Positions 1 to 64,000 of a DNA stretch of 64,000 nucleotides are shown here, piece by piece. The DNA is from Reyranella sp. (GTDB lineage Bacteria; Pseudomonadota; Alphaproteobacteria; Reyranellales; Reyranellaceae): the NCBI RefSeq assembly GCF_017305915.1, contig NZ_JAFKJN010000006.1, positions 62,001 to 126,000 of the forward strand, given 5' to 3'. Positions within the stretch are counted from its first letter, which is position 1. Every line of letters begins with the position of its first letter. The position numbers and the translations under genes were made by a program. A model generated the notes under the pieces. That model made no database searches, was not told the DNA's origin, and was given only the letters and a program-made list of their open reading frames with translations.

Positions 1-505
1 TGCCCGGGATGTCGGACTCCTTGAAGCCCGCCTGGCCCAGCATGTCCTTCCAGTACTGGATGTGCAGCGTCTGCTGCTTGATCGGGAAGGCGTAGTAGGC
101 CTTCTTCTTGGCCTTGTCGCTGTAGAGGTTGGCGGTCGACAGCGCGACCGCCTCGAAGCGGTCCTTCATCGGCACCAGGACGTCGGAGAGGTCCTCGAGC
201 TTGCCGTCGAACGCCCACTTGCCGGCAGTCTGCACGTCGTAGGTGTCGGAATAGGCGATGTCGGGCACGGTGCCGGCGTCGAGCGCGGCCACCGACTTCG
301 CGTTCATGTCCTGCACGGCGTACTGCGACAGCTCGATCTTGGTGCCGGTCTTCTGCTCGTACTTCTTGATCGCCGCGTACAGCGCGTCGTCCTCGGACTT
401 GTAGAAGCCCTTGACCCACCACACCGTGAGCTTGTCCTGGGCCATGCCCGGGACGGCGGAAAAGGCGACCGCCAGCGCGGCGGCACCGGCCAGAATCCGT
501 CTCAT
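1..505 (-). CDS. ABC transporter extracellular solute-binding protein (family 1), partial
   Basis: This is the N-terminal 168 residues of a periplasmic binding protein; the C-terminus lies beyond the left edge. It starts at ATG 505 with a signal peptide (RRILAGAAALAVAFSAVPGMAQ). The mature part begins DKLTVWWVKGFYKSEDDA and contains AALDAGTVPDIAYSDTYD, the pattern of SBP_bac_1 sugar/oligosaccharide-type receptors. In this family the protein captures a ligand in the periplasm for an ABC permease; the ligand cannot be read here. The membrane components would lie to the left, downstream on this strand. A GntR-type palindrome sits 17 nt upstream of the start codon, suggesting ligand-controlled repression. 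The family call is firm; the substrate is unknown. Confidence 0.85.
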   Translation of the reverse strand, partial: MRRILAGAAALAVAFSAVPGMAQDKLTVWWVKGFYKSEDDALYAAIKKYEQKTGTKIELSQYAVQDMNAKSVAALDAGTVPDIAYSDTYDVQTAGKWAFDGKLEDLSDVLVPMKDRFEAVALSTANLYSDKAKKKAYYAFPIKQQTLHIQYWKDMLGQAGFKESDIPG

Positions 506-521
506 CGTTTCCCCACTCTAT

Positions 522-536
522 AGTTGTCTGACAACT
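522..536. promoter_or_regulatory. GntR-type operator-like palindrome
   Basis: AGTTGT-CTG-ACAACT is a perfect 6-bp inverted repeat with a 3-bp spacer. Its core TTGTCTGACAA fits the TNGTNNNACNA pattern known for FadR-subfamily GntR repressors. It lies between the start of the solute-binding gene (505, minus strand) and the 3' end of the next gene, where a promoter for the transporter operon is expected. No GntR gene is in the window, so the regulator is inference. Confidence 0.45.
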
Positions 537-543
537 TTATGTA

Positions 544-1353
544 TCAGGCGGCCCCGCGCGAGTCGAGGAAAGTCCGCAGCAGCGCCGCGCACTGTGACGC
601 ATGCGAGAACGGCAGGCCGTGCCGCGAATGCCCGATCACGTTGAGCTCGGCATTGCCCAGCAACCGGTGCAACTCAGCCATGACGGGCACCGGAATGAAC
701 GGACTCCCGTCGGGATGCAAGAGCAGAGTGGGGCACTCGATTTCCTTCAGTCGCGGTGTGAGATCGGCGCCAATCAGCACGCCGAGCGCATTAAGGATCG
801 CGTCGGGCGTCCATCGCGCCTGCTCCGCCTCGAACCACTGCCGGCGCTCCGGCGTCAGCGCATCGTCATGGAAGCGGTCGGCCATGAAGGCCTTCGACCA
901 GCCGGCCGAGCCGCCCTCGGCGAGCTGCTGCTTCCAGGCATGCACCCGGCCGATGGTGGCGCCGAGATGGGCGCCGTTGCTGACGGTGAGTGTCGCAATG
1001 CGGTCGGGCCGCGCGATCGTCGCCGCCAGGGCGATCGTGCCGCCGATCGATTCGCCGACCAGATGGAATCGCGTCAGGCCGGCGGCGTCCGCGACGGCAA
1101 ACAGATCGTCGACCATGCGCTCGAGCGACCACTTGAAATCCGGCCCGGGGCTGTGCGAGCGGCCACAGCCGCGCATGTCGAACGCCGCCAGCGGATAGCG
1201 GTCGATCAGCGCCGGATACCAGCCGCGCCACAGCGCGCTGCTGCTGCCGATGCCGTGGTGAAAAAGAATCGGCAAGCCGCGCGCATTCCACGGCGCGGCT
1301 TGCTCGATCGCTTCGCAGTGAAGCGGCCCGTCGGTCGTTTGCACCAATGCCAT
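544..1353 (-). CDS. alpha/beta-fold hydrolase
   Basis: A 269-residue single-domain alpha/beta hydrolase without a signal peptide, so probably cytosolic. The oxyanion-hole region FHHGIGSS is near residue 32. The nucleophile elbow GESIGG supplies the catalytic Ser. A late acidic residue (LLLHPDGSPF) and a C-terminal His (GHSRHGLPFSH) complete the triad. The order AFDMRGCGRSHSPG before the nucleophile is typical of haloperoxidase / 3-oxoadipate enol-lactonase-like members (PcaD/MhpC superfamily), but the substrate cannot be assigned. It is divergent from the TctC-type binding protein at 1374 with only 20 bp between start codons, so the two promoters must overlap. Confidence 0.85.
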   Translation of the reverse strand: MALVQTTDGPLHCEAIEQAAPWNARGLPILFHHGIGSSSALWRGWYPALIDRYPLAAFDMRGCGRSHSPGPDFKWSLERMVDDLFAVADAAGLTRFHLVGESIGGTIALAATIARPDRIATLTVSNGAHLGATIGRVHAWKQQLAEGGSAGWSKAFMADRFHDDALTPERRQWFEAEQARWTPDAILNALGVLIGADLTPRLKEIECPTLLLHPDGSPFIPVPVMAELHRLLGNAELNVIGHSRHGLPFSHASQCAALLRTFLDSRGAA

Positions 1354-1373
1354 AACCCACCATACTTGGTCCG

Positions 1374-2348
1374 ATGACCCGCCTCACCCGCCGCGCCCTA
1401 CTCTGCGGAACCGTCGCGACGCCGTTCGTCGGCCGTGCGCAGACCGCCGATTTCCCCGACCGTCCGTTGCGCTTCGTCGTCGGCTTCCCGCCCGGCGGGC
1501 CGAACGACCTGCTGACCCGCCTGGTCGCGCCCGGCATCGGCGAGCGGCTGGGCCGCAACGTCGTGGTCGAGAACCGCGCCGGCGCCAACGGCGAGATCGC
1601 CTGCGCCTCGGTCGCCAAGGCGCCGGCCGACGGCAGCGTCTTCATGCTGGCGTCGAACGGCTCGACCACGGTGGCCGCGGCGCTCAACAAGGCGCTGCCC
1701 TACGACATCCGCACCGATTTCGCGGCGGTGGCGCCGGTCGGCATCAATCCCATGCTGCTGGTGGTGCGGCCCGACCTGCCGGCCCGGAACGTCGCCGAGC
1801 TGCTCGACATGGCGCGCGCCAAGCCGGGCAAGCTGAACGGCGCCTCGGCCGGCGCCGGCGGCGCCACGCACCTCGCGCTCGAGCTGTTCAAGTCGCTGGG
1901 CAAGGCCGACATCGTCCACGTGCCGTACAAAGGCGGCGGACCGGCGATGGCCGACCTGATGGCGAGCCTGGTCGACATCTATTTCGGCGGCCTGTCGACG
2001 GCGCTGCCGCACGTGAAAGCGGGCAAGCTGCGCGCGTTGGGCCAGACCGGCGAGAAGCGCTCGGCCGCCGCGCCCGACATCCCGACCATCGCCGAGTCGG
2101 GCCTGGCCGGCTACGAGGCGGCGATCTCCTACGGCATCTTCCTGCCGATCGGCGCGCCGCAACCCTTGGTCGACAAGCTGCACGCCGCCGCCGCCGCGAC
2201 CGTCCGCTCGCCCGGGGTGGCGAAGAAGTTCGCCGATTTAGGCGCCGATCCGCAGTTCGGTACGCCCGCAGCGTTCGCAGCCTACGTCGCCGGCGACATG
2301 GCCAAGTGGGCCAAGGTCGCCAAGGACGCAGGCCTGAAGGCCGAATAG
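1374..2348 (+). CDS. tripartite tricarboxylate transporter (TctC/Bug) solute-binding protein
   Basis: A 324-residue periplasmic receptor of the Bug/TctC family. It has a Tat-like leader (TRRALLCGTVATPFVGRAQ). The mature start DFPDRPLRFVVGFPPGGPND carries the family hallmark PxRPLRxVVxFPPGGxxD. Further hallmarks are ENRAGANGEIA near residue 63 and VHVPYKGGGPAMADLMA near residue 180. Family members bind carboxylates or small aromatic or nicotinate-like ligands. No TctA/TctB membrane partner is adjacent, so this is an orphan receptor, a frequent situation in Bug-rich genomes. Its 3' end faces the NIPSNAP gene with only a 3-bp gap. Confidence 0.9.
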   Translation: MTRLTRRALLCGTVATPFVGRAQTADFPDRPLRFVVGFPPGGPNDLLTRLVAPGIGERLGRNVVVENRAGANGEIACASVAKAPADGSVFMLASNGSTTVAAALNKALPYDIRTDFAAVAPVGINPMLLVVRPDLPARNVAELLDMARAKPGKLNGASAGAGGATHLALELFKSLGKADIVHVPYKGGGPAMADLMASLVDIYFGGLSTALPHVKAGKLRALGQTGEKRSAAAPDIPTIAESGLAGYEAAISYGIFLPIGAPQPLVDKLHAAAAATVRSPGVAKKFADLGADPQFGTPAAFAAYVAGDMAKWAKVAKDAGLKAE

Positions 2349-2351
2349 ACC

Positions 2352-2678
2352 TTATTTGACCGACGAGAACGCGGTCGGCTGCAGGATCTGCACCTCGACG
2401 TTGGTGACGATAGCGCCGTCCTTCTCGGTCTCGGCACGCTTGGCGTGCCACTCGGGATCGGCCTGGAAGGCGTTCCACTTCTTCTCCCGGTCGGCCAGCG
2501 AGTCCCATTGCAGGAAGTAGGTGAGCTCCTGGTTGGACTCGCCGATCACGGTGGTGAAGAAGCCGGCCTGCTTGATGCCGTGCCGCTCCCAGATCTTGAG
2601 CGTGATGTTGGCGAAGCGGTTGAGCAGCGCCGGCAGACGGCCCGGCACGCAGCGATAGACGCGCATTTCGTAGATCAT
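2352..2678 (-). CDS. NIPSNAP family protein
   Basis: A 108-residue dimeric alpha/beta-barrel-type protein. The opening MIYEMRVYRCVPGRLPALLN and the core GFFTTVIGESNQELTYFLQW are characteristic of NIPSNAP (Pfam PF07978). The catalytic role of bacterial NIPSNAPs is unknown; they often sit beside degradative genes. ATG 2678 is preceded by a strong ribosome binding site (AAGGGGAGAG on the minus strand). It lies 15 bp downstream of the MBL-fold hydrolase at 2694 on the same strand, so the two are probably co-transcribed and may act on the same catabolic route. Confidence 0.85.
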   Translation of the reverse strand: MIYEMRVYRCVPGRLPALLNRFANITLKIWERHGIKQAGFFTTVIGESNQELTYFLQWDSLADREKKWNAFQADPEWHAKRAETEKDGAIVTNVEVQILQPTAFSSVK

Positions 2679-2693
2679 GTCTCTCTCCCCTTC

Positions 2694-3581
2694 TTAGAAG
2701 TTGGCGGCGAAACGTGGCGCGAAGCCCGCGCCCTTGTGATCGATGTGGCAGTGGAACGGCGCGCCGAAGTGGCAGGGCAGCAGCATCGCGCCGGTGCCGG
2801 CGCAATGCTCGATCGCCGCGCGCCGGCTCTTGCGCGCATTGTCCTGGTCGAGACAGGCGAAGCTGTTCCACTCCGGATGATAGACCTGCACCGCGTGGTG
2901 CAGGATGTCGCCGCAGAACAGCGCCTTCTTGCCCTGCGAGTCGAGCTCGATGCGCACCGTGCCGGGCGTGTGCCCGGCCGCCGGCGTGACCTTCAGACCG
3001 TCCTCGATCTCGGCGCCGCCCGTCACCATCTGCGCCTTGCCGGCATCGACCACGGGCAGCACCGAATCGCGGAACGAGCCGCCGTTGGCCGGTCCCTTCT
3101 GCGGATCCGAATCGAGCTGCTTGTAGAAGTCGAAGTCCTCCTGGCTCCAGACGTACTTCGCATTCTTGAAGGTCGGCACCCAGCGGCCGTTCTCCAGCCG
3201 CGTGTTCCAGCCGACGTGGTCGACATGCAGGTGGGTGCACATCACCATGTCGACCTGGTCGGGCGTCACGCCCGCCGCCTTCAACCGGTCGAGATAGGGC
3301 GTGTTCATCATGTCCCACTTCGGCCGGTGCTTGCGCGGCTTGTGATTGCCGACGCAGGTGTCGATCAGGATGGTCTTGCCGCCGAGCCGCAGCAGCCAGC
3401 TATGAATGCTGAGCTTCAGCCAACCCGACGCCGCGTCGTAGTGGTTGGGCGACATCCAGGCGCCATGCTCGCGCACCACGTCCGCGCTCCAGTCGGGAAA
3501 GAACACCTTGGCGTCGAAGTTGGGCTCGTAGCTTTCCTCGATGCGCGTCGCCGTGGCGGCGCCGAGCTTCACCTCGACCAT
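2694..3581 (-). CDS. MBL-fold metallo-hydrolase
   Basis: A 295-residue metallo-beta-lactamase-fold hydrolase without a signal peptide. The zinc motif HxHxDH is present as THLHVDHVGWN (His117, His119, Asp121, His122). Later metal ligands are in AAGHTPGT and near the C-terminus in PCHFGAPFHCHID. The layout (a Cys-containing DTCVGNHK loop before the motif, and GDILHHAVQVYHPEW) resembles lactonase/quinolonase-like MBL enzymes such as AHL lactonase relatives, but specificity is open. The start ATG 3581 has a GGGGAAACGC leader. It leads a two-gene unit with the NIPSNAP gene. Confidence 0.88.
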   Translation of the reverse strand: MVEVKLGAATATRIEESYEPNFDAKVFFPDWSADVVREHGAWMSPNHYDAASGWLKLSIHSWLLRLGGKTILIDTCVGNHKPRKHRPKWDMMNTPYLDRLKAAGVTPDQVDMVMCTHLHVDHVGWNTRLENGRWVPTFKNAKYVWSQEDFDFYKQLDSDPQKGPANGGSFRDSVLPVVDAGKAQMVTGGAEIEDGLKVTPAAGHTPGTVRIELDSQGKKALFCGDILHHAVQVYHPEWNSFACLDQDNARKSRRAAIEHCAGTGAMLLPCHFGAPFHCHIDHKGAGFAPRFAANF

Positions 3582-3627
3582 GCGTTTCCCCTTCTGCTTT
3601 GGGCGAAGTCTAAGGGCACGCCCGGCC

Positions 3628-3924
3628 TCAGAACAGGCCGCCCCGCATGGCTTTTCGATAGCCGAACCAGGCGCCGATCGCGCCGCTGAGCCCTGCCGCC
3701 ACGATCAGGACCATGAAATGCACGCCGACGGCGCGCGGATCGAGCAGGCCGTTCCACATCCGGGCCGCCCAGTTCGCGAGGCCCAGGTAGACGGCGGCGA
3801 CCACTTCGCCCAGCACCAGCCCGATCAAGACGATCCACGGCTGGCCGATCGGAATGCGCAGTCCCGCGATCACGCCCAGCACCAGCGCGACACCGCATGC
3901 AACAACGGCAGCGACGGTTTCCAC
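3628..3924 (-). CDS. small integral membrane protein of unknown function
   Basis: About 98 residues with three predicted membrane segments: an N-terminal VACGVALVLGVIAGL, a central PWIVLIGLVLGEVVAAVYLGL, and a C-terminal FMVLIVAAGLSGAIGAWFGY. It ends in a basic tail (RKAMRGGLF). I do not recognise a family. GTG 3924 is preferred because an AAGGAG motif lies about 10 nt upstream; an alternative TTG start at 3933 would put the same motif only 2 nt away. It is divergent from the amidase at 4002. Confidence 0.6.
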   Translation of the reverse strand: METVAAVVACGVALVLGVIAGLRIPIGQPWIVLIGLVLGEVVAAVYLGLANWAARMWNGLLDPRAVGVHFMVLIVAAGLSGAIGAWFGYRKAMRGGLF

Positions 3925-4001
3925 GATACGCAACGCTCCTTGATTGACCCCAGGCGCTCACTCTGTCTCAAGTGAATCGATCACGAAACGAACGAACATG
4001 C

Positions 4002-5432
4002 ATGTCTAAAGATATGTGCTGGACCTCCGCATCAGAACTCGGCCGCGCCTTCGCCCGCGGCACAACTTCTCCCGTCGAGGCCGTCGAGCAGGCGCTGCAG
4101 CGCGCAGAACGCTTGCAGCCGCTGTTCAATTTCATGGTTTTGATCGACCGCGACGGCGCTTTGGCGGCTGCCCGCGCGGCCGCGGCGCGCTGGCGCAAGC
4201 ACGAGCCGCTATCGCCGCTCGACGGCGTGCCGACCTCGATCAAGGACACGACGGCGGTAAAGGGTTGGCCGACGCGCTACGGATCGCACGCCACCGACGA
4301 GACGCCAGCCGCCGAGGATGCCGCCGTCACCGCGCGGCTGCGCGCCGCCGGCATGGTCTTCATCGGCAAGAGCACGACGCCCGAGTTCGGCTGGAAGGCA
4401 CTGACCGATTCGCCCCTACAAGGCACTACGCGCAGCCCGTGGAATCCCAACCATTCACCCGGCGGCTCGTCGGGCGGCGCCTCGTCGATGACAGCGGCCG
4501 GCGTCAATCCGTTCAACCACGGCAACGACGGCGGCGGCTCGATCCGCATCCCCGCCGCCCATACCGGCCTGGTTGGCTTGAAGCCGTCCTACGGCCGCAT
4601 CCCGCAATATCCGGCCGACTCGCCGTTCGCCGACGTGATCAGCCAGGGCGTGCTGGCACGCAGCGTGCTCGACACCGCGCTGGCACTGAACGCGATGGCC
4701 GGCCCCGACCCGCGCGACTGGCGCTCGCTTCCGGCCGAGGATCGCGACTACACGATCGGCCTCGACGGCGGCGTGCGTGGCTGGCGACTGGGCCTCAGCC
4801 TCGACTTCGGCCATGTCAAAGCCGACCCCGAGGTCCGCGCCCTGGTCGAGGCGGCGGCGCGCCGTTTCGAGGCGCTCGGCGCGCATGTCGAGGACGTCGG
4901 GCCGCTGATCGCGCCGTTGAAGGAGCCGTTCGAGGCGCTGTGGAGCGGCAGCTTCGGCGTGCGCCTGCGGCAGATCCCGACGCAGCTCCACGGCAAGCTC
5001 GACCCCGGGTTCAGGGCGCTGGCGGAGCAAGGTCTTTCCGTCACCCTGGCCGACTACGCCCGCGCCTATGAGGCCAAGTCCAAGCTCGCGCGCGACATGG
5101 CGCTGTGGCACCAGACCTACGACCTGCTGCTGGCGCCGGTGACGCCGACCGCGGCGCCGCCGGTCGACACGCTCTACAACTCCGACGCCTTCCCGCGCTG
5201 GACCAAGGGCGCGCCCTACACCCTGCCGTTCAACCTGACCGGCGCGCCGGCGGCCTCGATGCCGGCCGGCCTGACGCAGGCCGGGCTGCCGGTCGGCCTG
5301 CAGATCGTCGGCCCGCCGCGCGCCGACCATCGCGTGCTGCAGGCGATGCGGGCCTACGAAAGCGCCTGCGGCTGGAGTTGGCCGCAGGAGCGGGTTCTGA
5401 AAACCCTGGCCGGGCTCCAGTCTTCGGCTTGA
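4002..5432 (+). CDS. amidase (amidase signature family)
   Basis: A 476-residue amidase-signature enzyme hydrolysing a C-N amide bond of unknown substrate. The Ser-cisSer-Lys triad is visible: Lys81 in TSIKDTT, the Gly/Ser loop GGSSGGASS with Ser156/157, and the nucleophile Ser180 in DGGGSIRIPAAHTGL. ATG 4002 is chosen because it opens the conserved N-terminal helix region; a GTG at 3972 would add ten residues of unlikely sequence (NRSRNERTC). The C-terminus is normal (LPFNLTGAPAASMPAGL, GLPVGLQIVGPPRADHRVL). A second amidase-signature gene of different subtype is at 23446. No operon partner is visible. Confidence 0.9.
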   Translation: MSKDMCWTSASELGRAFARGTTSPVEAVEQALQRAERLQPLFNFMVLIDRDGALAAARAAAARWRKHEPLSPLDGVPTSIKDTTAVKGWPTRYGSHATDETPAAEDAAVTARLRAAGMVFIGKSTTPEFGWKALTDSPLQGTTRSPWNPNHSPGGSSGGASSMTAAGVNPFNHGNDGGGSIRIPAAHTGLVGLKPSYGRIPQYPADSPFADVISQGVLARSVLDTALALNAMAGPDPRDWRSLPAEDRDYTIGLDGGVRGWRLGLSLDFGHVKADPEVRALVEAAARRFEALGAHVEDVGPLIAPLKEPFEALWSGSFGVRLRQIPTQLHGKLDPGFRALAEQGLSVTLADYARAYEAKSKLARDMALWHQTYDLLLAPVTPTAAPPVDTLYNSDAFPRWTKGAPYTLPFNLTGAPAASMPAGLTQAGLPVGLQIVGPPRADHRVLQAMRAYESACGWSWPQERVLKTLAGLQSSA

Positions 5433-5583
5433 AACCCGACCGCCGGCTGACTAAGTCTTCCGTTGGGCAACCGGTATCCGGGAGCCCGCATCGTTTTGCG
5501 TGGTTGTCGCTTCGACGAGAAGGGACGGCTGGGGCAAGACACCTCCCTTCATGCCGGGCGACCGCCGGGCAACGGAGGTTGAC

Positions 5584-5946
5584 ATGAGCAATTTCAACGA
5601 CACGCTGAAGCAGCACTGGCGCGATGTGATCAATCTGATCCTCGGCCTTTGGCTTATCATCTCGCCCTGGGCGCTGGGCTATCTCGCGGATACGACGGCG
5701 GCGTGGAACGCCTACATCGTCGGCATCATCGTGGTGGTCGCGGCCGCTGCGACCCTGGTCGCGTTTCATCGCTGGGAGGAGTGGATCAACGTGGCGTTCG
5801 GCGCCTGGCTGATCGCCTCGCCGTTCCTGCTCGGCCAGGAGGGGCATGTCGCCGTGATGTGGAACCAGATCGTGACGGGCGTGCTGGTCGGCGGCCTGGC
5901 GCTGTGGGCGGCCTTTGCCGAGCCCAAAGGCCGGGTGGCGGCCTGA
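5584..5946 (+). CDS. SPW repeat membrane protein
   Basis: A 120-residue membrane protein with four predicted helices arranged as a tandem duplication. Each half begins with an amphipathic helix followed by the conserved motif (IISPWALGY near residue 25, then LIASPFLLGQ near residue 78). This is the SPW repeat family (PF03779). Its function is unknown; members are small inner-membrane proteins often found near stress genes. ATG 5584 has an excellent GGAGG at 5574-5578, which excludes the longer upstream reading. Only 3 bp after its stop begins the CAACTGAT sequence that bounds the duplicated hydrolase fragment. Confidence 0.85.
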   Translation: MSNFNDTLKQHWRDVINLILGLWLIISPWALGYLADTTAAWNAYIVGIIVVVAAAATLVAFHRWEEWINVAFGAWLIASPFLLGQEGHVAVMWNQIVTGVLVGGLALWAAFAEPKGRVAA

Positions 5947-5949
5947 AGG

Positions 5950-6106
5950 CAACTGATATCGGCGTCATCAACGAGGGGCCGCTGCCCTGTTCATGACGCC
6001 GATCCTCACGGCCGTGGCGGCTGCGGCAGCCATCCGTTTCCGCAGCGCCACTTGGCCGCCGTTGCAACTGCGACTCGCCAAGGCCGGCGACAACATCAAC
6101 TGATTT
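5950..6106 (+). pseudogene. 147-bp relic duplicating the 5' end of the downstream dienelactone-hydrolase gene
   Basis: Bases 5950-6096 closely copy the junction that starts at 6848: the CAACTGAT boundary, the leader, and the first ~45 codons of the hydrolase at 6870. The fragment still encodes MTPILTAVAAAAAIRFRSA and WPPLQLRLAKAGDNIN from 5993, matching MTPILTTAAAAETIHFRSA and WPPTPLQLRLAKAGDTI. It then hits a stop (6101-6103) inside a second CAACTGATTT. The original start codon region has become ATCAAC. This is a non-functional duplication scar; the direct repeat CAACTGAT at 5950, 6097 and 6848 marks its edges. Confidence 0.75.
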
Positions 6107-6179
6107 CCACGGCGTTGTGACTTGGCCGGCTCGGCCGCGGCGGCTTCACTAGCCCTGCTAAAAGGCTAGGGAGCACGTC

Positions 6180-6854
6180 ATGAAACGCCATCACGTCATC
6201 GGGCTCATCGTCGGCGCCGCAGCGCTTGCGACCATCACCGGGTCGCAAGCCCAGCAGCAGCCGCCGCAATTCCCCAACATGACCTTCTTCATCACCAGCA
6301 CCGGCGGGCCGAGCGGCGCCAACTTCGGCGGCCTCGACGGCGCCGACAAGCACTGCCAGACGCTGGCCGAGAAGGCCGGCGCCGGCGCCAAGACCTGGCG
6401 CGCCTATCTCAGCACCCAGGCGGTGGGCGGCGCGACCGCAGTCAACGCCAAGGACCGCATCGGCAAGGGACCGTGGGTCAACGCCACGGGCGTGCAGATC
6501 GCCGCAAGCGTCGACGATCTCCATGGGCCCGGCAACAAGATCGCCGCAGAGACCTTGGTTTCCGAGAACGGCCGGCTGATCCCGTCGCGGCTCTACACCG
6601 TGAACCAGCACGACATCCTGACCGGCTCGAAGCCCGACGGCACCGCCTTCCCGCCGGACAAGGACATGACCTGCGGCAACTGGACGAAGTCGGGCGAAGG
6701 CAACGCCATGGTCGGCCATGCCGACCGCATGGGCCTGCGCGACGACGACGCCTCGAAGTCGTGGAACTCCTCGCACCCGTCACGAGCGTGCGATGCGGCC
6801 TCGCTGGTGGCGACGGGCGGTGCCGGCCTGCTCTACTGCTTCGCCGCCAACTGA
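6180..6854 (+). CDS. exported DUF1554-like (lectin-fold) protein
   Basis: A 224-residue secreted protein with a clear signal peptide (RHHVIGLIVGAAALATITGSQAQ). The mature domain starts MTFFITSTGGPSGANFGG and continues GLDGADKHCQTLAEKAGAGA and TWRAYLST. It ends with conserved Cys-containing blocks (DMTCGNWTKSG, GHADRMGL, WNSSHPS, RACD, GGAGLLYCFA). This order of FxTS...GADxxCQ...WRAxLS...C..W...GHxD...WN..H...C...GGxGxxYCF is what I know from the DUF1554 family, a C-type-lectin-like fold common in Leptospira surface proteins. Its ligand is unknown. A good SD (GGGAG) precedes ATG 6180. It probably shares a transcript with the hydrolase 15 bp downstream. Confidence 0.7.
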   Translation: MKRHHVIGLIVGAAALATITGSQAQQQPPQFPNMTFFITSTGGPSGANFGGLDGADKHCQTLAEKAGAGAKTWRAYLSTQAVGGATAVNAKDRIGKGPWVNATGVQIAASVDDLHGPGNKIAAETLVSENGRLIPSRLYTVNQHDILTGSKPDGTAFPPDKDMTCGNWTKSGEGNAMVGHADRMGLRDDDASKSWNSSHPSRACDAASLVATGGAGLLYCFAAN

Positions 6855-6869
6855 TTTAAGGTCGACGTC

Positions 6870-7697
6870 ATGAGAGCGTGGCTCACAGCCCTCCTCATGA
6901 CGCCGATCCTCACGACCGCGGCGGCCGCGGAAACCATCCACTTCCGCAGCGCCACCTGGCCGCCGACGCCGTTGCAACTGCGGCTCGCCAAGGCCGGCGA
7001 CACCATCGCCGAGCAGGCGAGCGTGCCGCTCAGCGCCGAGCTCTACCGCCCGCCGGGCAAAGGTCCTTTCCCGGCAGTGATCCTCCTTCATCCCTGCAGC
7101 GGCCGCCTGCCGGCGCGCATCGAGCAGGCCGACGCCGCGCGCTACATCGCGCTCGGCTATGCCGTGCTGGCGCTCGATAATTTTACCGCGCGCGGCATCG
7201 CCGACGGCGGCTGCACCGGCGGCGGCGCCTCGGTCGACGGCGTGATGGATGCGTACGGCGCGCTGACGCAGTTGGCGAGCCTGCCGTTCATCGATCCCGA
7301 GCACATCGCCATCGTCGGCTACGCCTTCGGCGCCAACGTCGCGCTCTCGGCCGTCGAGTTCGACGGACCCGAGCGGTTGTTCGACCGGCGGTTCGCCGCC
7401 GCTGTCGCCTACTATCCCTACTGTCCCGAGAAGCTCTCGGTATCGGTGCCGACCGTGATCCTGACCGGTGCGCTCGACGCCTGGGCGCCGCCGCGGTCCT
7501 GCGAGCGGATGATGGCGCAGCGCACGGGCCTCGGCGCAGCGATGCGGCTGGTCGTCTATCCCGAGGCGCATCACGCCTTCAACCTGCCGCTCGAATCGCG
7601 CCGCTTCTACGGCGAGCAGCTCGAGTACAACGAGGCCGCCGCCCGCTCCGCCTGGGCCGAGACCGCGGCACTGCTGCGCCAGGCTTTCGGCCGTTAG
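6870..7697 (+). CDS. exported dienelactone hydrolase family protein
   Basis: A 275-residue alpha/beta hydrolase with an N-terminal signal peptide (WLTALLMTPILTTAAAAETI), so it should act in the periplasm. The DLH features are PFPAVILLHPCSGRLPARIE after the first strand, a nucleophile-elbow region IVGYAFGANVALSAV, and a C-terminal His in VVYPEAHHAFNLP. The elbow reads G-Y-A-F-G: the nucleophile position holds Ala rather than the Cys or Ser seen in active DLH enzymes. Catalysis is therefore doubtful, or an alternative residue is used. A truncated copy of its 5' end lies at 5950-6106. Its stop overlaps the convergent TctC gene by 4 bp. Confidence 0.8.
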   Translation: MRAWLTALLMTPILTTAAAAETIHFRSATWPPTPLQLRLAKAGDTIAEQASVPLSAELYRPPGKGPFPAVILLHPCSGRLPARIEQADAARYIALGYAVLALDNFTARGIADGGCTGGGASVDGVMDAYGALTQLASLPFIDPEHIAIVGYAFGANVALSAVEFDGPERLFDRRFAAAVAYYPYCPEKLSVSVPTVILTGALDAWAPPRSCERMMAQRTGLGAAMRLVVYPEAHHAFNLPLESRRFYGEQLEYNEAAARSAWAETAALLRQAFGR

Positions 7698-8671
7698 GCG
7701 TCGACCTTGACGTTGGCGGTCACGATCACCTTGCGCCACTTCTCGACTTCCTCGGCTAGGAACTTCGCGGTGTCGGCCGGCGTGTAGCCGCCTGGAATGA
7801 CCGCGAGCTCGGCGAAGCGCTTGCGCAGGTCCTCGTTCTTCATCGCCTTGGCGACCTCGGCCGACATGCGCTCGACGATGTCCTTGGGCGTGCCGGCGGG
7901 CGCGAGGAACATCGACCAGCTCGACGATTCGATCAGCGGGCCGCCCGCCTCGACGATGGTCGGCACCTCGTCGGCGCCGGGCACGCGCTCTTTCGACAGC
8001 ATGCAGAGCGCCCGGACCTTGCCCGAGCGGACATGCGCCATGACGCCGATCGGCGCGTCGATCAGCATCTGGATGTTGCCCGAGACCAGGTCGGCCAGCG
8101 CCGGCGCCGTGCCCTTGTACGGCACGTGCTCCATCTGGATGCCGGCGACCTGCTTGATCAGCTCGCTGGTGAGGTGCGCGGCGGCGCCGACGCCCGACGA
8201 GCCGAACGAGATCTTGCCCGGGTTGGCTTTGGCGTAGGCGATCAGCTCGCCGACATTCTTGACCGGCAGGGTGTTGGACACGGTCAGGATCAAGGGCGCG
8301 ATGCCGACCAGCGACACGGCCGCGAAGCTCGACTCCGGATCGAAGGCGAGCTTGCCGGCGTAGAGCGTCTTGTTGGCCGCGTGCGCGGCGATCACCGTCA
8401 GGAAGGTGTAGCCGTCGGGCGCCGACTTCGCGACCGCCTCGGCGCCGATCAGCGAGTTGGCGCCCGGCTTGTTGTCGACCACGAACGGCTGGCCGAGGCT
8501 GATCTTCTCGACCGTCAGCCGCGTCGAGACGTCCGTGAAGCCGCCCGCGGTGTACGGCACCACCCAGCGGATCGGCTTGGCAGGCCACGCGGATTGAGCG
8601 CGTGCGGCCGCAGGCACGAACGAGGCAGCGGCGCTTGCCGCCAGAACCAAACGGCGTGTGATCTTGGTCAT
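7694..8671 (-). CDS. tripartite tricarboxylate transporter (TctC/Bug) solute-binding protein
   Basis: A 325-residue Bug/TctC receptor. The signal peptide is TRRLVLAASAAASFVPAAARAQ. The mature start AWPAKPIRWVVPYTAGGFTD is followed by VVDNKPGANSLIGAEAVAKS and the characteristic MEHVPYKGTAPALADLVSGN near residue 175. No TctA/TctB genes are nearby, so it is another orphan receptor. Two palindromic elements lie just upstream of its start (8701-8802). It shares the fold, but little close similarity, with the copy at 1374, so the two probably bind different ligands. Confidence 0.9.
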   Translation of the reverse strand: MTKITRRLVLAASAAASFVPAAARAQSAWPAKPIRWVVPYTAGGFTDVSTRLTVEKISLGQPFVVDNKPGANSLIGAEAVAKSAPDGYTFLTVIAAHAANKTLYAGKLAFDPESSFAAVSLVGIAPLILTVSNTLPVKNVGELIAYAKANPGKISFGSSGVGAAAHLTSELIKQVAGIQMEHVPYKGTAPALADLVSGNIQMLIDAPIGVMAHVRSGKVRALCMLSKERVPGADEVPTIVEAGGPLIESSSWSMFLAPAGTPKDIVERMSAEVAKAMKNEDLRKRFAELAVIPGGYTPADTAKFLAEEVEKWRKVIVTANVKVDA

Positions 8672-8700
8672 CGTGAAACTCCCTAACTCGCTTTTCTTCT

Positions 8701-8802
8701 CATCTCCTCCCCCGTATGACGGGGGAGGATACAGGAGGGGGAAGGCCGCAGTGCCGGAGCTCTCCCCCTCCCTGCCTCCCCCGTATGACGGGGGAGGAGA
8801 TG
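8701..8802. repeat. nested palindromic intergenic element (15-bp terminal inverted repeats)
   Basis: The element is bounded by CATCTCCTCCCCCGT (8701-8715) and its exact reverse complement (8788-8802). Each end also forms its own hairpin, CCTCCCCCGT-ATG-ACGGGGGAGG (8707-8729 and 8777-8799). A further inner pair GGAGGGGGA (8734-8742) / TCCCCCTCC (8763-8771) sits between them. The whole can fold as a three-armed cruciform. It lies between a gene start on the minus strand (8671) and the stop of the next gene on that strand (8804), so it is transcribed and could end or stabilise the message. No coding content. Confidence 0.75.
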
Positions 8803-8803
8803 G

Positions 8804-9703
8804 TCAGTCGAGATCGAGGCCGTTCATGCCGGCGTTCTTGCGCGCCTTCTTGGCGAGCTCCATCAGGATCTTGCCGGCCTGGCGCGGATCGAGGATCGGC
8901 TTGGCCTCCGGTCCCTTGTGCCAGCCCTCGGCGACGGCGAACTGGCCATTGCCGGCCTGGAAGACGCGGCCGGTGATCTCGCGGCTCTCCTCGCTGACCA
9001 GCCAGGTCGCGACCGGCGCGATCCACTTCGGGCTGCGCGTCTCCTTGTCCTCTTCGGTGTAGTTGCGCAGGTCCTCGGTCATGCGGGTGAAGGCCGAGGG
9101 CGAGATCGAGTTAACGGTGATGCCGTAGCGGCCGAGCTCGCGCGCCGCGATCACGGTGAACGAGGCGATGCCGGCCTTCGCGGCGCCGTAGTTGGTCTGG
9201 CCGATGTTGCCGTAGATGCCCGACACCGAGGTCGTGGTGACGATGCGGGCATCGACCGGGCCGCCGGTCTCCTTGGCCTTGTCGCGCCAGTAGGCGGCGG
9301 CATGGCGGGCCGGCGCGAAGGTGCCCTTGAGGTGCACCTTGATCACGGCGTCCCATTCGTCCTCGGTCATGTTCACGAGCATGCGATCGCGCAGGATGCC
9401 GGCGTTCAGGACAACGGCATCGAGCTTGCCGAAGGTCTGAATCGCCTGGTCGATCATGCGCTTGGCGCCATTCCAGTCGGAAACGTCGTCGCCATTGGCC
9501 GCGGCTTCGCCGCCCTTGGCCTTGATCTCGTTCACGACCTGCTGCGCCGGGCCGACATCGTTGCCCTTGCCGGCGCGATCGCCGCCCAGATCGTTCACGA
9601 CAACTTTAGCGCCATGCTCGGCGAGCATCAGGCAATGCTCCCGGCCGACGCCGCGGGCGCCTCCGGTGACGATCGCCACCCGGCCCTCACACAATCTTGC
9701 CAT
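8804..9703 (-). CDS. SDR family NAD(P)-dependent oxidoreductase
   Basis: A 299-residue short-chain dehydrogenase. The nucleotide motif is TGGARGVGREH near residue 13. NDLGGDRAGKG gives the acidic second-strand end, followed by NAGILRDRMLVNM. The catalytic set is Ser in TTTSVSGIYGN and Tyr-x-x-x-Lys in QTNYGAAKAG. The NAGILRD and GGDR features resemble the 3-hydroxyacyl-CoA dehydrogenase part of multifunctional beta-oxidation proteins (17-beta-HSD type 4-like), so a role in acyl-CoA or steroid side-chain oxidation is likely but inferred. The C-terminal tail beyond the SDR core is longer than in FabG. GGGAGGGAGC lies before ATG 9703. It is divergent from the serine hydrolase at 9793. Confidence 0.9.
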   Translation of the reverse strand: MARLCEGRVAIVTGGARGVGREHCLMLAEHGAKVVVNDLGGDRAGKGNDVGPAQQVVNEIKAKGGEAAANGDDVSDWNGAKRMIDQAIQTFGKLDAVVLNAGILRDRMLVNMTEDEWDAVIKVHLKGTFAPARHAAAYWRDKAKETGGPVDARIVTTTSVSGIYGNIGQTNYGAAKAGIASFTVIAARELGRYGITVNSISPSAFTRMTEDLRNYTEEDKETRSPKWIAPVATWLVSEESREITGRVFQAGNGQFAVAEGWHKGPEAKPILDPRQAGKILMELAKKARKNAGMNGLDLD

Positions 9704-9792
9704 TGCTCCCTCCCGTCTTTTGCGTGTCTGGAATGGTCCTTGCTGCGCTAGTCTAGCGACGACCTTTATGGTTTCCCATTGGGAGGATCGCC

Positions 9793-11019
9793 ATGGATAC
9801 CCTGCCGCTCGTCAGCCCCGAACAGGTCGGCCTTTCCGCAGCGCGGCTCGCGCGCATCTCCGGCTGGATGAAGGGCTGGGTCGACAGCGGCAAGCTGCCG
9901 GGCCTTCTGGTGGCCGTCATGCGCAAGGGCGAGCTCGCCTTCGCCGAGACCTACGGCAAGGCCGACGTCGAGCGCAACAAGCCGGTGCGGCCCGACACGA
10001 TCTACCGCATCTATTCGATGACCAAGCCGCTGACCTCGACGGCGATCATGATGCTGTACGAGGAAGGCCGCTTCCAGCTCGACAACCCGATCTCGAAGTT
10101 CATCCCGGCCTTCGCCAACCAGCGCGTCTGTGTCGGCGGCAGCCGCGGCAAGCTCGAGACCGTCCCGGCCGAGCGCGACATCACCTTCCGCGACCTGCTC
10201 AGCCACACCTCGGGCCTGACTTACGGCTTCATGGAGGCGACGCCGGTCGACGCGCTCTATCGCTCGAAGAGCGGCGTCGACTTCCAGACCGCGACGACCA
10301 GCCTGAAGGAGCTCGTCGAGAAGCTCGCGACCTTCCCGCTGATCGCCCAGCCCGGCAAGGCGTGGAACTACTCGGTCTCGACCGACGTGCTGGGCTACCT
10401 GGTCGAGGTGATCTCCGGCCAGCCGTTCGAGAAGTACCTGGTCGAGAAGGTGATCAAGCCGCTCGGCATGGTCGACACGGATTTCTTCGTGCCCGACTCG
10501 AAGCACGACCGCTTCTCCGCCAACTACCAGGCCGGTGCCGGCGGCAAGCTCGAGGTGATCGACGACCCGACCAAGAGCCGCTACCTCAAGCCGCGCACGG
10601 TCAATTCCGGCGGCGGCGGACTGGTCTCGACCGCGTCGGACTATCTGCGCTTCTGCAAGTTCATGCTCAACAAGGGCCAGCTCGACGGCGTGCGCCTGCT
10701 CGGCCGCAAGACGGTCGAGCTGATGACCATGAATCACCTGAAGGGCGACATGGCCGACATGGGCACGCCGCGCTGGTCGGAGTCCACCGCCGAGGGCATC
10801 GGCTTCGGGCTGGGTTTCTCGGTCACCCTCGATCCCGCCAAGGCGCACATCGTGGGCACGCGAGGCGAGTATTCCTGGGGCGGCGCGGCCTCGACCACGT
10901 TCTGGTGCGATCCGACGGAGGATATGGCGGTGGTGATGCTGACCCAGCTCATGCCGTCCACGACCTACCCGATCCGCCGCGAACTGCGGGTGCTCGCTTA
11001 TCAGGCGATCGTCGACTGA
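9793..11019 (+). CDS. serine hydrolase (class C beta-lactamase / EstB-like family)
   Basis: A 408-residue penicillin-binding-fold esterase. The SxxK motif is Ser75-Met-Thr-Lys78 (IYSMTKPLTSTA), followed by DLLSHTSGLTYGF and the Tyr motif in AWNYSVSTDVLG. NSGGGGLVSTASDY closes the core. There is no signal peptide, which argues against beta-lactam resistance and for an esterase or amidase role, as in EstB-type enzymes. GGGAGG at 9781-9786 supports ATG 9793. It is the first gene of a three-gene operon: a TauD-like dioxygenase starts 14 bp after its stop, and an MFS transporter follows. Confidence 0.9.
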   Translation: MDTLPLVSPEQVGLSAARLARISGWMKGWVDSGKLPGLLVAVMRKGELAFAETYGKADVERNKPVRPDTIYRIYSMTKPLTSTAIMMLYEEGRFQLDNPISKFIPAFANQRVCVGGSRGKLETVPAERDITFRDLLSHTSGLTYGFMEATPVDALYRSKSGVDFQTATTSLKELVEKLATFPLIAQPGKAWNYSVSTDVLGYLVEVISGQPFEKYLVEKVIKPLGMVDTDFFVPDSKHDRFSANYQAGAGGKLEVIDDPTKSRYLKPRTVNSGGGGLVSTASDYLRFCKFMLNKGQLDGVRLLGRKTVELMTMNHLKGDMADMGTPRWSESTAEGIGFGLGFSVTLDPAKAHIVGTRGEYSWGGAASTTFWCDPTEDMAVVMLTQLMPSTTYPIRRELRVLAYQAIVD

Positions 11020-11033
11020 ACGCGGGAGGCGTC

Positions 11034-11909
11034 ATGCGCAACACCGGTCCGACCAAGGTCACCAGGCTCCATCCGCTGTTCGGCGCGGAGGTCGAGGGCA
11101 TCGACATCACGCGGCCCTTGAGCCCGCGCGAGTTCGGGCCGATCCGCGCCGCCTTCGAGGAGCATTCGGTCCTGCTGTTCCGCGACCAGCACATGGACGA
11201 CGAGATGCAGGTCCGGTTCAGCGAGTATTTCGGCCCGCTCGAGACCACCGGCAGCGCCAACCCCGCCGCCGGCACCAAGTTCCAGCGCCAGTCGAACCTC
11301 GACATCATGACCGGCGAGCCGATCCCGCCGGACGACATGCGCATGATTTACCAGAAGGCCAACTACTTCTGGCACTCCGACTCCTCGTTCAAGCGCATCC
11401 CGTCGCTGTGCTCGATTCTGACCGCGCGCGTCTGCCCGCCGGAGGGCGGCAACACCGAGTTCCTGTGCATGCGTGCGGCCTGGGACTCGCTGCCGCCGGC
11501 GCTGCAGTCGACGCTCTATCCGCTGATCGCCGAGCATTCGCTCGGCCATTCGCGCGATAGAGTGCAGAAAGGCATCCTGAGCGACAAGACGCTGAAGGAG
11601 CTGCCGCCGGTCAAGCAGCGGCTGTTCCGCGACAATCCGGTGAACGGCCGGCGCGCGCTCTATGCCGGCGCCCATGCCGGCCACATCGTCGACTGGCCGG
11701 AGGCGACCGGGAAGGCGCTGCTGCACGAGGTGATGTGGCGCGCCGACCAGCCCGAGTTCCGGCTGAGCCATGCCTGGCGCGAGGGCGACGTCATCGTCTG
11801 GGACAACCGCGCCGTCGTCCACCGCGCCACCTTCTACGATCCCGTCAAGTACAAGCGTTTCATGCAGCGTACGACCATTGGCGGCGACGAGATGACCGTG
11901 CCGCAATAG
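11034..11909 (+). CDS. TauD/TfdA family Fe(II)/2-oxoglutarate dioxygenase
   Basis: A 291-residue 2-oxoglutarate-dependent dioxygenase. The iron facial triad is His114 and Asp116 in YFWHSDSSF and the distal His263 in AVVHRATFYD. Arg279 (RTTIGG) would bind the 2-oxoglutarate carboxylate. The opening TRLHPLFGAEVEGIDITRPL is the standard TauD/TfdA N-terminus. Substrates in the family range from taurine and alkylsulfates to 2,4-D-type aryloxyacids; none can be chosen here. ATG 11034 follows a GGGAGG motif 5-10 nt upstream. It is co-transcribed with the serine hydrolase upstream and the MFS gene 3 bp downstream. Confidence 0.92.
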   Translation: MRNTGPTKVTRLHPLFGAEVEGIDITRPLSPREFGPIRAAFEEHSVLLFRDQHMDDEMQVRFSEYFGPLETTGSANPAAGTKFQRQSNLDIMTGEPIPPDDMRMIYQKANYFWHSDSSFKRIPSLCSILTARVCPPEGGNTEFLCMRAAWDSLPPALQSTLYPLIAEHSLGHSRDRVQKGILSDKTLKELPPVKQRLFRDNPVNGRRALYAGAHAGHIVDWPEATGKALLHEVMWRADQPEFRLSHAWREGDVIVWDNRAVVHRATFYDPVKYKRFMQRTTIGGDEMTVPQ

Positions 11910-11912
11910 GCG

Positions 11913-13328
11913 ATGCCGGACACTTCCTCCGTCGACCCGGGCGTAAGACCAGTCGAAAGCTTCCACGACGGCATGCCGGAAGGCTGGCCGCGCCGCTTCG
12001 CCGTGGCCACGATCACGATCGGCCTGTCGATGTCGGTGCTGGCCAACTCGATGACCAATCTGGCGCTGCCCTACATCGCGCACGATCTGGCGATCAGCGC
12101 CGAGTCCTCGATCTGGATCGTCAATGCCAGCCAGATCGCGCTGATGATCTGCCTGCTGCCGATCGCGGCGCTGGCCGACATCGTCGGCTACCGGCGCGTC
12201 TATCGCGTCGGGCTGGGGCTGTTCTGCCTGGCCTCGCTGGGCTGCGCGCTGGCGCCGTCGCTGTCGTGGCTGGTCGGCGCGCGCGTCTTCCAGGGGCTGG
12301 GCGGCGCCGCGCTGATGTCGGTGCAGCCGGCGCTGGTGCGGGCGATCTATCCGCGCAACATGCTGGGGCGCGGCCTGGGCTTCAACACTACGGTGGTCGC
12401 GACCTCGCTCGCCGCCGGCCCGTCGCTCGGCGCGGCGGTGTTGACGTTCGCCTCGTGGCCCATCCTGTTCGCGGTCTATGTCCCGCTCGGCATCGTCGCC
12501 TTCCTGTTGAGCGAACGCTTCCTGCCGCACACCACGCACGTGCACCGGCCGTTCGACTGGCCGTCGGCGATCCTGTCGGGCTTCACCTTCGGCCTGCTGA
12601 TCTTCGGCATCGACGGCATCGCCCATGCCCATCGGCCGGCGGCGATCGCCGCCGAGCTCGGCGGCGCGGCGGTGCTGGGCTTCCTGTTCGTGCGCCGCCA
12701 GACGCGGCTCGCCGACCCGATGATGCCGGTCGACATGTTCAAGCGGCCGATCTTCGCGCTGTCGATCTCGACCGGCAGCTGCACCTTCACCGCCCAGGGC
12801 CTCGCCTTCGTCAGCCTGCCGTTCCTCTTCCACACCGTGATGGGCAAGAGCGCGACCGACACCGGCATCCTGCTGACCGCCTGGCCGCTGGCGCTCGCCT
12901 CGGTCGCACCGATCGCCGGCCGGCTCTCCGACCGCTATCACGCCGGCATCCTGGGCGCGATCGGCCTCACCAGCATGACGACGGGCCTGGTGCTGACGGC
13001 GCTCCTGCCGGACAACCCAAGCACCGCCGACATCATGTGGCGTCTGGTGCTGTGCGGCGCGGGCTTCGGCATCTTCTCCGCGCCCAACAACCGGCTGATG
13101 ATGAACGCCGTGCCGCGCGAGCGAAGCGGCAGCGCCGGCGGCATCATCGCCACCGCGCGCACGCTCGGCCAGACCATGGGTGCCGCGTTGGTCGCGCTGA
13201 TATTCGGCCTGTTCGACTTCTCCGGCGGCGGCGCCGCCGCTGCCGCCAAGGCCGCGCTGTGGCTCAGCGCCGGCTTCGCCGGCACCGCGTTGATTGTCGG
13301 CAGCTTCAGGCTCAGGCTGCAGCGCTAG
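11913..13328 (+). CDS. MFS transporter, DHA2 family
   Basis: A 471-residue major facilitator with about 14 hydrophobic segments, the topology of the DHA2 drug:H+ antiporter family. Typical blocks are IAHDLAISAESSIWIVNA after TM1, LADIVGYRRVYRVGL (motif A) near residue 90, and GRGLGFNTTVVATSLAAGPS (motif C-like) near residue 150. It probably exports a small molecule or imports the substrate of the two enzymes upstream; direction and cargo are inferred from family and context only. The last gene of the operon; a strong hairpin at 13365-13404 follows its stop. Confidence 0.9.
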   Translation: MPDTSSVDPGVRPVESFHDGMPEGWPRRFAVATITIGLSMSVLANSMTNLALPYIAHDLAISAESSIWIVNASQIALMICLLPIAALADIVGYRRVYRVGLGLFCLASLGCALAPSLSWLVGARVFQGLGGAALMSVQPALVRAIYPRNMLGRGLGFNTTVVATSLAAGPSLGAAVLTFASWPILFAVYVPLGIVAFLLSERFLPHTTHVHRPFDWPSAILSGFTFGLLIFGIDGIAHAHRPAAIAAELGGAAVLGFLFVRRQTRLADPMMPVDMFKRPIFALSISTGSCTFTAQGLAFVSLPFLFHTVMGKSATDTGILLTAWPLALASVAPIAGRLSDRYHAGILGAIGLTSMTTGLVLTALLPDNPSTADIMWRLVLCGAGFGIFSAPNNRLMMNAVPRERSGSAGGIIATARTLGQTMGAALVALIFGLFDFSGGGAAAAAKAALWLSAGFAGTALIVGSFRLRLQR

Positions 13329-13364
13329 CGCGGCTTCCGATGTACGAGGGCATCTCGATCAAAG

Positions 13365-13404
13365 GCATAGTCGGCCCAGCTGATTCCGGCTGGGCCGACT
13401 ATGC
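13365..13404. terminator. strong 16-bp hairpin, probable terminator of the MFS operon
   Basis: GCATAGTCGGCCCAGC (13365-13380) and GCTGGGCCGACTATGC (13389-13404) form a perfect 16-bp stem with an 8-nt loop. It starts 36 bp after the MFS stop and ends 29 bp before the next start. No T-tract follows on either strand, so termination may be weak, or the structure may protect the 3' end or control readthrough into the lipoprotein gene. Confidence 0.6.
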
Positions 13405-13433
13405 TCTAGTCGCGCTTCACACGGAGGTTGGCC

Positions 13434-13586
13434 ATGGTCCTCCGATACCTGCTGGCTCTGGCGATCGTCGCCGTGCAACTCGCGGCTTGCAGCGGCAATG
13501 GGCGCAACACACCGGCCGTCGACGAGATAGAGCGCCGGCACGAACAGGAGCTGATCCGCATGGGCGGTGGCGGCGGCAGCATGTAG
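13434..13586 (+). CDS. small (50-aa) lipoprotein of unknown function
   Basis: The ORF starts at ATG 13434 behind a strong GGAGG (13423-13427). It encodes a short signal sequence VLRYLLALAIVAVQLAAC with lipobox L-A-A-C, so Cys19 would be lipidated. The mature part is only ~32 residues: a linker SGNGRNTPAV, a charged helix DEIERRHEQELIRMGG and a Gly-rich end. No family recognised. Mature lipoproteins of this size are sometimes envelope stress or entericidin-like peptides, but nothing in the sequence proves that. It converges with the GlxA-type gene, 4 bp apart. Confidence 0.7.
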   Translation: MVLRYLLALAIVAVQLAACSGNGRNTPAVDEIERRHEQELIRMGGGGGSM

Positions 13587-13590
13587 CGGC

Positions 13591-14538
13591 TCACGCCGCG
13601 GCGTGCATTTGGCGGAACAGCGACGGCGCCATGCCGAAGCGCCGCTCGAACGCCTGGCCGAGCCGGGCCGATGACTTCAGGCCGACCCGGCCCGCGATCG
13701 TCTTGAGGGCCATTCCCTTCGACAGCAGCGTGCGCGCCGCGTCGAGCCGCAGATCCTCGACGAAGTGCGCCGGCGTCTTGCCGGTCGCCTCGGTGAACTT
13801 GCGGTAGAAGCTGCGCTCGCTGTAGCCGGCATGGCGCGCCAGGGTCGGCACGTCGAGCTCGCGGTCGAGATGGTCCTGCATCCAGTCGATCAATGAAGCG
13901 AACGGCGCATCGGCGGCAGCCTGCGCCTGCAGCATCGGGCTGAACTGCGACTGGTAGCCCGGCCGCCGCGCATAGAGCACGAAGTGGCGCGCGATCAGGT
14001 TGGCGGCGGCGGCACCGAGGTCGGCCTCCACCAGCGCCAGCGCCATGTCGATGCCGGTGGTGACGCCGGCCGAGGTCCAGACCTTGCCGTCGACGACGTA
14101 GAGCGCCTCGGCATCGACCGAGAGAGCGGGGAATTTCTCGGCCAACCGCGCACAGCTCGCCCAGTGCGTCGCCACCCGCTTGCCGTCGAGCAGGCCGGCC
14201 GAGGCGAGCACGAAGGCGCCGGTGCAGACCGAGCCGTAGCGCCGGGTGCGCGGCGCCACGCGCTGCAGCCAGGCACGGACGCCCTCGTGTGCCATCGCCG
14301 CCTTCAGGCCGCGCGAGCCGCCGGCGACCAGCACGGTGTCGGGCTGGCCGCCGATCTTTTTCGACTGTAGCGCCACGCCGCAGTTCGCGGTGACGAGGCC
14401 GCCGTCGGCCGAGACGATCTGCAGGTCGTAGACCGGCTTGCCGGCCGCTTCGTTGGCCGCGCCGAACACCGCCGCCGGCCCGCTGACGTCGAGCAGCTGG
14501 CAGCCGTCGTAGGCCAGGATGACGAGCTTGTGCGCCAT
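13591..14538 (-). CDS. GlxA family transcriptional regulator (DJ-1/PfpI + AraC HTH)
   Basis: A 315-residue regulator. The N-terminal ~190 residues form a DJ-1/PfpI amidotransferase-like domain (AHKLVILAYDGCQLLDVSGP, then YGSVCTGAFVLASAGLLDG with the conserved Cys). The C-terminal ~100 residues are an AraC/XylS double helix-turn-helix (VPTLARHAGYSERSFYRKFT and GLKSSARLGQAFERRFG). Family members such as ArgR, CdhR and GbdR sense amino acids or quaternary amines. ATG 14538 opens the conserved first beta strand; the longer reading upstream is not plausible. It is transcribed divergently from a DJ-1/PfpI enzyme at 14618, with an inverted repeat between them, so it likely controls that gene. Confidence 0.92.
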   Translation of the reverse strand: MAHKLVILAYDGCQLLDVSGPAAVFGAANEAAGKPVYDLQIVSADGGLVTANCGVALQSKKIGGQPDTVLVAGGSRGLKAAMAHEGVRAWLQRVAPRTRRYGSVCTGAFVLASAGLLDGKRVATHWASCARLAEKFPALSVDAEALYVVDGKVWTSAGVTTGIDMALALVEADLGAAAANLIARHFVLYARRPGYQSQFSPMLQAQAAADAPFASLIDWMQDHLDRELDVPTLARHAGYSERSFYRKFTEATGKTPAHFVEDLRLDAARTLLSKGMALKTIAGRVGLKSSARLGQAFERRFGMAPSLFRQMHAAA

Positions 14539-14571
14539 GGCAGAAAATAAACACTCTTTGTCATTTCTGCC
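14539..14571. promoter_or_regulatory. inverted repeat in the glxA-like / pfpI-like divergent promoter region
   Basis: GGCAGAAA (14539-14546) and TTTCTGCC (14564-14571) are perfect 8-bp arms separated by 17 bp, about two helical turns centre to centre. They abut the start codon of the regulator and lie 46 bp before the ATG of the divergent enzyme gene. The placement suits an autoregulatory operator of the adjacent AraC-type protein, although AraC proteins more often use direct repeats. Confidence 0.4.
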
Positions 14572-14617
14572 AAGCCCCGATGACGCTAGTTTCGCCGCGA
14601 CCCGAAGGAGGACTTCC

Positions 14618-15304
14618 ATGGCCAACCCGCTCGCGATCGGCATCCTGATCTATCCCAACGTCACCCAGCTCGACGCCACCAGCCCGGCCCAGGTGCTGGC
14701 GCGCGTGCCGGGCGCGACCGTGCACATGATCTGGAAGACGAGAGATCCGATCCCGACCGACGCCGGCTTCTCGATCGTCCCCAACACCACCTTCGCCGAC
14801 TGCCCCAAGCTCGACGTGATCTGTGTGCCGGGCGGCTACGGCCAGGTCGAGCTGATGACCGATCCCGAGACGCTCGACTTCCTGCGCCGGCAGGCCGCGA
14901 CCGCGCGCTACGTCACCTCGGTCTGCACCGGTTCGCTGGTGCTGGGCGCGGCCGGGCTGCTCAAGGGCTACCGCTCGGCCTGCCACTGGGCGTGGCGCGA
15001 GATGCTTTCCGACTTCGGCGCCACTCCGGTCGCCGAGCGGGTGGTGCGCGACCGCAACCGCATCTCGGGCGGCGGCGTCACCGCCGGCATCGACTTCGGC
15101 CTCACCGTCGCCGCCGAGCTCGCCGGCGAGGAGGTCGCCAAATCGATCCAGCTCATGCTCGAGTACGACCCGCAGCCGCCGTTCGATTCGGGCTCGCCGG
15201 AGAAGGCCGGTCCCGAGCGCGTGCAGCGCCTGCGCGAGCGGATGGCGCCGGCGCTGGAGAGCCGCCGCAAGGCCAACGCCGAGGCGGCGGCACGGCTGAA
15301 CTGA
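14618..15304 (+). CDS. DJ-1/PfpI family protein (isonitrile hydratase-like)
   Basis: A 228-residue single-domain DJ-1/PfpI protein. It starts ANPLAIGILIYPNVTQLDAT and has the conserved nucleophile elbow TSVCTGSLVLGAAGLLKGYR. The CHW block that follows (SACHWAWREM) is also found in cyclohexyl-isocyanide hydratase (InhA)-like members, so hydration of an isonitrile or related small molecule is one possibility. A basic C-terminal extension (~30 residues, ESRRKANAEAAARLN) is unusual. ATG 14618 is fixed by AAGGAGG at 14605-14611. It is divergent from its likely regulator at 13591. Confidence 0.85.
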   Translation: MANPLAIGILIYPNVTQLDATSPAQVLARVPGATVHMIWKTRDPIPTDAGFSIVPNTTFADCPKLDVICVPGGYGQVELMTDPETLDFLRRQAATARYVTSVCTGSLVLGAAGLLKGYRSACHWAWREMLSDFGATPVAERVVRDRNRISGGGVTAGIDFGLTVAAELAGEEVAKSIQLMLEYDPQPPFDSGSPEKAGPERVQRLRERMAPALESRRKANAEAAARLN

Positions 15305-15386
15305 CGCACGCCCCGGAAGCGATTGATACAAGAGTGACATTGGCCCCTTCCGCCGCTGCAGCGACAATGCGGCGGAAGGAGTTTGC

Positions 15387-16784
15387 GTGTCCGCCCTGCC
15401 CGCTGCCCTCCATCGCTTCCTGGTCGTCGTCGTCAGCAGCCTGGCGCTGCTACCCGCGCTCGCGCACGCCCAGAACGAGCTGCCGTTCGACAAGGTCTCG
15501 GGCAGCGAGCTGCGCCAGGCGCTGATCTGGACCAGCCATCTCGAATTGTGGGACGGCGACCCGGTCGCGGCGATGCAGAAGGCGACCCGGAGCTGGCAGG
15601 CCGCGAAGGGCTACAAGGAAACCGAGACGCTGAGCGAGGACCAGACCAGCGAGCTTCTGGCCGAGGCGGTGAAGAAGCGCGAAGCGGTCGGCTGGTCGAT
15701 GCTGAACGACAAGTCGATCGGCCTGTCGGTCGGCGTGCCGACGCGGCTGGTGAAGTACGTCGCGACCCGGCCGATCAACGGCGGCATCGCCTACGACTTC
15801 GAGGGCGCCATCGGCTGGTCGCTGGGCACCCGCTACGGCGACATCACCTGCAGCAACTTCGGCCTGCTCTACAACCTCCTGAAGCGCCAGATGCGCGGCA
15901 CCTGGATGGTGAAGCTCGACGACATGTTCGCGATCTTCGAGCGCAAGGACGGCCGCGAGACCTACCTGCAGGCGACCTGCCGCACCTCCGGCGCGGCGAT
16001 CGCCAGCGTCACACTCACCGAAACCCAGGCGAAGGCCTACGGCATGCTGTACGGCGCGCTGGCCGACAGCCTGACGGTGAGCCGCAACTTCAACCCGACG
16101 GCAGCGCCCCGGCCCAAGGTCGACGACTCGCCGTTCGGCCCCGGCGACATGCGCACCGACGTGATCGCGCGCTCGTCCGGCGCGGCCAAGCTGCCGCCCA
16201 ACGTCGACGGCGAGGGCAAGAGCGGCAAGATCAAGCTCAAGCCGCGCGACGGCGAGGACCTCACCACCCGCGAGGTGTTCGAGAAGGCCGGCGGCGCAGT
16301 CTATGTCGTGAAGGCCGAGCGCAAGATGGGCTCGGCGGTGGCGATCAGCGACTACGAGCTGCTGACCAACTGCCACGTCGTCGACGAGAACCCCAAGGTC
16401 ACGATCGGCCGCGACAAGAAGGAGCAGAACGCGACCGTGATCTCGATGAACGTCGCAGCCGACCGCTGCGTGCTGCGCACCGACCAGAAGCTGTCGACCT
16501 GGGTAGCGGTGCGGCCCTACGAGGACATCAAGGTCGGCGAGCGCGCCATCACCATCGGCACGCCGCAGGGGCTGGAGCTGACGGTGGCCGAGGGCCTGGT
16601 CTCCTCCAAGCGCACCCACAAGGGCGCGAAGCTGGTGCAGACCTCGGCGCCGATCAGCCAGGGCTCGTCGGGCGGCGGCCTGTTCGACGCCCAGGGCCAG
16701 TTGCTCGGCATCACCACCTTCTACTTCGCCGGCGGCCAGAACCTGAACTTCGCCGTCGCCGCCGAGGAATTTTCGAAGAACTAA
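15387..16784 (+). CDS. exported trypsin-like serine protease (S1C-type) with novel N-terminal domain
   Basis: A 465-residue exported protease. The signal peptide is residues 1-28 (FLVVVVSSLALLPALAHAQ). Residues ~30-240 form a domain I do not recognise, with three Cys (155, 198 and others). The C-terminal ~170 residues are a chymotrypsin fold with His330 (TNCHVV), Asp359 (AADRCVL) and Ser428 (QGSSGGGLF), the HtrA/Deg-like arrangement. There is no PDZ domain, unlike true DegP. GTG 15387 is preceded by AAGGAG. It probably acts in periplasmic protein quality control or processing. Its 3' side carries the palindromic element at 16787-16945. Confidence 0.85.
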   Translation: MSALPAALHRFLVVVVSSLALLPALAHAQNELPFDKVSGSELRQALIWTSHLELWDGDPVAAMQKATRSWQAAKGYKETETLSEDQTSELLAEAVKKREAVGWSMLNDKSIGLSVGVPTRLVKYVATRPINGGIAYDFEGAIGWSLGTRYGDITCSNFGLLYNLLKRQMRGTWMVKLDDMFAIFERKDGRETYLQATCRTSGAAIASVTLTETQAKAYGMLYGALADSLTVSRNFNPTAAPRPKVDDSPFGPGDMRTDVIARSSGAAKLPPNVDGEGKSGKIKLKPRDGEDLTTREVFEKAGGAVYVVKAERKMGSAVAISDYELLTNCHVVDENPKVTIGRDKKEQNATVISMNVAADRCVLRTDQKLSTWVAVRPYEDIKVGERAITIGTPQGLELTVAEGLVSSKRTHKGAKLVQTSAPISQGSSGGGLFDAQGQLLGITTFYFAGGQNLNFAVAAEEFSKN

Positions 16785-16786
16785 GT

Positions 16787-16945
16787 TCCTCCCCATTCAA
16801 ATGGGGAGGTGTCAGCGTCCTACGCTGACGGAGGGGTCATAGCGGCAGCACGACTGGAGCTCATGCCACCTCCGTCGCGGATAGGGCACTTTCACGCGAA
16901 GCGTGAAAGTGCCGACGCGCCACCTCGCCATATGAATGGGGAGGA
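16787..16945. repeat. 159-bp compound palindromic element with 13-bp terminal inverted repeats
   Basis: The element begins TCCTCCCCATTCA (16787-16799) and ends with the exact reverse complement (16933-16945). Inside are three more perfect hairpins: CCTCCCCATT-CA-AATGGGGAGG (16789-16810), GTCAGCGT-CCT-ACGCTGAC (16811-16829), and GGCACTTTCACGC-GAA-GCGTGAAAGTGCC (16885-16913, 13-bp stem). It fills the space between two convergent genes (stops at 16784 and 16952). It has no ORF. The structure resembles non-autonomous mosaic or REP/MITE-like elements of rhizobial genomes and shares the CTCC(C)CC end type with the element at 8701. It may also act as a bidirectional terminator. Confidence 0.8.
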
Positions 16946-16951
16946 GTTGCC

Positions 16952-17497
16952 CTAGCCGCTCGCCGAGGCGCTTTCGATGGTGATCGCCTTGCCCGCGGCC
17001 TCGTCGTACTTCAGCCGCTTGACGTGATCGAGGTCGCGGCCGGTGACGCGCACGAAGCGGCTGCCTTCGGGATAGTCGATGGCGTGCACCGCGCCGACGT
17101 CGTAGACGCCGGCATGGCCGGGCTCGAGACGATAGGACTTCACCTTCTCGAGCCTGGCGTCGCCGGCGTCGCTGCCGCCGTCGAGCCGCTTGTACTCGCT
17201 CATGTCGGTGTACCTGACCGCCTGGCCGTAGACCGCCCACGACGAGCCATGGTCGTGCGGCGGGCTCTTGTGGCCCTTGGCGTTGACGTGGGCCAGCACG
17301 ACGAAGCCCAGGTCCTTGTCCTCGTAGAGCTTGCGCGTGCCCATTGGCGCACCCTGCCCCACCGCCTCGTCGACGAAGCTCTTGTTGGTCAGCAGCTTCT
17401 CCAGCAACTGGCGGACCTGCTCGCGGCCGCCCGGGTTGTTGTTGGCCGAAAGCGCCGAGCGCGCTTCCTTCACGAAGGCGTCGAGCGTGTAGGTCAT
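16952..17497 (-). CDS. cupin / cysteine dioxygenase-like protein
   Basis: A 181-residue single-cupin protein. The metal motif region is SPPHDHGSSWAVYGQAVRYT (His-x-His-like ligands), and the second cupin block is EPGHAGVYDVGAVHAIDYPE with a conserved His. This pattern resembles predicted metal-dependent dioxygenases of the cysteine dioxygenase superfamily. It is the last gene of a four-gene unit; its RBS AGGAGGAAGC overlaps the stop of the acyl-CoA dehydrogenase gene, 9 bp upstream. A role in the same degradative pathway is inferred from that coupling. Confidence 0.75.
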   Translation of the reverse strand: MTYTLDAFVKEARSALSANNNPGGREQVRQLLEKLLTNKSFVDEAVGQGAPMGTRKLYEDKDLGFVVLAHVNAKGHKSPPHDHGSSWAVYGQAVRYTDMSEYKRLDGGSDAGDARLEKVKSYRLEPGHAGVYDVGAVHAIDYPEGSRFVRVTGRDLDHVKRLKYDEAAGKAITIESASASG

Positions 17498-17506
17498 TGC
17501 TTCCTC

Positions 17507-18676
17507 CTAGCGGCCGCCGAGGACGCGGCGCGCGATCACCATACGGTGCACCTCGGACGGGCCCTCGTAAACCCGCATGGTGCGGACCTTCTGGGCCATG
17601 ATCGCCAGCGGCAGCTCCTGGGTGACGCCCATGGCGCCGAACGACTGCTGGGCATGGTCGACGATCTCGGTCGCCATCTCGGTCGCGAAGACCTTGATCA
17701 TCGAGGCCTCCATACGCACGTCGCGGCCCTCGTCCTGCTTGACCGCGGCGTCCATCACCATCAGACGGCAGGCATGCAGCTTGGTCGCCGCATCGGCGAT
17801 CCACCACTGGATGGCCTGCCGGTCGGCGAGCTTCTGGCCGAAGGTGACTCGCTGGCTGACATGCTCGACCATCATGTCGAGCGCGCGCTGCGCCATCCCG
17901 ATGCACCACGAGCCCATCTGCAGGCGGCGCACCGTGAGGCGGAGCTGCATCGGCGCGAAGCCGGCGCCGAGGCGGCCCAGCACCTGGCTTTCGTGGACGC
18001 GGCAATCCTCGAACACGACTTCGTAGGTGCGCTGGCCGGCGAGCATCGGGATGGCGCGCGCCACGACCAGGCCGGGCGTGCCCTTGTCGACCAGGAAGGC
18101 GGTGATGCCGCCGCGCGAGCCGAGGTTGGTGTCGGTCACCGCCATGACGATGGTGAAGTCGGCCTTGGCGATGCGGCTGATCCAGATCTTGCGGCCATTG
18201 ATCACCCAGTGGTCGCCGTCCTTCACCGCGCGGGTCTTCATGCCGGCCGGGTCGCCGCCCGCGCCGGGCTCGGAGATGGCGATCGCCGAGGTGGTCTCGC
18301 CGGCGGCGTAGGGCTCGAGGTATTTCTTGCGCTGCTCGGGATTGGCCGTCGACAGCAGCATGTGGAGGTTCGGCGAATCGGGCGGGAAGGTGAAGGGCAC
18401 GCAGGTGTAGCCCAGCTCCTCGTTGACGCCGACCAGCGCCACTGCCGGCAGGTTGGCACCGCCCGCCTCCTCCGGCACGTCGAGTGCCCACAGGCCCAAA
18501 TCCTTGCACTGCTTGAAGAGCTTCTTGTTCTCGTCGTCGGACAGCGCCGCCGGCTGGCCGGAAGCGAAGCGCTCGAGGATGTTCTTCTCGAGCGGGATCA
18601 GCTCGTTGCCCACGAACTTCTTCACGAGGTCGCGCAGCATCGTCTGCTCTTCGGTCACCTTGAACATGCCGTCCAT
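17507..18676 (-). CDS. acyl-CoA dehydrogenase
   Basis: A 389-residue FAD-dependent acyl-CoA dehydrogenase that introduces a 2,3-double bond in an acyl-CoA thioester. Visible features are the FAD/substrate segment SAIAISEPGAGGDPAGMKT near residue 133, the second-domain block DHWVINGRKIWISRI, QRVTFGQKLADRQAIQWW in the C-terminal helical bundle, and the late MRVYEGPSEVHRMVIARRVL with the GPSE loop. It is preceded by an NMT1-like binding protein and followed by a cupin, each 9 bp away, all on the minus strand. Chain length specificity cannot be read. Confidence 0.93.
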   Translation of the reverse strand: MDGMFKVTEEQTMLRDLVKKFVGNELIPLEKNILERFASGQPAALSDDENKKLFKQCKDLGLWALDVPEEAGGANLPAVALVGVNEELGYTCVPFTFPPDSPNLHMLLSTANPEQRKKYLEPYAAGETTSAIAISEPGAGGDPAGMKTRAVKDGDHWVINGRKIWISRIAKADFTIVMAVTDTNLGSRGGITAFLVDKGTPGLVVARAIPMLAGQRTYEVVFEDCRVHESQVLGRLGAGFAPMQLRLTVRRLQMGSWCIGMAQRALDMMVEHVSQRVTFGQKLADRQAIQWWIADAATKLHACRLMVMDAAVKQDEGRDVRMEASMIKVFATEMATEIVDHAQQSFGAMGVTQELPLAIMAQKVRTMRVYEGPSEVHRMVIARRVLGGR

Positions 18677-18685
18677 CGCGTCCTC

Positions 18686-19699
18686 CTACTTGCCGATCCC
18701 CTTGTTCACGAAATCCAGCGTATAGGCCTGCCGCGGGTCGAGGCCAACCGGCAGCACGCCGACATCGACCATGGAGCTGTAGAAATCCGCCCAGCGGCTG
18801 TCGCTCATGGCACCGATTCCGCCTGTCAGCGCGTCGCCCGACAGCACGATGCCGCGCTGGTTCAGCTCCTTGACGGCATGCCGGATGCGGTCGTCGGTCT
18901 GCTCGGGATTGTCCTTCTTGATCAGGGCGTTCGCCGCCTCGGTCGCCGGGCCGCCCTTGAGGTACTGCGCCCAGCCCTCGACCGTGGCGTCGACGAAGCG
19001 CTGGATCAGATCCTTCTTCTCGGCGGCGAGCTTGCGCGAGATCGCGATCGTCGTCTGGTAGGCGCTGAAGCCTGCATCGGCGATCAGCAGCGCTTCGGGT
19101 TCCTTTCCGAGCGCCTGGGCGATCGAATAGACCTCGGAGCTGACGAAGCCCTGCTGGATCGCCTGCGGATCGGCGAGGAACGGCGCCATGTTGAAGTTGT
19201 AGGGCCGCAGTTGCGCGTCGGAGAGGCCGTACTTCTTGCGCAGGTACGGCCAGAAGGTCGAGCGGCTGCCGTTGGAGATCAGCAGCGGCCGGCCCTTCAT
19301 CTTCTCGAAGCTGTCGAAGCCCGAGCCGGGATGGGCGATCATCACCTGCGGATCCTTCTGGAAGATCGACGCTATGGTGAAGAACGGCGCCTGCTCGCGG
19401 ACGTAGGTGAATTGCTCGAAGCTGTTCGACATGACCATGTCGACGCGGCCGGCCAGCAGCATCTGGCCGATGTTGAGGCTGGGACCGCCGGGCCTGAGCT
19501 CGAGCTCGATGCCGCGCGACCTGTAGAGGCCGGCGGCGATCGCCTGGTAGTGGCCGCCATGCTCGGCCTGCGCTCGCCAGTCGGTGTGGAATGACAGCCG
19601 CTCGAGAGGCTGCGCACGGGCCGGGCGCGCCAGCGGCACCAGCAGCGGGGTGGCGAGCGCGCCCAGCGCGGCGCGACGGTCGAGGCGGAAGGCGGTCAT
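18686..19699 (-). CDS. ABC transporter substrate-binding protein (NMT1/THI5-SsuA-like)
   Basis: A 337-residue periplasmic binding protein. It starts at ATG 19699 with a Tat-type leader (RLDRRAALGALATPLLVPLA). The mature region LSFHTDWRAQAEHGGHYQAI, then RSRGIELELRPGGPSLNIGQ, is the NMT1/THI5 (HMP-precursor or sulfonate receptor) pattern. No permease or ATPase gene is adjacent. The start overlaps the stop of the YdcF-like gene by 4 bp (ATGA), and the acyl-CoA dehydrogenase follows 9 bp after its stop. It may borrow a transporter encoded elsewhere; the ligand (thiamine-pyrimidine-like, sulfonate or aromatic) is unknown. Confidence 0.85.
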   Translation of the reverse strand: MTAFRLDRRAALGALATPLLVPLARPARAQPLERLSFHTDWRAQAEHGGHYQAIAAGLYRSRGIELELRPGGPSLNIGQMLLAGRVDMVMSNSFEQFTYVREQAPFFTIASIFQKDPQVMIAHPGSGFDSFEKMKGRPLLISNGSRSTFWPYLRKKYGLSDAQLRPYNFNMAPFLADPQAIQQGFVSSEVYSIAQALGKEPEALLIADAGFSAYQTTIAISRKLAAEKKDLIQRFVDATVEGWAQYLKGGPATEAANALIKKDNPEQTDDRIRHAVKELNQRGIVLSGDALTGGIGAMSDSRWADFYSSMVDVGVLPVGLDPRQAYTLDFVNKGIGK

Positions 19700-20481
19700 C
19701 GGTCGAGCGCGGAGCGGCGGAAGTCGAAATTCAAGGCGACGATCTCCTTCAGCGCCGCGGTCGAGAGCCGCAGGCCCTCGACCGACGGCAGCCAATTGTC
19801 CCACGGCATGCGCGGCAGGGCCAAGGCCTGGTAGTCGGTCGGGAAGGCCGCGGCGTCGAGCCCGGCGCGCCGGGCAAGCTGCAGGGCGCGCGGCATGTGG
19901 AAGGCCGAGGTCACCAGCGCCACCCGGCCGTCGCCGATGATCGCCTTCACGTTGCGGATGTTCTCGATGGTGTTGATCGACTTGCCCTCGTCGATGATGG
20001 CCTCCGACGGCACGCCGAGATCGAGCAGGAAGACACGCATCGCCGCAGCCTCGGTGGTCGCCGCTTCGTGCCCGGGCGAGAAGCTGCCGCCGCTGACGAT
20101 GATGCACGGCGCGGCACCACGCCGCCACAGCCGCGCCGCCTGCCAGATGCGGTCGGCGTTGTCGGTGAGCTCGGGCAGCGGCCGCTGCGGCGGATGCGCC
20201 GCGGCGATGCCGCCGCCCAGCACCACGATGGCGTCGTAGCAGCACGGCGGCGCCTGCAGCTCGGCTTCACGCGCCTTGTCCTCGAGCTGGTGCATAAGCA
20301 CGTCGCCGACCGGCTGGTAGGCGAGCACCAGGGTGTAGGCGAGCGACAACACGAGGACGGTGACGGCCAGCCGGCGCCGTCGCGCGATCAGGAGCAGCAG
20401 CGTCAGCACGACGCCGACCCCCAGCGCCGCCGGCGGCAGGATCAGGTTGGCAAGGAATTTGAGGAGTGCGTAGGCATCCAT
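19696..20481 (-). CDS. YdcF/SanA-like DUF218 membrane protein
   Basis: A 261-residue protein with two N-terminal membrane helices (LANLILPPAALGVGVVLTLL and LAVTVLVLSLAYTLVLAYQP) followed by a DUF218 domain. Domain landmarks are YDAIVVLGGGIAAAH near residue 85, CIIVSGGSFSPGHEAATTEA, INTIENIRNVKAII, and VALVTSAFHMPRAL. The fold is Rossmann-like. ElyC/SanA/YdcF relatives act in envelope integrity or lipid-carrier metabolism, though the biochemical activity is unknown. ATG 20481 opens the first helix. It is the first gene of a four-gene minus-strand operon and is translationally coupled to the binding protein. It is divergent from the aminotransferase at 20539. Confidence 0.85.
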   Translation of the reverse strand: MDAYALLKFLANLILPPAALGVGVVLTLLLLIARRRRLAVTVLVLSLAYTLVLAYQPVGDVLMHQLEDKAREAELQAPPCCYDAIVVLGGGIAAAHPPQRPLPELTDNADRIWQAARLWRRGAAPCIIVSGGSFSPGHEAATTEAAAMRVFLLDLGVPSEAIIDEGKSINTIENIRNVKAIIGDGRVALVTSAFHMPRALQLARRAGLDAAAFPTDYQALALPRMPWDNWLPSVEGLRLSTAALKEIVALNFDFRRSALDR

Positions 20482-20538
20482 GCGGGCGACGGTCGTCCGG
20501 CTATACTTGGCGGCGTTCCCTCGAGCAAAGAGTTCCCG

Positions 20539-21777
20539 ATGATCTCCAATCGCCTTCCCATCGATGCCGCCCTGCGAACCCGCGCCCGCCAGGTCATCCC
20601 CGGCGGCATGTACGGCCATCTCAACGTCGCGCGGCTGCCCGAGGGCTATCCGCAGTTCTTCGCCCGCGCCGAGGGCGCCACGCTGTGGGACGTCGACGGC
20701 AACGCCTATGTCGACTTCATGTGCGCCTACGGTCCGATGGTGCTGGGTTACGGCAACCGCGAGGTCGAGGCCGCCGCCGAGGCGCAGCGCCACCTGGGCG
20801 ACGTGATGACCGGCCCGTCCGAACGGCTGGTCGAGCTGGCGGAGAAGCTGGTCGGCATGGTGGCGCATGCCGACTGGACGCTGTTCCAGCGCAACGGCAC
20901 TGACGCCACCACCCTCTGCGTCGTCATCGCGCGCGCCGCGACGGCGCGGCGCAAGATCCTGGTGGCGCGCGGCGCCTATCACGGCTCGGCGCCGTGGTGC
21001 ACGCCGCATCCCGCCGGCACGACCGCCGAGGATCGGGTGCACCTGGTGCACTACGACTACAACGACGTGGCGAGCCTGCAGGCCGCCGCCGCCTCGGTCG
21101 AGGGCGACATCGCGGGCGTCATCGCCTCGGCCTTCAAGCACGACTACGGCAAGGACCAGGAGCTGCCGACGCCCGCGTTCGCGAAGGCCGTCCGCCAGCT
21201 CTGCGACGCGTCAGGCGCCGCGCTGATCCTCGACGATGTGCGGGCGGGTTTCCGGCTCGATCTCGGCGGCAGCTGGCAGACGGTCGGCGTGAAGCCCGAT
21301 CTCGCCGCCTACTCCAAGGCGATCGCCAACGGCTACACGCTGGCGGCGGTGACCGGCAGCGACAAGTTCCGCGACGCCGCGTCGTCGGTGTTCATGACCG
21401 GCTCGTTCTGGTGCGGCGCGGCGTCGATGGCGGCGGCGCTGAAGACGCTCGAGATCTTCGAGCGCGACGACTCGATCGCGCACATGACGCGGATGGGACA
21501 ACGGCTGCGCGACGGCCTCGCGGCGCAGGCCAAGGCGCATGGACAGGGGCTGAAGCAGACCGGGCCGGTGCAGATGCCGACGGTGCTGTTCGCCGACGAC
21601 CCTCAGGTCGAGAAAGGAAAGCTGTTCGTCGTCGAGGCGCTGCGAGGCGGCGCCTGGCTGCATCCGCAGCACAACATGTTCCTGTCGGCGGCGCACACCG
21701 AGGCCGACATCGATCGCACGCTGCAGGCCACCGACGCGGCGCTGGCCGCGGTCGCCAAGCACTTTGGTCGTGACTGA
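20539..21777 (+). CDS. class III PLP aminotransferase (glutamate-1-semialdehyde aminomutase-like)
   Basis: A 412-residue fold-type I PLP enzyme. The PLP lysine is Lys260 in AAYSKAIANGYTL. The acidic residue contacting the pyridine nitrogen is Asp232 in ILDDVRAGFR. The substrate loop VIPGGMYGHLN and LWDVDGNAYVDFMCAYGPMV are typical of HemL-like aminotransferases. The usual D-E of GSAM is D-D here, and no haem genes are near, so a transaminase on an amino ketone or amino acid is more likely than tetrapyrrole synthesis. It stands alone; a 16-bp tandem repeat covers its stop codon. Confidence 0.85.
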   Translation: MISNRLPIDAALRTRARQVIPGGMYGHLNVARLPEGYPQFFARAEGATLWDVDGNAYVDFMCAYGPMVLGYGNREVEAAAEAQRHLGDVMTGPSERLVELAEKLVGMVAHADWTLFQRNGTDATTLCVVIARAATARRKILVARGAYHGSAPWCTPHPAGTTAEDRVHLVHYDYNDVASLQAAAASVEGDIAGVIASAFKHDYGKDQELPTPAFAKAVRQLCDASGAALILDDVRAGFRLDLGGSWQTVGVKPDLAAYSKAIANGYTLAAVTGSDKFRDAASSVFMTGSFWCGAASMAAALKTLEIFERDDSIAHMTRMGQRLRDGLAAQAKAHGQGLKQTGPVQMPTVLFADDPQVEKGKLFVVEALRGGAWLHPQHNMFLSAAHTEADIDRTLQATDAALAAVAKHFGRD

Positions 21778-21797
21778 TTGGGGTCGTGACTGATTGG
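21766..21797. repeat. 16-bp tandem duplication across the aminotransferase stop codon
   Basis: GGTCGTGACTGATTGG occurs twice head-to-tail (21766-21781 and 21782-21797), followed by a decayed third copy beginning GGCCGCGAC. The stop codon TGA (21775-21777) lies in the first copy. This is a slippage product with no obvious function. Confidence 0.8.
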
Positions 21798-21821
21798 GGC
21801 CGCGACGGATGCGGATTGTGG

Positions 21822-21862
21822 AAAAAGAAAAGGGCGGGCTCGGTGTGCACCGAGGCCCGCCC
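21822..21862 (-). terminator. rho-independent terminator of the HU gene
   Basis: Read on the minus strand, a stem GGGCGGGCCTCGGT / ACCGAGCCCGCCC with a 4-nt loop and one bulge (21832-21862) is followed directly by TTTTCTTTTTC (21822-21831). It begins 18 bp after the HU stop codon. This is a textbook intrinsic terminator. Confidence 0.9.
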
Positions 21863-21880
21863 GATTCTGTCGCGGAAGCG

Positions 21881-22177
21881 TTAGATGGCTTCCTTGAGGT
21901 CCTTGGCGACGCGGAAGGCGACCTTCTTCGACGCCTTGATCTTGATCGCCTCGCCGGTCGCCGGGTTGCGGCCCATGCGAGCCGGACGGTTGCGGACCTG
22001 AAGGATGCCGAGGCCCGTGATGCGGACCTTGTTGCCCTTCTTGAGGTGCTTCACGACCAAGCCGACGAAGTCGTCGAGGCAGCCGGTCGCGTCCTTCTTG
22101 GTCATGCCCGTCTTCTCGGCCAACTCGGCCGCCACCTTGGACAGCGGGACGGTAGGAGCGGAGGGTTTGGTAGCCAT
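21881..22177 (-). CDS. hup: HU family DNA-binding protein
   Basis: A 98-residue histone-like protein that bends DNA and organises the nucleoid as a dimer. The HU/IHF fold is clear: LSKVAAELAEKTGMTKKDAT for the helical dimer body, ITGLGILQVRNRPARMGRNP as the HU signature leading into the DNA-binding arm, and TGEAIKIKASKKVAFRVAKD at the end. The N-terminus has ~8 extra residues (ATKPSAPT) before the usual start of HU. ATG 22177 is chosen because the sequence upstream is not HU-like. A strong intrinsic terminator follows. Confidence 0.93.
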   Translation of the reverse strand: MATKPSAPTVPLSKVAAELAEKTGMTKKDATGCLDDFVGLVVKHLKKGNKVRITGLGILQVRNRPARMGRNPATGEAIKIKASKKVAFRVAKDLKEAI

Positions 22178-22355
22178 TGTGGAGGGGTCCCTTGCGTTTT
22201 TTCGTTTCGCCAACGTCTTCCCGACGCCCCGGGGCAGCGTTGACGGGCCCAAGGTTATCCACGAATCGCTTCTTCGCAAGGGCCGAAACGCTGAAAAATG
22301 TCGATTTCTGGGGCTTTTTCGGCCATTTGAGGCGGCCATCCACAGGTTAGAGAGA

Positions 22356-23261
22356 GTGTCCCGCGTGTCTTCGGCCGAACTTGTCCCGACTTTCACCACC
22401 GCCGTGAACACCTGGCAGTGCGATGAGAACGCCCATTTGAACGTGCAATTCTACACCGAGTTCGGCCACGAGGCATCGGCGCACCTGATGCACAATCTGG
22501 CCTGGGGACCACGTGCGCAGGCCGCGGCGGGCCTCTCGGTAAACGTGCAGGAAGACCATATCCGCTACCTGCGCGAGTTCCGCGTGGTCGATACCGTCGA
22601 GGTCCGCTCGGCCCCGGTCGAGGTCGGTGAGCGCTCGCTCGCCCTCTATCACGAGATCCGCAACCCCGCCGACGGCACGCTCGCCTCGACCATCGTGCGC
22701 CGCCTGGAATGCGACAAGCCGTGGCCCGAGTCGTTCCGCCGGCGCGCCGAGGCCGCCCGGATCGAGCTGCCGGCGAGCGTGCGGCCGCGCAGCGTCGGGC
22801 AGGCGCCGCTTCCCGACATCCGGCTCGAGGATTGCGCGCGCATCGGCCTGATCGGCGCCGGCCGCACGCTGATCAAGCCCGCGGAATGCGACGAGCACGG
22901 CCGCTTCCTGCCGCGCCATCAGTTCGGCCGCTACTCCGATGCGGCGCCCTGGCTGTGGAATCACCTGGGCTTCGATCGCGCGGCGATGCAGGAGCGCGGC
23001 GAAGGCTCGGTCGTGGTCGAGACGCTGCACGGCTATCGCCGCCCCCTGAAGGCGGGCATGCTGCTGACGATCATGAGCGGGCTCGTAGGCTACACTGCCA
23101 AGATCCTGAAGCTGGCGCATTTCGCATTCGATGCCGAGTCCGGCAAGCTTGCTGCTTGCAGCGAAGCCATCGGCATGAAGTTCGACCAGAAGATCCGCAA
23201 GATCATGACCTTCTCGGCCGAGGACCAGGCGCGCCTCGCCCAACGCACGCTGCGCCTCTGA
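22356..23261 (+). CDS. acyl-CoA thioesterase family protein (double hotdog)
   Basis: About 301 residues with two hotdog folds. The first contains NTWQCDENAHLNVQFYTEFG, in which Asp/Asn-His matches the catalytic segment of 4-hydroxybenzoyl-CoA thioesterase-like enzymes; the second contains DEHGRFLPRHQFGRYSDAAP and the block VVVETLHGYRRPLKAGMLLT. It probably hydrolyses an acyl-CoA. GTG 22356 or GTG 22365 are the plausible starts (AGAGAG lies just upstream); no ATG fits. It is the first gene of a unit with a 58-residue protein and an amidase. It is divergent from hup. Confidence 0.8.
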   Translation: MSRVSSAELVPTFTTAVNTWQCDENAHLNVQFYTEFGHEASAHLMHNLAWGPRAQAAAGLSVNVQEDHIRYLREFRVVDTVEVRSAPVEVGERSLALYHEIRNPADGTLASTIVRRLECDKPWPESFRRRAEAARIELPASVRPRSVGQAPLPDIRLEDCARIGLIGAGRTLIKPAECDEHGRFLPRHQFGRYSDAAPWLWNHLGFDRAAMQERGEGSVVVETLHGYRRPLKAGMLLTIMSGLVGYTAKILKLAHFAFDAESGKLAACSEAIGMKFDQKIRKIMTFSAEDQARLAQRTLRL

Positions 23262-23272
23262 CGGAGAGCGAC

Positions 23273-23449
23273 ATGAAAGACATCCTGAAACTGCAAGGCC
23301 TTCAGCACGACGAAAAGCGGCTCGCCGAGCTCACGGCCGAAGTGCAGGTGCTGAACGACGCCGTGCGCAAGGCCGCCGAAGCGCGCCTCACTTTCGACGA
23401 CGAGCCGGCGGCGTTCGCCAGCCTGATGGAGCGCGAGGCCCGCACATGA
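23273..23449 (+). CDS. 58-aa GatC/AtzG-like small protein, probable amidase partner
   Basis: ATG 23273 lies 11 bp after the thioesterase stop, with GGAGAG upstream. The product is a charged helical peptide (KDILKLQGLQHDEKRLAELT, EVQVLNDAVRKAAEARL) ending TFDDEPAAFASLMEREART. The C-terminal FDDEPAAF pattern resembles DUF4089/AtzG-type GatC-like subunits that sit before amidases and wrap the enzyme. Its stop overlaps the amidase start (ATGA, 23446-23449), so the two are translationally coupled. Family assignment is from pattern memory and is tentative; that the gene is real is well supported by coupling and RBS. Confidence 0.7.
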   Translation: MKDILKLQGLQHDEKRLAELTAEVQVLNDAVRKAAEARLTFDDEPAAFASLMEREART

Positions 23450-24867
23450 GGAACGACGACATTGCCCTCTGGGACCTGAGCGAGGTCGCCGACGCGATCG
23501 CTGCCAAGCGCATCTCCTCGGTCGAGGCGACCGAAGCCTGCCTCGCGCGCATCAACGTGTGGCAGCCGCGCGTCAATGCCTTCCTGCGCCTCTACAAGGA
23601 CAAGGCGCTGGCGCAGGCCAAGGCGATGGATGCCGAGCTGGCAACCGGCAAGCGGCGCGGTCCTCTGCATGGTGTGCCGATGGCGCACAAGGACATGTAC
23701 TACCGCAAGGGCGAGCTCTCGACCGGCGGCAGCGCCATCCGCAAGGACTGGGTGGCGCCGGTGACCGCGACGACGCTGGAGAAGCTCGATGCCGCCGGCG
23801 TGGTCGAGCTTGGTTTCCTCAACATGGCGGAATTCGCCGCCGGCCCGACAGGCCATAATGTGCATCACGGCCATTGCCGCAATCCGTGGGACCAGAGCCG
23901 AGTCACTGGTGGCAGCTCGAGCGGTTCGGGCGCTTCGGTCGCGGCGCGCCTGGTCTACGGTGCGCTGGGCTCCGACACCGGCGGCTCGATCCGCCTGCCC
24001 GCCGCGGCCTGCGGCGTGGTCGGCATGAAGGCGACCTACGGCCGCGTCAGCCGCGCCGGCGCGGTCGCGCGCTCGTGGAGCCTCGACCATGTCGGGCCGC
24101 TCACCCGCACCATCCGCGACAACGCGCGGATGCTGGCGGCGATCGCCGGTGCCGATCCCAACGATTCGACCACCAGCGAGAAGCCGGTGCCCGACTACGA
24201 GGCCGGGCTCGAGGGCGGCGTTGCGGGTTTGAAGATCGGCCTCGCGCTGCCGAAGGAAGGCCTGGTGCCGCTCGATCCGGCGATCGGTGCCGTGGTGCAG
24301 GCCGCCGCCGACGCGCTCGGCAAGCTCGGCGCCAAGATCACACCGGTCACCTTGCCCGACTTCACCGCGCTCTATCGCGCCGCCGAGGTGATGGTGAAGT
24401 GCGAGGCCGCGGCGATGCACCGGCCGTGGATGGAGAAGACGCCGGAGCTCTACGCCAACCAGGTGCGCACGCGCATGGAGGCGGGCTTCTTCATACCGGC
24501 GACGCAGTACATCGACGCGCTGCGGCTGCGCCCCCACTTCGTGAAGGAGTTCCTGTCGATGTCGATGGAGGGCGTCGACGCGGTGATCCTGCCGGCGATT
24601 CCCTTCCCGCTGCCGACCATCGAGGAGACCGACACCGAGGAGCAGGGCGGCCCTGCCGTCCTGAAGATGGTGGCCGGCTTCACCGGCCTCACCCGCCCCT
24701 TCAATACGCTCGGCGTGCCGGCGCTGTCGGTGCCCTGCGGCTTCGACAGAAACGGTGCGCCGATCGGCCTGCAGCTCGTCGGACGGCCGTTCGACGAGGG
24801 CCTGCTCTATCGCATCGGTCACGCCTACCAGGGCACGACCGACTTCCACACCAAGGTTCCAAGCTGA
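23446..24867 (+). CDS. amidase (amidase signature family)
   Basis: A 473-residue amidase-signature enzyme. The triad is Lys82 (MAHKDMYY), Ser158/159 (TGGSSSGSGAS) and Ser181 (DTGGSIRLPAAACG). Further family blocks are VGMKATYGRVSRAG and DHVGPLTRTIRDN, which are strongly GatA-like. The 4-bp overlap with the GatC-like small protein upstream suggests a two-subunit hydrolase. Since tRNA-amidotransferase GatB is absent, a catabolic amide hydrolase (biuret or carboxybiuret hydrolase-like AtzE organisation) is more likely. The thioesterase two genes upstream is probably on the same transcript. Confidence 0.9.
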   Translation: MRNDDIALWDLSEVADAIAAKRISSVEATEACLARINVWQPRVNAFLRLYKDKALAQAKAMDAELATGKRRGPLHGVPMAHKDMYYRKGELSTGGSAIRKDWVAPVTATTLEKLDAAGVVELGFLNMAEFAAGPTGHNVHHGHCRNPWDQSRVTGGSSSGSGASVAARLVYGALGSDTGGSIRLPAAACGVVGMKATYGRVSRAGAVARSWSLDHVGPLTRTIRDNARMLAAIAGADPNDSTTSEKPVPDYEAGLEGGVAGLKIGLALPKEGLVPLDPAIGAVVQAAADALGKLGAKITPVTLPDFTALYRAAEVMVKCEAAAMHRPWMEKTPELYANQVRTRMEAGFFIPATQYIDALRLRPHFVKEFLSMSMEGVDAVILPAIPFPLPTIEETDTEEQGGPAVLKMVAGFTGLTRPFNTLGVPALSVPCGFDRNGAPIGLQLVGRPFDEGLLYRIGHAYQGTTDFHTKVPS

Positions 24868-24904
24868 ACGAAAGGCTGTGGATAAGCCATCGCGCGCGAG
24901 CCTC

Positions 24905-24973
24905 ATTATGGGCAATGGAACGCGAGTCTCGCCCCCGATTCCTTAGGGAACGCGAGCGGCCATTGCCCATAAT
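24905..24973. repeat. 14-bp inverted repeat enclosing a 10-bp direct repeat
   Basis: ATTATGGGCAATGG (24905-24918) pairs exactly with CCATTGCCCATAAT (24960-24973). The 41-bp interior carries GGAACGCGAG twice (24917-24926 and 24947-24956), the first copy overlapping the left arm. The size and terminal repeats resemble a tiny MITE-like element or a long-loop terminator. No flanking target duplication is obvious. Confidence 0.65.
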
Positions 24974-25125
24974 AGGTGTCTGGCGCGCCTTCGTGCAGAG
25001 TCGCGCGCATGATGATGCTTGCCTTGTATGCGATGCGCCTGAGGCGAAGAAAAACGCGAACCGGGGAATTCGCTCAAAAAAATTTGGGACTCACAGGCCT
25101 CCGATGCCGATGCCACCGGCATCCA

Positions 25126-25153
25126 ACCCGTCCCACACCCCCTTGGGACGGGT
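25126..25153 (-). terminator. hairpin after the aldehyde dehydrogenase gene
   Basis: ACCCGTCCCA (25126-25135) and TGGGACGGGT (25144-25153) form a perfect 10-bp stem with an 8-nt loop. It starts 22 bp downstream of the dehydrogenase stop on the minus strand. No T-run follows in that direction, so this is a candidate only. Confidence 0.5.
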
Positions 25154-25175
25154 GAGACGGGGCGTCGGCGTCTTT

Positions 25176-26660
25176 CTACACGGCCAAATTGACCGTGACG
25201 CTCTTCCTCTGGGTGAAGCTGTCGAGCATGCCTTCGAGGGAGAACTCGCGGCCGATGCCGCTCTGCTTGTAGCCGCCGTACGACATGCCGGGGGTCTGGC
25301 CGCCACCCTGGTTGACCTGCACCCAACCGGATTCGATGGCATGAGCGGCGCGCAGGCCCTTGCCGATATCGTGCGTCCAGATGTAGGCGGCGAGTCCGTA
25401 GTGGCTGTCGTTGGCCATGCGGATCGCCTCGGCCTCGTCGCTCCAGCGGATCGCCACCAGGACCGGCCCGAAGATCTCCTCGCGCGCCAGCCGCCAGTCG
25501 TTCGAGCGGTCGGCGAAAACGGTCGGGATGGCGAAGTAGCCTTCGCTCAGCGGACCGGTCTTCGGCGGCAGGCCGCCGAACACCAACTGGGCGTCGGAAC
25601 GATCGAGGCCGTCCTGCACGTACTTGCAGACCTTGGTGAACTGCTTGTTGTTGATGATGGTGCCGATGTCGGTCGCCTCGTCGAGCGGGTCGCCGATCTT
25701 GAGGCCGGTGGTCTTCTTCTCCAGCTTCTTGAGGAAGCTGTCGAAGATGTCCTCGTGCAGGAACAGGCGCGAGCCTGCGGTGCAGCTCTGGCTCTGCCTG
25801 GTGAAGCGCATGGCGGCGATGATGCCGTCGACCGCCCAGTCCTCGTCGGCGTCGGGATAGACCAGCGACGGGCTCTTGCCACCGAGCTCGAGCGACACCG
25901 GCACGATGCGCTCGGCCGCGGCGCGCATGATCACCTTGCCGACCTCGGTCGAGCCGGTGAAGGAGAGCTTGCGGATCTTCGGATGGTTGGCGATCGCGGC
26001 GCCTGCATCGGCGCCGTAGCCGGTCAGCACGTTCAGCACGCCGGGCGGCAGGAACTGCTGGCAGATGTCGGCCATCATCAGCACGCCGAGCGGGGCGTCC
26101 TCGGCGGCCTTCAGCACCATGACGTTGCCGGCGCACAGGGCGGGCGCGATCTTGAGCGCGCCCAGCATCACCGGCGCGTTCCACGGGATGATGGCGCCGA
26201 CGATGCCAATCGGCTCGCGGCGGGTGTAGGACAGCACGTGCTCGCCGAGCGGCACGGTCTCGCCCTTCAGTTCCGAGGCGAGGCCGCCGAAGTAGCGGAA
26301 GATGTCGGCGGTCATGTTGGCCTCGCCGCGCGCCTGGGTGCGCAGCGCGTTGCCGGTCTCGAGCGCGATGGTGCGCGCGAGCTCTTCGCTGCGCGCCTGG
26401 ATCGCCTCGGCAATCTCGAGCAGCAGCTTGCCGCGCTCGCGCGGCACCACGCTCTTCCAGGCAGGGAAGGCCTTCTCGGCCGCGGCGACGGCGGCATCGA
26501 CGTCGGCCGCCGCGGCGCGCGGCATGTCGGCGATCGGCTTGCGGTTGGCCGGGTTCTCGACGGCGAAGCGCGTGCCGGACGCGCTGTCGACCCATTTGCC
26601 GCCGACCAGCATCCCCTTGGGCTGATAGGTGGCGGGTGTTTTTTCAGCAGTGATCGACAT
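25176..26660 (-). CDS. aldehyde dehydrogenase family protein
   Basis: A 494-residue NAD(P)-dependent aldehyde dehydrogenase. Catalytic residues are Asn161 (IPWNAPVM), Glu258 (LELGGKSPSL) and Cys293 (QSQSCTAGSRLF). FTGSTEVGKVI is the Rossmann-type nucleotide loop. The C-terminal blocks EEIFGPVLVAI and SYGGYKQSGIGREFS are standard. ATG 26660 is preferred (GGAAGAG upstream); the ~100 codons open further upstream are not ALDH-like. Specificity is unknown; similarity in motifs is to betaine/aldehyde-type enzymes. There is no operon partner. Confidence 0.92.
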   Translation of the reverse strand: MSITAEKTPATYQPKGMLVGGKWVDSASGTRFAVENPANRKPIADMPRAAAADVDAAVAAAEKAFPAWKSVVPRERGKLLLEIAEAIQARSEELARTIALETGNALRTQARGEANMTADIFRYFGGLASELKGETVPLGEHVLSYTRREPIGIVGAIIPWNAPVMLGALKIAPALCAGNVMVLKAAEDAPLGVLMMADICQQFLPPGVLNVLTGYGADAGAAIANHPKIRKLSFTGSTEVGKVIMRAAAERIVPVSLELGGKSPSLVYPDADEDWAVDGIIAAMRFTRQSQSCTAGSRLFLHEDIFDSFLKKLEKKTTGLKIGDPLDEATDIGTIINNKQFTKVCKYVQDGLDRSDAQLVFGGLPPKTGPLSEGYFAIPTVFADRSNDWRLAREEIFGPVLVAIRWSDEAEAIRMANDSHYGLAAYIWTHDIGKGLRAAHAIESGWVQVNQGGGQTPGMSYGGYKQSGIGREFSLEGMLDSFTQRKSVTVNLAV

Positions 26661-26839
26661 GTTGCTCTTCCACGCGTTTTGAACCGCGCGGAGTTTGGCG
26701 CTCGCGCGCCGCAGCGACAAGGCCGCGAGTCTGACCTCGCGCGTCGGCTCGTTCGGCAATGTCGCCACAGCAGTCTCCGCAGGCAGCGTGCTTCTTCGGC
26801 CGCTTCCGGCCAACGCCGCGGCGACCTGCGCGTCGGTCT

Positions 26840-27202
26840 TCAGGTCTTGGGCGTGGCCACCGCGGCCAGGCTCTCGGCGCAGGCGCGTGCCACGTCCGAA
26901 TCGGCCGTCTTGCTGCCGGGCATCTGCGCAAAGCCGCTTTTCTCGATGAAATTGCCGCGATCCCACGAGCTGACCTTGCTGAGCTCGACCAGCTTGGCCG
27001 GAGAATCGGCCTGGGCGCGGAAGCGATCGGCGCAGATCGAGGCCAGCGCCACCACGGTGGCGTCGTGCGCGGCCACAGCGGCGCGCTTGTCGGCGCTGCC
27101 GCCGGTGACCCAGCCGCCCCAGCCGAAGCCGATGATGGCGGTCGCGATGGCGCCGATGACCATGCCCTGGATCCAGGGCTTCGTGTTGGTTGGAAGATTC
27201 AT
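26840..27202 (-). CDS. hypothetical membrane-anchored protein
   Basis: A 120-residue protein with one N-terminal membrane helix (IQGMVIGAIATAIIGFGWGG) and a soluble domain presumably on the periplasmic side: AAVAAHDATVVALASICADR, AKLVELSKVSSWDRGNFIEK and DSDVARACAESLAAVATPKT. The two Cys could pair. The start ATG 27202 has AAGGAC upstream. I recognise it only as a conserved hypothetical type found in rhizobia-like genomes. It stands alone between the aldehyde dehydrogenase and the transglutaminase. Confidence 0.65.
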   Translation of the reverse strand: MNLPTNTKPWIQGMVIGAIATAIIGFGWGGWVTGGSADKRAAVAAHDATVVALASICADRFRAQADSPAKLVELSKVSSWDRGNFIEKSGFAQMPGSKTADSDVARACAESLAAVATPKT

Positions 27203-27321
27203 GATTGTCCTTTCGGCCGGCACCGCGGCCAGCCTCAAACAGGCCCTACGCGACAGCGCGCAGCCGACGATCGACAGGATCGGAAAAGGGAACGGGATGG
27301 GCTGTACGAGCCCTGTCCTTC

Positions 27322-27360
27322 ATGCGTGTACCTCGCACCTTCGGGCGGGTGCACACGCAT
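27322..27360. terminator. imperfect long hairpin, possible terminator
   Basis: ATGCGTGT (27322-27329) pairs with ACACGCAT (27353-27360), and inside it GCACC (27335-27339) pairs with GGTGC (27348-27352), leaving a 5-nt bulge on one side. It lies between the stop of the transglutaminase gene and the start of the small membrane protein on the minus strand. No T-tract is present. Confidence 0.35.
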
Positions 27361-27437
27361 CTCTCTCAGCCATCGCGACCGGAAAATTCCTTGCCGATGG
27401 TGAAGCAGGTGTACACGGCGGCATCGACCGCGTCGAC

Positions 27438-28289
27438 TCACGAAGTGACGGAGACGTCGACCCACAGGCCCTGGAAGGCGTCGGTCATGCCGGTGAAGCT
27501 GCCCACCACGGGCATCACTTGATGGATGCCTCGTCCGACGGCGACGGGGATCAGGTTGAAACCGCCGACGCCGCGGTTGGTCGGATCGAAGGTGATCCAG
27601 CCGGCGCCCGGCACGAAGACTTCCGCCCAGGCATGCGTGGTGCCCGCTTCCTGCTCGCGCTCCGGATTGTACAGATAACCCGACACGATGCGGCCGCCGA
27701 AGCCCAGGCCGCGCGCCGCTTCCACGAACAGGACCGCGAAGTCGCGGCACGAGCCCCAACCGCGATCGAGCGTCTCGAGCGGCGACTGCGTGCCTTCGTC
27801 CTCGCGACTCTGGTAGCGGACCCAGGCGATGATCCCGGCGCTCAGGTCCTTGAGCAACGACAGCGTGTCGGTCGGCCGGCTGCGCACGAACGCCTCGGCC
27901 CACTGGCGCAGCCGGCCCGTCGGATCGGGGTATTGCTGGAGAGCAAGCGCGCCCAAATCGGCGCGATCGTCGGACTGGTAGGGGAACGGATAGGAGATGG
28001 CGGAGGCCGCCACCTCGAACACCGGCCATGCCGTCGCGTCGAGCTCCAGTTCGACCACGCTGTCGACCACGAGATGATCGGTCGTGCCGGCGAACGTCGC
28101 GGTGGCAACGGCATTGCCGAAGACATCGTGCGCCCAGGTGACGACCGCCTCGGGCAGCACGATCAACTCGCTGGAGATCAGGCGGAGGTCGCGGCTCTCC
28201 CGTGGGCGCAGCATCAGCCGGTGAGCGTCCAGCTTGACCGGCCTGTTGTATCGGTACGTCGTCTTGTGACGGATCGTCAGCACGATCAA
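27438..28289 (-). CDS. transglutaminase-like cysteine protease family protein
   Basis: A 283-residue protein with an N-terminal bacterial transglutaminase-like beta domain (VLTIRHKTTYRYNRPVKLDA) and the papain-fold core. The triad is Cys181 (DRGWGSCRDFAVLF), His219 (GTTHAWAEVFVPG) and Asp235 (WITFDPTN). Members with this layout are cytosolic and likely act as peptidases or isopeptidases; they commonly cluster with alpha-E and circularly permuted ATP-grasp genes, none of which is here. TTG 28289 is the best start, with GGAG six bases upstream; a GTG at 28283 is possible. Confidence 0.88.
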   Translation of the reverse strand: MIVLTIRHKTTYRYNRPVKLDAHRLMLRPRESRDLRLISSELIVLPEAVVTWAHDVFGNAVATATFAGTTDHLVVDSVVELELDATAWPVFEVAASAISYPFPYQSDDRADLGALALQQYPDPTGRLRQWAEAFVRSRPTDTLSLLKDLSAGIIAWVRYQSREDEGTQSPLETLDRGWGSCRDFAVLFVEAARGLGFGGRIVSGYLYNPEREQEAGTTHAWAEVFVPGAGWITFDPTNRGVGGFNLIPVAVGRGIHQVMPVVGSFTGMTDAFQGLWVDVSVTS

Positions 28290-28367
28290 CGGATGCTCCA
28301 GCGGGGCGAGAGGGTCTCCACCCGCCCCGCTGTCGTTACGCTGCTTTGCCGGCTCCCGCCAGCCGCA

Positions 28368-28919
28368 CTACGCCGCCTGGGCCAGCGCCGGCATCAGCGC
28401 CTCTTCGGCCGCCAGCGTGCGCGCCGCCGCATGTACCGTCGCCGCGATCCGGATGCCCGCCTGGATCTGCTCGGCCGACAGGCCGTGGTCGCGCAGCACC
28501 TTCTCGTGGCTCTCGAGGCACATGCCGCAGCCGTTGACCGCCGAGACGACCAGCGACCACAGCTCGAAGTCGACCTTGTCGACGCCGGGCTTGGCCATTG
28601 CCGTCATGCGCAGCTTGGCCGGCAACGTCTTGTAATCGTCGGCATGCACCAGGTGCACGAAGCGATAGTAGATGTTGTTCATCGCCATCAGCGTCGCCGC
28701 GATCTTGACCGCGTTCAGCGCCTCCGGCGTGAGCTCGCCCGCGAACGCATCGACGACGGCTCGCGTCGTGGCTGCGTGGTTGGCCGCCAGCGCGGCAGCG
28801 ATGAAGCTGCCGGCCTTCTGCTGCGGGCTGAGGAGCTGCTCGGACGCCAGGCTCGAGAGGTTGAGCTTGCAGTCGCGCGCGTAGTCCGGCAGCCGGTCCT
28901 TCAGGGTGTCGATCGACAT
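28368..28919 (-). CDS. ahpD: alkyl hydroperoxide reductase AhpD
   Basis: A 183-residue AhpD-type disulfide reductase with the catalytic Cys131-x-x-Cys134 and His138 in [12 protein letters not shown], and Glu119 (VDFEL) as the proton-relay acid, matching the set known from the mycobacterial enzyme. AhpD re-reduces AhpC and passes electrons from lipoyl-dependent carriers. The length is usual for the family. It follows ahpC by 2 bp and so is co-transcribed with it from the promoter upstream of 29461. Confident call. Confidence 0.95.
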
Positions 28920-28921
28920 GA

Positions 28922-29461
28922 TCAGGCTGCCTTCAGGACCTCTTTGCCCTTCTGCCAGTTGCAGGGGCAAAGCTCGTCGGTCTGCAGCGCATCGAGCACG
29001 CGCAGCACTTCCTGCGGATTGCGGCCGACCGAGAGGTCGTTCACCGACACGAAGCGAATGATGCCCTCGGGATCGACGATGAAGGTGGCGCGCAGGCACA
29101 CGCCCTCGGCCTTGTCGAGGATGCCGAGCGCGGTCGACAGCTCGCGCTTGAGGTCGGCCAGCATCGGGAACGGCAGCGCCTTCAGGTCGGCGTGGTTCTG
29201 GCGCCACGCGAGATGAACGAACTCGCTGTCGGTCGAGACGCCGTAGACGACCGCGTCGCGCTCGTTGAACTCCTTGTTGAGCTTGCCGAAGGCGGCAATC
29301 TCGGTCGGGCAGACGAAGGTGAAGTCCTTCGGCCAGAAGAACACGACCTTCCACTGGCCCTCGTCGGTCTTGTCGTTGATCGGCTTGAAGGCCGTCTTGG
29401 GGTCGATGCTCACCACGGCCTTGAGGTCGAAAGCCGGGAACTTGTCGCCAATCGTCAGCAT
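28922..29461 (-). CDS. ahpC: peroxiredoxin AhpC
   Basis: A 179-residue 2-Cys-type peroxiredoxin that reduces H2O2, organic peroxides and peroxynitrite. The peroxidatic Cys51 is in [13 protein letters not shown]; the C-terminal pair Cys165/Cys167 ([12 protein letters not shown]) would resolve the sulfenic acid. [19 protein letters not shown] sequence ([14 protein letters not shown]) and [20 protein letters not shown] are conserved. The AhpC/AhpD pairing and the CPC end resemble the actinobacterial/alphaproteobacterial AhpC-AhpD system without AhpF. A perfect Irr/Fur-like palindrome overlaps its promoter, implying peroxide- or iron-responsive control. Confidence 0.96.
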
Positions 29462-29480
29462 GAAACGCTCCAGAACACTG

Positions 29481-29497
29481 TTTAGAACGTTTCTAAA
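29481..29497. promoter_or_regulatory. Irr/Fur-family operator (ICE-like box)
   Basis: TTTAGAA-CGT-TTCTAAA is a perfect 7-bp inverted repeat with a 3-bp spacer. It matches the ICE motif TTTAGAA-N3-TTCTAAA that I know for the alphaproteobacterial Fur-family regulator Irr. It lies 20 nt upstream of the ahpC start and touches the -10 element, so bound protein would block transcription. Confidence 0.7.
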
Positions 29498-29523
29498 TAT
29501 AGAAGCCTCAGGCTGGATTGCAA
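29496..29523 (-). promoter_or_regulatory. sigma70-type promoter of ahpCD
   Basis: On the minus strand, TTGCAA (-35; 29518-29523) and TATATT (-10; 29496-29501) are separated by 16 bp. The predicted start falls inside the Irr-like palindrome, giving a short leader before ATG 29461. Confidence 0.6.
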
Positions 29524-29553
29524 GTCATTCGCAATATCTGGTCAAGAACCAAT

Positions 29554-29985
29554 TCAACCCTTCGATTTGCGGGTCTTTTTCTTCTTCGCAGTCAATTCGC
29601 CGTACCTCATGCCCTCGAGCTTGATGCCGTCGGGATCGAGGAAGAACACCGCGTAGTAGTCCTCGTAGTACTCGTCGGCCGGGTCGACGATCTTCACCTT
29701 CTCCTTCTCGAGGAAGGCCTGCAGCGCATCGACATCCTTTCGATTGCGCAGCTGGAACGCATAATGATGCAGGCCGACATCGCCGATCTTGTAGGCCTTG
29801 CGGCCCTCGGCCTCGGCGATCCAGTAGCGGGTCTTGCCGTTGGTCCAGCCGATCGTGCTGCCGTAGTCCTCCGAGATCTCGAAGCCCAGGAACCCGAACA
29901 GCTTCGAATAGAAGGCCTTGGACTTCGCGTAGTCCCTGACCCTGATGGAGATGTGGTCAATGCCGACGACCTTCGAAACGGGCAT
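29554..29985 (-). CDS. VOC family protein (glyoxalase/dioxygenase fold)
   Basis: A 143-residue vicinal-oxygen-chelate protein. The pattern VVGIDHISIRVRDYAKSKAF gives the first metal His; GLHHYAFQLRNRKDVDALQ supplies His near the second module, and DYYAVFFLDPDGIKLEGMRY the Glu ligand. A lysine-rich tail (AKKKKTRKSKG) is unusual and may bind nucleic acid or simply be a flexible end. AGGAGG precedes ATG 29985. The substrate is not deducible. It is divergent from the LLM oxidoreductase. Confidence 0.88.
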   Translation of the reverse strand: MPVSKVVGIDHISIRVRDYAKSKAFYSKLFGFLGFEISEDYGSTIGWTNGKTRYWIAEAEGRKAYKIGDVGLHHYAFQLRNRKDVDALQAFLEKEKVKIVDPADEYYEDYYAVFFLDPDGIKLEGMRYGELTAKKKKTRKSKG

Positions 29986-30043
29986 GGCTTCCTCCTCTTG
30001 CCGTTAGTTGGACAACCGACACCGACTCCCTAAGTTGCGTCCG

Positions 30044-31036
30044 ATGCGTCTTTCCGTCCTCGACCAGTCCGTCGCCATCGCCGGCCGCCCGCACGAACAA
30101 TCGATCCGCAACACCGTGGCGCTCGCAAAACATTGCGAGACCTTGGGCTACGAGCGGTTCTGGGTATCGGAGCACCACAACCACCCGACCATCGTCGGCA
30201 CCGCGCCGGAGATCGTGATGGCCGCGATCGCCGCCACCACCGAGCGCATCCGCATCGGCAGCGCCGGCATCATGCTCCCGCACTACTCGGCCTTCAAAGT
30301 CGCCGAAGTGTTCCGCGTGCTCGATGCGCTGGCGCCCGGCCGAATCGACATGGGGTTGGGCCGCGCGCCGGGCTCCGACGGCCTCACGGCCTATGCCCTC
30401 AATCCGCTCGCCAACGAACGACCCGAGCACTTCCCTTCCGACATCCGCGACCTGATGGCCTGGGTGCACGACGAGCCGCTGGTCGAGGGCCATCCCTTCG
30501 CCCAGGTGAAGGCCTATCCCAACGGCCCGACCGCGCCCGAGATCTGGATCCTCGGCAGCTCCGACTACGGCGCGCAGGTCGCGGCCCTGTTCGGCCTGCC
30601 CTACTGCTACGCCTGGTTCTTCAGCGACGGCAAAGGCGGCGAGCGCGCGATCGAGCTCTACAAGCGCACCTACCGGCCGAGCGAACGCCATCCGACGCCG
30701 CGCGCGGGCCTCTGTGTCTGGGCGCTCGCCGCGCCCAGCATGGCGGAGGCGCAGCACCACCTCACCTCGCGCGTGCTCTCTCGCATCAACCGCGACCGCG
30801 GCATCCTCGGGCCGCTGGCGTCACCTGACGATGCGGCCAAGGTGCTGGCGACCGCTGACCCGGCGCGCATCGAGAAGATCCGCACCGATTCCTTCGTCGG
30901 CACCGGGCAACAGGTGATGGACCGCATCGTCGAGCTCAAGGATCGCGTCGGCGTCGACGAGATGGCGGTCGTCACCTGGACCTTCGACGAGCAGGTCCGC
31001 CGCCAGAGCTACAGCGAGCTCGCCAAGGCCTTCTGA
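30044..31036 (+). CDS. LLM class flavin-dependent oxidoreductase (MsnO8-like)
   Basis: A 330-residue luciferase-like monooxygenase. It starts MRLSVLDQSVAIAGRPHEQS and continues YERFWVSEHHNHPTIVGTAP, the standard flavin/substrate region of this family. RIRIGSAGIMLPHYSAFKVA and GRIDMGLGRAPGSDGLTAYA are diagnostic of the MsnO8-type LLM subgroup. It should use reduced flavin or F420 on an unknown substrate. ATG 30044 is chosen because it opens the first TIM-barrel strand; an upstream TTG at 30008 adds non-family residues. Its stop abuts the HNH gene's stop, convergent. Confidence 0.92.
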   Translation: MRLSVLDQSVAIAGRPHEQSIRNTVALAKHCETLGYERFWVSEHHNHPTIVGTAPEIVMAAIAATTERIRIGSAGIMLPHYSAFKVAEVFRVLDALAPGRIDMGLGRAPGSDGLTAYALNPLANERPEHFPSDIRDLMAWVHDEPLVEGHPFAQVKAYPNGPTAPEIWILGSSDYGAQVAALFGLPYCYAWFFSDGKGGERAIELYKRTYRPSERHPTPRAGLCVWALAAPSMAEAQHHLTSRVLSRINRDRGILGPLASPDDAAKVLATADPARIEKIRTDSFVGTGQQVMDRIVELKDRVGVDEMAVVTWTFDEQVRRQSYSELAKAF

Positions 31037-31945
31037 TCAGCCGAGGAACGTCGCGCGATGCTGCCGGATGTATTGCGGTCGTGGCCAGAGAGCCTGGTTC
31101 TTCGGCAGGCGAATGCGCTGTAGCTGTTGCTCGAACAGCGATCGCAATTCACCCGGCACGCGGTTGTGCGAGACGAGCAAGCCGTAGTCGTCGGTGAGCG
31201 AGATCAGATGACGATCGAACAGCCAATGAACGGTCGCTGACAAGGCCAGCCCGTTTTGCACCACATCGGGTCCTCCCGATGCGACGGACCAGATGTGGGC
31301 AGCCTGCGCTTCGGCCTTGCCGCCACCATTGACCATCCGCAAGCCCGTAATGGCGCAAGTATTGTCGTAGGCCTCGCAAACCTGCCGCCGGAAACTGGCG
31401 TCACGAATCTTTCGATTCATCAGGATTTGGACGACACGCCTCTCCTGCTCCTCCTCGGACGCATTCACCAGTGCCAGGGTTTCAGGGTCCGCGTGCGCGG
31501 CATCCAACTCCAGCCGAACGGCATTGGACGGATCGAGCGTCTTCTCCAAGCCATCGCGAACGATTTCGCCGAACTCGATCTCGGAGATCGTCCGAACGGA
31601 ATGCCCCTGCAGAGTGCGGCCGATCAGGGACCGCTTGGCGACGAAATTGAGCCGGTCCTCATAGAACCCTGTCGCCCGCTCCAGCGGAACGATCTCGTCG
31701 AACGGCAAGAAGTCCGTCATCCGGGCATACGAATGCCCGGGCAGGTCGGGATCGGGATCGAGGCTGACGACGCGCGCCGCCGCAAAGTAGCCGATCTTGC
31801 CGCCACCGCGGCGGGGTGCCCGGTAGACGATCCAGTCCCCTATCGCCTTCCGCGCCCCATCCAGGTAGCGGTCGGGAAAGTGGTATCGGGTCTGAATCTC
31901 ATCGTCGTATCCAGACCCCGGCCGGGTATCAAAAACAGCCTTCAT
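31037..31945 (-). CDS. HNH endonuclease with N-terminal PUA/EVE-like region
   Basis: A 302-residue predicted nuclease. Residues ~1-90 (DEIQTRYHFPDRYLDGARKA, IGDWIVYRAPRRGGGKIGYF) look like a reader domain of the PUA/EVE or SRA-like type. Residues ~185-255 are an HNH_2 motif: Cys197 (NTCAITGLR), His217 (QAAHIWSVASGG), Asn231 (VQNGLALSA) and His240 (HWLFDRHL). Such fusions resemble modification-dependent restriction enzymes, so a defence role against modified phage DNA is plausible but inferred. It follows, by 15 bp, a 193-residue protein of unknown function on the same strand. Confidence 0.8.
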   Translation of the reverse strand: MKAVFDTRPGSGYDDEIQTRYHFPDRYLDGARKAIGDWIVYRAPRRGGGKIGYFAAARVVSLDPDPDLPGHSYARMTDFLPFDEIVPLERATGFYEDRLNFVAKRSLIGRTLQGHSVRTISEIEFGEIVRDGLEKTLDPSNAVRLELDAAHADPETLALVNASEEEQERRVVQILMNRKIRDASFRRQVCEAYDNTCAITGLRMVNGGGKAEAQAAHIWSVASGGPDVVQNGLALSATVHWLFDRHLISLTDDYGLLVSHNRVPGELRSLFEQQLQRIRLPKNQALWPRPQYIRQHRATFLG

Positions 31946-31960
31946 CCAGGGCGCGAGCCG

Positions 31961-32542
31961 TCAGCGGGGCTCCGTCCAGCTTTCCGAGAACGCCAGGGCG
32001 CAGGTGCTGAAGGGCTGGCCCTCGCGCTCGCGCTTCCAGGGCTGGCCCTTGGCCTGCTGGCCATCGACGGTCAGCCGTGCGCCCAGGGCGGGGATGAGCA
32101 GCGTGCACACACCGTACGGCCGCGGGTTTGGCGGCTGGTTCGGCTGGGTGTGGATCAGGAGTGGCTCCCCAATGTCGTACCAAGTCAGCCCGATTTCGCT
32201 GTCGGCCGCCGAGACGTGCTCGGTCCAGAAGTACCGCGGATCGCCCGACTTGCTGAAAGCGGCATCGGTGACCGGAATCGTCAGGTCTTTCAGCTCGTTG
32301 TTCAGCATCCCCTGCACGGTCTGCTGCAGCCAGCGGGCCATCGCGATGTTGTCGGAATAGATGCGCCAGCGGCCTTCGGTGAGCTCGCTCTTCAAATAAA
32401 GGACATGTCCCGGCCCCATTGGGCAATGGATGATCCGCCAGTAGCTGGCATCGGTCGAATTGGGATCGCCATCCTTGGCACTCAGCCGGATGAACGGATT
32501 CTCCCCTGTGAGAATCGTGCGATTGGCATCGGCAACGCTCAT
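31961..32542 (-). CDS. hypothetical protein upstream of the HNH nuclease
   Basis: A 193-residue cytosolic protein with no family I recognise. It has no signal peptide or membrane helix. Notable stretches are DASYWRIIHCPMGPGHVLYL, GRWRIYSDNIAMARWLQQTV, and a C-terminal beta-rich part (CTLLIPALGARLTVDGQQAK, FSTCALAFSESW). ATG 32542 is supported by GGAGGGAG a few bases upstream. Being 15 bp from the HNH gene on the same strand, it is probably co-expressed with it and could be its partner. It is divergent from the FecR/DUF6600 gene. Confidence 0.6.
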   Translation of the reverse strand: MSVADANRTILTGENPFIRLSAKDGDPNSTDASYWRIIHCPMGPGHVLYLKSELTEGRWRIYSDNIAMARWLQQTVQGMLNNELKDLTIPVTDAAFSKSGDPRYFWTEHVSAADSEIGLTWYDIGEPLLIHTQPNQPPNPRPYGVCTLLIPALGARLTVDGQQAKGQPWKREREGQPFSTCALAFSESWTEPR

Positions 32543-32612
32543 TGACTCCCTCCGTTCCGGAACTCGCCTCGCGGTCCCGCGTTCTTCTCGCTGCAATAGC
32601 AGGAGACCGTTC

Positions 32613-35072
32613 ATGGTCGTCGTTCGGCAGGCGCTTGTCATCCTCGTCACGGGGACATTGGGCTATTCGGCGGCCGCATTCGGGCAACAAGTGTCGGCGC
32701 CGAACGACCCGCCGGGTCGGGTCGGGCGTCTGGCCTTCACGCAGGGCACCGTCTCCATCCACGACGCCGAGCGGACCGACTGGGAGCCCGCCGCCATCAA
32801 CACGCCGCTGACCACCGGCGACGCGGTCTGGACCGAGCCCAATGCCCATGCCGAGATCTCCATCGCCGGCACCCGCGTCCGCATGGACGGCGCCAGCCAG
32901 CTCGACATGCTGACCCTCGACGACCGCTCGACCCGCCTGCAGCTCGACCAGGGTCGCGTCGACATCAAGACCTTCGCCTACGACGCCAAGCAGCCCTACG
33001 ACCTGGTGACCCCGCGCGGCACCGCCACCCTGCAGCTGCAGGGCGACTACTATGTCGAGGCCGGCAGCACCGAGGATCCGACCCGCCTCGGCGTGCGCGC
33101 CGGCGCCGCCCAGTTCCAGGCGCCGGACGGTCGCGTGCTGGCGGTGCGCGCCGGCGAGGTCGCCGAGATCACCGGCGACGGCAGCTCGATGGAGCTGCAC
33201 ACCATCCAGTCCCCGCCGCCGCCGATGCCGCAGTACTGGGCCGCGCGCGACAAGCGCGTCGTCTACGATCAACCGCCGCAGTACCTGTCGGCCGGTGTCA
33301 CCGGCTACGAGGACCTGAACGCTTTCGGCGCGTGGCAGAACGATCCGGAGTACGGCCAGGTCTGGTATGTCCGCGACGCGCCGTCCGGCTGGGCGCCCTA
33401 CACCACCGGCCGCTGGGACTACCAGCCGGTCTATGGCTGGACCTGGATCGACGAGCAGCCGTGGGGCTTCGCGCCCTACCACTACGGCCGCTGGGCCCAG
33501 CGCAACAATCGCTGGTTCTGGGTGCCGCCCGAGCGCTCGCGGCCGGCCGTCTATGCGCCAGCGCTGGTCGCCTTCGTCGGCGGCACCGAGCTCAGCCTGG
33601 CGCTGGGCGCGCAGAACCGCCAGCCGGTCGGCTGGTTCCCGCTGGGACCGCGCGAGGCCTATGTCCCGCCCTACACCACCAACCGCGACTACTATCGTCG
33701 CCTCAACTATTCCGCGCGGGTGCAGGATCGCATCCTCGACGATCGCTGGATGCGGGCGCAGCGTCACGAGGCGGTGGCGCAGCAGCAGAACTGGATGAAC
33801 CGCCGCTTCACCACGGTCGTGCCGGCCGAGACCTTCGCCCGCTCGCAGCCGGTGCAGCGCGCCGCGATCCGCGTGTCGGCCGACAAGGTCGCCACCGTGC
33901 CGGTCGCCGCGGTCGCCGCACCGCCGCAGCCGACCCAGTCGATCCGCGCGCTGGTGGCGGCGCCCAACACGGCGCAGCGTCCGAACGTGCCGGCCACGCC
34001 CACCGCGCCGAACCAGGCCGCTGCAGGAGCCAACGTCGCAGCCCTGGCGGCGATCATGCCCGATCTGCAGGCGCAGAAAGCGCCCGGCCCGCAGATCATG
34101 TCGCGTTCGGCGGTGACGGCGAACGCGGGCGCCACCACGGGCGCCACTGGAGGCGCCGACGCCAAGGCGGCGCTGCCCAAGCTCGAGCCGCGCAATGCCT
34201 CGGCGCCGCCGCTGCCGCAGATCCAGGGCGAGCGAAAGCCCGCGACGGTGCAGGCCGGCCCACAGCAGGCGACCGCACCGGCCAACCAGCCGGCCGCGAC
34301 ACCGCCCAAGCCGGGCGAGCCGCAGGCCAATGCGCCGGCCAACCAGCCGGGCGTGCCGCCGCTGCCCGGTGAGCAGAACCGCGCGCAGCCCGGTCAGCCG
34401 AGCCAAGCGACCCTGCCGCCGATGCGCGATCGCAACGAGCAGCGTCCCGAGCCGCCGCGCCCGGGTCAGCCGCCGCAGGCGAACACGCAGCCCAACGCGG
34501 CGACGCCGGATGCTCAGCCGCCGAAGCCCGGTGAGCCGCCGAAGCCGCCACAGGCTCAGACGGCGCCGCAGCCGCCCAAGCCTCAGGCCGCACCCGCGCA
34601 GCAAGCCGCGCCTCAGCCGCCGAAAGCCGAGCCGCCCAAGCCGCCGCAGGCGCAGACACCGCAGCCGCCGAAGCCGCCGCAGGCAATGAATGCGCCGCAG
34701 CCGCCTCAGCCGCAGCACCAGCCGGTGCCTCCGCAGCCGCCGCAGCACCAGGCGACGCCGCCGGCACCACAGCCTCAGCAGCAGCTCATGCGTCAGCCAT
34801 CGGCTCCGCCGACGCAGCAGCAGACGCACGCCGCGCCTCCACCGCAGCCGCAGCAGGCGCCGGCCCCACCGCCGCAGATGCAGCAGCACACACCGGCCGC
34901 GCCGCCGCAGCAGGCTCACGCGCCCGCGCCTCCTCCACAGCCGCAGCGCCAGGCCGCGCCGCCGCCCCCGCCGCAGCAGGCCCAGCAAGCGCCGCATCCG
35001 CAGCCGCCTCCGCAACCTCAGCAGGCGCCGAAGCCACCGCAGGGCCAGCAGAAGCCCGACGAGAAGAAGTAG
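32613..35072 (+). CDS. FecR/DUF6600 domain protein with long Pro/Gln-rich C-terminus
   Basis: An 819-residue exported protein. It has a signal peptide (VVVRQALVILVTGTLGYSAAAFGQ). Residues ~35-190 form a FecR-like beta domain (VGRLAFTQGTVSIHDAERTD, GTRVRMDGASQLDM, TPRGTATLQLQGDYYV). Residues ~225-345 match DUF6600, with Trp/Tyr-rich repeats (APSGWAPYTTGRWDYQPVYG, WGFAPYHYGRWAQRNNRWFW). From about residue 540 to the end the chain is low-complexity PQ/PKP/PPQ repeats (GEPPKPPQAQ, PPQPQHQPVPPQPPQ) ending in KKPDEKK-like charge. It is probably periplasmic or wall-spanning. ATG 32613 follows AGGAG. Confidence 0.82.
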   Translation: MVVVRQALVILVTGTLGYSAAAFGQQVSAPNDPPGRVGRLAFTQGTVSIHDAERTDWEPAAINTPLTTGDAVWTEPNAHAEISIAGTRVRMDGASQLDMLTLDDRSTRLQLDQGRVDIKTFAYDAKQPYDLVTPRGTATLQLQGDYYVEAGSTEDPTRLGVRAGAAQFQAPDGRVLAVRAGEVAEITGDGSSMELHTIQSPPPPMPQYWAARDKRVVYDQPPQYLSAGVTGYEDLNAFGAWQNDPEYGQVWYVRDAPSGWAPYTTGRWDYQPVYGWTWIDEQPWGFAPYHYGRWAQRNNRWFWVPPERSRPAVYAPALVAFVGGTELSLALGAQNRQPVGWFPLGPREAYVPPYTTNRDYYRRLNYSARVQDRILDDRWMRAQRHEAVAQQQNWMNRRFTTVVPAETFARSQPVQRAAIRVSADKVATVPVAAVAAPPQPTQSIRALVAAPNTAQRPNVPATPTAPNQAAAGANVAALAAIMPDLQAQKAPGPQIMSRSAVTANAGATTGATGGADAKAALPKLEPRNASAPPLPQIQGERKPATVQAGPQQATAPANQPAATPPKPGEPQANAPANQPGVPPLPGEQNRAQPGQPSQATLPPMRDRNEQRPEPPRPGQPPQANTQPNAATPDAQPPKPGEPPKPPQAQTAPQPPKPQAAPAQQAAPQPPKAEPPKPPQAQTPQPPKPPQAMNAPQPPQPQHQPVPPQPPQHQATPPAPQPQQQLMRQPSAPPTQQQTHAAPPPQPQQAPAPPPQMQQHTPAAPPQQAHAPAPPPQPQRQAAPPPPPQQAQQAPHPQPPPQPQQAPKPPQGQQKPDEKK

Positions 35073-35078
35073 CCTGAG

Positions 35079-36047
35079 CTACAGAACCTGATTGCGGAGA
35101 ACCTGGTCGCCTTTCCAAAGGCGCTCCAGGTTCTCGATCAGGATGTCGATCACATTGTCCTCGTAGGCCCGAGTCTCGCCCGCCGTATGAGGCGTCACGA
35201 AGACGTTGGGCATCGTCCACAAGGGCGATGCCTCGGGCAGCGGCTCCTCCGCGGTGACGTCGAGCGCCGCCGCCGCGATCTTGCCCGCCTTCATGGTCGC
35301 GATCAGCGCCGCCTCGTCGGCGACCTTGCCGCGCGCCACGTTGACGAACATCGCCGACGGCTTCATCGCCGCGAAGGCCGCCGCGCTCATCAGGCCGGTG
35401 GTCTCGGGCGTGAGCGCGCAGGTCAGGGCGACGATGTCGGCCTGGGGCACCAGCTTCACCAGGTCGCCCATGGCGTGGATCGAGTCGGCGCCGTTGGTGC
35501 CTTTGCCGGGATCCTGGCGGATGCCGATCACCTTCATGCCGAACGCCTTGCCCAGCATGGCGAGATGGCTGCCGATGCGGCCCATGCCGACCACCAGCAT
35601 GGTCTTGGCGCCGAGCTCGTCCTCGCGTTGGGTGAGGTCGCCGATCATGCCGCGCCAGAACTTCTTGTGCTGATTGTCGCGCGCCTCGGGCAGGCGCCGT
35701 GCCACGGCGAGGATCAGCGCGATCGCGTGCTCGGCCACCGCGCGGGCATTGACGCCGGCGGCGCTGGCCAGCCGCACGTTCTTGGCGGCGAGCTGCTCCC
35801 TGGAATACTGGTCCATGCCCGAGCTGATCGACTGGATGAACTTCAGCTTCGAGGCCGACGGAATGAGATCGTTCTTCCACATGCCCGAGACAACGACCAC
35901 GTCGGCCTCGCCGACCCGCTTCTGGAAATCGTCGTAGTTCCAGACCTGGAAATTGCGGATGCCGGTTTTGCGCAAATCGAAGCGCGCCTGCATCTGGTAG
36001 GCGGCATGTGCGAAACAGATGGTCAGATCCTGCTTGGCCGGAAACAT
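35079..36047 (-). CDS. D-2-hydroxyacid dehydrogenase family protein
   Basis: A 322-residue NAD-dependent dehydrogenase. The Rossmann motif is TMLVVGMGRIGSHLA near residue 150. Catalytic Arg, Glu and His are in NVARGKVADEAA, ALDVTAEEPLPEASPLW and VFVTPHTAGETRAYED. The N-terminal half (SSGMDQYSREQLAAKNVRLA, GVNARAVAEHAIALIL) is standard for the family. It interconverts a 2-oxo acid and a D-2-hydroxy acid; the natural substrate is unknown. GAGGGGAG precedes ATG 36047. It lies next to a DadA-like oxidoreductase on the same strand (33-bp gap), suggesting a D-amino acid or 2-oxo acid route. Confidence 0.9.
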   Translation of the reverse strand: MFPAKQDLTICFAHAAYQMQARFDLRKTGIRNFQVWNYDDFQKRVGEADVVVVSGMWKNDLIPSASKLKFIQSISSGMDQYSREQLAAKNVRLASAAGVNARAVAEHAIALILAVARRLPEARDNQHKKFWRGMIGDLTQREDELGAKTMLVVGMGRIGSHLAMLGKAFGMKVIGIRQDPGKGTNGADSIHAMGDLVKLVPQADIVALTCALTPETTGLMSAAAFAAMKPSAMFVNVARGKVADEAALIATMKAGKIAAAALDVTAEEPLPEASPLWTMPNVFVTPHTAGETRAYEDNVIDILIENLERLWKGDQVLRNQVL

Positions 36048-36080
36048 GTAACTCCCCTCAAAACGACACGACGCCGTACA

Positions 36081-37316
36081 TCAGAAACGATCCGGCCGGA
36101 AGGGCTCCAAATCGACGGTCGTAGGCTTGCCGGTCGCCAGCTCGGCCACCAGCTTGCCTGTGATGCCCGCCATGGTCAGGCCGAGATGATCATGACCGAA
36201 GGCGAAGTACACGTTCCTGTGTCGCGGCGAGCGGCCGATCACCGGCTTGGAATCGGGATGCGAGGGGCGCGGCCCCATCCATTTCGAGGCCGCCTCTCCC
36301 TTCAGGCCCGGCACCAGCTCCCTGGCATGGCGCATCACCCTGTCGGCGATCCGCATGTCGGGCGGCGCGTCGGGGCCTGCGAACTCGGCGACGCCGGTGG
36401 CGCGGATGCCTTCGTGCATGTGGGCGAGCGACACGCTGCGATCGGCCGAGACCAGCGCGCGCTTCAGGCCGAACTCCTGCGGGCCGAACATGACGTGATA
36501 GCCGCGCTCGGCCTCGAGCGGGACCGACGTCCCGAGCTCAGCGGCGAGCGGCCGCGACCACACGCCGGCGGCGATCACCAGCCGATCGACGTCCAGCGGA
36601 CCGCGACCGGTGACGATCCGGTTCGGGCCGTCCGCGCCGATCTCGAAGCCCTTGACCTCGGCGGCGACGATCTCGCCGCCGCGCCGCACGAAATCCCTGG
36701 CCAGCGCATCGCACAGCCGCCACGGATCGATCGTCCGATGCACGTCGGGCAGCGACACCGCCTTGATGACCTTCTTGCTGAGCGCCGGCTCGATCTGGCG
36801 CGCCTCGTTGCCGTCGAGGATGTCCATGTGCACGCCGTTGCGCCGGCGCAGGTCGAGGGCATAGGCGGCATTCGCGAACGCCGCCTCGCTCTCGAAAGTC
36901 ATCAGCAGGCCGTCGTCGGACACCCACTGGCCGGCATCGGCGCCTTCGATCAGCGGCGCATAGCCCGCATGCGTGTGCACCAGCAGCGCGTTGCGCGCCC
37001 GGGCGATCTCCTCGACCCGCGACGGCCGCGACGCCGCCACGAGGCGCAGGAAGAAGGGCAGCGCCTTCGGGACATGCCCCCAGCGCAGCTTCAGCGGCGA
37101 GGTTGGGTCGAGCAGCATCTTCGGCACCTTCCTCAGCACGCCCGGCAGGGCGAACGGCACGCACGAGGCGGTGCCGAAGCTGCCGGAATTGCCGAAGGAC
37201 GCCTTCATGCCCGGCGCGCCCTTGTCGACCAGCCGCACCGTGAAGCCCTCGCGCTGCAGGTGAAGCGCGCAGCAGACGCCGACCAGGCCGGCGCCAATGA
37301 CCGTGAACTGCTGCAA
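36081..37316 (-). CDS. FAD-dependent oxidoreductase, D-amino acid dehydrogenase-like
   Basis: A 411-residue DAAO/DadA-type flavoenzyme. The dinucleotide motif FTVIGAGLVGVCCALHLQRE is at the very N-terminus, followed by ASFGNSGSFGTASCVPFALP (the FGNSG block of DadA relatives) and the C-terminal FAD motif YFAFGHDHLGLTMAGITGKL. It probably deaminates a D-amino acid to the 2-oxo acid and passes electrons to the membrane. TTG 37316 is the start: GGGAGG lies seven bases upstream and the beta-strand begins at once. It is divergent from the aldolase at 37421; an inverted repeat lies between. Confidence 0.9.
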   Translation of the reverse strand: MQQFTVIGAGLVGVCCALHLQREGFTVRLVDKGAPGMKASFGNSGSFGTASCVPFALPGVLRKVPKMLLDPTSPLKLRWGHVPKALPFFLRLVAASRPSRVEEIARARNALLVHTHAGYAPLIEGADAGQWVSDDGLLMTFESEAAFANAAYALDLRRRNGVHMDILDGNEARQIEPALSKKVIKAVSLPDVHRTIDPWRLCDALARDFVRRGGEIVAAEVKGFEIGADGPNRIVTGRGPLDVDRLVIAAGVWSRPLAAELGTSVPLEAERGYHVMFGPQEFGLKRALVSADRSVSLAHMHEGIRATGVAEFAGPDAPPDMRIADRVMRHARELVPGLKGEAASKWMGPRPSHPDSKPVIGRSPRHRNVYFAFGHDHLGLTMAGITGKLVAELATGKPTTVDLEPFRPDRF

Positions 37317-37343
37317 GACGAAACCTCCCGCGCTTCCCCCAGC

Positions 37344-37378
37344 CTAGAGCATATCGACGAGCATTGCCTGTGCTCTAG
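37344..37378. promoter_or_regulatory. inverted repeat in divergent promoter region
   Basis: CTAGAGCA (37344-37351) and TGCTCTAG (37371-37378) are perfect 8-bp arms with a 19-bp spacer. The site lies between the divergent DadA-like (start 37316) and aldolase (start 37421) genes. It is a candidate operator shared by both; the regulator is unknown. Confidence 0.4.
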
Positions 37379-37420
37379 CGTATCGCGCACTATGGCCAAC
37401 GACCAATTCAGGGGAATCCG

Positions 37421-38278
37421 ATGGCCATCCGCCGTAACCTGCTTCGCGAACGTCTCAATGCCGGCCAGCCGACCGTCGGCACGCACATCCTGTCCTGCTG
37501 GCCGACCCTGGTCGAGCTGATCGGGCACTCGGGCCAGTACGACTACGTCGAGTTCACCGCCGAGTACGCGCCGTTCGACATGCACGATCTCGACAATCTC
37601 GGCCGCGCCTTCGAGGTCGCGAATCTGGGCGGCATGATCAAGATCGAGCAGACGCAGTACACCCACCAGGCGATGCGTGCGATCGGCTCGGGCTTCCAGA
37701 GCGTGCTGTTCGCCGACATCCGGAACGTCGAGGATGCGAAGACCGCCGTCGACGCGGTGCGCGCCGAGACGACGATGGCGGCCGGCGCGCGCGGCCGCGG
37801 GCGGCTGGGCGTCGGCATGCGCCGCGACGTCGGCGTGGTGCGGCACGGCGGGCAGCCGGCCTATGTCGATGCGCTGAACGACGTGGTGATCGCCATCATG
37901 GTCGAGAAGAAGTCGTGCGTGGACGACCTCGAGCGGATCCTGTCGGTGCCGGGCATCGACATGGTGCAGTTCGGCGCCTCCGACTTCTCGATGAGCATCG
38001 GCAAACCTGCGCAGTACACCGATCCCGAAGTGCTGGCGGCGGAGAAGTACACGATCGAGCTGGCGCTGAAGATGGGCAAGAACCCGCGCGTCGAGCTGCG
38101 CGATCCCAGCGCCGCGGCCAAGTATCTCGAGATGGGCGTCCAGCATTTCTGCATCGGCTGGGACGTGCGCATCCTCGCCGACTGGTGGGACGCCAAGGGC
38201 GCGGAGATGCGCGGCATGGTCGACGGCAAGGCCAAGCCCGCCGCGAAGCCGGTCAAGGTCGCGGGCAACTACTCTTGA
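37421..38278 (+). CDS. HpcH/HpaI aldolase family protein
   Basis: A 285-residue TIM-barrel class II (metal-dependent) aldolase-family protein. It opens AIRRNLLRERLNAGQPTVGT and has YDYVEFTAEYAPFDMHDLDN near residue 45. The Glu in MVEKKSCVDDLERIL and Asp in VQFGASDFSMSIG correspond to the metal-binding Glu/Asp positions. Family members cleave 4-hydroxy-2-oxo acids to pyruvate or glyoxylate plus an aldehyde; the exact substrate is open. The C-terminal KPAAKPVKVAGNYS tail is non-catalytic. Its stop overlaps the TTG start of oligopeptidase B. Confidence 0.88.
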   Translation: MAIRRNLLRERLNAGQPTVGTHILSCWPTLVELIGHSGQYDYVEFTAEYAPFDMHDLDNLGRAFEVANLGGMIKIEQTQYTHQAMRAIGSGFQSVLFADIRNVEDAKTAVDAVRAETTMAAGARGRGRLGVGMRRDVGVVRHGGQPAYVDALNDVVIAIMVEKKSCVDDLERILSVPGIDMVQFGASDFSMSIGKPAQYTDPEVLAAEKYTIELALKMGKNPRVELRDPSAAAKYLEMGVQHFCIGWDVRILADWWDAKGAEMRGMVDGKAKPAAKPVKVAGNYS

Positions 38279-40353
38279 GGCCGCCGGTCGCCGAGCGGCG
38301 GCCGGCGCCGGTCACGCGGCACGGCCTCACCGTCGCCGACGACTATGCCTGGCTGAAGGACCCGAACTGGCAGAAGGTGCTGCGCGATCCGGCGCTGCTG
38401 CAGACCGACATCCGCGCCTATCTCGAGGCTGAGAACCGCTACGCCGAGGACATTCTCGGACCGACCGAGGCGCTGCAGAAGACGCTGGTCGCCGAGATGC
38501 GCGGCCGCATCAAGGAGGACGATTCGGGCGTGCCGATGCCTGACGGGCCGTTCGCCTACACCTGGAAGTATCGCCAGGGCGGCCAGCACGAGCAGATCGG
38601 CCGCACGCCGCGCGACGGCGGCGACTTCCACACCATCCTCGATGGCGATTCGCTGGCCAAGGTGTCGGACTACTTCAAGTTCGGCAGCCGGCGGCATTCG
38701 CCCGACCATAGGCTCGAGGCGTGGAGCGCCGACCTGCGCGGCTCGGAATACTTCACCCTTCGCGTGCGCCGCTGGGACACCGGCGAGGACCTGCCCGACA
38801 CGCTGACCGAGACCGGTGGCAGCGTGGTGTGGGGCCGCGATTCGACATTCTTCTTCTATGTGCAGGTCGACGAGAACCATCGGCCTCTGAAAGTCTTCCG
38901 CCATTGCCTCGGCACGCCGCAATCGGCCGATGTGCTGGTCTATGAGGAAAAGGACAGCGGCTGGTTCACCCGGATCGGCGAAAGCGCCAGCGGCCGGTTC
39001 TGCATCATCTCCGGCGGCGATCACGACACCTCCGAGGAGCGGCTGGTCGATCTGTCCGATCCGACTGCGATGCCGCGCCTGATCCAGCCGCGCGAGAAAG
39101 GCGTGCGCTACAGCGTCGAGGATCGCGGCGAGGAGCTGTTCATCCTCACCAACGCCGGCGACGCCATCGACTTCCGCATCGCCACCGCCCCTCTTGCCAC
39201 GCCGGACCGCGCGCGCTGGCGCGAACTGATCCCGCATCGGCCCGGCGTCTACATCCTGTCGGTCGAGCTGTTCGCCGGCCACCTGGTGCGGCTGGAGCGC
39301 GCCAACGCCCTGCCCTCGATCGTGATCCGCGACCTCGGCTCCGGCGCCGAGCACAGCATCGCCTTCGACGAAGCGGCCTACTCGCTCGACATGCAGGGCG
39401 GCTACGAGTTCGAGACCACGACTCTGCGCTTCACCTATTCGTCGATGACCACGCCGGCGGAGGTCTGGGACTACGACATGGCGACGCGCCAGCGCGTACT
39501 GCGCAAGCGCCAGGAGATCCCGTCGGGCCACGATCCGGCACGCTACGTGACCACGCGCCTGTTCGCCACGGCGCAGAACGGCGCCGAGGTGCCGGTATCG
39601 CTGCTGCATCGCCGCGATGTGACGCCGGACGGCACGGCGCCGCTGCTGCTCTACGGCTACGGCTCGTACGGCATGGCGATGCCGGCGGCCTTCTCGGCCA
39701 ACCGGCTGTCGCTGGTCGATCGCGGCTTCGTCTATGCCATCGCCCATATCCGCGGCGGCGCCGACAAGGGCTGGAACTGGTATCTCGACGGCAAGCGCGA
39801 GAAGAAGACCAACACCTTCGACGACTTCATCGCCGCCGGCCGCGCGCTGGTCGAGCGCGGCTACACCTCGGCCGGCCGCATCGTGGCGCATGGCGGCAGC
39901 GCCGGCGGCATGCTGATGGGCGCCGTCGCCAACCGCGCGCCCGAGCTGTTCGCCGGCATCGTCGCCGAGGTGCCGTTCGTCGACGTGCTCAACACCATGC
40001 TCGACGACACCCTGCCGCTGACACCGCCGGAATGGCCCGAATGGGGCAACCCGATCGCCGACGCCGAAGCGTTCCGCACCATCCTCGCCTACTCGCCCTA
40101 CGACAACGTCGCGGCACAGCGCTATCCCGCGATCCTCGCCATGGCGGGCCTGACCGATCCGCGGGTGACCTACTGGGAGCCGGCCAAGTGGGTGGCACGG
40201 CTGCGCGCCACCATGACCGGCGGCGGGCCGGTGCTGCTGCGCACCAACATGGGCGCGGGCCACGGCGGAGCCTCGGGCCGCTTCAGCCGGCTCGACGAGG
40301 TGGCGATCGCCTATGCCTTCGCGCTGCTGGCGGCCGGGAAAATCTCCTCCTGA
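38275..40353 (+). CDS. ptrB: oligopeptidase B-like S9 family peptidase
   Basis: A 692-residue S9A prolyl-oligopeptidase-family enzyme that cleaves short peptides after basic residues. The N-terminal beta-propeller starts APVTRHGLTVADDYAWLKDP. The C-terminal hydrolase domain has Ser542 (AHGGSAGGMLMG), Asp628 (MAGLTDPRVTYWEP) and His663 (GAGHGGASGR). The block EVPFVDVLNTMLDDTLPLT is characteristic of oligopeptidase B. The start is TTG 38275, overlapping the aldolase stop as TTGA; starting there gives the normal N-terminus and length of the family, and no other start in frame keeps it. It has no signal peptide. Confidence 0.92.
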   Translation: MRPPVAERRPAPVTRHGLTVADDYAWLKDPNWQKVLRDPALLQTDIRAYLEAENRYAEDILGPTEALQKTLVAEMRGRIKEDDSGVPMPDGPFAYTWKYRQGGQHEQIGRTPRDGGDFHTILDGDSLAKVSDYFKFGSRRHSPDHRLEAWSADLRGSEYFTLRVRRWDTGEDLPDTLTETGGSVVWGRDSTFFFYVQVDENHRPLKVFRHCLGTPQSADVLVYEEKDSGWFTRIGESASGRFCIISGGDHDTSEERLVDLSDPTAMPRLIQPREKGVRYSVEDRGEELFILTNAGDAIDFRIATAPLATPDRARWRELIPHRPGVYILSVELFAGHLVRLERANALPSIVIRDLGSGAEHSIAFDEAAYSLDMQGGYEFETTTLRFTYSSMTTPAEVWDYDMATRQRVLRKRQEIPSGHDPARYVTTRLFATAQNGAEVPVSLLHRRDVTPDGTAPLLLYGYGSYGMAMPAAFSANRLSLVDRGFVYAIAHIRGGADKGWNWYLDGKREKKTNTFDDFIAAGRALVERGYTSAGRIVAHGGSAGGMLMGAVANRAPELFAGIVAEVPFVDVLNTMLDDTLPLTPPEWPEWGNPIADAEAFRTILAYSPYDNVAAQRYPAILAMAGLTDPRVTYWEPAKWVARLRATMTGGGPVLLRTNMGAGHGGASGRFSRLDEVAIAYAFALLAAGKISS

Positions 40354-40398
40354 TTAGCAATCCGGAAGCGCTCAGGCCGGACGCTCATGCCGCAGCCC

Positions 40399-41610
40399 CT
40401 ACCGCGCCAGCGTGAACAGTTCGGTCTCGTCGCGCACGCCGCGCAGGCGGTGCTGTCCGAGCGACACGAGGTGGCTGCGGCTGTCGTCCGCCGCGGCGGC
40501 GAAGGCGTCGCTGACCAGCAGCGGATGGCCGAGCTCCTTGCACAGCACCTCGATGCGCGCTGCCTCGTTGACCGCCGGGCCGATCACCGTGAAGTCGAGC
40601 CGGGCGTCGGTGCCGACATTGCCGTACTGCACCGCGCCGACATGCAGGGCGATGTCGAGGCCGGGCGTCGGCTTGCCCTCTTTCAGCCGCTCCGCCGCGT
40701 AGAGCTCCATGAGGTCGAGCGCCTCGCTGGCCGCGGCCAGCGCCGAGGCGCAGATCGCCGCGCGCCGCTGCTCCTTTAGCCGGAAGATCGCCAGCAGCCC
40801 GTCGCCCAGGAACTTCAGCACCTCGCCGCCATGGCGATTGACCGGCCGCACCATGCAGTCGAAGCAGCCGTCGAGCAGCGTGATCAGCTGGTCGCCCGGC
40901 AGGCTGTCGGCGAGCGGCGTGAAGGAGCGCAGGTCGGCGTAGAGCAGCACCGCCTCGACCGCGTGCACCTCGCCCCGCCGCACCGTGCCGGCGAGCACGC
41001 GCGCGGCCGGATCGGCGCCAAGATAGGATTCGAGCAGGCCCTGCTGAACCGCGCGCATGGTGATCGCCTTGGCGGCGAGCGCAAACATCGGCAGGATCTC
41101 GCGCAGCTTGGCGATATGGGCCTCCTCGAAGCCGCCGGCGCGGTCGGTCGCCATCGAGCTCAGGAACCAGAGCTGGCCGACGCCCCGGTCGGCGCGCGGA
41201 CTGCCGCCGGGAGCCAGCTCGCCGAACGGGAAGACGTTGCCCAGCCAGTCGGTCATGCCGAGGCCGCGCAGCCCGGCGAACACCGGCGCCTCGCCGGCCG
41301 CGGGCGGTTGCCTGAGATCGAGCCTGCGCTCGAAGAGTCCCGTCCGCAGCATGTCGGCGAACGGGCTCTCCCGCATGATCGGCGCGTCGATCTCGCCCTG
41401 ACGGAACTCGAAGCGCTGGGCGAAACCGCTCGCGCGATCCCAGATCAGGCTGCGCGCCAGCACCTGCGGATGCAGCGTGTTCGTCGCGACGAAGATGCGG
41501 GCCACCGGCACGCCGGCCTGGTCGAGACGGCGCGCGAAGCCTTCGACCATCTCCTCGAACGGCAGGTTGCGCAGGCCCGCCTCGACGAGCCAGCCGGCGA
41601 GCTCTGTCAA
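40399..41610 (-). CDS. class III adenylate/guanylate cyclase domain protein
   Basis: A 403-residue cyclase. Residues ~1-200 form an N-terminal sensor-like region I do not recognise (LTELAGWLVEAGLRNLPFEE; GVGQLWFLSSMATDRAGGF). Residues ~205-400 are a class III nucleotide cyclase domain with every catalytic position present: metal Asp226 (LLYADLRSFT) and Asp270 (FLGDGLLAIF), Lys266 (EVLKF), Asp339 (RLDFTVIGP), and Asn348/Arg352 (VNEAARIE). It should be active as a cAMP-type synthase. It starts at TTG 41610, overlapping the SMP-30 stop as TTGA, so its translation is coupled. No membrane helix. Confidence 0.88.
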   Translation of the reverse strand: MTELAGWLVEAGLRNLPFEEMVEGFARRLDQAGVPVARIFVATNTLHPQVLARSLIWDRASGFAQRFEFRQGEIDAPIMRESPFADMLRTGLFERRLDLRQPPAAGEAPVFAGLRGLGMTDWLGNVFPFGELAPGGSPRADRGVGQLWFLSSMATDRAGGFEEAHIAKLREILPMFALAAKAITMRAVQQGLLESYLGADPAARVLAGTVRRGEVHAVEAVLLYADLRSFTPLADSLPGDQLITLLDGCFDCMVRPVNRHGGEVLKFLGDGLLAIFRLKEQRRAAICASALAAASEALDLMELYAAERLKEGKPTPGLDIALHVGAVQYGNVGTDARLDFTVIGPAVNEAARIEVLCKELGHPLLVSDAFAAAADDSRSHLVSLGQHRLRGVRDETELFTLAR

Positions 41611-42455
41611 AGCGCGACACGCGCCGGCGGCAGCGGCAAGCCGGCGACGTCGGCGCGCACCTTGAAGATGCTGCCGCAATTGTCGTGCGGGCCGCCGCGC
41701 GAGCCGGTGACGATGTAGAGGTCGCGCAGATCGGGGCCAGCGAAGCACAGGCTGGTGACCATCGGCAGCGGCACCGCGATGTCCCGGCGATGCGTGCCAT
41801 CGGCATTGAACACCGCGATCCGGCCGCCATGGGCATCGGCGACCCAGACCGAGCCGTCGACCGCGACCTTCATGCCGTCCGGCACTTTGTCGTCGCCCAG
41901 CGAGGCGAACTTGCGCCACGGCCCGACGCTGCCGTCGGCGTTGACGTCATAGGCACGGACATAAGGCCCGCGCGCGTCGCAGTGATAGAGCGTCTTGCCG
42001 TCGGGCGAGAAGCCGAGGCCGTTGGTCAGCAGCACGCCGTCCGACAGCGTGCGCATCTTGCCGTCGAGGTCGATGACGTGCAGATGGCCGGGCTTGGGCG
42101 TCTCGCCGCCGAACACCCGGAAGGCGAGCGAGCCGACATAGATGCGGCCCGCCGCGTCGGTCGTCAGGTCGTTGAAGCCGGTGGCGCCCGGGATCGCGTC
42201 GAGCGCCAGCAGCGACCTGGTCGCGCCGTCCTTCAGCGACACGCAGGCGATGTCGCGGCCGCCGACCACCAGGCCGCCCGCCGCGTGCAGCGCCATGCCG
42301 CCGATGCCGCGGCGCTTGGGCACCGCGGTCGAGATCTGGCCGGCGCGATCCAGCAGGAACACGCCGCCATTGAGGACGTCGCTGAAATAGAGGCCCCGGT
42401 CGGGATCCCAGACCGGACCTTCGATCAGGCCGTAGCCCGTTGCCACTCGTTCCAT
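41607..42455 (-). CDS. SMP-30/gluconolactonase/LRE family protein
   Basis: A 282-residue six-bladed beta-propeller lactonase. Metal ligands are Glu in GYGLIEGPVWDPD near residue 12, Asn in VLLTNGLGFSPDGKTL near residue 150, and Asp in DDKVPDGMKVAVDGSVW near residue 200. It should hydrolyse a sugar lactone (gluconolactone type) or related ester. The preceding loop GATGFNDLTTDAAGRIYVGS is also conserved. Its last codons overlap the TTG start of the cyclase, linking a sugar-acid enzyme to a second-messenger enzyme. Confidence 0.9.
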   Translation of the reverse strand: MERVATGYGLIEGPVWDPDRGLYFSDVLNGGVFLLDRAGQISTAVPKRRGIGGMALHAAGGLVVGGRDIACVSLKDGATRSLLALDAIPGATGFNDLTTDAAGRIYVGSLAFRVFGGETPKPGHLHVIDLDGKMRTLSDGVLLTNGLGFSPDGKTLYHCDARGPYVRAYDVNADGSVGPWRKFASLGDDKVPDGMKVAVDGSVWVADAHGGRIAVFNADGTHRRDIAVPLPMVTSLCFAGPDLRDLYIVTGSRGGPHDNCGSIFKVRADVAGLPLPPARVAL

Positions 42456-42487
42456 GGCCGGCAGGATACACCGGCCCGCGGCGCTTG

Positions 42488-43840
42488 CTAGCCGTGTTGC
42501 CAGTTCGCGGCCAGGATCGGCGCCAGCGCGTCGGACGAGCCGTGCGACCAGTGGCCGTGGTCGTGGCCCGACGACGGGAACGAGGCCATCGCCTGCACCA
42601 GCTGGTCGACGCCCTGGTCGCTGATCGAGAAACCGTCGCTGGTCTTGATCGTGCTGATGTGGTTGTCGGGCGAATCGAACCAGTCGGCGACGGTGACGCT
42701 CTGCGAGTGCCTGCCGCGCACCGAGATCACGAGGTCGCCATGCGAGTTGGCGAACCGCAGCTGCTCGTGGCTGAACGTGCCGCCGAGGGCCAGCACGTCG
42801 GCGTCATCGGCGCCCGACGCATGGATCACGTCGCCGGAGAAGTCGGTCAGGCTGAGCGTCGAATCGAGGCCCATCGTGATGGTGTCGTTGCCGCCGTCCA
42901 GGCTGGCGCTGACGCCGCCGCCCAGCGTGATCGCCGCGCCCGAGGCGTCGATCGATGCGCCGCTGCCGGTCACGGAAATCGCATTGCCGCGGCCGGTGCT
43001 GGTGATGTGGGCGTCGCTGCCGATCACCGTGGCATTCGCGTGGTCGCCGCGCAGCACGAGCGTGTCGCCGGTGCCGATATCGAGCAGGGACACATGGTCG
43101 CCATGGACCAGCGCGGTGTTCCGGACGCCGATGAGCTGCAGCGAAGCGCCGTCCTCCGTCGCGATCACCGTGCCATCCGTGCCGACCAGGCGGGCGGTGT
43201 TGCCATGGCCGGCGAGCCGCGTGAGGTTGCCGGTGCCGGTGTCGACGATGGTGTTGCTGTCGCTGTAGACGCGCGCGCTGTCGTCGCTGCCCTGCAGGCG
43301 CACGAAGTTGGTGTCCCCGGTGACGGCGATGACGCCGTCGCTGCCGGCCAGGCTGGCCGAGTTACCGTCGCCGCGCAGCTCGATGCGATTGTGGGTGCCG
43401 AGATCGCTGACCGTCGACTGATCGCCGCGCATCGTCACGTCGTTGCGCGTGCCGCGGAGGAAGATCGCGATGCCGTCGCCGGTGGCGTTCATGTCGTTGT
43501 TGCTGCCCGAAACGTTGGCGGCGGCGCCGGCGCCGCCGAGCGTGGCGTCGTTGCGCGTGCCGCCGATCATCATGAACGCGCCGTCGCCGGTCACGGTCGC
43601 GGCATTGCGCGTGCCGCCCAGCGACACGAAGGCGCCGATGCCGGTGCTGACGAGCTCGCCGTTGTCGCCGGACAGGGTGGCGCTCTGGTTGGCGCCGGTG
43701 AGCGTCGTGCGATTGTGGTCGCCGCTGTCGAACACAGAACTGCCCTCGCCGCTCATCGTGATGGTGTAGCGCGAGCCGTCGACGGATACGGAGTCGCCCG
43801 CCGCGGTGCTCTTGACGGTCTTGCTCGATTTATTGCTCAT
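42488..43840 (-). CDS. repeat-rich beta-helix protein, probable type I secretion substrate
   Basis: A 450-residue acidic, Cys-free protein composed mainly of ~20-residue repeats with G-T-x-N and G-D-x motifs (GGTRNAATVTGDGAF, GGTRNDATLGGAGAA, RGTRNDVTMRGDQST, LGTHNRIELRGDGNS), as in bactofilin/RTX-like parallel beta helices. Residues ~370-400 (GDLVISVRGRHSQSVTVADW, FDSPDNHISTIKTSDG) match the haemolysin-type calcium-binding protein-related domain. The end VDQLVQAMASFPSSG is the sort of C-terminal signal seen in type I secreted adhesins. There is no N-terminal signal peptide. ATG 43840 has GAGGA upstream. No T1SS genes are nearby. Confidence 0.7.
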   Translation of the reverse strand: MSNKSSKTVKSTAAGDSVSVDGSRYTITMSGEGSSVFDSGDHNRTTLTGANQSATLSGDNGELVSTGIGAFVSLGGTRNAATVTGDGAFMMIGGTRNDATLGGAGAAANVSGSNNDMNATGDGIAIFLRGTRNDVTMRGDQSTVSDLGTHNRIELRGDGNSASLAGSDGVIAVTGDTNFVRLQGSDDSARVYSDSNTIVDTGTGNLTRLAGHGNTARLVGTDGTVIATEDGASLQLIGVRNTALVHGDHVSLLDIGTGDTLVLRGDHANATVIGSDAHITSTGRGNAISVTGSGASIDASGAAITLGGGVSASLDGGNDTITMGLDSTLSLTDFSGDVIHASGADDADVLALGGTFSHEQLRFANSHGDLVISVRGRHSQSVTVADWFDSPDNHISTIKTSDGFSISDQGVDQLVQAMASFPSSGHDHGHWSHGSSDALAPILAANWQHG

Positions 43841-43951
43841 GTCTCGATCCTCAGGGAATAAATCGCATCCCGGGACCATCATGCGCGCAGCCCTGCACCG
43901 ACGACGCGTATCGTTGGATGCATTTGTATTCGGTAACGAAAGTAACGGAAG

Positions 43952-44689
<738 letters not shown>

Positions 44690-44757
44690 GCTGGCCCTCC
44701 AAAGTTCTTGTGCCGCGAGCGCGCCGTTCCAGTGGCGCGCACCCGGCGTAAGACGGA

Positions 44758-46560
44758 TCAGGCGCCGAGGTAGGCACTGACCACCTCCCGGTGCGAGCGG
44801 ATCTCTTCCGGCGTGCCGGCCGCCAGCACCTTGCCGAGATTGAGCACGGTCACGCGATCGCAGATGTCGAAGATCAGGTCGGCATGGTGCTCGACCAGCA
44901 GCACGGCGGTGCCGACGCGGCTGATCGCCTTGATCAGACCGCCCAGCCGGCGGATCTCCTCGGCCGACAGGCCGGCGGCCGGCTCGTCGAGCATCAGGCA
45001 GGCCGGGCGCAGCATCAGGGCGCGCGCGATCTCGACGAAGCGCAGCTCGCTGTGCTGCAGGCGGTCGGCACGCACCGCCGCCAGCGATTCCAGGCCGACC
45101 GTCGAGAGCGCAAGCATCGCGGCTTCCTCGAGCGCTTTCTCGTCGAGGCGGTGGCGCGGCAGGCTGAGCATCGATTCGGTGAAGGTGCCGTGGCCGTGCA
45201 CGGTGCCGCCGATCATGACGTTCTCCAGCACCGAGGCGGCACCCACCACGCGCGGCGTCTGGAAGGTGCGGGCGATGCGATGCAGGGCACGCAGGTGCGG
45301 CTGCTCGAAGGCTAAGTTGGCGCCGTCGATCGTGAGCGCGCCGGCGTGCGGCTTGTAGTAGCCGGAGACGACGTTGAGCGTCGTCGTCTTGCCGCTGCCG
45401 TTGGGGCCGATCAGGCCATGCACCTCGCCGCCGCGGATCTCCAGATCGAGGCCGTCGATCGCCTTCACGCCGCCGAAATGGAGCGCGATGGCCTTGAGCG
45501 CGATCAGGGTCCGGCCGTCCTGCCGGCCGAGCACGCGCGCCAGCAGGTCGGGCCGCGGCACGATCTCGCGATGCTGCTCGATCGGCCGGCGGTTCTTGTA
45601 GTCGAGCAGGTCGGCGATGCCGCCGGGGATCACCAGCACGATCAGCAGCAGCAACGCGGCGTAGAGGAAGGTCGACCACTGCACCAGCGGCGCGGCGAAC
45701 TCGGGCAGCACCGTGAGGATGAGCGTGCCCAGGGCCGGCCCGAGGATCGAGCCGCGGCCGCCGATCAGGATGCCGATGAAGAACAGCACCGACATCTCGA
45801 AGGTGAAGGCGTCGGGCGTGATGTAGGACTGCAGCGAGGCGAACAGGCCGCCGGCGATGCCGCCCATGGCGCCGGCCAGCAGGAACACCATCATCAGCAG
45901 CGCGGGCTTGGAGATGCCGCAGGCCTCGGCCGCGACCTCGGCGTCGCGGATCGCGACCAGCGCGCGGCCGTAGCGGCTCGAGCCGATGTTGGCGGTCATC
46001 CAGGTCGCGAGCGCCGCCAGGATGAAGCAGAGGTAGTAGAAGCCCCAGCCGGGGTCGAACGGCCACGGGAACACCGGGCCGGGCGTGCCGACGCCGCCGC
46101 CGGTGACGTCCTTCCAGGCCAGCGCCACCTGGGTGACGATGGTGGCGAAGCCGAGCGTGGTCATCGCGAAGTAGAAGGTGCGCAGGCGCAGCGCCGGCAG
46201 GCCGACGATGACGCCGAACACCGCGCCCATGGCGCCGCCCGCGATCAACGCAAGATAGGGATTCCATTCGGCGCCGACGCGGCCGGCGGCGAGCGCCGCG
46301 GTGGTGTAGGCGCCCAGCGTCAGCATCGACACCCAGCCGATGGCGATCTGGCCGGCATAGCCCACCACGAGGTTCAGGCCGGCGCTCAGCACCCAGTAGA
46401 TGTAGGCGCGCGTGGCGATCGTGCCCATGTACGAGTCGTCGAGCAGCGGCAGCAGCAGGCCCGCCAGCCCGAGCATGATCCACGACAGCTTGCCCTCGAG
46501 CCAGCCGAGCCGGCCCGCGCTCGCGGCGCGCGTCGGTATGGGAGAGGTCGCCTCCGTCAT
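44758..46560 (-). CDS. fused LivM permease - LivG ATPase of a branched-chain amino acid-type ABC transporter
   Basis: A 600-residue two-domain protein. Residues ~25-325 are a LivM inner-membrane permease with about nine to ten helices (LNLVVGYAGQIAIGWVSMLT, GLPALRLRTFYFAMTTLGFA, GGRGSILGPALGTLILTVLP). Residues ~350-600 are a LivG ATPase: Walker A 385-392 (GPNGSGKT), Walker B CLMLDEPAAG near 521, switch His in VEHHADLI. The ABC signature is abnormal: residues 501-505 read LQHSE where LSxGQ/LPHGE is expected, so the C-loop Gly is replaced by Ser504. Fusion of M and G is known in rhizobial HAAT operons. ATP hydrolysis efficiency is uncertain. Confidence 0.9.
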   Translation of the reverse strand: MTEATSPIPTRAASAGRLGWLEGKLSWIMLGLAGLLLPLLDDSYMGTIATRAYIYWVLSAGLNLVVGYAGQIAIGWVSMLTLGAYTTAALAAGRVGAEWNPYLALIAGGAMGAVFGVIVGLPALRLRTFYFAMTTLGFATIVTQVALAWKDVTGGGVGTPGPVFPWPFDPGWGFYYLCFILAALATWMTANIGSSRYGRALVAIRDAEVAAEACGISKPALLMMVFLLAGAMGGIAGGLFASLQSYITPDAFTFEMSVLFFIGILIGGRGSILGPALGTLILTVLPEFAAPLVQWSTFLYAALLLLIVLVIPGGIADLLDYKNRRPIEQHREIVPRPDLLARVLGRQDGRTLIALKAIALHFGGVKAIDGLDLEIRGGEVHGLIGPNGSGKTTTLNVVSGYYKPHAGALTIDGANLAFEQPHLRALHRIARTFQTPRVVGAASVLENVMIGGTVHGHGTFTESMLSLPRHRLDEKALEEAAMLALSTVGLESLAAVRADRLQHSELRFVEIARALMLRPACLMLDEPAAGLSAEEIRRLGGLIKAISRVGTAVLLVEHHADLIFDICDRVTVLNLGKVLAAGTPEEIRSHREVVSAYLGA

Positions 46561-46570
46561 ACGCGGCCTC

Positions 46571-47428
46571 TCAAACGCGTCTGGCGGTCGCTGCGCCGGC
46601 GAGGCCCTCGGGCCGGACCAGCAGGACGACGATGAAGACCGCGAACACCGCGACCGCGGCGAAGATGCCGCCGACCAGGAAGTTCGCCGCCTGCTGGAAC
46701 AGGCCGAGCGCCAGCCCGCCGATCAGCGCGCCGCGGTTGGAGCCCATGCCGCCCAGCGCCACCGGCACGAAGCCGTAGAAGTTCAGGATCGACTGGTTGC
46801 CGAAGAAGGCGAGCAGCATCTGCGCCCCGGTGAAGCCGGCCAGGGTACCGATCACGCCGGCGAGCGCGAAGCTCGCCAGCCGGAGCCGTGTCTCGGGCAG
46901 GCCGAGCGCGCGGGCGGCGTAGTTGTCCTCGGCAATGGCCAGGAAGGCGCGGCCGATCAGCGTGTGGCGGTAGAGGAACTCCAGCCCGCCGATGGTGACG
47001 GCGCAGGCCAAGAGCGGCAGCCAGAACTTCTGGTCGAGCCAGCCTTCCGCCGGCGGGAACAGCGGCGGAAAGGGCTGCGCCTCGGTGCCCCATTCGATGG
47101 CGGTGACCTGCTGGATCATCAGCGCGAAGGCGAGCGTCGACAGCACGTAGAGGTGCTGCTCGATGCTCTTCAGCACCGGCCGCACCGTCAGGATCTCGGT
47201 GACGAGGCCGAGCCCGGCCCCGCACGCCAGCACCAGGACGAAGCCCAGCACCGGATTCATGTCCATCCGCTGGATGAAGAGCGCGCCCAGCACACCGCCC
47301 AGCATCCCCAGCATGCCCGCGGTGAAGCTGAACACGCGGGATGCCGAGTACATCACGTTGTAGGTGATGCCGATCAGTGCGTAGACCGCTCCTACCGCGA
47401 GGCCGTAGGAGACGATCGACTGGAACAT
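46571..47428 (-). CDS. livH: branched-chain amino acid-type ABC transporter permease LivH
   Basis: A 285-residue LivH permease with eight or so hydrophobic helices. Landmarks are QSIVSYGLAVGAVYALIGIT at the N-terminus, RPVLKSIEQHLYVLSTLAFA in the middle, the permease loop LIGRAFLAIAEDNYAARALG (the EAA-like motif), and GGMGSNRGALIGGLALGLFQ at the end. It forms the transmembrane channel with the LivM part of the next gene. It starts directly after the stop of the binding protein (0 bp) and ends 10 bp before livMG. Confidence 0.93.
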   Translation of the reverse strand: MFQSIVSYGLAVGAVYALIGITYNVMYSASRVFSFTAGMLGMLGGVLGALFIQRMDMNPVLGFVLVLACGAGLGLVTEILTVRPVLKSIEQHLYVLSTLAFALMIQQVTAIEWGTEAQPFPPLFPPAEGWLDQKFWLPLLACAVTIGGLEFLYRHTLIGRAFLAIAEDNYAARALGLPETRLRLASFALAGVIGTLAGFTGAQMLLAFFGNQSILNFYGFVPVALGGMGSNRGALIGGLALGLFQQAANFLVGGIFAAVAVFAVFIVVLLVRPEGLAGAATARRV

Positions 47429-48625
47429 CTAGCTGGCGTAGCCCGGCGCGATGTTGAAGGCGCCGTCCTTCAGCGAGTTGACCTCGCACATCACGACCTC
47501 CGAGTCGGGGAAGCCGTTGTGCTGCTCGGGCGTCCAGGTGACCGTGCCGTAGATGCCCGGCCAGCCCTTCACCTTGTTCATGTAGCCGACGATGTCGTCG
47601 GCCTTGGTGCCGCCGTTCTTGAAGACATCGGCCATCAGATTGGCGCCGTCCCAGCCCAGGGCGACCCACCACAGCAGGGTGTCGGCGAACTCGATCTTGG
47701 CCGCCTTCAGCCGATCGAGATACTCCGCCGTCTTCGGCTCGAGCTTGCCGTTGACGTAGCAGCACTTGCGGAAGTTGTTCGAGTAGACCTTGTTCCAGTA
47801 CTCCGGCTTCTCGAGCAGCGCCTTGGTCTGGCCCGAGCCGAGCGTCGTCTGGCCGACCACCGGCACGTCCCAGCCCATGCCGCCGCGGGTGTTGAGGATG
47901 CGCGACAGGAAGCCGGCATTGACGCTCCACGGCATGATCACCTGGGCGCCGGCGCTCTGCATGCGCAGCATCTCGGGCTTGAGATCGGGGTTCGCCGCGT
48001 CGATGTGGTTGGTGTAGACGACCTCGGCGCCCTTGGCCTTGAGCATCGGCACGTAGGTGTTGACCGAAGCGGTGCCGTAGCCGGTGGTGTCGCTGATCAC
48101 CGCGACCTTCTTGAGCTTCAGCACGTCGACCACGTAGTGGTTGGCGCCGCCGCCGATCTGGGTGTTGGTCGGTGCCTGGCGGTAGGCCATCGGATACTTC
48201 TTGACGTCGATCAGCTCGTCGACCCAGCACGGATGCAGCATCGGCACCTTGTCGCGCGCGATCAGCGGCGTCGCCGCCAGCGCCTCGCCGGAATTGACCG
48301 GGCCGAAGATCATCGCGACCTTCTGGCGCTGAGTCAGCTCGGAGACGGCGTTGACCGCCTTGGTCGGGTCGCTCTGGGTGTCGCGGCTGATCAGCTCGAG
48401 CTGGCGGCCGTTGACGCCGCCGGCCTTGTTGATGGCCTCGATGCCGAGCTGGACGCCGCGATTGATACCGACACCGGTCGACGAGCTCGGTCCGGTGAGA
48501 GCCGGCAGGTAGCCAATCTTGATCGGGTCGTTGGCGGCGATGGCCGGCGCGGCGAGACCGCCGGCGGCCAGAGAGACTGCACCTGCCGCGGAACCGGACA
48601 GGACTTGGCGACGCCTGATACGCAT
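47429..48625 (-). CDS. ABC transporter substrate-binding protein (LivK/urea-amide type)
   Basis: A 398-residue periplasmic receptor. A Tat-like leader RIRRRQVLSGSAAGAVSLAA precedes the mature start NDPIKIGYLPALTGPSSSTG. IFGPVNSGEALAATPLIARD and AVISDTTGYGTASVNTYVPM are typical of the HAAT family (Peripla_BP_6). Compared with LivJ/K, the sequence has a long middle with two Cys (KCCYVNGKL). The ligand could be branched-chain amino acids, amides or aromatic acids. ATG 48625 is preferred over an upstream start because AAGGAAC lies before it. A TTGACC/TATGCT promoter is 45-72 bp upstream. It is the first gene of the operon. Confidence 0.9.
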   Translation of the reverse strand: MRIRRRQVLSGSAAGAVSLAAGGLAAPAIAANDPIKIGYLPALTGPSSSTGVGINRGVQLGIEAINKAGGVNGRQLELISRDTQSDPTKAVNAVSELTQRQKVAMIFGPVNSGEALAATPLIARDKVPMLHPCWVDELIDVKKYPMAYRQAPTNTQIGGGANHYVVDVLKLKKVAVISDTTGYGTASVNTYVPMLKAKGAEVVYTNHIDAANPDLKPEMLRMQSAGAQVIMPWSVNAGFLSRILNTRGGMGWDVPVVGQTTLGSGQTKALLEKPEYWNKVYSNNFRKCCYVNGKLEPKTAEYLDRLKAAKIEFADTLLWWVALGWDGANLMADVFKNGGTKADDIVGYMNKVKGWPGIYGTVTWTPEQHNGFPDSEVVMCEVNSLKDGAFNIAPGYAS

Positions 48626-48669
48626 AGTCGTTTGTTCCTTCCCTATCTGACCTTTGATTGTTGTCCGGC

Positions 48670-48697
48670 AGCATAGACCCTGGCTATTGGCGGTCAA
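48670..48697 (-). promoter_or_regulatory. promoter of the liv-type operon
   Basis: On the minus strand TTGACC (48692-48697) and TATGCT (48670-48675) are 16 bp apart, a good sigma70-like match, about 45 bp upstream of the binding-protein start codon. Confidence 0.5.
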
Positions 48698-48725
48698 CGA
48701 AAGACGCCGCTAAGGCACGCGGCGC

Positions 48726-49752
48726 ATGCCTCGCCCGGACGCCAAGACGCTGCTGACCACGATCCTGAAAGGGATCGGTCTGCCTTTCTATGCGGTCGAC
48801 CGGGACTGGAAGATCTATCTCTACAACGGTGCTGCGGAACGGCATTTCGGCAAATCGGCCGCCGAGATGATCGGCACGACCTTCTGGCAGCACTACCCGG
48901 CCGCCTGCTGCGCGACGCCATGGCCCGTCGCGAACCCGTGAGGGGCGAGACCCTGTCGCTCACGGGCCGGTATGTGTTCGTGCGCGACGTCACCGACCGG
49001 CGCCAGGCCGAGCGCAAGCGGCAGGAGGCCGAGGAGGCGTTGCGCACGCGCAGCGTCGAGCTCGAGGCGGTGCTGGAGACCATCCCGACCGCGGTGTGGT
49101 TCACGACCGATCGCGAGATGCGCAACGTTGTAAGCAATCGCCGTGCCATCGAACTGCTGCACCTGCCGAGCACGATCGACCTGTCGAACGCGCCCAACCG
49201 GCCGGAAGACTTCAGCGTGTTCCGCGACGGCGTCGAGGTGCCGTCGTCCGAACGATGCGGCGCCCTGCCAGCTCTCGTCGGTCAGCAGGCTGTGCACGGC
49301 GCTCAAGGTCAGCAGCCGCTCCTCGAAAGCCGCGCAGGCGCCGGGATCGATGTCCTTCAGCGTCAGTGCCGCGATCGACTGGTGCCGCTCGGTCGGCGCC
49401 TCGCTGCGCACCGCGCGCGGCCGGGTGAGCCTCGGCGGCGGCGACCTGCGGCTCAAGCCCAAGCGCGCCGTCGCGCTGTCGATGGCGCTGAACGAGCTCG
49501 GCACCAACGCGCTGAAGTACGGCGCGCTGTCGACCGAGCGCGGCGCGGTGACGGTGCGCTGGACCACCGACGACGGAGAGCGGCGGTCCGCCGGTCGCGG
49601 AGCCCAGCCGCCGCGGCTTCGGCTCGCGTATGATCGAGCGCGGGCTGGCCGCCGAGCTGCAGAGCGAGGTGAGCATCGACTGACGGCCCGAGGGCGTGAT
49701 CTGCACCATCGACGCGCCGCTCGACGCCATCCACGAGCGCGGCGCCGCGTAG
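48726..49752 (+). pseudogene. HWE-family sensor histidine kinase pseudogene with internal inversion
   Basis: The 5' part encodes a PAS domain (GLPFYAVDRDWKIYLYNGAA, EMIGTTFWQHYPAA) and then loses frame near 48904. The frame resumes with RLLRDAMARREPVRGETLSL and a second PAS-like part (LETIPTAVWFTTDREMRNVV). From about 49262 to 49395 the expected kinase H-box region is present only on the opposite strand (HQSIAALTLKDIDPGACAAF, EERLLTLSAVHSLLTDESWQ). The plus strand then returns with the ATPase core (AVALSMALNELGTNALKYGA), a deletion with frameshift near 49579 (SGGPPVAEPSRRGFGSRMIE) and a nonsense TGA at 49681. It cannot make a kinase. Confidence 0.85.
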
Positions 49753-49753
49753 C

Positions 49754-50671
49754 CTACGGCGCCGGCGGCACCATGGTGCCCGCCGGCAGCGCGGCGCAGT
49801 GGTCGTAGATGTCGCCGGGCCGCGTGAACCAGACCTTATCCTTCTGCGGATGGTTGGCGATGTGCTGCAGCGCCTCGCGCAGCGCCCGCAGGCGATAAGG
49901 CTGGCCGACGATCATGGTGTGGAGCGCGATGCCGCAGACCAGCGGCTGCTTGGCCGACTGGCGCAGCAGCTCCTCGAACTGGCCGATGATCATGTCGCGG
50001 AAATCGTCGCCGCTGTGGTGGCGCACCAGGATCTGCGGGCTGTCGTTGATCTCGATCGGATAGGGCACGCTCATCAGCGGGCCCGAGCGCGTCCTCATCC
50101 AGATCGGCTGGTCGTCGTTGGGCCAGTCCATCAGGAAGTCGTAGCCGGTCTCCTTGAGCAGGTCGGGCGTCCAGCGCGTCGAGGCCATCCACGGCGCCAT
50201 CCAGCCGCGCGGCCGCTTGCCCGAGGCCTTCTCGATCGAATCGCCGATTTCCTGGAGGAAGCGCTTCTCGTCGGCCTCCCACATGCCGCCGTGGCGCTCG
50301 GCATTGGTGCGGCCGTGGCCGATGAACTCATCGCCACGCGCCTTCAGGGCATCGACGATCTGCGGCGCGTAGTCGAACACCGTGGTGTTGATCAGGTGTG
50401 CCGCCGGCAGGTTGAGCTCGTCGAACAGCTCGAGGCAGCGCCACACGCCGACCCGGTTGCCGTAGTCGCGCCAGGCGAAGGTGCGCGGATCGGGCGGCGG
50501 GTTGGCGACGGTGAGCAGATGCCCCTCGCCCGCACCAAACGCGAAATGCTCGATGTTGAGGCCGAGATAGACGGCCAGCCGCTTGCCGCCCGGCCAGGAG
50601 TAGTCCTTGCGCTCGGTGATCGGCGAATAGGGATAACGGTCGTGGTACGGCAGGCGAATCGTATGCATCAT
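49754..50671 (-). CDS. polysaccharide deacetylase family protein (allantoinase/PuuE-like)
   Basis: A 305-residue NodB-fold hydrolase. Landmarks are RLAVYLGLNIEHFAFGAGEG (first strand), VFDYAPQIVDALKARGDEFI, GHGRTNAERHGGMWEADEKR with the His-x3-His-like metal set, and GWMAPWMASTRWTPDLLKET. The early Asp of NodB is Asn in this subtype (GLNIEHF), as in PuuE/allantoinase-type members. The probable activity is hydrolysis of a C-N bond of a small amide. ATG 50671 overlaps the stop of the PhyH-like gene as ATGA. Last gene of a three-gene operon. Confidence 0.85.
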   Translation of the reverse strand: MMHTIRLPYHDRYPYSPITERKDYSWPGGKRLAVYLGLNIEHFAFGAGEGHLLTVANPPPDPRTFAWRDYGNRVGVWRCLELFDELNLPAAHLINTTVFDYAPQIVDALKARGDEFIGHGRTNAERHGGMWEADEKRFLQEIGDSIEKASGKRPRGWMAPWMASTRWTPDLLKETGYDFLMDWPNDDQPIWMRTRSGPLMSVPYPIEINDSPQILVRHHSGDDFRDMIIGQFEELLRQSAKQPLVCGIALHTMIVGQPYRLRALREALQHIANHPQKDKVWFTRPGDIYDHCAALPAGTMVPPAP

Positions 50672-51495
50672 CTCGCGGCTCCGGCTACGTCGGCGTTCAT
50701 CTTGCGGAAAGTGGCGACGGCGTCGGCGTGGAAGGCGCGCTCCTCGGGGCCGGCCTCGATCAGCGGTCGGCGCTCGTCGTCGAAATTGTTGTAGGCGTCC
50801 CGGCCGCGCACCAGCATCGCCGTCACGCGCGTCGGCATGGTGCAACGCGCATGGGTCGGAATGTAGCTGATGCCGAGGCCGACCCGGCGATGCGCCGAGC
50901 GGTTGGGCCGCGAATTGTGCACCAGGTGCGTGTGGTGCAGCGAGAACTGCCCCGCCTTCACCGCCATGAAGTCCGTGCGCGAGCGGTCGACCTCGGCCGC
51001 CAGCGTCTGGCCGCGCGACAGCAGGTTGTCGGTGTCCTGCATGTCGGCATGGCGCAGTTGCCCGAGCTTGTGCGAGCCCGGCACGACCTCCATGCAGCCC
51101 GCCTCGACCGGCGCGTCGGTCAGCGCCACCCACGCGGTGACGTGGCAGATCGGATCGAGCGCGAAGTAGGTCGCATCCTGATGCCAGCTCACATAGGTGC
51201 CGGTGCCGGGATCCTTCGGCCAGACCGAGAGATGGAACAGCCGGATGTTCGGGCCGATCAGATCCTCGACCGCGTCGAGCACCTCCGGCGCATGCACGAT
51301 CTCGTCGACCCAGGGGAACAAGAGGTGCGGCTTGAAGTTATGGCCGCGGGTCAACTTCTGGCCCTCGGCATTCTCGAAAGCCTGCAACTGGTCGTGCCAG
51401 GCCCGTGCGCGGTCGGCGGAGAAAGCGTCGACCGGGCAAACGTAGCCGTCGCGCTCGTACCGGGCGATCTGGTCGGGCGAGAGCTTCTTGGTCAT
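50668..51495 (-). CDS. phytanoyl-CoA dioxygenase (PhyH) family protein
   Basis: A 275-residue Fe(II)/2-oxoglutarate dioxygenase. KLSPDQIARYERDGYVCPVD is the PhyH family opening. The metal pair is in YVSWHQDATYFALD; the distal His is in FSLHHTHLVHNSRPNRSAHR, where Arg would bind 2-oxoglutarate. EAGCMEVVPGSHKLGQ is another hallmark. Its substrate may be a small hydroxylatable acid rather than phytanoyl-CoA. ATG 51495 shares one base with the stop of the SDR gene (TGATG), and its own stop overlaps the deacetylase start, so all three genes are translationally coupled. Confidence 0.9.
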   Translation of the reverse strand: MTKKLSPDQIARYERDGYVCPVDAFSADRARAWHDQLQAFENAEGQKLTRGHNFKPHLLFPWVDEIVHAPEVLDAVEDLIGPNIRLFHLSVWPKDPGTGTYVSWHQDATYFALDPICHVTAWVALTDAPVEAGCMEVVPGSHKLGQLRHADMQDTDNLLSRGQTLAAEVDRSRTDFMAVKAGQFSLHHTHLVHNSRPNRSAHRRVGLGISYIPTHARCTMPTRVTAMLVRGRDAYNNFDDERRPLIEAGPEERAFHADAVATFRKMNADVAGAAR

Positions 51496-52256
51496 CAGTG
51501 CGCCGTCCAGCCGCCGTCGACGAACAGCAGCGTGCCGGTGACGAAGGACGAGTCGTCGCTCGCCAGGAACAGGGCGGCCTTCGCCACCTCCTCGGGTTGG
51601 CCGATGCGGCCGATCGGATGGCGCTGCTTCCAGAAGGCGCGCGCCGCCTCCGGATCGGCCTGGCGCTGCAGCGAGCGCGCCGGCATTGGCGTGTCGATCA
51701 CGCCCGGCATCAGCGCGTTGATGCGGATGCCCTGCGGCGCGTGGTCGACCGCGATGGTCTTGGTGAAGGAGGCGATCGCGCCCTTGGACGCCACGTAGGC
51801 GGCGTTCTTGCCGAGGCTCGACTGGGCAAGCTGCGAGCCCACCGTGACGATGGCGCCCGACTCGGCGACGATCATCGGCTTGATGGCATGGTGGATCCAG
51901 AGATAGGTGCCCTTCACGTTCACCGCGAAGGTGCGCTCCCAGGTCTCCTCGGTCACCGCATCGACGGTGCCGCCGAGCGAGATGCCGGCCGCGGTCATCA
52001 GCACGTCGACGCGGCCCCACTTCTCCATCACCCGGGTCACGCCGTCGCGCGCCGCCTCGCCGTCGCTGACGTTGGCGGCGATGGCGATCGCCTCGCCGCC
52101 CCTCGCCTCGATGTCGGCAGCGACCTGGCCGATGCCGACCTGGTCCGTATCGACCAGAGCCAGCTTGGCGCCCTCGGCTGCGAACAGCCGCGCGCAGGCG
52201 GCGCCGATGCCGGAGGCTGCGCCGGTGACGATGGCGACCCTGTCCTTGAGCTTCAT
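51495..52256 (-). CDS. SDR family oxidoreductase (FabG-like)
   Basis: A 253-residue classical SDR. TGAASGIGAACARLFAAEGA is the NAD(P) motif, with Asp in ALVDTDQ indicating NAD preference. MTAAGISLGGTVDAV is the NNAG-equivalent region. The catalytic set is Ser in VTVGSQLAQSSLG and Tyr-x3-Lys in AAYVASKGAI. The C-terminal LFLASDDSSFVTGTLLFVDG is standard. First gene of the SDR/PhyH/deacetylase unit, divergent from the serine hydrolase at 52344. Substrate unknown. Confidence 0.92.
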   Translation of the reverse strand: MKLKDRVAIVTGAASGIGAACARLFAAEGAKLALVDTDQVGIGQVAADIEARGGEAIAIAANVSDGEAARDGVTRVMEKWGRVDVLMTAAGISLGGTVDAVTEETWERTFAVNVKGTYLWIHHAIKPMIVAESGAIVTVGSQLAQSSLGKNAAYVASKGAIASFTKTIAVDHAPQGIRINALMPGVIDTPMPARSLQRQADPEAARAFWKQRHPIGRIGQPEEVAKAALFLASDDSSFVTGTLLFVDGGWTAH

Positions 52257-52343
52257 GGGACCGAAGTCTACCGTGCCGAACGGGCCGCGCTCCAGCCGAG
52301 TTCGGCCGCGCAAATCACAATTCGAAAATCGTGGAGGAACACC

Positions 52344-53507
52344 ATGAAGGGTGCAGTGGACAGCCTCCTCAAGGAGGCCGTGAGCAGAGGCGACGTTCCG
52401 GGCGTGGTCGCGGTGGCGACCGACGCCAAGGGGACGACCTACGAGGGTGGTTTCGGCAAGCGCGTGCTCGGCCAGCAGGCCGAGATGACTCCCGACACGG
52501 TGGTGTGGATCGCCTCGATGACCAAGGCGATCACCGGCGCTGCGGCGATGCAGCAGGTCGAGCGCGGCAAGCTCGGCCTCGATTCGCCGGCCAAGGCAGT
52601 GATCCCCTATCTCGGCGAGGTGCAGGTGCTCGAGGGCTTCGACGGAGACGGCAAGCCCAAGACCCGCAAGCCCAAGCGCGACATCACCCTGCGTCACCTG
52701 CTGACCCACACGGCGGGCTTCAGCTACGAGATCTGGAACGACGACATCATCAAGTACCAGCAGGCAATGGGCGTGCCGGGCATCACCGGCTGCGAGAACA
52801 AGGCACTGACCACGCCCTTGCTGTTCGATCCCGGCGAGCGCTGGGACTACGGCATCAACATCGACTGGGCCGGCAAGATGGTCGAGGCGTCGAGCGGCCG
52901 GAAGCTCGGTCAGTACCTCAAGGACAACCTGCTGGGTCCGCTCGGCATGGACAGCACCGCCTTCTTCATCACGTCCGGCATGCGCGAGCGGATGGCCCGC
53001 ATCCATCATCGCGGCCCCGACGGCTCATTCACGCCGGACATGGCGCTCGAGATCCCGCAGCAACCGGAATTCGAGATGGGCGGCGGCGGGCTCTACGGCA
53101 CCGCCGGCGACTACGCGAAGTTCGTGCGCATGATGCTGAACGACGGTCGGTCCGACCGCGGCGACCAGGTGCTGAAGCCCGAGACCGTGGCGCAGATGTC
53201 GAAGAACGCGATGGGCGACTGCAAGGTCTGCCTGCTCAAGACGGCGATGGCGCCCCTGTCCAACGACGCCGAGTTCTTCCCCGGCGTCGACAAGCAGTGG
53301 GGACTCTCCTTTATGATCAACAACACCGAGGCGCCGACCGGCCGCTCGGCCGGCAGCCTGGCCTGGGCGGGCCTCGCCAACACCTACTACTGGATCGACC
53401 AGAAGAAGGGCATCGGCGGCGTCTACGCCACGCAGGTCCTGCCGTTCGCCGACATCAAGGCGCTGCCGCTCTTCTACGCCTTCGAGAAGGAGGCTTACGC
53501 CGCCTAG
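52344..53507 (+). CDS. serine hydrolase (class C beta-lactamase / EstB-like family)
   Basis: A 387-residue penicillin-binding-fold hydrolase without a signal peptide. SxxK is Ser58-Met-Thr-Lys61 (WIASMTKAITG). HLLTHTAGFSYEIW and the Tyr motif RWDYGINIDWAG follow, then FEMGGGGLYGTAGDYAKFV. It is a paralogue of the protein at 9793. A cytosolic esterase or amidase role is likelier than resistance. GGAGG at 52333-52337 fixes ATG 52344. It is followed by hairpins and an MFS transporter 25 bp on, as the other serine hydrolase is also in an operon with an MFS gene. Confidence 0.9.
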   Translation: MKGAVDSLLKEAVSRGDVPGVVAVATDAKGTTYEGGFGKRVLGQQAEMTPDTVVWIASMTKAITGAAAMQQVERGKLGLDSPAKAVIPYLGEVQVLEGFDGDGKPKTRKPKRDITLRHLLTHTAGFSYEIWNDDIIKYQQAMGVPGITGCENKALTTPLLFDPGERWDYGINIDWAGKMVEASSGRKLGQYLKDNLLGPLGMDSTAFFITSGMRERMARIHHRGPDGSFTPDMALEIPQQPEFEMGGGGLYGTAGDYAKFVRMMLNDGRSDRGDQVLKPETVAQMSKNAMGDCKVCLLKTAMAPLSNDAEFFPGVDKQWGLSFMINNTEAPTGRSAGSLAWAGLANTYYWIDQKKGIGGVYATQVLPFADIKALPLFYAFEKEAYAA

Positions 53508-53520
53508 CCAAGTAGGCTAA

Positions 53521-53544
53521 GGGACGCGACCTGTGTCGCGTCCC
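53521..53544. promoter_or_regulatory. perfect 10-bp hairpin spanning the MFS start codon
   Basis: GGGACGCGAC (53521-53530) and GTCGCGTCCC (53535-53544) pair fully around a 4-nt loop. The likely GTG start (53533-53535) lies in the loop and first stem base. A smaller hairpin TAGCC-AAGTA-GGCTA (53505-53519) covers the stop of the previous gene. The pair may end the upstream message or hide the ribosome site of the MFS gene. Confidence 0.5.
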
Positions 53545-54723
53545 GAAGCCTCGCGTTCCGCGCCCGCCGTGGCGATCGTCCTGTTGTCCATGGCGGCCTT
53601 CGCCTCGGCCGCCAACATGCGCGTCATCGATCCGCTGCTGATCCAGCTCAGCGTGGAATTCGGCGTCACGGTCGGCGTGGCCTCTATCGCCGCCACCCTG
53701 TTCCTGTTCGCCAACGGCGTATTCGTGCTGGTGCACGGACCGTTCGGCGACCGCTACGGCAAGATGCCGGTGGTCGCCATCGCCTGCCTCGCCGCCGCGG
53801 CGTGCTGCGCGCTGAGTGCCGTCGCCGTCTCGCTGCCCATGCTGGCGGCGGCACGGTTCCTGACCGGCGTCACCAGCTCGGCGATCATTCCGCTCGCCAT
53901 CGCCTGGCTGGGCGACAATGTCTCCTATGACCGGCGCCAGGCGACGCTGGCGCGCTTCCTCACCGGCCAGACGCTCGGCCTGATGACCGGTGCCGCGATG
54001 GGCGGCGCGCTGGGCGACTGGCTGGGCTGGCGGGCTGTGTTCTGGGTGCTGGCGGCGATCTACGTCACCGCCGGCGTGGCGTTGTTCGCCGTGATCGCCG
54101 CCCGTCCCGACATCGTGCGGACCGGCCCGCGCACGCCGGGCTCGATGGTCGGCCAGATGCTGGGCGTGCTGAAGCGGCCCTGGGCGCTGACAGTCATCCT
54201 GGTCGTGGCGCTGGAGGGTGGCGTCTTCTGGGGCGCCTTTACCTTCGTCGGTGCGGACCTGCACCAGCGCTTCGGGCTCGGCTTCGCGGCGGTCGGGCTG
54301 GCGGTGGCGGCGTTCGGCGGCGGCGGCTTCCTCTATGTGACGGTGGCGCCGATCCTGGTGCGCCTGCTGGGCGAGCGCGGCCTGGTGCTGTGGGGCGGCC
54401 TCGGATTGGGCGCCTCCTTCGCGCTGCTCGCGCTGGCGCCGCATATCGCGGTGGCCTTCGCCGCGATCGTGCTGTGCGGCATCACCTTCTACATGCTTCA
54501 TAACACCTTACAGACGCACGGGACGCAGATGGCGCCCGAGGCGCGCGGCTCGGCGCTGGCGCTGTTCGCCCTCTGCCTGTTCGTCGGCCAGGCGATCGGC
54601 GTGCCGTTGGCCGCGCCGGTGGTCGACCGCTGGGGTGCGGTACCGATCTTCTGGGTGGCCGCGCTGGTCCTGCCGGCGCTCGCTCTCTATTTCGCAGTTT
54701 CCCTGCGCAACCGCCGAGTGTAA
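53533..54723 (+). CDS. MFS transporter (DHA1-like)
   Basis: A 396-residue major facilitator with 12 hydrophobic segments. ANMRVIDPLLIQLSVEFGVT follows TM1, and VHGPFGDRYGKMPVVAIACL is motif A between TM2 and TM3. FLTGQTLGLMTGAAMGGALG resembles motif C of DHA1 efflux pumps. The cargo is unknown. GTG 53533 is needed to include all of TM1 and has AAGGG about 9 nt upstream; it is embedded in a strong hairpin. No partner downstream. Confidence 0.87.
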   Translation: MSRPEASRSAPAVAIVLLSMAAFASAANMRVIDPLLIQLSVEFGVTVGVASIAATLFLFANGVFVLVHGPFGDRYGKMPVVAIACLAAAACCALSAVAVSLPMLAAARFLTGVTSSAIIPLAIAWLGDNVSYDRRQATLARFLTGQTLGLMTGAAMGGALGDWLGWRAVFWVLAAIYVTAGVALFAVIAARPDIVRTGPRTPGSMVGQMLGVLKRPWALTVILVVALEGGVFWGAFTFVGADLHQRFGLGFAAVGLAVAAFGGGGFLYVTVAPILVRLLGERGLVLWGGLGLGASFALLALAPHIAVAFAAIVLCGITFYMLHNTLQTHGTQMAPEARGSALALFALCLFVGQAIGVPLAAPVVDRWGAVPIFWVAALVLPALALYFAVSLRNRRV

Positions 54724-54782
54724 CGTTCTTTACACTTGTTCAGTTGACGAAGCGCCGCGCTTGGGGCGTATCCAACACAGAC

Positions 54783-55181
54783 ATGAACGACCGGCCGACC
54801 GAACAACCTCTCGAAGCCTGCGACGTGCTCGTCGTGGACGATGATTTCGCTTTGTCAGAAGCCATCACCCAGTTGCTGACCCGCAGCGGGCTGCGCGTGC
54901 GCAAGGCGCACAATGCTTCGGCGGCGCTGAGCTTCGCCGCCTTCGCGCCGCCGCGGGTGGCGATCCTCGACTACCAGCTGCCCGACACGACAGGCCTCGC
55001 GCTCGCCGCCGAGTTGCACGCCGAGATCCCCTCGCTGCACATCATCCTGATGTCGGCCAACAACGTCGACATCGACCGCAAGACGCTCGATCAGGCCGGT
55101 ATCAAGGTATTCGTCAACAAGCCGATGCCGCCCGGCCCGCTGCGCCAGGCGGTGATGCGGCTGCTGCAGACGCCGGCCTAA
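54783..55181 (+). CDS. single-domain response regulator
   Basis: A 132-residue CheY-like receiver domain with no output domain. The acidic pocket is VLVVDDDFALSEA, the phospho-acceptor Asp is in VAILDYQLPDTTGLALA, the Ser/Thr switch is ILMSANNVD and the conserved Lys VFVNKPMPPGP. It would take phosphate from a sensor kinase; the nearest kinase, at 48726, is a pseudogene. ATG 54783 is chosen; a further start at 54744 adds a non-family MTKRRAWGVSNTD. Its last bases overlap the convergent aldo/keto reductase by 4 bp. Confidence 0.88.
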   Translation: MNDRPTEQPLEACDVLVVDDDFALSEAITQLLTRSGLRVRKAHNASAALSFAAFAPPRVAILDYQLPDTTGLALAAELHAEIPSLHIILMSANNVDIDRKTLDQAGIKVFVNKPMPPGPLRQAVMRLLQTPA

Positions 55182-56158
55182 GCCGCCGGCGACACCCGGA
55201 ACTGGTAGGGCTCCTCGAGGCTCTTCGCCTCGTCGGCCGTGATCGTGAACTCCGTCGCCTTGGCGGCCGAGCTCAACTGGTCGAGGTCGGTCGCCCCGAT
55301 GATCGGCGCGGCCATGTAGGGCTTGCTGAGCATCCAGGCGAGCGCCGCCTGCGCCGGCGTGCAGTTCTTGCCGAGCGCGATCTTCTTTAGCCGATCGACC
55401 ACTTCCCAATCGCTGTTGCGATAGGTGCCGGCCGCCACGACGGTGTCGTTCTTGGCCCGCTCGGTCGCGCCGCCGCCTTCTTTGTTGCGATTGCCGGCGA
55501 GAAAGCCGCGGGCCAGCGGCGAATAAGGGATCAGGCCGACGCCCTGCTCCTCGCACAGCCGGTTCATCTCGCGCTCTTCCTCGCGCTGGATGAGATTGTA
55601 CAGGTTCTGCATGGCAATCGGCCGCGCATAGCCCCTGTGGTCGGCGATCATGATCATCTGCGCGAACTTGTACGCCGGCATGGTAGAGCCGCCGATGTAG
55701 CGGACCTTGCCCGACCTCACGATCTGGTCGAGCGTGTACATGGTCTCCTCGACCGGCGTGTAGGGATCGAGGCGATGGACCTGGTAGACGTCGATGTAGT
55801 CGGTCTGCAGGCGCTTGAGCTGCTCGTCGACCGCCGACATCAGGTGCTTGCGGCCGGTGCCCTGATCGTTGTGGCCCGGGCTGAAGCGGGCGCCGGCCTT
55901 GGTCGAGATGATGATGTCGTCGCGCCGCGCCATCTTCATCAGCGTGGAGCCGACGATCTCCTCCGATCGGCCGCTGTTGTAGACATCGGCGGTGTCGAAG
56001 AAGGTGATGCCGACATCGAGCGCGCGCTTGAAGTAGGCCGGCGCCTCGGCCTCGTCGAACTTGCCCCAGCCGCGGCGGCCCTTGGCGCCCCACGAGTTGC
56101 CGCCGAGGCAGATGCGGCTGACGATCAGGCCCGAGCGGCCGAGCGGTCCGTACTTCAT
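55178..56158 (-). CDS. aldo/keto reductase
   Basis: A 326-residue NADPH-dependent TIM-barrel reductase. The opening YGPLGRSGLIVSRICLGGNS is canonical. The catalytic Asp-Tyr-Lys-His set is in ITFFDTADVYNSGRSEE, IIISTKAGARF and YIDVYQVHRLDPYTP. GLIPYSPLARGFLAGNRNKE and WMLSKPYMAAPIIGATDL follow. It reduces aldehydes or ketones. GGGGGAAC precedes ATG 56158. It is divergent, by 47 bp, from the selenoprotein gene; a shared redox role is possible. Confidence 0.92.
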   Translation of the reverse strand: MKYGPLGRSGLIVSRICLGGNSWGAKGRRGWGKFDEAEAPAYFKRALDVGITFFDTADVYNSGRSEEIVGSTLMKMARRDDIIISTKAGARFSPGHNDQGTGRKHLMSAVDEQLKRLQTDYIDVYQVHRLDPYTPVEETMYTLDQIVRSGKVRYIGGSTMPAYKFAQMIMIADHRGYARPIAMQNLYNLIQREEEREMNRLCEEQGVGLIPYSPLARGFLAGNRNKEGGGATERAKNDTVVAAGTYRNSDWEVVDRLKKIALGKNCTPAQAALAWMLSKPYMAAPIIGATDLDQLSSAAKATEFTITADEAKSLEEPYQFRVSPAA

Positions 56159-56205
56159 CGAAGTTCCCCCTTGTTGGCAGCACCTTTAGCGCCCACTTTT
56201 GGGGC

Positions 56206-56424
56206 ATGAAAGTGCTGATCGAATATTGCGGCGCTTGAGGCTACAAGCCGCAGGCCCTCCGGGTGAGGGATAGTCTCCAGAAGCAGGGCGCGACCGACAT
56301 CGAGCTGCGCCCCGGCAAGTCAGGCCAGTTCGACATCACCGTCGACGGCGCGCTCCGCTACACGCGTACCAAGACCGGTCGCTTTCCGACCGATGCCGAG
56401 GTCGAGGATCTGCTGCCGGGCTGA
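56206..56424 (+). CDS. SelW-like (Rdx family) selenoprotein with UGA-encoded selenocysteine
   Basis: A 72-residue product if TGA 56236-56238 is read as selenocysteine. The N-terminus is MKVLIEYCGAUGYKPQALRV: a beta strand, then the redox motif Cys8-x-x-Sec11. YCGAUGYK is identical, residue for residue, to the eukaryotic selenoprotein W motif as I know it. The rest keeps the thioredoxin-like Rdx fold: IELRPGKSGQFDITVDG and RYTRTKTGRFPTDAEVEDLL. The family (SelT/SelW/SelH) acts in thiol redox control. The real stop is TGA 56422-56424. A CCCTC/GAGGG hairpin lies 17 nt after the UGA. ATG 56206 has only a weak GGGG just upstream. A nonsense mutation is the alternative, but a TGA exactly at the Sec site argues against it. 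Confidence 0.85.
56236..56269 (+). promoter_or_regulatory. Sec UGA codon with candidate bacterial SECIS hairpin
   Basis: UGA at 56236-56238 is followed by CCCTC (56255-56259), loop CGGGT, and GAGGG (56265-56269). The loop carries G residues and a U, and sits 22-26 nt after the UGA, inside the 16-37 nt window known for bacterial SECIS loops. The stem is short, so its function is unproven. Confidence 0.5.
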
Positions 56425-56430
56425 TCACGC

Positions 56431-56453
56431 GTTTCTCCCCTGAGGGGAGAAAC
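56431..56453. terminator. hairpin between convergent genes
   Basis: GTTTCTCCCC (56431-56440) and GGGGAGAAAC (56444-56453) form a perfect 10-bp stem with loop TGA. It lies 6 bp after the SelW stop and 7 bp before the stop of the opposing dehydrogenase, and can terminate both. Its CTCCCC/GGGGAG core resembles the ends of the palindromic elements at 8701 and 16787. Confidence 0.65.
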
Positions 56454-56460
56454 TCGATTC

Positions 56461-57447
56461 TCAGCCGTAGATTTCCCTGTTCACGCAGCGCTCGACGATC
56501 GGCTTGCCGTCGAACACCGACAGGATGTTCTCCATGACGGCGATCGCCATGCGGTCGTTCGACTCCTTGGTGACGCCAGCCATGTGCGGGCTGAAGATCA
56601 CGTTCTCCAGGCCGAACAGCTTGTTGCTCGGATCGGGCGGCTCGCGGTCGAGCACGTCGAGGCCGGCACCGCGCAGCTTGCCGCTGGTCAGCGCGGCATA
56701 GAGCGCGTCCTCGTTGACGATGCCGCCGCGCGCCGTGTTCACCAGGAACGCGTCGGGCTTCATGCAGGCCAGCGCCCCAGCGTCGAACATGTTGATCGTC
56801 TCGGGCGAACGCGGGCAGTGGATCGACACGAAGTCGACCTTGGGCAGGATCGCCCTGAGGTCGGTCACCTTCTTGGCACCGGCCTTCGCGATGTCTGCCG
56901 CCGGGATGTTGGGATCGAGCACGTAGGTGTCCATCTCGAAGGCGACGCAGCGCTTCACGGTGCGCGAGCCGATGCGGCCCATGCCGACCACCAGGATCGA
57001 CTTGCCGGCGAGATCGACGAGCGGGTCCGACAGACGCTCGTGCCAGGCGTTCTCGCGCACGAAGCGGTCCATCTTCCTGGTGAGGCGCGCCGAGGCGAGC
57101 AGCATGTACATCGCATGCTCGGCCACCGAGACCGAGTTGGCGATGCCGGTGGTCATCAGCGGGATCTTGCGCTTGCTGAGCGCCGGCACCTCGACCGCGT
57201 CGAAGCCGACGCCGAGGCGGGCCACCACCTCCATCACCGGCGAGACGTCGAGCTCGGCCTGGCGATAGGGCGTGCCGCCCAGGGTGACGGCGTTCGCGTC
57301 AGCCAGCTTCTTGTGATAGGAGCCGGCGACCTCGGCGAGCGGCAGGACCTCGTAATCGACGTCGTCACGCTTCTTCAGGACCTCCATACCCGCCGGCGGC
57401 ATCCAGCCGACAATCAGGATCTTCTTGCGGTTCTTGCCCGTGCTCAT
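56461..57447 (-). CDS. D-2-hydroxyacid dehydrogenase (phosphoglycerate dehydrogenase-like)
   Basis: A 328-residue NAD-dependent dehydrogenase. The Rossmann motif is SILVVGMGRIGSRTVKRC. Catalytic residues lie in VNTARGGIVNEDALYAAL (Arg), LDVLDREPPDPSNKLFGLEN (Glu) and VIFSPHMAGVTKESNDR (His). There is no ACT domain, unlike full SerA. The N-terminus KNRKKILIVGWMPPAGMEVL is basic. AGAGGAAACG precedes ATG 57447. It follows the Lrp-type regulator on the same strand (53-bp gap), which may control it. It probably acts on a 2-oxo acid from amino acid catabolism. Confidence 0.9.
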   Translation of the reverse strand: MSTGKNRKKILIVGWMPPAGMEVLKKRDDVDYEVLPLAEVAGSYHKKLADANAVTLGGTPYRQAELDVSPVMEVVARLGVGFDAVEVPALSKRKIPLMTTGIANSVSVAEHAMYMLLASARLTRKMDRFVRENAWHERLSDPLVDLAGKSILVVGMGRIGSRTVKRCVAFEMDTYVLDPNIPAADIAKAGAKKVTDLRAILPKVDFVSIHCPRSPETINMFDAGALACMKPDAFLVNTARGGIVNEDALYAALTSGKLRGAGLDVLDREPPDPSNKLFGLENVIFSPHMAGVTKESNDRMAIAVMENILSVFDGKPIVERCVNREIYG

Positions 57448-57500
57448 CGTTTCCTCTGCAAAGACTGGCGGCCGATCCTAGAGCCCGTCGCCTCGGATCG

Positions 57501-57980
57501 CTAGGGCAGGTAGCTGAGCGGGAGCCGCGTGGTGGACTTGATCTCCTCCATGGCGAACATCGAGGTGACGTCGGAGAGCTCGACCCTGGCGATCAGCCGC
57601 TTGTAGAAGGCGTCGTAGGCGTCGATGTCGGGCAACGCCAGCCGGATCAGGTAGTCGATCTCGCCGCTCATGCGATAGCAGTCCATCACCTCGGGGAACG
57701 AGGCCACCGCCTTGGCGAAGCGGCCGAGCCATTGCGCATTGTGCTGGGCGGTGCGCACCGCCACGAATACGGTGACGCCGGCGTTCAGCGCCTTGCGGTC
57801 GAGCAGCGCCACCTTGGCCCGGATGACTCCCTGCTCCTGCAGCCGGTTGATGCGCCGCCAGCACGGCGTGGTCGACAGCCCGACCCGGCGGGCGATCTCC
57901 GCCAAGGGCATGTCGGCGGCGTCCTGCAGGCAATCCAGAATCTTCCGGTCGAAGGAATCTAGCGATAATTTCGCGGCCAT
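57501..57980 (-). CDS. Lrp/AsnC family transcriptional regulator
   Basis: A 159-residue regulator. The helix-turn-helix is DRKILDCLQDAADMPLAEIA followed by RRVGLSTTPCWRRINRLQEQ, and the C-terminal RAM/effector domain is VTVFVAVRTAQHNAQWLGRF ... MDCYRMSGEIDYLIRLALPD. Such proteins sense an amino acid and often act on the adjacent catabolic gene; the neighbouring hydroxyacid dehydrogenase is the obvious target. ATG 57980 is preferred over ATG 57986, because AAGGA is then 7 nt away instead of 1-2. Confidence 0.92.
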   Translation of the reverse strand: MAAKLSLDSFDRKILDCLQDAADMPLAEIARRVGLSTTPCWRRINRLQEQGVIRAKVALLDRKALNAGVTVFVAVRTAQHNAQWLGRFAKAVASFPEVMDCYRMSGEIDYLIRLALPDIDAYDAFYKRLIARVELSDVTSMFAMEEIKSTTRLPLSYLP

Positions 57981-58072
57981 CGGCATATCCTTGGAATGGA
58001 TTTCTCAAATCTGCCGCGATTGGGCCAAAGGTAGCAACCCGATTCTCCGCCGCCCCGCTACACTTTGCCATC

Positions 58073-58324
58073 ATGTTGCACCGCTTCACCGACCACCCCT
58101 CGTCGGTCAACGAGACCTACTTCCAGCACATGGCGATGGCCTTCGGCTTCGGCGGCCGCATGCTGCTGGGTGGGCTGGCCTGCCTGGTCCACGGCCTGTT
58201 CCCGTGGCTGTGCATGACGCGCGGCAGTGATACCATCCGAAGCCTGCACCACCGCATGGTCAGCCACCGCGGGGTGCGGCCGGCATCGCCGGCCTCCTCC
58301 GGGGCCGTGGCCGCGGGAGACTAA
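58073..58324 (+). CDS. DUF6356 family membrane protein
   Basis: An 83-residue small protein with the family pattern: FTDHPSSVNETYFQHMAMAF, then a hydrophobic segment LLGGLACLVHGLFPWLCM, then SDTIRSLHHRMVSHR. It matches DUF6356 in my memory, a family widespread in alphaproteobacteria with no assigned function. The His-rich N-terminus is notable. No clear ribosome site precedes ATG 58073. It is divergent from the Lrp-type gene. Confidence 0.75.
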   Translation: MLHRFTDHPSSVNETYFQHMAMAFGFGGRMLLGGLACLVHGLFPWLCMTRGSDTIRSLHHRMVSHRGVRPASPASSGAVAAGD

Positions 58325-58387
58325 TTCCCGCAACTTGCGCCGCGTCCCTCGCGTTCTGTGACAGTGGTCGGAATGGAGGGTGGGACA

Positions 58388-58768
58388 ATGCAGACGCCAG
58401 TCAAGATCGGCTTCCAGGGCAGCGAACCCAGCGAGGCCCTCACCCAGATGATCAATCAGGAGGTCGAGGCGCTCGAGCGCGTCTACGGCCGGCTGACGTC
58501 GTGCCAGGTCACCGTGCAGGTGCCGGACAACCATCACCGCACCGGCTTCTATGCCGTGCACGTCCGTCTCGCGATGCCTGGCAACTACGACATCGTGGTC
58601 GACCAGCAATCCGACCACGACGACCGCCTGACGATGCCGCAATTCGCCGTCAACGACGCGTTCCGGCGGGCCAAGCGGCAGATCCAGGATCGCGCCAAGA
58701 AGATGCGCGGCGAGACCAAGACCCTGCACAAGCGGGTCGAGCGGACCCTCGACGAGCCCGAGATCTAG
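58388..58768 (+). CDS. HPF/RaiA-family ribosome-associated protein
   Basis: A 126-residue protein of the hibernation-promoting-factor fold: TPVKIGFQGSEPSEALTQMI, EVEALERVYGRLTSCQVTVQ, FYAVHVRLAMPGNYDIVVDQ and AVNDAFRRAKRQIQDRAKKM (the long basic last helix). Such proteins bind the 30S decoding region during slow growth. The C-terminal dimerisation domain of long HPF is absent, so this is the short form. ATG 58388 has GGAGGG about 8 nt upstream. The last bases overlap the convergent isomerase gene by 4 bp. Confidence 0.8.
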   Translation: MQTPVKIGFQGSEPSEALTQMINQEVEALERVYGRLTSCQVTVQVPDNHHRTGFYAVHVRLAMPGNYDIVVDQQSDHDDRLTMPQFAVNDAFRRAKRQIQDRAKKMRGETKTLHKRVERTLDEPEI

Positions 58769-59364
58769 CGGCGCAGCACTCCCTGCCCGTCGAGGCGCTC
58801 GCGCAGGAGGCCGATGCGATCGCCGCCCCAGAACAGCTCGTTGTCGAAGACGAACGTCGGCACTCCGAAAACGCCCAAGGCCTCGGCCTCGTTGCGCAGG
58901 CGGTCGTGCTCGGCCCCGCCCTCGCCGACCAGGAAGTCCGGGAACCCCGACGGCGCGCCTGATCCGATCAGCAGCGCCTCGACCGCCGCGACGTCCTCCG
59001 GGTCGAACTCGCGTCGCCAGAAGCGGTCGAAGGCGGCATCGTTGTAGGCACGGAAGACGCCGTGCCGCTGCGCATACAGCATCCCGGCATTGGCCGGCCG
59101 CGCGTAGTAGATCTTCAGCGGCCCCTTGAGGATCAGGCCCTGCTTGTTGGCGTAGCGGCGGGCGTCCATGTAGGAGTAGCGCACCCGCCGCCAGTGATGC
59201 GGATCGCGCCCGTCGACGCTGCCCATGTAGCCGGCGACGTCGAGCGTGTAGGGCCGCCACGTGAGCGCGACGTCGTAGTCCCGTTCGAGCGCGTAAGCCC
59301 ACGCCTTCGCGACGAAGGCGTAGGGACTTACGTAATCGCTCCAGAGCAGGATCTCAGCGGGCAT
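58765..59364 (-). CDS. 2-hydroxychromene-2-carboxylate isomerase-like (DsbA family) protein
   Basis: A 199-residue DsbA/GST-kappa-fold protein. Ser13 in LLWSDYVSPYAFVAKAWAYA occupies the glutathione-activating position used by HCCA isomerase, replacing the CxxC of true DsbA. LILKGPLKIYYARPANAGML and the cis-Pro loop GVFGVPTFVFDNELFWGGDR are family marks. It may use glutathione to isomerise an aromatic intermediate. ATG 59364 overlaps the upstream amidohydrolase by 11 bp, so the two are coupled. It is the last gene of the three-gene operon. Confidence 0.87.
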   Translation of the reverse strand: MPAEILLWSDYVSPYAFVAKAWAYALERDYDVALTWRPYTLDVAGYMGSVDGRDPHHWRRVRYSYMDARRYANKQGLILKGPLKIYYARPANAGMLYAQRHGVFRAYNDAAFDRFWRREFDPEDVAAVEALLIGSGAPSGFPDFLVGEGGAEHDRLRNEAEALGVFGVPTFVFDNELFWGGDRIGLLRERLDGQGVLRR

Positions 59365-60529
59365 CCTTCGCCAGCTTGGTCTCGACCACGCGCGACCACA
59401 GGGTGGCGCCGAGCGTGATGATCTCGTCGTTGAAGTCGTAGCCCGGGTTGTGCACCTCGCAGCCGCCTTCACCGCCGCCGTTGCCGATGTTGATGAAGGC
59501 GCCCGGCACCTTCTCCAGCATGTAGGAGAAGTCCTCCGAGGCCATCACGTACGGGCCTTCGCGGTTCATGTTGTCCTTGCCGACGATGGTCTCGGCGACG
59601 TCGGCGATGAACTTCACCGCATCCCTGTCGTTGACCAGCGGCGGGAAGACCACGCGCACGTCGGGCTTGGCGGTGCCGCCCAGCGTCTGGGCAATGCCGG
59701 TCGAGATGGTCTCGATGCGCTCCTTGACCAGCGCCATCGTCTCCTTGCGGAAGGCGCGGATGGTGCCGCGCAGCACCGCCTCCTGCGGGATCACGTTGTA
59801 GGCGTCGCCGGCATGCATCTGGGTCACCGAGATCACCGCCGAATCGAGCGCCGCGACGTTGCGCGACACCACGCTCTGCAGCGCCGAGATGATCTGGGTG
59901 GCGATGATCACCGGATCGATGCCGCTCTCCGGCCTGGCACCATGCGCGCCCTTGCCGGTGATGTGGATATCGAACAGGCCGCCGCCCGCCATCTGCGGGC
60001 CCGAGCGGATGGCGAACTTGCCGACATCGAGCTTGGGCCGATTGTGCATGCCGAAGATCTGCTCGCACGGGAACTTGTCGAACAGCCCGTCCTTGACCAT
60101 CGCCTCGGCGCCGCCGCGGCCTTCCTCGGCCGGCTGGAAGATGAAGTGCACGGTGCCGTCGAAGTTGCGCGTCGTCGACAGGTACCTGGCGGCGCCCAGC
60201 AGCATGGTGGTGTGGCCGTCATGGCCGCAGGCATGCATGCGGCCCTTGTGCTGGCTGCGATGGTCGAAGGTGTTGTGCTCGTCCATCGGCAGCGCGTCCA
60301 TGTCGGCGCGCAGCCCGATCGCCCGCGGATTGTTGCCGACCCGGATGGTGCCGACCACGCCGGTCTTGCCGATGCCGGTCGCGACCTCGCAGCCCCATTC
60401 CTTCAGTTTCTCGGCGACGATGCGGCTGGTCCGCTCCTCCTCGAAGCCCAGCTCGGGATGGGCATGGATGTCGCGGCGGATCGCGGTCAGCTCGGCCGCG
60501 GCGGCGGCGATCTTGGGCTCGATGTTCAT
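59354..60529 (-). CDS. M20 family amidohydrolase (HipO/carboxypeptidase-like)
   Basis: A 391-residue M20D-type metallo-amidohydrolase. RRDIHAHPELGFEEERTSRI and MHACGHDGHTTMLLGAARYL carry the metal His residues; PAEEGRGGAEAMVKDGLF contains the catalytic Glu. KGAHGARPESGIDPVIIATQ is the dimer/substrate loop. It hydrolyses N-acyl amino acids (hippurate type). The start ATG 60529 follows the hydrolase stop with no gap (TGAATG) and its SD GGAG is inside that gene. Confidence 0.92.
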   Translation of the reverse strand: MNIEPKIAAAAAELTAIRRDIHAHPELGFEEERTSRIVAEKLKEWGCEVATGIGKTGVVGTIRVGNNPRAIGLRADMDALPMDEHNTFDHRSQHKGRMHACGHDGHTTMLLGAARYLSTTRNFDGTVHFIFQPAEEGRGGAEAMVKDGLFDKFPCEQIFGMHNRPKLDVGKFAIRSGPQMAGGGLFDIHITGKGAHGARPESGIDPVIIATQIISALQSVVSRNVAALDSAVISVTQMHAGDAYNVIPQEAVLRGTIRAFRKETMALVKERIETISTGIAQTLGGTAKPDVRVVFPPLVNDRDAVKFIADVAETIVGKDNMNREGPYVMASEDFSYMLEKVPGAFINIGNGGGEGGCEVHNPGYDFNDEIITLGATLWSRVVETKLAKDAR

Positions 60530-61324
60530 TCAGGACTCCAGCAGGAAGGAGGTCATTACACGCCGAAACTCGTCGCCATGCACGTGCGGATAGAAGTGGC
60601 CGCCGTCGGGCAGAACATAGGCTCGCGCGTTCGGGATCAAACGCACCAGCTCCTCGGTGAAATAGAGCGGCGTCACCATGTCGTCGCGGGCGACGATCGC
60701 CAGCGTCGGCGCCTTCACCTTTTGCAGTCGGTCGCGCTGGTCGTGCGCGACGATGGCCGCGATGCGCGACAGCACGATCTCGGGCACCGGGATGGTCTCG
60801 TGGGCCTTGGCCTCCAGGGCGGCAAGATCGGCGTCGTGGTCGCGGATCCAGAAGGGCGAGTTCAGCGCCAGCGCGCTGCCTCTTTGATAGGCGGCCGGCC
60901 CCAGCTCGCGCAGGGCCTGGGCACGCACCTCGAACAGGCGGCGGAAGAAGGCGTCGGTCTTGGCCCAGGTGGCGCTCAGCACCAGCCGGTCGATCCGCTC
61001 GGGATGCTCGATCGCCAGCACCTGGCCCATCGCGCCGCCGGTAGAATGGCCGCACCAGTGGACCGTGTCGAAGCCCAGCGCCTCGATCAGCTGCAGCGCG
61101 TCGTCGGCCATCTGCGCGACGCTGTACGGGATGCGCGAGAGCGTGCTACGGCCGGTGCCGCGGTGATCGTGCACGACAACCGTGAATTGGCGGGCGAGTT
61201 TCGCCACATTCTCGCCCCACCATCGTCCGTCGCCGCCCAGCCCGGGGACCAGCAGCAAAGGCGGGCCATGGCCATGCGTCTCGTAGTAGAGGTCGGCGCC
61301 GTCACGCAGTTTGAGAAGAGGCAT
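60530..61324 (-). CDS. alpha/beta hydrolase (3-oxoadipate enol-lactonase-like)
   Basis: A 264-residue alpha/beta hydrolase. The nucleophile is in VHWCGHSTGGAMGQVLAI; GPPLLLVPGLGGDGRWWGEN is the oxyanion region; the acid is in LAIVARDDMVTPLY and the His in VLPDGGHFYPHVHGDE. The overall pattern is PcaD-like. It starts the operon hydrolase / M20 amidohydrolase / HCCA-isomerase-like, consistent with stepwise breakdown of an aromatic or acylated compound. It is divergent from the MliC-like lipoprotein. Confidence 0.9.
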   Translation of the reverse strand: MPLLKLRDGADLYYETHGHGPPLLLVPGLGGDGRWWGENVAKLARQFTVVVHDHRGTGRSTLSRIPYSVAQMADDALQLIEALGFDTVHWCGHSTGGAMGQVLAIEHPERIDRLVLSATWAKTDAFFRRLFEVRAQALRELGPAAYQRGSALALNSPFWIRDHDADLAALEAKAHETIPVPEIVLSRIAAIVAHDQRDRLQKVKAPTLAIVARDDMVTPLYFTEELVRLIPNARAYVLPDGGHFYPHVHGDEFRRVMTSFLLES

Positions 61325-61368
61325 CTGTGCTAAGGTCTGAGTTGGTGGAGGGGAGAGGAAACCGCAGG

Positions 61369-61731
61369 ATGCGCCGCTTGTCGATTGCCGCGATCGGCCT
61401 GATCGCGCTCGGCGCCTGCGGGCAGCGTCAACCGGCGGTCGACTGGACGCCGATCCCGCGCCCGTCGCCCGACGACCTGGTGCCGCAGGGCATCGCCTAT
61501 ATCTGCGAGGGCCGCAAGGAAGTGGCCGTGGTCTACGCCAAGAACCGCGCCTCGGTGACCTTCGGCGACAAGACCTGGCGGGCCGAGTACCAGGGGCTCG
61601 ACGGCGGCGGTTTCCGCTATGCCGATGCCACGGTCGAATGGACCGGCCGCGACGAGCTCGTCACCTTGCGCGAGCGCGGCAACCAGAGGCCGCTCGCTTT
61701 CAACTGCCGGCCTACCAGGCGAATTACATGA
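61369..61731 (+). CDS. MliC-family lipoprotein (putative C-type lysozyme inhibitor)
   Basis: A 120-residue lipoprotein. The signal SIAAIGLIALGAC has lipobox L-G-A-C. The mature domain has the MliC/PliC pattern: IAYICEGRKEVAVVYAKNRA, SVTFGDKTWRAEYQGLDGG, FRYADATVEWTGRDELVTL and a final Cys in AFNCRPTRR, giving the conserved disulfide pair. MliC proteins block host or protist lysozyme. ATG 61369 opens the signal peptide. It is convergent with the cyd operon. Confidence 0.82.
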   Translation: MRRLSIAAIGLIALGACGQRQPAVDWTPIPRPSPDDLVPQGIAYICEGRKEVAVVYAKNRASVTFGDKTWRAEYQGLDGGGFRYADATVEWTGRDELVTLRERGNQRPLAFNCRPTRRIT

Positions 61732-61741
61732 GCCGGGCGCA

Positions 61742-61843
61742 CTACCTGAGCCACAGCCTGATCGCGTAGCCGACCGTCGCGGTCACGGCGATGCCGCCGA
61801 CCCACAGGCCCCAGAACCACAGCCACTGACGCGGCGACGGCAT
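61742..61843 (-). CDS. CydX/DUF2474-type small subunit of cytochrome bd oxidase
   Basis: A 33-residue single-helix membrane peptide: PSPRQWLWFWGLWVGGIAVT then ATVGYAIRLWLR. Small proteins of this size and Trp-rich start sit at the end of cydAB operons (CydX/DUF2474) and stabilise the oxidase. Its ATG (61841-61843) shares one base with the cydB stop (TGATG), so it is translationally coupled. Confidence 0.82.
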   Translation of the reverse strand: MPSPRQWLWFWGLWVGGIAVTATVGYAIRLWLR

Positions 61844-62844
61844 CAGTGATAGCCCTCCTCGCCGGTCTTGCCGCGGAACACCCAGTAGGCATAGCCGGTG
61901 TAGGCCAGGATGATCGGCACCATGATCGCCGCACCGACCAGCATGAAGCCCAGGCTCTGGCTCGGCGCCGCGGCGTCCCAGATCGTGATCGAGCGCGGCA
62001 CGACGTAGGGATAGAGGCTGATGCCGAGCCCGATCAGGCCCAGCGCGAACAGCGCCAGCGCGATCAGGAACGGCCAGTAGCTGCGCTTGTGGCGCAGCGC
62101 GAAAAAGAAGGCGACCGAGGCGATGGCCACCAGCAGCGGCACCTGTGCGGCGAACAGCACCTGAGGCCATTCGAACCAGCGGCTGTAGTATTCGTGCGCG
62201 AGGAACGGCGTCCAGGCGCTGACGACAGCCATGGCGACGATGGTGGCGATGCCGAAGCGCAGCGCCAGCGGATAGCAGCGCTCGAGCAGCGAGCCCTCGC
62301 TCTTCATGATCAGCCAGGTGGCGCCGAGCAGCGCATAGCCGCAGACCAGCGCGATACCGACCGCGACGCTGAACGGCGACAGCCAGTCCCACCAGCCGCC
62401 GCCATAGGCGCGGCCGTTCACCGCGATGCCCTGCAGCAGGCCGCCCAGCGTGATGCCTTGCGCCAGCGCCGCGACGGTCGAGCCGAGGATGAAGGCCGCA
62501 TCCCAGTACTTGCGGTGGTTGGGATCGCGCCAGCGGAACTCGAAGGCGACGCCGCGGAAGATCAGCGCCAGCAGCATGGCGACGATCGGCGTGTAGAGCG
62601 CCGAGAAGATCACGCCGTAGGCCACCGGGAACGCCGCCATCAGCCCGCCGCCGCCCAGCACCAGCCAGGTCTCGTTGCCGTCCCACACCGGCGCGATCGA
62701 GTTCATCGCCCGGTTGCGGTCGCGATCGTCGAAGGCGGGAAACAGGATGCCGATGCCGAGGTCGAAGCCGTCCATCACGACATAGGCGAAGATCGCGAAG
62801 GCGATGATGAAGGCCCAGATGGTCGGGAGGTCGATGGGGATCAT
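61843..62844 (-). CDS. cydB: cytochrome bd ubiquinol oxidase subunit II (CydB)
   Basis: A 333-residue membrane protein with about eight or nine helices. It starts IDLPTIWAFIIAFAIFAYVV and MDGFDLGIGILFPAFDDRDR, the standard CydB opening. NSIAPVWDGNETWLVLGGGG is the near-invariant block, and FRGVAFEFRWRDPNHRKYWD follows. It supports the haem-bearing CydA in reducing O2 to water at low oxygen. It starts 3 bp after the cydA stop. Confidence 0.95.
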   Translation of the reverse strand: MIPIDLPTIWAFIIAFAIFAYVVMDGFDLGIGILFPAFDDRDRNRAMNSIAPVWDGNETWLVLGGGGLMAAFPVAYGVIFSALYTPIVAMLLALIFRGVAFEFRWRDPNHRKYWDAAFILGSTVAALAQGITLGGLLQGIAVNGRAYGGGWWDWLSPFSVAVGIALVCGYALLGATWLIMKSEGSLLERCYPLALRFGIATIVAMAVVSAWTPFLAHEYYSRWFEWPQVLFAAQVPLLVAIASVAFFFALRHKRSYWPFLIALALFALGLIGLGISLYPYVVPRSITIWDAAAPSQSLGFMLVGAAIMVPIILAYTGYAYWVFRGKTGEEGYH

Positions 62845-62847
62845 GGC

Positions 62848-64000
62848 TCACCTCCGCTCGCCGCTGGCGACCGCGGGCGCCGGCGTGATGCCGGCCGCAC
62901 GCTGCGGCTCGCGCCGCGGCCCCGGCTCGGCGGCCTGCGGTGGTGCCGCCATCAGGCGCAGCACGTAGGTGATGCCGGCGCCGAACACGATGAAGTAGAC
63001 GGCGATGAAGGCGAGCAGCGACGACGCCACCGCCGGCGCCTGCAAGGGCGACACCGACTCGGCGGTGCGCAGCAGGCCGTAGACCGTGTAGGGCTGGCGC
63101 CCCACTTCGGTCGTCACCCAGCCCGCGATCACCGCGACGAAGCCCGATGGGCCCATGACCAGCGCCAGCCGGTGCAGCCACGGCGAGTCGTAGAGCCTGC
63201 CGCGGATGCGCGCATAGAGGCTCCACAGCCCGAGCAGCAGCATCAACGTGCCGAGCCCGACCATGATCCGGAACGACCAGAAGACGATCGGCACCGGCGG
63301 CCAGTCGCTGCGCGGCAAGGTTTCGAGGCCCTCGAGCGGCGCGTCGAAGGAGTGCTTGAGGATCAGCGAGGAGAGCTTCGGCACCGAGATCTCGTAGTCG
63401 ACCCTGGCGTCGCTCATGTTGGGCCAGCCGAACAGCACCAGCGGCGCGCCGTCGGGATGGCTCCGGAAATGCCCCTCCATCGCCATGACCTTGGCCGGCT
63501 GGTGCTCGAGCGTGTTCAGGCCATGCTGGTCGCCGGCCAGGATCTGGACCGGCGCGGTGGCCGCGATCATGCCCATCGCCATCGAGAACATCACCCGCGC
63601 GCCCTCGGTCCTGTGCCCGGCGAGGAGATGCCAGGCGCCGACACCGCCCACCACCAGCGCGGTCGTGAGGTACGCCGCCAGCACCGTGTGCACCAGCCGG
63701 TACGGGAACGACGGGTTGAAGATCACCGCCAGCCAGTCGACCGGCACGAACTGGCCGTTGGCGGCGATGGCGTGACCGGTCGGCGTCTGCATCCAGCTGT
63801 TGGCCGCCAGGATCCAGAAGGCCGAGATGAACGTGCCGACCGCGACGGCCGCCGTCGCGGCGAAGTGCAACCCTTTGCCGACGCGGTTCATGCCGAACAG
63901 CATGACGCCCAGGAAGCCGGCCTCGAGGAAGAAGGCGGTCAGCACCTCGTAGGCCATCAGCGGCCCGACCACCGGGCCGGCCTTGTCGGAGAAGGCCGCC
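62848..64000 (-). CDS. cydA: cytochrome bd ubiquinol oxidase subunit I (CydA), N-terminally truncated by window edge
   Basis: The C-terminal ~383 residues of the haem-bearing quinol oxidase; the start lies past the right edge. The reading frame is open from 64000 (AAFSDKAGPVVGPLMAYEVL). Landmarks include FLEAGFLGVMLFGMNRVGKG, FWILAANSWMQTPTGHAIAA, the GRQP motif in VTTEVGRQPYTVYGLLRTAE, and EHQPAKVMAMEGHFRSHPDG. The Q-loop between the helices is short, the feature of cyanide-insensitive CioA-type oxidases. It is the first gene of the cydA-cydB-CydX operon. Confidence 0.94.
   Translation of the reverse strand, partial: AAFSDKAGPVVGPLMAYEVLTAFFLEAGFLGVMLFGMNRVGKGLHFAATAAVAVGTFISAFWILAANSWMQTPTGHAIAANGQFVPVDWLAVIFNPSFPYRLVHTVLAAYLTTALVVGGVGAWHLLAGHRTEGARVMFSMAMGMIAATAPVQILAGDQHGLNTLEHQPAKVMAMEGHFRSHPDGAPLVLFGWPNMSDARVDYEISVPKLSSLILKHSFDAPLEGLETLPRSDWPPVPIVFWSFRIMVGLGTLMLLLGLWSLYARIRGRLYDSPWLHRLALVMGPSGFVAVIAGWVTTEVGRQPYTVYGLLRTAESVSPLQAPAVASSLLAFIAVYFIVFGAGITYVLRLMAAPPQAAEPGPRREPQRAAGITPAPAVASGERR

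Follow-up and report, generated by a model that had tools for sequence, protein, structure and literature searches.

A 72-codon frame on the plus strand of the window, as we call the whole stretch of 64,000 nt that was analysed, is with very high confidence a bacterial SelW-like (Rdx) gene, whose codon 11, a UGA, is predicted to specify selenocysteine (Sec). The gene, here called selW, extends over positions 56206–56424 (+) and consists of 72 codons and a TGA stop, with one internal TGA and a frame that is conserved in relatives.

The selW-like gene and its product

Translation of 56206–56424 (+) yields 72 residues ahead of the terminal TGA, MKVLIEYCGAUGYKPQALRVRDSLQKQGATDIELRPGKSGQFDITVDGALRYTRTKTGRFPTDAEVEDLLPG, confirming the original prediction of a 72-codon ORF with a single in-frame TGA at the CxxU of YCGAUGYK. 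The internal TGA, the predicted Sec codon (56236–56238, +), provides the U of the CxxU motif (C8-G-A-U11; 56227–56238, +), and apart from this codon the frame has zero internal stops. Columns 8 and 11 are invariant in our alignment of 16 rows (A1), in which U is shown as C. Upstream lies a divergent aldo/keto reductase gene (55178–56158, −; PF00248, 241.6 bits) and downstream a convergent gene for a D-2-hydroxyacid dehydrogenase (56461–57447, −; PF02826, 185.1 bits).

Under translation table 11, the only ORF listed in the selW frame is one of 53 aa beginning with GTG (56263–56424, +), which is what a standard caller would report. The bare count of TGA-interrupted frames proved useless as evidence, with 169 of them in the window (70 on the plus and 99 on the minus strand) passing a mechanical filter that asks for 10 or more codons ahead of the TGA and 40 or more beyond it. 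The selW frame stands above this chance level because homology spans the TGA and the TGA itself is conserved in relatives.

The product scored 59 bits against Pfam Rdx (PF10262; curated cut-off 22.6) and 47.6 bits against TIGR02174, the SelT/SelW/SelH subfamily (curated cut-off 34.2), and is hence a member of the subfamily with which the original prediction had suggested aligning it. Against the SelTWH_Campy equivalog (NF041051) it reached 71.3 bits, below the cut-off of 88, so that we do not assign it to this equivalog. An AlphaFold2 model, computed from the 16-row alignment with Sec entered as Cys (mean pLDDT 94.8), shows the order strand, helix, three strands and two short helices and places CxxU between strand 2–8 and helix 14–26. 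A fold search with this model gave 23 matches with E ≤ 0.001, namely the SelW-related chains 2fa8, 2p0g, 3dex, 2oka, 2ojl and 2obk together with mouse SelW (2npb) and MIEN1 (2ljk). A SelW-type thioredoxin-like fold is thereby predicted for the product, and the proposed membership in the Rdx family is borne out by the Pfam score and the predicted model alike.

The Agrobacterium protein Atu0228 (2fa8), a CxxC Rdx protein, shares the fold of the predicted model and aligns with the product through the motif (chain C: TMq 0.87, rmsd 1.1, 27% identity), but has Cys where Sec is predicted for the window product: in the profile alignment, column 11 coincides with the second Cys of its CTQC. In mouse SelW, the same column corresponds to the Cys of GACGYKP; this protein has in common with the window product GAxGYKP around the Sec position and the Rdx fold, although its similarity to the model is lower (TMq 0.65).

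Conservation of the TGA codon and the database record

Matches to selW homologues were obtained in 26 of 61 genomes, 24 of them among the 37 genomes of the genus (own genome included) and two outside it. All 24 same-genus copies and that of one outside genome (G048) have a single in-frame TGA, located at codon 11; the other outside genome (G053) contains a distant Rdx gene of 31% identity with Cys at this position. We also scanned genome contigs using two peptide patterns, neither spanning codon 11, and found TGA at codon 11 in all 63 loci, which overlap in organisms with the 24 same-genus copies and include two from one genome (L128 and L129, the latter cut by the contig end). Even relatives with as little as 41% identity retain the TGA, and neither TAA nor TAG occurs at codon 11 in any genome or scan copy. 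Neither the 62 scan loci nor the 25 genome loci have any further stop between the TGA and the natural end; L128 is left out of this count, L129 is cut by the contig end, and L130 ceases to follow the family beyond codon 24 and may have decayed or be a chimera. Over codons 12–66, dN/dS was 0.13–0.55 when the window gene was compared with 13 of its 23 counterparts in the genus, indicating purifying selection downstream of the TGA.

These data bear on the possibility that selW is a pseudogene, a CxxC SelW-like gene in which codon 11 has mutated to a stop. Table 11 reads TGA as a stop, leaving only the 53-aa ORF, and absence of the gene from 13 of the 37 same-genus genomes would fit decay; yet the same TGA, never TAA or TAG, recurs in every same-genus copy and in distant relatives, the frame beyond it lacks in-frame stops and evolves with dN/dS <1, and the genome holds the full Sec machinery described below. 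A pseudogene is thus largely contradicted by conservation at the sequence level, and we consider it very improbable. Relatives, which retain the TGA and have no further stops, speak for the original prediction on this point.

The protein database contained 369 homologues, of which 120 were listed. As many as 117 of these 120 begin after the TGA (116 of 51–54 aa, one of 66 aa), there or thereabouts where the GTG at 56263 lies, which would agree with a real product of 53 aa whose upstream part is a leader. Automatic calls, however, are not independent evidence, and such a protein would be without strand 1 and the CxxU loop. Moreover, the residues encoded by codons 1–10 are conserved in relatives and can be aligned with SelW-like proteins of known structure, and in several distant copies (L043, L116, L118) codon 20 is GCG, which is no start codon. 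We therefore give a 53-aa product very little credence and regard the entries as truncated versions of the full SelW-like protein. Standard callers had been expected either to miss the gene or to split it into two fragments; an annotation error it is, but in the form of one fragment starting after the TGA. That bacterial SelW genes are missed by annotation is already on record (PMC4607533).

Only three of the 120 listed homologues cover position 11, with Gly, Cys and Trp (P0004), respectively. All three are metagenome clusters of one sequence each, on contigs of 926–1296 bases, and their residues may reflect sequencing error, translation with another code or real substitution. Sense variants are likely over-represented in this list because gene callers can report them at full length. 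Relatives with a sense codon other than Cys or Sec, which the original prediction had considered damaging, hence exist as the Gly and Trp metagenome clusters; none occurs among the genome or scan loci.

As a side observation, some MAG records bear unlikely species labels such as Klebsiella pneumoniae, Asaia bogorensis and Rhizobium (L114, L102, L104, L125, L093); the contigs concerned carry Reyranella-like or other selW copies.

Selenocysteine machinery and candidate SECIS hairpin

The SelA/B/C/D machinery that the original prediction implied for this organism is encoded in its genome (6.47 Mb, 58 contigs). The genes selA (C56:186461–187783; 567.6 bits, curated cut-off 268), selB (C56:184554–186401; 462.1 bits, curated cut-off 242) and selC for tRNA-Sec (C56:184253–184344; 71.2 bits; classified by ARAGORN as tRNA-SeC with anticodon TCA) are clustered on one strand within 3.6 kb, while selD (437.2 bits, curated cut-off 125) is located on a separate contig, C12. 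Counting only matches >70 bits, tRNA-Sec is present in 35 of the 37 same-genus genomes, and the two without such a match are 73% and 89% complete. Weaker tRNA-Sec matches (<55 bits) were set aside because the search also gave hits in each of the 14 control genomes, in five of them over the cut-off. ARAGORN classified nine out of nine tRNA-Sec loci as tRNA-SeC with anticodon TCA; this set comprised nine of the ten fetched loci, leaving out L015 from another family.

Three family searches further yielded six TGA-containing selenoprotein candidates in the own genome: a formate dehydrogenase alpha subunit (UHGP), three AhpC/TSA-like proteins (UPYC, UPYC, UGC) and two CMD/AhpD-like proteins (CPFU, CVYU). 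They are distributed over contigs C37, C50, C42, C16 and C34 (L131–L135), with two on C42 about 1 kb apart. The TGA-containing fdhA (C37:11091–14144) lies on another contig than selA-selB-selC (C56:184253–187783); for the Alphaproteobacteria known by 2006, fdhA has been described as adjoining the selA-selB-selC operon (PMC1794560).

The eukaryotic SECIS sits in the 3′ UTR. For selW, the predicted SECIS hairpin is located at 56255–56269 (+) and consists of the stem CCCUC/GAGGG and the loop CGGGU, starting 16 nt, and with its loop 21 nt, after the TGA. The bSECIS model given in a 2026 review comprises a loop of 3–9 nt, an upper stem of 4–16 bp, a G in the first two loop positions, a distance of 16–37 nt from the UGA and an MFE ≤ −7.5 kcal/mol (PMC13188914). 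With a 5-nt loop, 5 bp, G as the second loop position and a spacing of 21 nt, the hairpin falls within the published constraints; its energy is −7.5 kcal/mol when bare, right at the published limit, and −12.2 kcal/mol for a 48-nt stretch. The loop ends C and U are unpaired, unlike in most of the published pattern.

Across 63 sequences (46 distinct), 91.7% of 230 cells were paired and three of the five pairs showed two-sided changes, for a structure that was derived from the consensus of the same sequences and with related rows that are not independent. The covariation score of 0.178 (shuffled mean 0.074) was reached by none of 500 shuffles and dropped when the partner was displaced by one, two or three columns. 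Two or three of the five pairs are lost in six distinct distant rows (L120, L121, L124, L125, L126, L129), which account for half of the 12 two-sided changes. When these rows were left out (40 of 46 distinct), 99.0% of 200 cells were paired, again none of 500 shuffles reached the score, and there were six two-sided changes over three pairs (L113, L119, L122, L123). The number of pair types was not above that of the shuffles, 479 of 500 being as high for the 46 rows and 90 of 500 for the 40 rows.

The hairpin appeared in the minimum-energy fold of 9 of 25 rows for a 54-nt stretch and of 22 of 25 for a 36-nt stretch. Among 23 same-genus copies, mean synonymous diversity was 0.097 in codons 14–21, the lowest value of all 8-codon stretches within codons 1–66, and 0.245 in the 56 other codons (Mann-Whitney p = 0.017, for a stretch picked after seeing the codons). 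No Rfam family matched the window at gathering scores, which leaves comparison between sequences, not an Rfam family, as the basis of the hairpin. The six distant selW copies named above keep the TGA, not the CCCUC/GAGGG stem, and may rely on another hairpin at this position.

That the UGA is instead read as tryptophan or by general read-through, giving a selenium-free product, is the least credible alternative: it could draw on the metagenome homologue with Trp at position 11, but TGA also terminates this selW (and 14 of 25 copies in all), the aligned relatives of known structure have Sec or Cys at this position, selA, selB, selC and selD are present, and the hairpin is conserved.

For selW as a selenoprotein gene, we infer Sec insertion, redox activity and a partner as follows. 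Following the E. coli pathway, SelA would use selenophosphate supplied by SelD to turn Ser-tRNA-Sec into Sec-tRNA-Sec, and SelB would bring the Sec-tRNA-Sec to the ribosome and bind the hairpin 16 nt past the UGA, which together would cause the UGA to be decoded rather than to terminate translation. The product would be a small thioredoxin-like protein whose Cys8-x-x-Sec11 pair, placed in the loop that leads into helix 1, would switch between a reduced state and a selenenylsulfide; judging from the family, its partner is likely to be glutathione or a thioredoxin. The redox function of SelW is itself a published inference from CxxU and a reported interaction with glutathione (PMC1088965).

Leader, distribution in the genus and relation to known SelW proteins

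A copy of a conserved box, CCACTTT (56193–56199, +), is positioned 13 nt before the ATG of the window selW, and none of the four Shine-Dalgarno (SD)-like tetramers scored was found there. A CCCA(C/T)CTT-like box precedes the selW ATG in 42 of 63 rows (the window and 41 of 62 scan loci), at a spacing of 13 nt in 39 rows and of 14 nt in three; an SD-like tetramer is present as well in four of the 42. The 41 box-bearing scan loci are those with an aldo/keto reductase start detected upstream. At the 20 loci without this neighbour there is no box; an SD-like tetramer occurs at 18, although such counts are rough as they rest on four tetramers. Where selW lies head-to-head with the aldo/keto reductase gene, one could imagine that it starts without an SD sequence from a very short leader marked by the CCCA(C/T)CTT box 13–14 nt before the ATG, and that this box acts as a dedicated switch tying selW expression to the selenium or selenocysteine supply, but we consider this unlikely.

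The selW gene is missing from 13 of the 37 same-genus genomes and is, therefore, dispensable. Its absence at the locus was judged on those six with a completeness of at least 90% (G001, G008, G015, G024, G028, G030), the other seven being less complete. In all six, the aldo/keto reductase gene directly adjoins the dehydrogenase gene, with a gap of 79–82 nt, compared with 298–389 nt in the three genomes measured that possess selW (G000, G016, G022). By eye, an intact box was not seen in any of the six spacers, and that of G001 contains an apparent remnant of the selW leader and start. Loss of the whole selW unit is the likely direction. In five of the six selW-less genomes (L138–L140, L143, L144), the spacer upstream of the aldo/keto reductase gene also contains an inverted repeat (GCGGCACCGGT...GACCGATGCCGC), which could be a shared terminator.

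SelW-like selenoproteins have been catalogued before (PMC13188914, PMC1794560, PMC2398784). They were described as the most abundant selenoprotein family in the Sargasso Sea set (PMC1088965), and the bacterial family is graded "predicted with high confidence" in the 2026 review (PMC13188914). The window gene shares with this family (PF10262 Rdx, CxxU) the domain, the CxxU motif, the position of the UGA and the type of hairpin, and differs in its host organisms and in having its own leader and genomic context. There is no difference of kind from the catalogued proteins, and the window selW is a genuine, ordinary family member. The SelW of Campylobacter jejuni (about 80 aa, on CJnc60) is likewise a small SelW with a UGA, and its full-length translation past the UGA is supported by ribosome profiling and proteomics (PMC11955535); the window product differs in scoring below the NF041051 cut-off and in that translation through the UGA is predicted from sequence. 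A literature search of limited coverage on selenoproteins or selenocysteine in Reyranella or Enhydrobacter returned no paper on this gene.

The finding exposes a systematic annotation error, by which the active-site end of SelW is absent from most listed database entries of this group. The genus offers natural with/without pairs for addressing SelW function, since in some close relatives the same two neighbours flank no selW unit. In addition, several selenoprotein candidates beyond formate dehydrogenase occur here in an alphaproteobacterium, whereas a 2006 survey names FdhA as the only selenoprotein of the Sec-decoding Alphaproteobacteria then known (PMC1794560).
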